From: Beroe ovata
Taxonomy: Eukaryota > Ctenophora > Nuda > Beroida > Beroidae
DNA length: 29,604 bases
NCBI GenBank assembly: GCA_946803715.1
Contig: CAMPET010000384.1
Span: forward strand, 21,149 to 50,752
Reading direction: 5' to 3'
The position numbers and the translations under genes were made by a program. The notes below the pieces were generated by a model, which saw only the letters and a program-made list of their open reading frames with translations, did not search any database and was not told the DNA's origin. Shown piece by piece: positions 1 through 29,604 of the stretch. Position 1 is the stretch's first letter. Each line of letters opens with the position of its first letter.

Positions 1-350
1 GGACTCTACGGCGGAGGACTCTACGGCGGAGGACTCTACGGCGGAGGACGCTACGGCGGAGGACGCTACGGCGGACTTTTCAATTTAGGGTGTACGCTAC
101 GGCGGATTTTCAATTTAGGGTGGACGCTACGGCGGATTTTCAATTTAGGGTGGACGCTACGGCGGAGTTTAGGGCTCAAGCATATTCATCTCTTCACAAG
201 CACACATAACCTCATAAGAGATCGATGGTACCGCTTATAGGTATTTAGATAGATAGGTATATGATCGATTCATAGAAGGGCCATTGGGTAATGTTATATA
301 TATCAGTAATGAGCAGGACGTGGGCGGATGTGTGCGTGTTTGTGTGCGTC
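1..350 (+). repeat. Left terminal inverted repeat of the MULE
   Basis: Positions 1-75 hold five tandem 15-bp units (GGACTCTACGGCGGA, then GGACGCTACGGCGGA). Positions 76-170 hold about three longer units containing TTTTCAATTTAGGGTGGACGC. A subterminal part (about 170-350) includes CGATGGTACCGC and a GT-rich run. All of it reappears inverted at 2490-2980. The repeat may start exactly at position 1. Confidence 0.85.
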
Positions 351-674
351 TGTGTCAAATTATTAATTTCAACGTCATGTGTGAACAAGGTCGAGAACAA
401 TTTCATGTAAAGTAATTATTCATAATAATAACAGGCGTATTACAATAAAGTTAAACACATCTATCAAAATTCTAAAAATCTGCGATATAAAAATCTCGGA
501 TACATAAAACGTATAGGTATTAAACAATGTAAAATTCCAGATTATCAATCTAAACTCATCAGATACGGTATGATACTTAAAGTTAAAGTTAAACAATCTT
601 GACACAAAGTCATTATCTTCGAAAACATTCCAATACATATAACGTATTGCAATTAATAAAACCGAACAAATAAT

Positions 675-2314
675 TTACATAACACTCATCAGCAAATCAA
701 GATACTCAATAAGACGATCATCATAACGGTCGAATCTGTCAACAATGGCGTGGACCCTGACATCCTTGTCAACGTTGGCCTTCTTCCTCCGGGGGGGTAA
801 CTGCCCCACGTGGTAAGCGGCCATCTTGCCGTCCGTTGAGGACTGCTCCATCTTGACAGCAGCAAGGAAGTTCCAGAAGGTAGGATTCGAGTGGCCAACA
901 ACCCCCGAGAACTTCTTGTTCCAAGCCTCGGAGAAGTTGTTGGTCCTTCCAAGTTGAGCAAGGGTCCTGTCGTAGCAGTTCCAAGAGGGTGGGGGGTACT
1001 TGGCATTCCCAGGGCCTCTCCTCCCAGTTGAGATCCCCTCAATCCAAGTGGTCTGGAAGTAGCCGAGCAGGTCATCCATGTTGAGGTCACTGGGCATGTC
1101 GTCCAGGAGGGTGAAGAAAGAGTCCCGTACATCTGGAGCAGGGACAAATGCAAGCATCATCAACCGCCTGACCCAGGTTCTGAGAGGAGTGTACACCTTC
1201 TGTCCCGTCACAGGATCTGTTGTCACCCGCTCGTATACATCCTTGTAGCCCATCCGCTTCACAGCATTCATCACAGCCTGACAGAAGTGGAAGAAACATC
1301 CATCAATGGAGGCAGAAGGGAAGGTATCTTGCAGGGTGTTCCGCAATGCAAGCTCGAAGTCTACCATGATGGTGTCGGGAGAAAAGTTCCGCAAAGCACT
1401 CAGAGCTTGGAAGCACTCTGAGTAGGTCGGAATATCTTTGTGGGTGAGAAGGATGTAAACACAAGGAAATACCCAGGAAGCTCCGTTAGAGCTCGGAATC
1501 TCCGCATGTAGTGTCAAGACCTGAAAAAGAGTAAGGTGTTAATATCATAGAATCACGAAAAGGATCAATTCATCAATATGAGAATTTGGGATTCAAGAAA
1601 TTTACATGCCTCTCCTATATTTTATCTGATTCCGATAGAATATATGATTCAGATAGAATATATGAGAGTTGCAATGATTTCGTACCAACGAACCTGGAAG
1701 AAAAGTTGGGGACAGGAAGCGAAGGTCCCATCAATGTACCAGCTGGAACTCTCCTCCAGGATATCCAGGTTGCTCTGAGTCCCGAGGATGATGATCCGCT
1801 TCTCTTCATCGTTGTTGTCGAACCTCAGCATAACGTCACCAGCATGGGACGTGCAGTCATCATCGTCGACCTGAAGCTCAGAGAGACAGGAGGGGGCCCT
1901 GGGACGAGGATTTTTCTTCCTCCTGACACGTTGCGCTCTCTTCTTGTTAGCTTCTTCACTAGGGAGTCGTGCCCGGGTATGCAGGGAGATACCCCCAGTG
2001 GCAGAGCAGTGGATGAGGTAGGGAGCGGTGTGGGTATTCTCCGCCATGTCGGCAATGTTGGAAAACACCTCTCGGAGCTCACAGTCAGCAAGATCTGGGT
2101 CGTGACTGTGCGGCTGATTGAAGGAAGTCAGGTTGCCGTGGGAGTCTGTGTACAGACGCCCATTGCAGCGTTCGTTCTTCCGGACACATCTCCAGGCCTG
2201 TCTGCCATCATGTGTCGGTTTTCCGCACTTGGAGTAGCGGAAACCGAGGTGTAGCAGATTCTCGGAACCATTAGTTCGACCTCTTACTATCTTCACTTCC
2301 TCGTTGTTGTACAT
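675..2314 (-). CDS. MULE transposase with FLYWCH zinc finger (two exons)
   Basis: Exon 1 is complement(1694..2314) and exon 2 is complement(675..1520), joined across a 173-bp intron (donor CAG|GTTCGT, acceptor TTTTTCAG|GTC, phase 0) to give 488 residues. The start is the ATG at 2314. Residues about 20-75 form a FLYWCH-type zinc finger (conserved W, C, C and HSH pattern). The catalytic core starts with DGTF (D195) at the end of exon 1, continues with the VDFE motif (D261) and the CX2H signature GCFFH (C282, H285), and has an NNFSEAW motif giving a likely third acidic residue (E405). MULE transposases cut and paste DNA through such a DDE site. The intron falls just after the first catalytic aspartate. 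Open frames on the other strand here are shadows. The third acidic residue is inferred; the family call is firm. Confidence 0.88.
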
Positions 2315-2489
2315 AGTAGTGTGTGATGTTGGTATGAGTCAAAAGCGGAGTCATCCCCATTTATAGTCTAATGCTGTATCGAGTTCACGTGCAGCTCACG
2401 TTCCCACGGGACATTATCTTAATGAGCCTCAATTGCGGAAGCAAACATGCATGCCTTCACAAGGACAAGTTTGCTGATGAGGTCAACCG

Positions 2490-2980
2490 ATAAGCGGTAC
2501 CATCGATCTCTAATGAGGTCATGTGTGCTTATGAAGAGCTGTACACACAGACGCACACAAACACACATACAGACGCACACACATACGCCCGCGTCCTGCT
2601 TCTCATTTCCGATTTATATCATTCCCGTTTGGCCCTTCAAATTCAATGAACCGATCAACTACCTATCTGTCTAAGTAACTATAAGAAGGGAGGGGGTGAA
2701 GGTAGGAGTGTAACGTGTGGTGGGGGGGGATGTACCACACTCGCGGTACCTATCGCAGTAGAATATATGTATTAAAAGCGGTACCATCGATCTAGTCGAG
2801 GCCATGTGTGCTTGTGAAGAGATGTATATACTTGTGCCCTAAATTCCGCCGTAGCGTCCACCCTAAATTGAAAATCCGCCGTAGCGTCCACCCTAAATTG
2901 AAAAGTCCGCCGTAGCGTCCTGCGCCGTAGCGTCCTCCGCCGTAGAGTCCTCCGCCGTAGAGTCCTCCGCCGTAGAGTCC
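2490..2980 (-). repeat. Right terminal inverted repeat of the MULE
   Basis: This is the reverse complement of the left end. The outer part (about 2777-2980) matches left positions 1-235 closely, including the order of the tandem units. The inner part (2490-2680) matches left positions about 220-350 less closely. The motif GCGGTACCATCGATCT with its following CATGTGTGCTT occurs twice (2494 and 2779), so this end has an internal duplication of about 285 bp that the left end lacks. Confidence 0.83.
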
Positions 2981-2987
2981 TATACCC

Positions 2988-3046
2988 CACTATCGCATTG
3001 CAACATGCCACTTCGCATTGCAACATGCCACTTCGCATTGCAACAG
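2988..3046 (+). repeat. Three-copy 20-bp tandem repeat beside the MULE
   Basis: The unit CTTCGCATTGCAACATGCCA is present about three times directly outside the right transposon end, the last copy being truncated. It lies outside the inverted repeat, so it belongs to the flank. Confidence 0.7.
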
Positions 3047-6000
3047 GTATTCATTGCAAGGGTATTCAGCGCGATTCTACAATGATAACCTGGGCTAGTA
3101 CCTTGCATTGTCCATATCAAGTACCAAAGTTCAACTATTATAAGTACGCAGTTTAGTCCTTCGTCAATTAAAGGAAATCATCCTTTAGCTTGGGTTGATC
3201 CAAGATCTTCATTTCTCAAGATTAATGATTATCAACTCACGCGACGTGTTTCTTCCTTTTCTGATAGACTTCCGACTTCTTTAGTTCCAGATCTGATTGC
3301 TTGCTTTTCTTGTCTTCACATGAAATAAATCGGTCGTTTCTTTCAACACGATAATTATTTTCCCCCACTCAGATAAGTAAGGACGCGACTGCGCGCGCAT
3401 ATCAATATGATAATACAGTAGATGGTGAAAAATCGCTTTTAGGACAAAGTTAACAAGCCAGCGCGCTCCATTGAGTTATAGGCACACTCAACTCTATATC
3501 AAATGGAGTCGCTCTAGCCCCTGGCTACCGGTCCTCAGACCAAAGACCACTCTTGAGCCAATTAACAATGACCACCTAATCAGTTACAGACCATACTAGA
3601 GCCAATTAACAATGACCACTTAACTTAATTAGGTGAAATATCAAACCAAAGTTCCCTCGGAATGAAACAAATTGCTAACACAGGGTATGTAGATTATGGT
3701 GGCACAGGATTTGATTAATCCAATTAAAGAGTACCCTCTCAGCCACTTGCAGCCTCGAATTGTATCTTCGGAAACTGTTCTCAAAATCCATTAGTATTTT
3801 TCTCATGGAGAAACGTTTTTATAAACACTTTTTATAGCAGGAAAATAGACGTCAGGAGTGTATATACGTGCCGTAATAAGTCTCTATTTCAACTCTCGCT
3901 CTTTACACACTAAAAAGTGTACTACTGGTTAAGAATGGCATTTAAAAGGGATAGAGCATGCTCCGATGTTTAATAACTTCACGTGAATTTTGTATTTTTA
4001 TTCACATTCAGCGAGATTTTACATTGTGATTTGCGTGTCACAAGGCTTACTCAAGTCAAATGATAACAGCAAATGACGCTGACGAATTCATTAACTTGCT
4101 GTTTGTCACCTGACTGAAAGATGAGATGGGAGAAAACTTTGTGAATTAATTCAACCGGATTTCGAGACTTCATGAAATTATGGACCGTGAATCAAACATT
4201 ACAAACTCCCTTTCGCCAGCAAAATGAAATAAGATTATGACCGAATTTGAAATTTCCGAATCTCTAAATGGGATGAGTAATAGTGATATCATTGACTACT
4301 AAACCATTGACTACTATACCATCCAATCAATCATCTACATTAGTAATAGCTTTAGCAGTATAAGTCACGATTCATTTTCTCTCTCACAGTATCTGAGTTC
4401 GAGAATGGTTTGGGGCTTTGTTTCAGTAATGGTGCTGTTCGATATATGAGAGGCTATGCGACCATGGTCAATGGTCAGTGATCACATGCTGTTTAAAATG
4501 ACACATTGCTTTGTCTGGATGTTTTTGTTTGCAAAAATCACGCACTTATACCGAAAATTTACACACCATATCGTACGTGATTCACAGCCATTTGCAATCT
4601 GGTGGCAGAATCACATTGATTATAGTTCCCACTGATTTTAATCCCCACTGTGACATCAAGACAATTAAACCATCTCAAAAACGCCCTGTTCTCGTATTCC
4701 TGCCCATTTCCGAGAACAGTCCTATTCCAAATAGCTCACCTGGATATCTCACAGTATATACGAGAGGTTACGAGAGGTTAAAGGTTTACTGATTGCCTGC
4801 TGGCTGGTCGCATGGATTAGAACTAGGAGACCTCGTACGAACACTGCGTGATGGCCTAACTTTAATTTGAGTGAGGGAGAGTACCTATTGTCGGTTACTT
4901 CAGTAGCATCTAGATTTAATTAAAGTTTCATTCTTCAAAAAAGGAGGAAAATTGCGGTTTCAATATTCCGGGTAGTTTCATTTACTCGTGACGGAGAATA
5001 TGCTTGCAGAGGAGGGGTTGAGACGCTCAGTTACCGGCAAAATATTATATTTGGCATCGGAAAGACGGGAGATAAGGGAAATGTTATTATTTTTTCATAA
5101 TTATGACGCAGGTATTGAACATGGATTACATTTCGACTGAGACAACGCATATTAATTGTTTTCAGAGAAATTCCTCAGAGAAATTACCATGATACAGTGC
5201 TATGATACAGACTTGCCAAGTAGAAGCAGTCAGCCACCGACAGTCGTAAATTTACAACGATTCGAACATGTATGAAGCATTTCACATCAACTTTTTCTAT
5301 AGAAATCCTCCGTCTACACACATCACTCTTTCGTAAGAAGCAGCATGCTTATTACACGGCGTGTATAATAATGAATCCTGCAACTTTAATTTCTCTATCA
5401 CAGCTTCACAGTAATTTGACATGAAAATCAGCGCGATGATTGGATTATTCACGCCAATCTACGCGTCAAGATTCTGTGCTAAGAGTCAAGACGTCATCCT
5501 TGATTTGGGTATTATAGTTTCCAAGCTTCATAATAGTCCTCTTGTAAATGAGGGGGCTCCAGTGAAACTAATCCCCCAGATTATTTAGTGGAATGGGATT
5601 CTAGATAAAAGTATTGATCGCTGATCAAGGAGAATTGACTGTTCTGTTCTATAAAACTCGTCATGATTGTACGATTGCTACGATAACAATCACTATGAGT
5701 TTATCGGTCCGATAAATAATATGGACGCACATACTTTTAGCTATGTACCAGTATCATATATTGGAACATTTGAGCTCGGTTGAGGTTTATTATGTCAAAT
5801 GAAATGTAATAAAGGTGGGTGGGTGACAAAGTTATTACTTCATTATGCTTCTCTACTACAAGCAGCATGCTGTTCTCCTTGCATTCGACTCGGTCTTTAT
5901 GAATATTTTATGCGGTTACATTAATAATTCCAACCCAACTTTTGCTCCAGTGATCATTACGACTTGATATCGACCAGCAAACCACATACGTTTGCAACTG

Positions 6001-6816
6001 CCTTCTTTGCTCTCTCGCGTTAGTGAAGTTGTTCGGCCGGTGGAAATTAATTAAAGTCTCATGATAAAGTTGCGGCTGTTTTCGTTCTATTATTAATGTA
6101 GTGAACCATCTCTAATGGTAGTCCCGATAATCTCTATAGTGGCCTCGGTTTAGCCGTTAGCTATCATGAGCAGTGTTTAAAAACGCCGAGGGACGCACTT
6201 TATATAATAGGATGCTTTGCCGTACCGCACTCCTTCATAGGTCCGATCTAAGAGAAGGGAATTTTCTCGTTTAGAATAGGATAGCATCATGTTAGATTGG
6301 TTTCAGCTGCTGAAATGATGATTGGATCATATTTATCCATTTTCCATGCGCTCTCATTATGAGCAGTTTAAAATTCATGGGAGCAACTTCTAGTCTGTAT
6401 CCATCAATATTCAATATTATGGTCTTTGAATTATGCTCCTATTTATGGCAATTTTACGAGAATCATGCGATTTTAACCACATGCTGTGGATCATCAATGA
6501 AACGTCAGCAGTAGGCAACGTTGACATGACAGAACACTCTTGAGTTATGTTCATGCAGGACACTTCTGATTGGTAAAATGACGCAGTTTTTCTGGTATAA
6601 TGTCAGGAGTCGCATACGAACTTCAGTTGGCTTGTCGTTATTTAGTTTGGTTTGCAGTTGCCTTGATCGTACCCCAAAATTTATAATCGATTTGCAGCCC
6701 CCTGGCGACTGTGTTTGATGTATAGTAAATCCTACTTAACTTTGAAAAAACAATGAAGTGAGAAACTGATTTTTCTACACCATATTCTAACTCATTATTC
6801 TCACTGCAGGAAGGAC
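3047..6816. other. Long non-coding stretch
   Basis: No convincing exon is seen on either strand. Open frames are short and lack domain signatures or well-placed splice sites. One diverged tandem duplication of about 50 bp (3541-3640) shares GAGCCAATTAACAATGACCAC. An AG preceded by TTCTCACTGC at 6808-6809 could be the acceptor of a 5' UTR intron for the receptor gene that starts at 6817. Promoter sequence for that gene probably lies here but no core element is distinctive. Confidence 0.5.
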
Positions 6817-7833
6817 ATGTCTGATTTGGGGGAAGCATGTATCATATCATGGTTCCTCCTGTCTGGTGTTATTTCTCTCGTTGGTAACTCAGTGGTCCTT
6901 ATTGCCACGTCGGTATTCGGGGCTATCAAATTAGACAGAATTGCTGTTGTTTTGATCACCAACTTAGCGGTTGCAGATCTCGGAATGTCATTAATTGCTA
7001 TACTGCCAAGTGTGGGATCAACTCTGGCAGGAAAGTGGATATACGGTACCTTCCTATGCTCAGCGACAAACTACCTAGAAAGTCTATTAGCTGCAGCTTC
7101 TATCGGACTAACGTGTGCACTGAGTGTGACCAAGTTAACTAGCTTGTTGTTCCCGTTCAAAGCAAGGACCCGTACCAAGAGGACCGGATACCTCATAGCA
7201 GGTGTTATTTGGAGCCTGTCTCTCTTGCCCATCATACCAGACATATTTGTCCCCAGGAAGATATCTTTCAATGAAATGATATTCAGGTGTGACACAGCAG
7301 AGGTTAAGAACATTGATATATGGCTGGATCCAATGAAGTCAACTATCCTTTGTTTCATTCCCTTTATTATCGTTACGGTGTGCACAATTTGGCTTATATT
7401 TTTTGTGCACAGAGTAAGAGGTCTACAGAAGCAAAGTGTAGTGACTGCAATTCTGATATCAGCTGTTTTCCTCATTTCATTCTTGCCAGTTGGAACACTG
7501 ATGTTGCTAGGAGACAGCTTTGATGGTAGCAACCGTGTTCATCGTATTCTCATGAAACTAGCTCTCTTCTCCCCATTCATGCACTTCATGGCAAACCCTC
7601 TCATCTACTTAGTTTCAATATCAAGTTTTAGAAACTTCTTTTCCTGCCGTAATCCCAAACTAGATCCCAGGGAACTAAGAAAGCAATGTTCAGTAACTTA
7701 TGGACTATCACAAAGTCGAGGCATTTCAGATTCAGAAGGAAAGTTGTCTGAGAGAGATACTGTTAAGATTAGAAGTATTCCAACTCTGCAGCGAAATCTA
7801 ACAATAGAGGATAAAATAGTTCCTGATAGGTAA
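6817..7833 (+). CDS. Rhodopsin-like (class A) G protein-coupled receptor, intronless
   Basis: 338 residues with seven hydrophobic segments (about 9-33, 43-65, 78-102, 124-144, 174-197, 207-230, 243-266). Class A marks are the GN of TM1 (N24), LAVAD in TM2 (D54), a cysteine at the top of TM3 (C81) that can pair with C158 in the second extracellular loop, and NPLIY in TM7 (260-264), followed by a basic FRNFFSCRNPK helix-8 region and a Ser/Thr-rich tail. Oddities: the DRY motif ending TM3 is replaced by TKL (105-107), there is no CWxP in TM6 (SFLP instead), and the extracellular N-terminus is only about 8-10 residues. The ATG follows a possible splice acceptor at 6808-6809, so an untranslated upstream exon is likely. 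Ligand unknown; orphan, lineage-specific receptors of this sort are common in invertebrates. Confidence 0.88.
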   Translation: MSDLGEACIISWFLLSGVISLVGNSVVLIATSVFGAIKLDRIAVVLITNLAVADLGMSLIAILPSVGSTLAGKWIYGTFLCSATNYLESLLAAASIGLTCALSVTKLTSLLFPFKARTRTKRTGYLIAGVIWSLSLLPIIPDIFVPRKISFNEMIFRCDTAEVKNIDIWLDPMKSTILCFIPFIIVTVCTIWLIFFVHRVRGLQKQSVVTAILISAVFLISFLPVGTLMLLGDSFDGSNRVHRILMKLALFSPFMHFMANPLIYLVSISSFRNFFSCRNPKLDPRELRKQCSVTYGLSQSRGISDSEGKLSERDTVKIRSIPTLQRNLTIEDKIVPDR

Positions 7834-8904
7834 AGTTAATCTTTAAAAGTTAATCTTTAAAGTTAATCTTTTGAATGAAGAAGTTATACCCTTAAAAGAG
7901 AGATAGACAGAGGATAAAACTGATATTGGCTATTTGAGTAAAAATGAAGTATTGATTCTCATAATTTCTTCTTACCTTTTTCATCCTCTGTCATCCAGTG
8001 AAGGAAGCTCATGAAGTAATGAGCAATAAGAATAATCATACTTGCCTTGTCCTAAAGGAAAGCCTCTATGTTACAATATCAATAATCATTATATCCATCA
8101 GTATGCAAATTTCATACATATCTTTTTCAACAATATGTTTGATAAGTAACAAAATTATCCACTATAAATATTGATGGAGAAAACTGATGGAGAAAATTGT
8201 CCTTGATTATATAGTCCGGAATAAGGGCTATAAAAATAGCTAATCTGACCTCACCTAGCTAATCTGACTTCAACTATGCTCATTTCTTGATAAGTGATAG
8301 GAAATGATCTTGCAGTGAAGGATATAAATAGAATTACTTTGATAGGAAATGCCTTTAAACATAGTTCAGTTCCGTCTGACTTGCCTTTAAATAGCCCACC
8401 GACTCTAACCCTTGGTCCTTACACAAACACAGGGCACAAGGGAACTGAGGAAATAAATTCCCAGACTGTATATCTTTGATAGTTTTAGCTTTATTGATAG
8501 CTTTGATAGTTTGAGCTTTATTGTCCATTGGCTATTTAGTCCTCGTATCAGCTAATATCATATCCAATCAATGAGAGTTAGTTTTAAACCGACAGATTCA
8601 AAGGATAATTAACTAACTAGTAACTATCTCTCATTATAACTCATGGCTCATGCAACAATGTTGCATTGCAACATTCATTCAATTGTGAAAACATGAAAAC
8701 ATTATGCCCCCCATTATGGCATTGAGGTGAGGAGATAAAGATCAAAATTCAGGACAACAGAAAAATTCGATTGATCACAATAGTAAAATTATATTATATC
8801 TCACCCAATATATAAAATTATATTATATCTCACCCAATGTCCCAATAGGGCAATACCTGAATGCCTGATACTTTGAACGAGAAACAGTGCACACATACAA
8901 CATA
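7834..8904. other. Intergenic sequence with small tandem repeats
   Basis: No gene is seen. Just after the receptor stop is a three-copy GTTAATCTTTAAA repeat (7834-7871). At 8478-8522 a TTTGATAGTTT-AGCTTTATTG unit is doubled, and at 8785-8838 a 29-bp unit containing ATTATATTATATCTCACCCAA is present twice. The short open frame at 8294-8479 has no recognisable features. Confidence 0.5.
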
Positions 8905-8917
8905 ACATCTCGCAATC

Positions 8918-9372
8918 ATGAGAAATTCGTTTCGCGCGCGCAACAGGGTCTTTCATCGATTGACAATCACTTGTCAGATGTTACCTGACCTGTTTCTCGC
9001 GCGCGCGCCTTCATCGCGATCGTGTCTGATGTTACCTGACCTGTTTCTCGCGCACGCGCGCCTTCATCGAAGGCCGAAACAGTTTCGAAATGTTTCGGCC
9101 TTCGATGGAGGCGCGCGCGCCGCGCGCGAGAAACTGAGGTCAGATAAAATCTGACATTCTGACAAACAATCACCAATAATGGTCTGAAAAGTCGCAACAT
9201 GCACAATAGACGGAGACGCGCAATGCACCGCGCGCGGCTGCCGAGTGCCGGCTAGGATTTAGGTTGTCTAATGTCTAGCGATGCTAAACTTAACCGCGAA
9301 GCGGCTTGCGTCAGTTTGCGTCGCGCGCGCAAAATGAAATTCTCGACAGGGTCTATCATCGATCGACAAGAT
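8918..9372. repeat. GC-rich foldback repeat (MITE-like), copy 1
   Basis: An island of CGCGCG runs in AT-rich DNA. A core inverted repeat is centred near 9086: TGTTACCTGACCTGTTTCTCGCGC on the left and GAGAAACTGAGGTCAG on the right, around CTTCATCGAAGGCCGAAACAG / GTTTCGGCCTTCGATGGAGG arms. The GTTACCTGACCTGTTTCTCGCGC block also occurs as a direct repeat (from 8979 and 9032). The right part (9290-9372) contains CCGCGAAGCGGCTTGCGTCAG and then GAAATTCTCGACAGGGTCTA, both found again at 21697-21811. A non-autonomous foldback or MITE element is the simplest explanation; no coding capacity is visible. Confidence 0.6.
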
Positions 9373-9390
9373 TTGGGTCACGCAGCGCGG

Positions 9391-9929
9391 GAACAAAGGA
9401 GAGTAAAAGCGTATAGTTGATACATTCGTCATCACTCATTCAGCAGTGGTTAAGTAATTCATTCAAGAAACAGTGGTCAAATAGCATCCTGCAATCGTTG
9501 TAGTGTTGTACAATACGACTTCTGTTGCTGAAATGATCAACAGAAATGTCACATTCATATGGTTGTTGATATGTGTAAAAATGGTCGTGTAATTTATTCA
9601 ATTCCATTTATTTGCACTTCAATGTAAATGGTTATGACACTACATGTGCTAATTCTAATACATAATTTATTCTAAAAAAATTATCTTTATATTGCTGATA
9701 CCCAATACTGATTATGTCAGAGCTATTCTGAAACGCACTCATTGTCTGTTTCTGTACCGATAACCCTCGAGATAAGAGTAGTTTGGATAATTACGCTTGT
9801 TTGAATTCAGAATCATCAACTCTACATCACTAATGTAAACCGTGACTTAGCATCAAAGATACAACCTTGAATTGGTTCTTGTTATTATTTGGATCAGGAA
9901 CCAGGGATCATTGTTCAACAGATAGTTTC
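9391..9929. other. Upstream region of the prominin gene
   Basis: No coding signal. This AT-rich stretch separates the GC-rich repeat from the first prominin ATG at 9930 and should hold the promoter and 5' UTR. No TATA box or other core motif stands out, so the transcription start cannot be placed. Confidence 0.4.
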
Positions 9930-12900
9930 ATGAGATTGGTAGTCTCTAACCTATTATTTCTGTTGCCAATTCTTGAGTCCTCTGATGTATCCATCTATAA
10001 TACGATATCTTTACTATAGTGAGTCAATTATTTCAGATGTAGTTTCCCTGTGCATATATTGTGACTGTCTCATGGTAATACACATTACAAAATAGTGATA
10101 ATATCATTAAAGAATTTTAATTCTTCAGTGACTCTACCATAGTTTCTGGAGAAACATGTTCAGATGAGCTCAGTCAGTATGATGCCATTCCTGTGATCAT
10201 ATCTGATCCTGGCAAAGATTATGATGTGGGAAGCCTTACTATCTTTCAGGATATTGGTGAATCTTTCTTGGCACTTGTCACAAGAAACTCTCTTTATGGT
10301 AAGATCAGTGTGCTCATAACATGGTTTATCAATTTCTGATTAAGAGTTGGGATGTATGCTGAAGTGAAACCTAATCAGATTTGTAGTTCCAGCTAGCCTT
10401 AAGTGTGTTTTGCTATATTTCAGATACAGTTAAATTGGTCAAGGATTTGTCTCCTATAGATTCAACAGGAAAAGTTTTGGCATTAATTGAATTTCAGCTC
10501 ATTTTATTCATTGTATTATTCATTGGAATCACAACTGCCGTAATGACTTTAACTGCTATCATCATCTATTGGGCCATGAAGTTAACAGGTAATCTTTGCT
10601 GACAGCTGTTTAGCAAACAAATCATCTAGGCCTGATAAAGTTAAAGTGCCTTTTTTGTACATTAAATCCACTCTTTAGGGAAAGTGAAGGAAGTGGAGTA
10701 TCAGAAACTTTCAGATAGCAAGGGTCCAAAACGTTTTCTGCTATCATTTCTTGCATGCGTCTTTTCTATTCTCATCCTGTAAGTTAATTCAAGTTGCCAG
10801 ATTCTATCTGCACGTGCCCCCTTGGGATAAAAGTGGGTAGACGAAATCTGGCAAAATTGATATTGACTTCGATAACCAGTATAGGTAATAAATACTCTGA
10901 CATAATCTGTTTGAATTATCTGATGTGCCAGGTTTGGCTGCTTAATATCATGGGTGGGAAATGCACACATAGCTCACAATATTGTTGAAGTTGCTGATCA
11001 TGTGAAGTGGACTGTGAACACTACATCAGACTATATGGATCAGGTGGAGTTGGTAAGTTTGCACTTGATCCAGGACAATGATTCAGTAAGACAATAAACT
11101 GAAAAATTAATGCGCCCCATTTTCTGGGCTAAATGTGCTTATCCTTCAGCAAATGAGAAGACTGTTGGTTGATCAGTATGAGCAAACATATCTGAATGTT
11201 CTCGAACAGGGAATAAATGATGCAATTCATGATGCATCCGCTCGGGTTTACCTCTACATTGCAGAAAATATTACTCAATCTTCAAATATCTCTGTCAGCC
11301 TTGCTAATAGTAAGTCGACTTGTTATGCCTTGAGAAAATAATTGGACTGAATTTCATGATCAACGATCATTTATTTGGTTGACCGCGCCCCCTCAGGTAT
11401 CACAAACGTTCAAAGGCCAGCAATGAACACTCTTGAGGGAAAGTACTTGGAGTATGAGAATAGTCTGTTCACTTATATCAGGGAAATTAAAGCAGCCAAG
11501 GAGTGTGTTGCTACAATAGACGCGTGGTGCAATGAGGTTGGCACTTGGCAGTCGTGGTTCTTGTAAATGAATAGCTTTCCCAATCTTTCTGATAGATTTT
11601 AAAGAGGGGGGAAAGGAGGTTGAATAATCCACGTAGTAACAAATTGTTGAATTCAGCGCCCAGGAACGTGCAATTCAGACAAATCTATTCCCGAGTCTTA
11701 TCTCAACTCTTTGGAGCCTGAAAAAGTGAGTTGTAACCAGGGTAACCATGAAAATATGACATGCTGTTTTGGATGTAAGAAATACCCTCAGTTTCGTGTT
11801 TCAGATGTTTTTCGAGAGTGTAGCTCAGGCGTCGCTTGATGCAACCAACTTTGTCGAGAACAGCGACATCACCCTTAATATCATGCTGGTTGGTTTATTG
11901 TGAAATCAACTTTTCAACCAAAAACGATGCGGTTTTATTACTGTATGTCCACTTAATATTGTCATGTCACTTTTCTCATCAGGCGTATTACAACGGCATA
12001 TATTTCCACAATGGTTCGCTTGCCAATACAAGTTTCCTGACCACTCCATTCGTGTAAGAGAGCATATCATGCAAGTAGGGTTGATAAACAAATAGATTGT
12101 TCGTTTAACTTTCATTTAAACCTAGAAATCACATTGCAGAGGAACCTGTTCGAAAACTGATCCAATAACGGGTGATGTTCTGGTAATCAACGGAGATTCT
12201 GCTCAAATCGAAGAAATTGTTAAATGCTATTCTGTTCTTGGTTGCCTAATTAGCAACACAATGACGAGACTTCTCACCCAAGTGTGTTGTATCGATGTTG
12301 ACGTCATCAAAACATACCTTGATTCTGTTGATGAGGATGAACCACCAGATCTGGATCGTTAGTTTTTTTATTTGAACGAAGTTTGAACGATTTGTGATTC
12401 ACATAGATATTAGAGATCTACTATCTACTGCTTCTACTATATAGAGTTGAATATAGATTGATTGATTCTCTGATCGGCATGAGCTAACGTACCAATTCAT
12501 GGTTCAGAATGTGGTCCGAAGGAGTTGTCTGACGAACATGGTGTGATTCAGGAGGGTGGACGCCAATCTCACTACACGGGTACCATGTCAAAAACCATCA
12601 CAAACAAGACCTGCGTGTCTTGGGGTGAGGTGGTGAAAGTAGCAGCCGCTACCCAGCTAGATGTGGATGTGTACTGGGACACATGGGCAGCTGCTAACGG
12701 ATATAGCGGATTGTCGGCTGTAGGACCAGAATCGGTGACCAACACATTCTGCCGGAATCCCAGCCCTGCAGTGGGGATCTATGGTACTGAGACGGAAGCT
12801 GGTGTCAAGCACCGAGCATGGTATGTGACATGGTGTGTGCATTCCCAGCCCACCTCCCGCCTACGTTATCACACTTCTCACCGACTCTCAGGTGTTTCAC

Positions 12901-15900
12901 GGACGCTGACACCATGAATTGGGAATATTGCAATGTACCATTCTGTCCCTCTGATGCCAGCTCAACTCTCGCCGCTATCGAGAGTGACCCGTCCTCACTT
13001 ATCTACCCTACCTGTCAGTCAGTGACAGAGAGAATGTATCCGGATGGTGTCACACCACTGACGTCGCATGATTTCACCATGTGGATTGCTTCCGAAAATG
13101 AACGACAGTGTAAGTTCATTAGTTTAAGTTCATTACAGTGAGAAGAGTGGATCATCTGCCAGTTTTTGAAGCTAAAAGCTGCAAGGTTTTCATATCTTTG
13201 TCTACAGTGAGAGATGAGACGTTGGAAGAATCATCGAGGGAAGCGATAGCACAATTTGATAAGATTAACAGCGATTTCGATGAGGCACAGTACGATATTC
13301 AGGAGTTGCAAGATTCGATCATGAGCCAATTAGTTAATTCCAATGGCGGTAAAATAAGGTGAGCTTTCCTATCTAGATTCTCGGCATAAAAGCAGAATTT
13401 CCCCTTTTGGAGGGTTGTACTTTCTTACTTTGTAATGATGAAATATCGTAATAAGTGATGTATTAGTTGAGTTGTAAATATCGTACCACAAAAACTCCGG
13501 TTCAGTTCAATAAGTGCTACTTGCTCATGCTGAAACATGTATATTCCAGAGACGTTGCCATAGCAACAGTTACTGGGGTGTGTCTGCTGACCGTGTGTAT
13601 CACTTTGACTGGACTGTGTGTCGGCTACTGTAACATGGGAGAGAATGTGCCCCCACATCGCAGGTGAAAACATTCGCTTAGTGTCAATGTAGTAGCGAAG
13701 TCAAAGGTTTCTTGTCGCATGATAACAATTTAGATCGTCAGATAAGTTGATTTGTTTTTGACTCACTGACTCACTTATCTGAATTAATGCCTTTGTAAAG
13801 TGATGATTCAATATCAATGGTGTCAAGAATCGTGACACCAGTGTTCGTCCCAGGTCAGCAGGCTGTAGTGCTGGTGGTAAACTTATCAAGACCTCCTCAC
13901 ACATTGCAGCTTTGTTAGCAGTTCTTAGCTTACTGAGTGCGACATCCTACTTCATTCCTGGCTCAGTGCTCAGTCTAGTCTGTACTGACTACAACAATGA
14001 TGACCTTTTCAAGGTACAGATAGAATCTTGATAAGGTTACTGCCACAGATTATTTGATTTTCCACATATCCCGGAAACTTATTTCACATTCAGTAAATAA
14101 ATTCAGCTGAGAATCACGGCCCCTGACACACAATCTATCACAGTTGCTCGATGACAAAGTCCTGGTGAATTACTCAGTGCTGGGCCGAGCCGTATTGGGC
14201 GAGGACAACTATAACTCTATGACACTCAAGAAGTTTCTACTCGACTGTAGGAAAGACCTTACTTTATGGGAGGCGCTCTCGTTGTCAAATGATCCCAACT
14301 ACGATTTGAAGAACTTACTTGATATAGAAGAGGTTAATACGTAAATCATGAAATGACTTGAACTATTTTGCTATGGTGATCATCACATAAGCACAATGTG
14401 CATTGTGCATTTCTGATTAAAAATGAACGACACACGTGTATTGTGCATCTGTTCGTGCACGTGACAAATGAACGTGTCTACCTCACCTCCACATTATCTC
14501 TCTCTCTCCCAGACTGTTGACATAGAGGGCACCTTTTCCCGTCTCCTGGAAGGAGAGTCAGTCGACTTCACCAGCTACCCCGTCTTTCCTGACAGTCTTC
14601 GGACATGGCTTCACTTTTGGAATGACAGTGACACGACAAACTTAGAATGGGATGCCCTTCTCGATAATGTGAGTATCAGTATGTTCAAAAAGTATCCCTG
14701 CAGTTGTTTTTATAGGCTATAGCAACATTTCGTACTACTCGTACAGTATAATTATTTCGTACCAATTTGTGTTTCCAGTGATCATCTAGACACATGCAGT
14801 TAGAGTAACAGTGTTAATGACAGCAGCTCTGATTTATAAAGGAGTGTCTTGTTCCAGGTGAGAACTCCATTTCTCGGACTGTCAAAGAACCAACTTGATG
14901 AGGACTCTGACGAGGTGGTCCTTATTAACGGGAAGTATCTATGTGATGCTTTCAAACCCTTTGGAGCTCAAGTTTCTGACCGATCCGGAGCTGCTTACGA
15001 GTGCAGTGTACGTATTATTGGGCATGGGAGATTCCACTTTACTTTTGCCACTTTGAGGCAGATCGAAAATTTGTAAAACTGTTCAGGCAAAGTTTAAAAG
15101 TTCACAGAAATCGGAATGTATGAAATGGGTGGAGGATTATGACTACTCCGTCACCTCTATCGTGAGTCTTTTTGTCCTTATCTAGGATTGAAAATGGATG
15201 TGTCTTCCTGTCTTGGCCATCACGAGGCAGCTATTTCAGAACATTCTCAAAGAGTCAGTTGAAGACGTGGTCAATGAGTGGGAAGGGTATGATGTCGGTG
15301 CCCTGATAGACAAATACGAGAAGACGAACACAAACCTACTGAATCTGGAGGGATCAGACAGCTTTTCGTTGAAGATCATCAGTGAGGTAGATCATTACAA
15401 GCTGTACGGTGTACATCGTACACTCACATTCATGAAAGCTGGAACTAGGCACTAGTAGGCATCAGTTAGTAATCTCTAGCTGCCAAACAACCTATTTTTC
15501 ATTCACAGCACTGATTGACAAAACTCTCATGTTCAGGCGTACAGATCAGATTGGCAGCCGGAGTTGATCAAGCAGACTGACTGTTTAGATTGGTATTTCA
15601 ATCATACCATGGACAAGGAAATTGCAACATGCTACCCGGTGTCAAATGTCATTGACACCACCCTACGGTACCTGTGTGACTACGCTCTGACCTCTGTGGT
15701 GAGTAGGTATTGACTGAGTTGACAACAAATCCTTGACAGTGTGACAACACCTCTACGCCTTCATGACACCACTTTGATCCAATGAAATCAGATATTTTCA
15801 CCTGAACTATAAAGTTTAAAGAACATTCCAGAAAACATTCACTTATATTGAGATGTAAGAAACATTTAGATGATTTTGGCATCAATGTTTCTCCTCTTTA

Positions 15901-16509
15901 TAATACACCTCAGAAACTGTGCTGGATATCTCAAGGACTCTTGGGACTTGTCCTCACACTATTTGTACTGGTAACAAGGAACCTGGCTAACTACTTCCTC
16001 AAGTATGAGAAGAGACACCCGATGGATATTACGAAAGAGGAGCAAATCGCCGCATTGTAAGTTTAACTCGATTAAACGGTACTTGTGTGATGTGTCCCCC
16101 AATTGGTTATGGAGAATGGAGGAAGGTTTTAATTTATCCCCCTCACAGCTAAAAAATTCTTGTCCCCTCCCCAATAAAACCCTTCTCCGTTATAGTCGCG
16201 GTCGTTCTTGTAGTTCAAATCATACCGAAATGGTAAAACTTTGAGTTGAATTAGTAGCATGAGCATTGAGCATATGATGTAAAAATATAATTCAACGCGA
16301 ACCACGTGTTTTTCATGTGTGTGTAAAGTGTGTGTGTGTGTACTGTGTGTGTATGTAGATAAGGTCAACGTTGAGACACCAGAAATGCTTTGTACTGCCA
16401 TGTGTAACTGGTCTCAATAGACACATCTCAATTTATTGTTGATGCCATGTACATCGTGTGATGAATTGACATCTGGCAACATAATTTTCATTTCAGCCAA
16501 CGCGCTTGA
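9930..16509 (+). CDS. prom: Prominin-family pentaspan membrane glycoprotein with an inserted kringle domain (24 exons)
   Basis: Exons: 9930-10018, 10129-10298, 10424-10588, 10679-10778, 10932-11052, 11150-11309, 11397-11536, 11657-11725, 11805-11888, 11983-12053, 12140-12357, 12508-12820, 12892-13109, 13208-13358, 13550-13663, 13854-14013, 14144-14332, 14513-14668, 14858-15007, 15087-15161, 15240-15386, 15537-15698, 15914-16056, 16497-16509. They sum to 3378 nt, 1125 residues, with GT-AG introns throughout. Signal peptide 1-17; TM1 about 111-135, TM2 161-183, TM3 692-716, TM4 744-768, TM5 1077-1095. Nine N-glycosylation sequons all fall in predicted outside loops. Family marks are the GCSAGG motif before TM4, the CTDYNNDDLFK block after it, LLDCRKDLTLWEAL, and ATCYPV before TM5. 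Human prominin-1 is 865 residues; the excess is largely a kringle at 464-585. Prominins bind cholesterol and sit on membrane protrusions. Weaker donors (GTTGGC, GTTAAT, GTTAGT) end exons 7, 17 and 11. Confidence 0.93.
12508..13109 (+). other. Kringle domain on prominin exons 12 and 13
   Basis: Translated across the 71-bp intron 12821-12891, exons 12 and 13 contain six cysteines in kringle order: C464, C498 (TCVSW), C544 (FCRNP), C568 (AWCFTD), C580 (WEYC) and C585 (VPFC). HYTGTMSKT matches the YxGxxSxT motif, and the C-terminal NWEYCNVPFC is nearly consensus. C4-C5 (12) and C5-C6 (5) spacings are those of ordinary kringles; the C1-C2, C2-C3 and C3-C4 loops are longer, so the domain is about 122 rather than 80 residues. 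The block is flanked by phase 1 introns on both sides and is 531 nt long, so it is a symmetrical cassette. About 50 residues after C585 on exon 13 are not kringle. Kringles bind proteins or lipids; the ligand here is unknown. Confidence 0.9.
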
Positions 16510-17655
16510 AAAACGTGGAATTTGGATTGAGACCAAGTTTATGGTTCCGACCGAGTTTGGTTCCGACCTTGAAGATTAAATGAATATAACTAGGTATATC
16601 ATAACGTTCAATGAAAATCATCAAATAGAGCAGACGTCCAGTATTCAATTAGACTTTAATGGTTGAAATGGTTTCATTAATTTGAAGATTTGATTACTTT
16701 CTTTTATTAACTTCTGAATCTTATTTTATGTTTTGAGCTAACTTAAATTATTTTATTTCTTGAACTTTGCAGATTTTATTTGACATGTTGATAGACACTT
16801 TGCACTGAAGTAAAGTCTTATTACTATAAATGGATTCATTCATCTAGATTGTTGTCACTGGAACTAATATAGTTTATATGATAACAATCGATAATAGTAT
16901 TCGATCTGTAGGTGTAAAGTTAACCTCATGTTTAAAAAAACTACAGAGTTTCTGGCAGTTGCGGACTGTGGAGTCTCGACAGCTGTTGAAATAAACGTGG
17001 AACAAGTCTGATTTCCGTTAAAACTTTACTTCGTTGGAAACGCCTCTGCATCTTATCATAGGGGAACCCAACCCAAAGCCTTGTTGTTTTCCAGAAAGTG
17101 GTGTCCCTAAACGGTGTCGTACTGCCATTGCTTCTCTGCTAAGCGCTTGCAGTCTGAAATGGTGCAAACAGCAGAATGTAGGATAAGGGGAGGTAGGTAC
17201 ATGGATCAGGAGTGAGGAATCATCGCTCATTGTCAACTATAATAGACATAATATGATAAAACTCTGTTGAACCGCCTTTTTACCATTTTTACCAGAAAAC
17301 GGGCCTTTTTGACGAATCTTGGACGCCTATTCTTACCTTCTCCATCACACAATCATTCATTCTATTCTCAACAGAATAATTGGGTTAGAATATTTCATTG
17401 ATAAAATATTTGTATGTGAAGTGAAGAAGTGCATTTAAACTGGTAGCGGGGTTCCAACCCCCTTCAAAAATAGAGGAACTGAGTTTAACTGTCTTCAATA
17501 TGACGGTGAAATGTGGAGAACATCAAAGTACTGCGTGCCCGGCATGTATTTGATGCATTGTCATTTGATATATTATGCGAATTTTATACGAATAGGTAAT
17601 TAGGTATCAACCTATAGGTACTATGCTAAAGATATCACCATGAGGGTAACCTTAC
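16510..17655. other. Region between convergent genes
   Basis: This holds the 3' UTR of the prominin gene and the 3' part of the minus-strand lectin-like gene. An AATAAA lies in GAAATAAACGTGG at about 16989-16994 (+), about 480 bp after the prominin stop. No convincing exon is seen; any third exon of the minus-strand gene at 17656 would lie here but was not recognised. Confidence 0.45.
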
Positions 17656-18242
17656 CTCTTGCTAAGGTCTTTCTACAGTAAATTGTCATATCGTCGTCGG
17701 ATGAAGTCCATATTTTTTTCTCTACACCTGCACCCCCCAAGATCGTTGCTGGATTCCAGTCATCGGTGGGTTTAAAACCTACATTAGCCCAGTTTGTTGT
17801 CTCGACTGCTGAACACAACCACGAATCATCTGTTGCAGTGACAACTTCTTTCGTCATGAGATTAGTGACAGTCGCCCATATTCCATTACCGCCTACATCG
17901 TTGTGACATTTCACTGCGATTACTCGAGTGGAATCCAGTATATCAACTTCCCCGTATGTGTTCCAGAAATTCCAGTTGGGTACATTTTGTTCTTTGCCAT
18001 CAATCCATAGGTATAAATAGTCGTCACATTTTAACCTCAGCCTATACGTCGTCGCTTCTGCAATGTAAGCAAAGTAGCGATTATTCAAGGTCGTCCATAA
18101 AAAGGGAGGAGGGTAAAACGCCGTTTCTGGTTTCATTATTCATCGAAAATAATAAGTTATCGGTAATTGCCATATGATCGGAAAACTCACCAGAAAGGTT
18201 TACTATCAGCAACACCGTTAAGATGTTCAGAAGCCAGGACAT
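17656..18242 (-). CDS. Secreted protein with galactose-binding-like beta-sandwich domain
   Basis: Exon 1 complement(18191..18242) encodes a signal peptide: MSWLLN followed by a hydrophobic run to NLS. It joins across a 64-bp phase 1 intron (TCTG|GTGAGT; AAACCAG|AA) to exon 2 complement(17656..18126). Exon 2 has about 157 residues with CDDYLYLWIDGKEQ, VIAVKCHNDVGGNGIWA, a DDSWLCS / TTNWANVGF segment and a final IW...DMTIYCRK. The IDGK and IAVKCxN patterns resemble PA14/GLEYA and rhamnosidase-type carbohydrate-binding sandwiches. Exon 2 ends at a strong donor (AGAG|GTAAGG, phase 1), so more exons may follow; if it is not used, translation stops at 17621. A related domain lies at 19104-19639 on the same strand. 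Sugar binding is inferred by resemblance, not shown. Confidence 0.72.
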
Positions 18243-18476
18243 TTCTCAGTAGTCTATAGACCATCAACTTTATCACAGCGAAATGCAGCAAGTTGATATC
18301 TCATTCTATAATATTTCTCTGATTTAGAAGATGGTGTAAGGAGATTACAAAACAACGAAAAATTTTCATGAACAAATGCCGGCAAGAACCCTTCGCCCCC
18401 TCCTCCCCAATTGCCTTCTCCTGATGATCGTCTAACAAAAACGATTAATAAAGTTTAACGACAGGGCTGAGCCTTA

Positions 18477-18485
18477 CTTTTTATA
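18477..18485 (-). promoter_or_regulatory. Possible TATA box for the lectin-like gene
   Basis: On the minus strand this reads TATAAAAAG, about 235 bp upstream of the ATG at 18242. The sequence is a good TATA match, but such motifs are frequent in AT-rich DNA and no initiator is identifiable. Confidence 0.3.
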
Positions 18486-19103
18486 CTTCTATAGACGACC
18501 AGAATCTGGGAATGTTCACAAAGGTTAACTTGGTCATGTGACAGGGTTTCTCGGTTTTAATTGGCTGCTCCCATTAGTCAAGTCGCTGTCACTTTATATA
18601 TGAAAATCAAATAGGAATAATTTCTATTGACGGATCTCTATCTCGGGCTCGGATCCTGGTGATTGCTCTTTGTGTTCTGCTACTCCTATTGTCAACCTGA
18701 TTCCAGCACAGGTGCCCCTGCCCCATCTCTCGTTGTCACTGCTGCTGTCTACTTCCATGCCTGGGAGCCTGTCTGTGGCGAAGAACCCAAAGCTTTATGT
18801 GCTATGATTATCGGGGAGGGAATAATTGCAGTCGGGCATCCATAATACTTGCTTAATACAAATAGTGATCCTGGAGCAAGACCATTGCTTAACATTAATA
18901 ATTGTTCAGCTAGGAGATTTGCCCTTTACAAAGGAGCATGTTGTCATATAATTACACACTATACTCATTGTAATGAGCTCGATGTTGTATTAAAATGCCC
19001 CCAAGGCATTTTAATGACAATAACTATAACAGACTGTCAAAAAATATCGGATTTGGATATAAATTATATGATAGGTAATGAAGATATTTTGATAGATAGT
19101 TAC
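18486..19103. other. Region between the two lectin-like loci
   Basis: No gene could be supported. The plus strand has one frame open at 18663-18845 and again at 18849-19133, interrupted by TAA, with a hydrophobic stretch in another frame near 18660. No ATG, splice sites or known domain support it. A small hairpin (TTAAAATGCC / GGCATTTTAA) lies at about 18990-19014. Confidence 0.4.
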
Positions 19104-19639
19104 CCCAAGAATTCAACATTCTGCAGTAAATAGTCGACGCTTCTTGCTCAGCCCAAATCCAGCTGGCTCCTTCTTTGTCTTTGATGCCTGGTCTCAATAT
19201 TCTGGCGTTAAGCCAGCTGCCTTTCGAGGGTCTGAACTCTAATTTCTCCCAGTTTTCTTCTTCCAAGTTGGAACAAATCCAACTTTCGTCTGTCTTGTAC
19301 AACAGGTCTCCATGTTGTTGGAACACCTTCGACCAGCTCAACATTCCCATGAATTTCCGTGTCATCGCAGCGAAATGCTCCAACAGTAACGGTGGATATG
19401 GTCTCATTGCCAAGATCTTGAACTCTGATGGAGTCCATCAGAGTTCAAGATCTTGGCAATGAGACCATATCCACCGTTACTGTTGGAGCATTTCGCTGCG
19501 ATGACACGGAAATTCATGGGAATGTTGAGCTGGTCGAAGGTGTTCCAAGTCTGAGAGAAGGGGAGACTCAGCTGTTCATTGCCATCAACATAAAGTGCCA
19601 TTTTATCGTCACATGTTATAAGCAGCTGATGAGGTTGAC
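19104..19639 (-). pseudogene. Second lectin-like domain exon, interrupted by an inverted duplication
   Basis: The exon begins at 19639 after an acceptor (TTCGCAG|GT) and reads CDDKMALYVDGNEQ and FRVIAAKCSNSNGGYGLIAK, parallel to the domain at 17656-18126. After NSDG at 19434 the frame runs into an inverted copy of itself (19318-19432) and meets a stop at 19404. The rest of the domain (DESWICSN, WEKLEF, WIWAEQEASTIYCR) resumes at 19317 in the frame that the first part would continue, and ends at a phase 1 donor (TGGG|GTAACT, 19104). As assembled the exon is broken. No signal-peptide exon or N-terminal domain part was found upstream. It is either a damaged paralog or an intact exon with an assembly fault. 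Confidence 0.65.
19318..19548. repeat. Perfect 231-bp palindrome (115-bp arms, 1-bp centre)
   Basis: Arms 19318-19432 and 19434-19548 are exact reverse complements with a single base (19433) at the centre, so they would form a near-loopless hairpin. The right arm is the genuine domain-coding sequence on the minus strand; the left arm is the inverted extra copy. Confidence 0.95.
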
Positions 19640-20185
19640 CTGCGAAGATTAGTTGGTGACTATCAGAGAAGATAAGAAATTTTCATAGCCTACCATAGGG
19701 CTTAACTCGTTATATAATTAAAATCTCTTTAAATCTTATACAATTAAAATCTCTTTATATATCTCTCTTATTTTTCCGCGATTTTGAGCCTACAAGTTTC
19801 TTAACTGGTTTCTTATTTCTGTATTCTATACCAATTTTTGAAACTCACTTGAGCTTAGCTAGAACTGTATAACGTCACTACTATAATGGGATTCAGCCAT
19901 TACGTACATGATTTTGAAATAGGTACTTGGTAGGTAATAAGTACCTGAGATGGGAGCAATTTCGGAAAAAGGTATGATCACCAATAGAAGCAACATCTCG
20001 TTTCAACAGACGTCTAACATGTTGCTGTGTGTGAAAGTTGAATCAGGGTTTAGATGGTTAAGATGAGGAGTAAGATTCGCTGAACTCCATGGAACATCGA
20101 GATGATATGTTAGGATGAAATAAGACTTGAGAGATAGAGATATGAAGAATCTCATGCTGAAGGCATGATTTCTAAGACTATTTAC
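19640..20185. other. AT-rich region without recognised genes
   Basis: Contains a doubled unit AATTAAAATCTCTTTA (about 19717-19760). No signal-peptide exon for the neighbouring lectin-like domain could be identified here. Confidence 0.4.
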
Positions 20186-21457
20186 TCTTCAACTCTTATA
20201 TAATGGACAGCGATAAATGTATGGAGAGCAATCATTTGCTCATCAATGACGTGAAGAATAACGCAAAACGGGCGTCAGTATATTATAATAAGGGGGCTAT
20301 TATCGGCCTCCATGACTAAGGAGCTATTATCAACCTTCGTCACTGGCACTTTACAGCTGATAGCACTTATCATAATTGACTTATTATACTAGATAAATGA
20401 GGAGAGACTGAGAGGTCACTTTATCATCTTGGACATCGAATTACAGAAGACAAAATACCAAGCATAGTATAACTGTAAGTGATGCGAATGCTAGCTGTAG
20501 GTGGATGAATCCAAGCTATGAATGATGAATAAGATCCCACACCCTTACGCGATCGTTTCATTGCTCAAGGTCATATGTCTACCATTTGAGTGTGAATAAT
20601 TCATCCTCTGGTAGCTCATTGTTTGTTATAGTGTGCCCCCTGCAGTAGTCATGGTTTTATTCATGATGTTGTGTAGTTGGTGTCGGTTCTAATGTGTACC
20701 ACTCCCATCTGACCACCCAATGGAAACGTCAGCGTCCTCAGATATGTTTAAACATTGAGATTGATGTTATAAAGTAGCAGGTCCCAATGATTCCTCTATA
20801 ACTGTCAGAGTGATATTAATTATAAGCTGTTATGGCGACTGGAAATCCCAAGCTTTGTCCGATAACTAGGAGCTGGCTTAAGAAAATGATTATTCATTAT
20901 ATCATAGGAGATATGCTGGAAAATGATAATGATATGACTGACGCCTACAATAATCATTAGTGATCAAAATAAATGAATGTAGTCAGTGACCCAATATTAA
21001 ATCCTATTATTCAGCAATTCAAACCTAAACAGCAATTATAAATGTAGACTGTATAAAAACCCAAATTCCACAAAGATGATGTAAAGAAAACTTTTTCTAT
21101 GGAAGTATGATGTTAGATATTGTACAATTTCTCAAATAGTCAAAACGAACATACGTGGACGTGTTGTTAGAGAAACAAACAATGAACAGTGAAAAGAACA
21201 ATAAAATCCTCCTGTTCTTCTTTACCAGAAAGCACCCATATCATCATTTTAAAGGAGGGCAGTGTGGTATAATAGAGAGGTCTAAATAGTTTTATACTTA
21301 TTCCTCTTGGAATCAGCAACACATGAGAAAACGCATCTTATGTTAAATTAATAAAGGAATAATCTTACTGAAGATGTAATGAATGTGGAGTAACCGTATG
21401 TGTACACATGAAGGGAAAAGGCGGAAATGAAAATAGTTCGACGATTGTTAGTAGCAA
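20186..21457 (+). repeat. 1.27-kb direct repeat, copy 1
   Basis: Matches 23214-24484 almost base for base, with scattered substitutions and small indels (for example GTTATAGTG versus ATCATAGGGG near 20626, and AAGAAAACT versus AACTAAACT near 21083). It ends exactly at the N at 21458. No coding capacity is seen. Confidence 0.95.
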
Positions 21458-21458
21458 N
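21458..21458. other. Undetermined base marking a probable contig join
   Basis: A single N lies exactly at the end of the first 1.27-kb repeat copy. Continuity across it should not be assumed. Confidence 0.8.
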
Positions 21459-21477
21459 CTTGACAAACCTGCGCAGC

Positions 21478-21811
21478 GCAGCCACTGTGTCTCGCGCGCG
21501 GCGCGCGCGCCTTCATCGAAGGCCGATGAAGGCGCACTCGCGCGAGAAACAGGTCAGGTAACATCTGACAAGCCCCTGTCGAGAATTTCATTGCGCGCGC
21601 CAGGCAAGTTTTTGTTTAATTATTCCCGACAGGGTCTATCTATATAATCGATCAACAAATTTTACTTGTCTGGCGATCGCGATGTTAGACCGCTGATGCA
21701 AGCCGCGAAGCGGCTAAGCGGCTTGCGTCAGCTGAGAATAAGTCGCTAAGAAGTTTGAGCCGCGCGCGCGCAAAACGAAATTCTCGACAGGGTCTATCAT
21801 CGATCGACAAG
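21478..21811. repeat. GC-rich foldback repeat (MITE-like), copy 2
   Basis: Same family as 8918-9372. It has a hairpin CGCGCCTTCATCG-AAGGCC-GATGAAGGCGC near 21500-21545, then GAGAAACAGGTCAGGTAACATCTGACA. A second inverted pair is formed by CCCTGTCGAGAATTTC (21571) and GAAATTCTCGACAGGG (21778), with CCGCGAAGCGGCTAAGCGGCTTGCGTCAG between them. The right end GACAGGGTCTATCATCGATC is identical to the end of copy 1. Confidence 0.6.
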
Positions 21812-22330
21812 AAACCACTGGAACATAATGATGAATGACTGCATACTAATGTACTATTGTTGGCTTGAGTAATCATTCTTCTTGATTGTTTCAGGTTTGT
21901 GTACTTCTTTCATATTTTGAGTATCAATCTAAGATGCATATTATAAGAAATATGATTTTCATTACCACCCAGCAGCTTTATTCTAATCTTGGAGTTGCTG
22001 TCCTTCCACAAGTTTTGTTATGTAAATTATGGATGGATTCCAATTTAGGCTCTTGCCTCTATGTTTGACCACTTTCACACTTTGGCTTATTCCTTTATAT
22101 TATAGACTAGAAAACCCGTCGATGGGGCGTGGTACACTATGAATAGTGAATACAACGGGAATTTACGATCAAAATAAACAACGCTATTTTCTTCGTATTT
22201 TTTGATACATGCCCACGCCCCACACATAGCATGGAAAATAAATAGGCAGATGAGCAGAAGAACGAATATGGATGTTGACTACGACCATAGTTAGAAATTT
22301 CAACATTGTACGAAGTACATGTCAAAGGAA
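21812..22330. other. Non-coding part of the small contig
   Basis: No gene or repeat recognised. The open frame at 21886-22068 has no domain or splice support. Confidence 0.4.
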
Positions 22331-22750
22331 AACTGTCTTGAGAAGAGTTGTGTCGAGAGAAGTGGTGTCAAGAAACATTGTGTCGAGAAGATTTGTGTCC
22401 GCGAATGTGGTGTCAAGAGAGAGTGTCAATAGAAAGAGTGATGTCACGAGTTATGGTGTCATAGAAAGCTCCACCAAGTTCAATGGAAGTACTATACACT
22501 GCAGTACGGGACGTCGGGACTTGGCTCCCATCCCGGCCGCGTACGGCTTGGATTGGGCTCGAGAGATATTGATGTTAGGAGGAGTGGCGTCAAGCAAACG
22601 TGATGTCAATTGTCAAGAGGGACTGATGTCGAAAGAGACAGTTATCTAGAGGAACTGCTGTCTAAAGATGTAGTGTCGAGTGAAAGTGTGCCAACAAAAA
22701 ATGACGTCAAGAAAAAAGTGGTGTTAAGAGATTACAGAGGATGGTGCCAT
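22331..22750 (+). repeat. Degenerate 15-bp minisatellite based on GTGTCGAGA
   Basis: About a dozen imperfect units of the form NNTGTGTCRAGARAN recur, clearest from 22331 to 22470 and again after 22580, with a GC-richer non-repeat piece between (about 22490-22560). Because the period is a multiple of three, frames stay open and read as V-V-S-R-x pentapeptides. No ATG context, splice sites or domain suggests a real protein. Confidence 0.6.
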
Positions 22751-22859
22751 GGAAGATGTCATGACAAAAAAGGCCGGATACTGTCATTGACCATGTTAAG
22801 TGAGAGTAATGTCAAAAGGTTTGTACATACCGACGGATGGAATCGTGTTCATCTCTGAG

Positions 22860-23212
22860 TTCTCTCCTTTGATTTCGAAGTGTACACTTGAGTAGTATAG
22901 CGAAGTTTAGGTATCACTCTGGCCGAAAGTACATGCATGTCTTGCTGTTGTCATTTTCCCGAACGCACGATTCGCGTGTGTGTGCGTGTGTTAGTGCGTG
23001 ATTCCATGCTCATTAGATGTAATGATCATAATAATAATAATAATAATAAATTATGGTTGCTTATACACAGTAACGAGGAAGAAAATAAGTTAATATTTTA
23101 GTCCTATGCACAACTGTGTGGAATACTTTAAATACTAAAAAACGTCGACATTGAAAAATAAATGGGTACTGAAAATTTCCTTTTAGCTATGGGGTAGCAA
23201 TAAATTAGGTTG
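22860..23212. other. Non-coding end of the small contig
   Basis: Holds an imperfect GT/GC simple repeat (22974-23000) and an (AAT)n run (about 23026-23049). No gene seen. It ends at the N at 23213. Confidence 0.5.
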
Positions 23213-23213
23213 N
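23213..23213. other. Undetermined base marking a probable contig join
   Basis: A single N lies immediately before the second copy of the 1.27-kb direct repeat. Confidence 0.8.
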
Positions 23214-24484
23214 TCTTCAACTCTTATATAATGGACAGCGATAAATGTATGGAGAGCAATCATTTGCTCATCAATGACGTGAAGAATAACGCAAAACGGG
23301 CGTCAGTATATTATAATAAGGGGGCTATTATCGGCCTCCATGACTAAGGAGCTATTATCAACCTTCGTCACTGGCACTTTACAGCTGATAGCACTTATCA
23401 TAATTGACTTATTATACTAGATAAATGAGGAGAGACTGAGAGGTCACTTTATCATCTTGGACATCGAATTACAGAAGACAAAATACCAAGCATAGTATAA
23501 CTGTAAGTGATGCGAATGCTAGCTGTAGGTGGATGAATCCAAGCTATGAATGATGAATAAGATCCCACACCCTTACGCGATCGTTTCATTGCTCAAGGTC
23601 ATATGTCTACCATTTGAGTGTGAATAATTCATCCTCTGGTAGCTCATTGTTTATCATAGGGGTGCCCCCTGCAGTAGTCATGGTTTTATTCATGATGTTG
23701 TGTAGTTGGTGTCGGTTCTAACGTGTACCACTCCCATCTGACCACCCAATGGAAACGTCAGCGTCCTCAGATATGTTTAAACATTGAGATTGATGTTATA
23801 AAGTAGCAGGTCCCAATGATTCCTCTATAACTGTCAGAGCGATATTAATAAGCTGTTATGGCGACTGGAAGTCCCAAGCTTTGTCCGATAACTAGGAGCT
23901 GGCTTAAGAAAATGATTATTCATTATATCATAGGAATATGCTGGAAAATGATAATGATATGACTGACGCCTACAATAATCATTAGTGATCAAAATAAATG
24001 AATGTAGTCAGTGACCCAATATTAAATCCTATTATTCAGCAATTCAAACCTAAACAGCAATTATAAATGTAGACTGTATAAAAACCCAAATTCCACAAAG
24101 ATGATGTAAACTAAACTCTTTCTATGGGAGTATGATGTTAGATATTGTACAATTTCTCAAATAGTCAAAACGAACATACGTGGACGTGTTGTTAGAGAAA
24201 CAAACAATGAACAGTGAAAAGAACAATAAAAACCTCCTGTTCTTCTTTACCAGAAAAAACACCCATATCATCATTTTAAAGGAGGGCAGTGTGGTATAAT
24301 AGAGAGGTCTAAATAGTTTTATACTTATTCCTCTTGGAATCAGCAACACATGAGAAAACGCATCTTATGTTAAATTAATAAAGGAATAATCTTACTGAAG
24401 ATGTAATGAATGTGGAGTAACCGTATGTGTACACATGAAGGGAAAAGGCGGAAATGAAAATAGTTCGACGATTGTTAGTAGCAA
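23214..24484 (+). repeat. 1.27-kb direct repeat, copy 2
   Basis: Near-identical to 20186-21457 (offset about 3028 bp). It begins immediately after the N at 23213, whereas copy 1 has its own flanking sequence on the left. After GTTAGTAGCAA (24484) the sequence continues where copy 1 stopped at an N. Confidence 0.95.
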
Positions 24485-24583
24485 TTGTAAGCAGTTGTGA
24501 CTGTACTTAGTACGCTTTTATCCTTCCTTCCACCTTTTCCCTCCAAGTGTATAAATACAGGAAGGTTATGATCAGGGACACCA

Positions 24584-24688
24584 GTGCGACACAGATGTGA
24601 TGCAGGTGCGACACAGATGTGATGCAGGTGTGACACAGATGTGATGCAGGTGCGACACAGATGTGATGCAGGTGCGACACAGATGTGT
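24584..24688 (+). repeat. 22-bp tandem repeat, about five copies
   Basis: The unit GTGCGACACAGATGTGATGC plus AG repeats head to tail with one substitution (GTGTGAC in the third unit). There are no spacers, so it is a minisatellite. It lies just beyond the 1.27-kb repeat. Confidence 0.9.
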
Positions 24689-25109
24689 AATGACACAATC
24701 TCGAACTCAGGCTAATTAAACTGACTGAAGCCTAGTCTACGTGAACGTTAAGATACAAAAACAAACTAATCATACGACGGAAAGAGTTGTTGTAGTTGTA
24801 CAAAACTTGTCATTGTAGAATCATACTGACCCTTGTTTCGTTCATGACAAGTGACAACATAATGAGATAATCACTCCCTCCTTCCCTCATTAGACACCCC
24901 CTCATCACATTCATATATATAGGTATGTTTGCATGCAATATGCATCTACCTGGAGACTCTAAATATACAGCCAGGAGTCTCACTCGGGTCATTGGGTCAA
25001 GACAAAGGATCATATATCCATAATGGCTCAGTGGCAACATAATATTCGAAATGCAGGAATCTCATCTGCTATAGCACACACATGCAACCACTGATTTCAT
25101 ACACAGGCA

Positions 25110-25143
<34 letters not shown>

Positions 25144-25503
25144 NACACATTGCTACTGGGCATTATGCTCACTGTAACATCACGTGATTCTAACAGGGGC
25201 AGTGACTATAAAAGTGGTCCCCAAGCTGGTCTCCCTTCGTTCCAGAAACTCTGTAATCACTATACCCCCATTAAATATGTCCGTCTCGAGCAATGATAAC
25301 TGTTTCGAGTCAGTAGGTAAATCATATTAGGGTTAACTCTGGAAGAAACCAGTTATGGGCTGTGCAGTGTGTAGGTTAAGAGCAAAAACAGATAACGACT
25401 GATGTAGTAAAACATTGAACTCATTATTGATGTTTTGATACTCTCTGTTGACTGAAATGAATGTGATCCGAAGATTTACGCAATGTTTCTGTTATAGTTT
25501 AGG
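24689..25503. other. Region upstream of the coiled-coil gene
   Basis: Contains a (CA)n microsatellite (about 25107-25148) interrupted by an N at 25144, and a TATA-like motif at 25207. A possible alternative first coding segment starts at the ATG at 25278 and could splice GAGTCA|GTAGGT to ATAG|TTTAGG just ahead of the ATG at 25504, in frame. This is uncertain. Confidence 0.4.
25207..25214 (+). promoter_or_regulatory. TATA box candidate upstream of the coiled-coil gene
   Basis: The sequence TATAAAAG is an exact consensus core. It lies 71 bp before the ATG at 25278 and about 297 bp before the ATG at 25504, on the coding strand of that gene. Confidence 0.45.
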
Positions 25504-26517
25504 ATGGCGGCTGCAGTTGACACCAATCCTCCATTTACATACGGAAACTTTGTACTGTTGGTTGATAGACTCTACGAGGTAAGAATGAATAATGCCTCTC
25601 TTCAACTAACTTCTTTCCTCGATCATTCCCCTCATTTCATTAGAATCTGGTGGTCTTTTCCGAAACTGGCTCAAGGCACAAAACCGACTCAAAATTCAAT
25701 TGCAAATTTGATATTTTCACTTCATTTTCGACTAAGACTTAAGTTAGTTTCGGAAAGGACACCAGTTTATCTTATATCGACTTTTAACACTAGCCCTTGC
25801 CCCTTTATTGTTCACATTTCCAGCACGTTGAAGAATCAAAGATCCAAAGAGTAAGTTGTTTTTCACAAGTTTCTCTTGAATGACAAGAAGTTAAGCAGCA
25901 AAATGTATGAATGTCCTCAATCCTCATTTACGGTTCGCCCAAAGGCACTATGCAGGCGACCAGACTTGAGATATTGCCAATGTTCTCATTGGTACCAGTA
26001 AAAAAGTTTCGTAGTTGTATCGCGCGCAATGTTTGACGCAAAACAACCCAACTTTTTGATATTTACCGTAACAGCGCGAAGTCGCGCGCACAAGCGCTAG
26101 AATCCGCCCGATGGATTCTAACTTTCTCAATTCTCATCATGGATTCGAAATCACTCTCACTGATCTCAGATCAGCGAACAGACATTCACAGTTTGCATAT
26201 TATCGTAGTTGATATTGTTGTGCTCAAATAATCACAGGTTTCTTACGAACAAGCGGTGAAAGACCTAGAAAGTAGCAGAGCTGAGCAAACTAAGACTTTG
26301 CTTCATCAGGTATTTTAACCCATATCTTCTTAGCAAAGCGGTAGCTTACTAATTTAGTGGCATGAACCTCTGGTCTCTTTTACCTAATAAGCTAATACTT
26401 GTAGGGTAGTGATTGCAGCATTGAATCCCCATCATGATTGATTTTATCATTGACCTACTTCAGGATATTGATGCCAGAGATCAAGACGACAAATTACACT
26501 ATCTGTCTGAGATTGAG
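25504..26517 (+). CDS. 5' exons of an unrecognised charged, probably coiled-coil protein
   Basis: Four exons join in phase 0: 25504-25578 (GAG|GTAAGA), 25824-25850 (a 27-nt microexon, AGA|GTAAGT), 26238-26309 (CAG|GTATTT) and 26464-26517 (GAG|GTAAGT). They start with ATGGCGGCTGCAG in good context and give 76 residues: MAAAVDTNPP, then TYGNFVLLVDRLYE, then a charged helix-like run (VEESKIQR, YEQAVKDLESSRAEQTK, DARDQDDKLHYLSEIE). The heptad-like pattern and lack of glycine or proline suggest a coiled coil. The 3' end is not identified; an acceptor at about 26709-26710 could lead to a short terminal exon ending at 26801, or later exons may lie beyond the antisense receptor. Function unknown. Confidence 0.6.
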
Positions 26518-26767
26518 GTAAGTTTTAAGTGACAAATATAGACACAAATTATAATCAAGAAGATCAAGAAATAAGTCTGATTAGATGATCGTCGCAGAAC
26601 GATTAAAATTCATGGAATTGATTATTATTCACCACAATACCAGAGTCGAGTCGACTAAAGAAACTATAACATCACACGGTGATCATCATACTATATAACA
26701 ACATGTCACAGCAGCTGATGGGTAGTTACAGTTGTCCATTTCACACGCTAATCGGATATTGTCCTTC

Positions 26768-28012
26768 TTATTTCCTAGCAAGTTGTGAGGTGTCGCACGT
26801 TTGATCTGATTTGGTTGCCCTGGCAACCCAACCCAAACTCTTCCTTATGACATCTGGAGTGAGGAGGATGAATATCACTGGATTTGCCGCGGAGAAGATA
26901 ATGGCTGTCATAGAACACGCGCCGAAGTTGAACCAAGCCTCCCACTCAGTGTTGACAGTGACGCTTTCTGCTCCAACCTGAACTTTCTGGGCATTAGACT
27001 GGACAATTAATCCGATTATCTGCATGACAACGAAAACAATACTCCCAAGGTTAGTCACCAGAATCTTGACACTGCCGCGTTTTGTGGCTGATTTCATGCC
27101 ATGATGCCCCACTTTGATTTGCTTGGGACGCTTGATGAGAACGATAACAGTACCAGCAGATGCAGCTATACCCAGCATCTGTAAAAACACTGGGACGGAG
27201 AACACGGTGCTTATTTGCAGGAGACGGACGTGTTTCCTCATTGAGTCAGGGAAACAGAATGGGTTATCTGTCCACACCGCCATGACTTGTACCACCCATA
27301 CAGAGGGATGGGCAGATCCGAATATGCTGTATACCTGCAATGAGAGCGAGGCTAAGGTCGCAAACAGGATCACTCCAATCACGGCCTCCTTATTGAGTGG
27401 TCTGAAGGGATGTCTGACCTGGTACCACCTACAAATGGCCATTATACTAGTCACGACAAGAGAGGAAACGATGAGTCCCAGCACCCCGACACTCATGACC
27501 TTCTCCTGGAGGGACACGTGCAAACCCACACAGTTCCAGTAGTTGCTATCGATACAGGAGAAGTTGCTAGGAAGCGAAGCAGGGTCTGGTACACTAAGTC
27601 CAGCAACAAGGAGAATATGTGCTGGTAAAAGAATGCAGGTCAGCACATCCACCACACTCAGGACTTGGAACAGGATGTTTGCAATGGATCGGGTGCGACG
27701 AAGTCTGTTATACCGGAACACCACGGGGTTTAACAGAGTGGAAGTGACCATAGCAATCGAGATTGCGATAAGAACCACTATCTCTACGGGATTGAGATCA
27801 CCGTCGTTGAAATTCAGCATGGAACGTCTAGTGTCTGGAAATGAAGTGAAGCCATAATTTTTATATTTGGCCAACGCTGAAGATGGATTAAAGTTCATTT
27901 TGCCAACTGATGAATAAGAATATGAACTTAATAAACTGATGGCCAAATATACCATAGGGGTGCTATAATAACCATTGAGAGCAAGGCTGCAAGAAATATC
28001 ATGGAACTTCAT
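26768..28012 (-). CDS. Rhodopsin-like (class A) G protein-coupled receptor, atypical motifs
   Basis: From the first ATG at 28012 this gives 414 residues. A likelier start is the ATG at 27898, or an exon start at 27834 after an acceptor-like TTTCCAG; the sequence before the first helix shows no clear domain. Seven hydrophobic segments follow. Marks are STLLNPVVF in TM1, SVVDVLTC in TM2 (the conserved Asp), cysteines before TM3 (YWNC) and in the second outside loop (NPFC), and NPVIF in place of NPxxY in TM7. DRY is replaced by CRW followed by YQVRHPF. A sequon (NFS) lies in the first outside loop. The tail ends in a short Ser/Thr and basic segment. The coding part is intronless and lies antisense to, and just downstream of, the known exons of the coiled-coil gene. 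Ligand unknown. Confidence 0.85.
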   Translation of the reverse strand: MKFHDISCSLALNGYYSTPMVYLAISLLSSYSYSSVGKMNFNPSSALAKYKNYGFTSFPDTRRSMLNFNDGDLNPVEIVVLIAISIAMVTSTLLNPVVFRYNRLRRTRSIANILFQVLSVVDVLTCILLPAHILLVAGLSVPDPASLPSNFSCIDSNYWNCVGLHVSLQEKVMSVGVLGLIVSSLVVTSIMAICRWYQVRHPFRPLNKEAVIGVILFATLASLSLQVYSIFGSAHPSVWVVQVMAVWTDNPFCFPDSMRKHVRLLQISTVFSVPVFLQMLGIAASAGTVIVLIKRPKQIKVGHHGMKSATKRGSVKILVTNLGSIVFVVMQIIGLIVQSNAQKVQVGAESVTVNTEWEAWFNFGACSMTAIIFSAANPVIFILLTPDVIRKSLGWVARATKSDQTCDTSQLARK

Positions 28013-28541
28013 TGGGCCTTGCCACAAGCAAAGCAAGTATACGGGGTACGGCCCCAAAACAACTCATTTTAAGAAACTCTTTAGATTTATGCTCTCAAAT
28101 CTCATCATTTAATTGAAAGTCTCAAATTTGCAGTCCCGCAAGGCGGAGGTGTGATCTCTATCAAATCTTGGAGGCTTTCCTGTTTGCTCTCACAATCAAT
28201 AGGTTTCTTAAACCGTAGCAGTGGCCTGGGGGCATCAAAAAATAACGCATGGTGCTGAATTTTTAAAAGAATTTCTCCTTTCCTACTAGGATATGATATG
28301 TAAAGCCCATATTGCACATGAATACTGGGTTCAGGCATTCAACTTCGTGTGATTATCGGAGCGACCTCCGCTGAACCAAATATAATATAGATATTATTAT
28401 ACTGGCAACTACGAATTAAGTTCTTAATCCATAATTCATATTGTATAAAAACAGCAACAGAGACAGTCACAGTCCCGTGTAGTTGTACATCAGGGGCTGG
28501 CAAGCCCCCCGCGGCATCTGTAGCTAATGTTGAGCGTGCGA

Positions 28542-28600
28542 GCAAAAAGGGCCCGAAGGGCCCTTTTTGCGAGCTCGGTCACCGAGGAGGCCCGAAGGGC
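28542..28600. repeat. Cluster of three GC-rich hairpins
   Basis: A perfect hairpin with 13-bp arms, GCAAAAAGGGCCC and its complement around a GAA loop, lies at 28542-28570. It is followed by CTCGGT-C-ACCGAG (28573-28585) and by GGCCC-GAA-GGGCC (about 28588-28600), which reuses the same GGGCCCGAAGGGCCC core. Confidence 0.85.
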
Positions 28601-29265
28601 CGACTTGGTGAGCTTTGTGCGTTCATGAAACGCGCGAAAAGCTGCGGCGCTTGCCAGACCCTACTGTTTTTACGGACCCTATGTTTTTACGGATTCGCCG
28701 TATTTCGACTATCAATAACACCACTTCTATTCATACAATTGTTATGAAACTTTGTATATCGTCTATTTATATCATAGAGAGGCAGCAACCAAAATTTCAA
28801 GTCAATCGGATGAAAAACGACGGAGTTATAGCAACTTGAAATCGCCAAAATCGAGGGTGTNAGGTAAAGAACACCAGATGCTGCGGACAGAAACAACCAA
28901 ATCTTATTTGGTTTTGGGAAAAATACGTTTACAACGAGAATGGAACAATCACAACGAAGCTCATAGCAAATAATGCATCCGTCGATTAGAACAATGGAAT
29001 CGATACAGTAGCAAGGAACTAGGGGAATGTAAGAGCAAGATGTTTTTGTCGAAGGCTTCATGCATGGCTGAAGTTATACCTATATTTGAAAAACAGGAAT
29101 GCATGAAGTATGTTAACAAATCAGCTTACTAATTACTTACTTGGTACGTACTACCTACATTGAAAGGAATCAATTTAAACCATAAGCATGCTATTGAAGA
29201 TAATATGACCGCTTCCCAAGCAGTTCATCTGGAAACGAAGCTCATGCAACGCGCTCACAAATCTG

Positions 29266-29562
29266 CACGTGCGTTTTAACTCCCAAAAGTGACTGGACAT
29301 AGATCACATCGAGAGGCTGGACGACGGACGTGATACAGCGTGAACTGTGAACAGCACATTCGAAATGTCAGTTTTGTGATGGGGCCATTATTTGCACACA
29401 GCTTGGCCATTTCTCCAAATTGAAATGCACGTGCGAGTCGACAGTCAACACGTGCGACGTGCGTCCATCCCTTAGTCCTTACTACCAAAGAGCAACACAA
29501 TCAAAACTGCTTTTGGAGCCTTCTCCGCTCACTATACCTAGTATAGGTACTATTCGCACGTG
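29266..29562. promoter_or_regulatory. Four canonical CACGTG E-boxes within 300 bp
   Basis: CACGTG occurs at 29266, 29428, 29449 and 29557, each with a neighbouring G or C to give CACGTGC or GCACGTG. Such palindromes bind bHLH factors (Myc/USF type) in animals. The regulated gene would lie outside the window or upstream of the receptor; neither is certain. Confidence 0.4.
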
Positions 29563-29604
29563 CAACATTCTCTCCTTCCAACCACAGCAACACGATCAAC
29601 GATT

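Follow-up and report, generated by a model that had tools for sequence, protein, structure and literature searches.

Prominins serve widely as markers of stem cells and are organizers of membrane protrusions. Apart from fly Eyes shut, few extracellular ligands have, to our knowledge, been identified for them. The kringle is a small fold, often ligand-binding, with disulfides C1-C6, C2-C4 and C3-C5. Kringle shuffling is better known in secreted proteases, growth factors and receptors. In one source the criteria for prominins include two extracellular loops of >300 residues and two cytoplasmic loops of <25 residues, and the extracellular domains are put at about 280 residues (PMC11405016). A second source reports that fly Prominin interacts with the secreted protein Eyes shut (PMC10967083). 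The sequence-only reading knew of no description of a kringle-bearing prominin, and we found none in the literature searched.

The window is the whole 29,604-nucleotide stretch of Beroe ovata DNA that was analyzed. In the genome innexins were found and nuclear-receptor DNA-binding domains were not, a combination suggestive of a ctenophore, and a search for COX1 gave no match. The window contains a gene, here called kringle-prominin, in which we see a known family with a domain architecture that is new. The best explanation, at a probability of roughly 0.78, is that it encodes a real five-span prominin and that exon shuffling long ago placed a pair of kringle exons in a phase 1 intron of its first large loop. 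The gene structure, the in-frame splice sites, the prominin and kringle homology and the position of the cassette are read from the DNA sequence itself.

Gene Structure and Membrane Topology

The kringle-prominin gene (9930-16060, forward strand, as are all features below) has 23 exons, GT-AG borders at 22/22 introns, and one unbroken reading frame across all exons. The coding span holds 1125 codons and closes with a TAA stop at 16058-16060, so that the 1125-residue product given by the sequence-only reading was reproduced exactly. The spliced product matches the Pfam Prominin profile (PF05478) with an e-value of 3e-33 (115.4 bits, cut-off 34.3), and the two halves scored separately reach 2.4e-11 and 1.6e-23. 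The claim of a complete prominin gene is supported. An Rfam search of the whole window gave no result.

Membrane spans were called from Kyte-Doolittle hydropathy, which peaks at residues 104-140, 162-180, 692-710, 738-769 and 1079-1097, with a hydrophobic N-terminus at residues 4-22. The result is five predicted spans in the 2+2+1 order and a signal-peptide-like N-terminus, as in prominins. Exon 1 (9930-10018) carries the start codon and this N-terminus. Exons 3-5 with their introns (10424-11052) hold predicted spans 1 and 2, and exons 6-11 with theirs (11150-12357) encode the N-terminal portion of the first large loop on the extracellular side; the last of them, exon 11, ends at 12357 in phase 1. 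Behind the cassette, exon 14 (13208-13358) links it to span 3. Spans 3 and 4 (the latter placed at 745-763, within the 738-769 peak) are encoded by exons 15-16 (13550-14013, intron included), and the bulk of the second large extracellular loop in exons 17-22 with their introns (14144-15698). Exon 23 (15914-16060) encodes span 5, then a short cytoplasmic tail. Trp1081, at the beginning of span 5, may correspond, judged by eye, to the nearly invariant human Trp795.

The first large loop has 507 residues (330 without the cassette) and the second about 309. The cytoplasmic loops have about 21 and 28 residues, lengths that depend on the span ends chosen. Membrane spans 2 and 3 bracket the kringle, which sits in the first large loop, where the sequence-only reading had placed it. 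In the naming of a review, in which EC1 is the N-terminal domain, this loop is EC2 (PMC10967083). The Prominin profile flanks the cassette, with columns 64-246 before it (residues 85-272) and columns 382-637 after it, the match restarting at residue 658 in exon 14. No part of the profile matched residues 273-657, which include the cassette, and the loop without the cassette, searched alone, had no Prominin match. Where the insertion falls along the profile is therefore interpolated. A PDB search with the cassette-free product gave no result.

The Kringle Cassette

The cassette (12508-13109) comprises 531 nt, or 177 codons, and is a class 1-1 module. Exon 12 (12508-12820) enters in phase 1 and leaves in phase 2, and carries the start of the kringle, with C1-C3 and the motifs YTGTMSKT, CVSW and FCRNP. 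Intron 12 (12821-12891, 71 nt, phase 2) interrupts the Trp codon of WCFT. Exon 13 (12892-13109, phase 2 to phase 1) completes the kringle (WCFTDADTMNWEYCNVPFC) and adds a tail of 54 residues. No match was found for this tail (586-639), which follows the sixth cysteine, and the kringle makes up only part of the cassette. All six kringle cysteines (C464, C498, C544, C568, C580, C585) and the WCFTDAD, NWEYC and VPFC motifs are present, in agreement with the sequence-only reading.

The Pfam Kringle profile (PF00051) matches the cassette alone with an e-value of 1.9e-6 (28.5 bits) and the cassette within the full protein with 2.4e-4, both scores below the curated cut-off of 34.3 bits. Both profiles named in the sequence-only reading are thus found in the spliced product, Prominin at 3e-33 and Kringle under the Pfam cut-off. 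A phmmer search of the PDB gave plasminogen (5.1e-7, over its chain of five kringles as a whole) and, at 2e-6, 2feb, one kringle of apolipoprotein(a). An HMM was built from 31 kringles of the same genome, drawn from 28 retrieved kringle regions out of 80 genome-wide matches. The cassette scored 27.1 bits against it, and the top shuffle 12.0 (5000 shuffles, 4762 with a reported score). Alignment to the same 31 kringles with hhalign (29 sequences used) gave a probability of 97.1, an e-value of 5.8e-11, and 29% identity over 73 columns. On these matches the cassette is a kringle, expanded and divergent. The C2-C3 spacing is 46 (range 14-34 in 30 sibling kringles) and the C3-C4 spacing is 24 (range 11-14). 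Chance resemblance to a kringle is ruled out by the shuffle control and the stop-free coding frame. None of the 80 matches in the genome-wide Kringle search lies at this locus, nor is the gene among the matches of the genome-wide Prominin search, because exon-by-exon scoring loses short exons.

Splicing of the Cassette

Exons 12 and 13 read through without a stop in the predicted frame and connect in frame to exons 11 and 14, so that the splicing proposed by the sequence-only reading holds in the gene model. The same is true of its 531-nt cassette with phase 1 introns outside and a phase 2 intron inside, introns 11, 12 and 13 having phases 1, 2 and 1. The acceptor at 12508 is the top-scoring one in 12100-13400, and among the donors of that region those at 13109 and 12820 take second and third place. 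Twelve nucleotides further on, after 12832, a rival donor has a nearly equal score and would add four in-frame residues. Exons 12-13 are presumably included in the mRNA, with transcription and splicing as modelled.

The cassette may instead be alternative, with most transcripts skipping exons 12-13 to yield an ordinary prominin and the kringle isoform being minor or cell-type-specific. Skipping keeps the frame, because 531 nt are removed between phase 1 borders, and the Prominin profile matches on either side without the cassette. The acceptor of intron 13 is also the weakest of 22, and that of intron 12 ranks 18/22. Against this, the acceptor at 12508 ranks 1/22 in the gene and the exon 13 donor 8/22, and the retention of the six cysteines and core motifs suggests selection on the kringle. 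We regard predominant skipping as rather unlikely, though it overlaps with the explanation favored here.

Origin of the Cassette

Exon shuffling is the best reading of the cassette's origin, as the sequence-only reading had proposed. Its signature is a class 1-1 cassette that is split inside by a phase 2 intron. Among split kringles elsewhere in the genome, the intron inside the kringle is phase 2 in 14/18 resolved cases, and the best downstream donor is phase 1 in 12/12 with a donor found. This sample is biased to kringles detected as a pair of matches divided near the profile middle, and its junctions were chosen with a simple consensus scoring. In 18/18 resolved siblings the internal intron precedes CRNP/CRDP, whereas that of the cassette splits the WCFT Trp codon; siblings split at this Trp would be missed because of the mid-profile selection. 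No recent donor kringle was found in the Beroe ovata genome, the next best match to the cassette having 41% identity over 29 residues. Upstream of the kringle core of exon 12, back to the preceding stop, the frame holds no ATG, and so no nested kringle gene is evident.

The cassette span with its intron has a GC content of 52.3%, against a maximum of 44.7% over non-overlapping 602-bp stretches of the gene. Intron 12 has 55% GC and the other 21 introns 29-45%. Cassette GC3 is 0.525, with 0.39 upstream and 0.53 downstream, and 22% of equal-length native stretches reach 0.525. Because GC3 is ordinary, the sign of foreign origin is weak, being confined to whole-span GC with the intron included. 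The GC jump is what speaks for an assembly misjoin or a decayed insertion, i.e., kringle exons from another gene or a non-functional intronic fragment. We consider this improbable, since the cassette borders fall on in-phase splice sites, a second cassette copy was not found in the genome, exons 12 and 13 have no stops in the coding frame and 3-6 in the other four forward frames, and no ATG of its own precedes the kringle core. That a native prominin loop converged on a kringle-like cysteine pattern, as its expanded loops, non-kringle tail and score under the Pfam cut-off might suggest, is highly improbable given the motif-level agreement across 73 profile columns, the PDB kringles at 2e-6 to 5.1e-7, and a single-exon prominin of the same genome that has no kringle match at an e-value ≤0.01.

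Possible Function

Under exon shuffling, a phase 1 intron of the prominin loop would have received the kringle-bearing exon pair. The protein would enter the secretory pathway. On its outer face the kringle would fold independently into a knob held by disulfides, and the stalk leading into span 3 would be undisturbed. On microvilli, cilia or shed vesicles the knob may bind a protein or matrix ligand, so that protrusions would be tethered or spaced, by analogy with fly Prominin, which acts through binding secreted Eyes shut.

The lysine-binding features of plasminogen kringle 4 are a DxD acidic pair after CRNP, an Arg before WEYC, and two Trp. The cassette has CRNPSPAV without DxD, and NWEYC in place of RWEYC, and retains Trp567 and Trp577. 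By these residues the kringle is unlikely to be of the classical lysine-binding type. Absence of DxD is common in this genome, as only 7/31 sibling kringles have D-x-[DE] at the site; Asp directly follows CRNx in 22/31. The sequence-only reading saw a ligand-binding module on the outer face. The outer-loop position stands; binding is something we infer, because the cassette has no traceable donor, an internal intron placed unlike those of the 18 resolved siblings, and no acidic pair.

With the kringle, a protrusion protein probably gains one more binding module that faces outward. More tentatively, the kringle may mark a new, lineage-specific prominin class fixed in one early-branching animal lineage, in which a stalk kringle is essential to function and targets the protrusion, or the shed prominin vesicle, by letting it bind matrix or a ligand. 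A natural fusion of this kind points to a site in the prominin loop that tolerates a whole domain, and fusion to a known binding module suggests that the role of the loop includes binding something outside.

Comparison with Known Systems

A protein-database search with the whole product gave no match at an e-value ≤0.01 among the 8000 candidates sharing most words, and the cassette gave none at ≤1 among 757 candidates. Because even ordinary prominins failed to appear, these results say nothing on other animals. The kringle-prominin shares with prominins (CD133/PROM1, PROM2, fly Prominin; PF05478) the profile match and the predicted 2+2+1 spans. Its predicted loop plan is broadly similar, with two large extracellular loops and two short cytoplasmic ones, the second of which, at about 28 residues depending on the span ends, lies close to the <25 limit. 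It differs in having a kringle and in a first large loop of 507 residues (330 without the cassette), against about 280 for prominin extracellular domains in the source cited above (PMC11405016).

With plasminogen-type kringles (plasminogen, apolipoprotein(a), HGF, ROR; PF00051) the cassette shares the six cysteines, YxGT, CxxW, CRNP, WCFT, WEYC and the class 1-1 borders. It lacks DxD after CRNP, its C2-C3 and C3-C4 loops are expanded relative to 30 kringles of its own genome, and it has Asn before WEYC where kringle 4 has Arg. The split kringles of the same genome (C336, C457, C21, C61 and others) mostly share the internal phase 2 intron and differ in intron position, with ≤43% identity over about 28 residues. 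Plasminogen-type kringles sit in a protease, a growth factor or a single-span receptor, whereas this one sits in a multi-span membrane protein. The kringle-prominin would add a case, in a ctenophore, of class 1-1 exon shuffling that reached such a protein.

Gene Structure and Prominin Identity

Rebuilt from the sequence, the gene consists of 23 exons at window 9930-16060 (+), with 22/22 introns bounded by GT-AG, and it encodes a product of 1125 residues in a single open frame closed by a TAA stop. By hydropathy, the N-terminus is signal-peptide-like and the product contains five spans (residues 104-140, 162-180, 692-710, 738-769, and 1079-1097). The sequence-only reading had called this protein a prominin, and the Pfam Prominin profile agrees, matching the whole product with an E-value of 3e-33. 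The cassette comprises exon 12 (12508-12820, +) and exon 13 (12892-13109, +) with the intron between them, and encodes residues 463-639. The portion before it alone matches Prominin with an E-value of 2.4e-11, residues 85-272 aligning with profile positions 64-246, and the portion after it alone with one of 1.6e-23, its best stretch being residues 658-916 on profile positions 382-637. Because the profile matches on either side, the cassette sits in the large loop that joins spans 2 and 3, where a kringle had been proposed, with its exact profile position interpolated. Residues 273-657 are unmatched by the Prominin profile, and the loop without the cassette, searched alone, has no Pfam Prominin match. 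The loop is 507 residues long (330 without the cassette), and the cassette ends ~50 residues before span 3. Trp1081 stands at the start of span 5 and looks like human Trp795, a match made by eye. Trp795 is a nearly invariant prominin residue, according to PMC11405016.

The Kringle Domain

The cassette alone matches Pfam Kringle (E-value 1.9e-6, 28.5 bits). A kringle had also been predicted in the spliced product, and the match is found within the whole protein (2.4e-4, 21.8 bits), although both scores are below the curated cut-off of 34.3 and routine annotation may thus miss it. An exon-by-exon search of the genome for Kringle missed the cassette. Its top PDB matches are plasminogen, with an E-value of 5.1e-7 over the whole chain, and a kringle of apolipoprotein(a), with one of 2e-6, and hhalign gave a probability of 97.1 (E-value 5.8e-11, 73 columns). 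Scored with a profile of 31 kringles taken from its own genome, the cassette reaches 27.1 bits; the maximum was 12.0 among the 4762 scores reported from 5000 shuffles. All six kringle cysteines are in the cassette, as had been claimed. The C2-C3 loop is 46 residues long, vs. 14-34 in 30 sibling kringles from this genome (approximate lengths for those siblings that had been joined where their matches end), and the C3-C4 loop is 24, vs. 11-14; C4-C5 and C5-C6 are within the sibling range. The sixth cysteine is followed by a tail of 54 residues that matches nothing and includes one more cysteine (C608).

Origin of the Cassette

The intron phases flanking and within the cassette are 1, 2, and 1, the same as originally read, and the frame is kept if both exons are removed. 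In a ranking of splice sites across the gene's own 22 introns, exon 12 has the 1st acceptor and the 13th donor, exon 13 the 18th acceptor and the 8th donor, and exon 14 the 22nd acceptor; alternative use may thus occur. A second donor 12 nt downstream (after 12832) scores nearly equally and would add four in-frame residues. A 14-nt tandem duplication lies across the exon 13 donor site at 13107-13134 (AGTGTAAGTTCATT / AGTTTAAGTTCATT) and may be the scar of an old insertion.

The 1-2-1 pattern is shared with the siblings. Twenty fetched regions with split-looking kringle matches yielded 22 candidate pairs, of which 18 were resolved, a sample made up only of kringles split near the middle (a split at the WCFT Trp is undetectable) and including two near copies, on contigs C336 and C457. 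Of their internal introns, 14 are phase 2, three phase 1, and one phase 0, and all 18 lie ahead of a CRNP or CRDP motif; that of the cassette is further along, within the Trp codon of WCFT. An upstream phase 1 acceptor is among the two best candidates in 17/18 siblings, and the best downstream donor is phase 1 in all 12 loci having one, with none found in the other six. Kringles are class 1-1 modules. Modules of this class are described in PMC8001218 as typical exon shuffling units in animals.

The nearest relatives of the cassette in the same genome are 41-43% identical over ~28 residues, so the insertion is either old or derived from a divergent kringle. The GC content of 12508-13109 is 52.3%, a value reached by 2% of all 602-bp stretches in the window, vs. 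at most 44.7% for any such stretch of the gene outside it. Intron 12 is 55% GC, vs. 29-45% in the other 21 introns, and GC3 of the cassette is not unusual.

Kringles and Prominins Across the Genome

The genome (77.8 Mb, 534 contigs) has 80 kringle matches, counting whole domains and halves. Four contigs (C20, C18, C122, and C199) carry long open frames (783-1212 codons), each encoding two to four kringles, apparently an intronless kringle family. A Prominin family search, which also matched one archaeal control below the cut-off, found only a single-exon gene of 833 residues on contig C242 (region L011:3386-5887), with no kringle match. Judged by eye, this prominin lacks the Trp where span 5 begins. 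The search missed the window's own multi-exon gene, so further multi-exon prominins may have been overlooked. With the whole protein as query, 24 matches were obtained in the genome: 23 fall in the gene itself and a single weak one in the C242 paralog (E-value 0.0081). The genome also yields 14 innexin matches, 13 of them above the cut-off, and 87 homeodomain matches, the latter a positive control for searches of this kind. A nuclear-receptor DNA-binding domain was not found, in a search that gave no match anywhere. Sponges and placozoans are not known to have innexins, nor ctenophores that DNA-binding domain, and together these results indicate a ctenophore.

Searches of openly accessible papers that paired prominin or CD133 with kringle, or addressed prominin in early animals and invertebrates, showed no description of a kringle prominin among the papers listed; a domain database such as InterPro may still contain this architecture without comment.

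Other Features of the Window

A MULE-type DNA transposon occupies 1-2981, with a MULE transposase domain (open frame 675-1517, -) and a FLYWCH domain (1649-2314, -). Its inverted terminal repeats, at 1-140 and 2841-2980, are 97.9% identical. A single-exon rhodopsin-family receptor is encoded at 6817-7833 (+; Pfam 7tm_1 E-value 8.2e-24). The near-perfect 231-bp palindrome at 19318-19548 (99.6% self-complementary) is either natural or an assembly fold-back. A 1.27 kb direct duplication (20186-21457 and 23214-24484, 98.5% identical) has no recognized gene within it. The 429-residue open frame at 26768-28057 (-) has several hydrophobic-looking stretches by eye and no Pfam match at E ≤ 0.01.

Possible Function

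The DxD pair following CRNP is missing from the cassette; among the siblings, D-x-[DE] follows CRNP in 7/31 and an Asp comes right after CRNx in 22/31. The cassette differs from plasminogen kringle 4 in having Asn before WEYC, where the latter has Arg. Given these two features, a classical lysine-binding role would not be expected of the cassette kringle. The protein is best understood as a prominin bearing one further autonomous domain on its extracellular side. What is known of prominins (PMC11405016) supports a function at membrane protrusions rich in cholesterol and at vesicles that are shed. Fly Prominin works via a secreted partner, Eyes shut, as described in PMC10967083, so an extracellular ligand would be a reasonable expectation for the kringle prominin, for which we infer a binding role.
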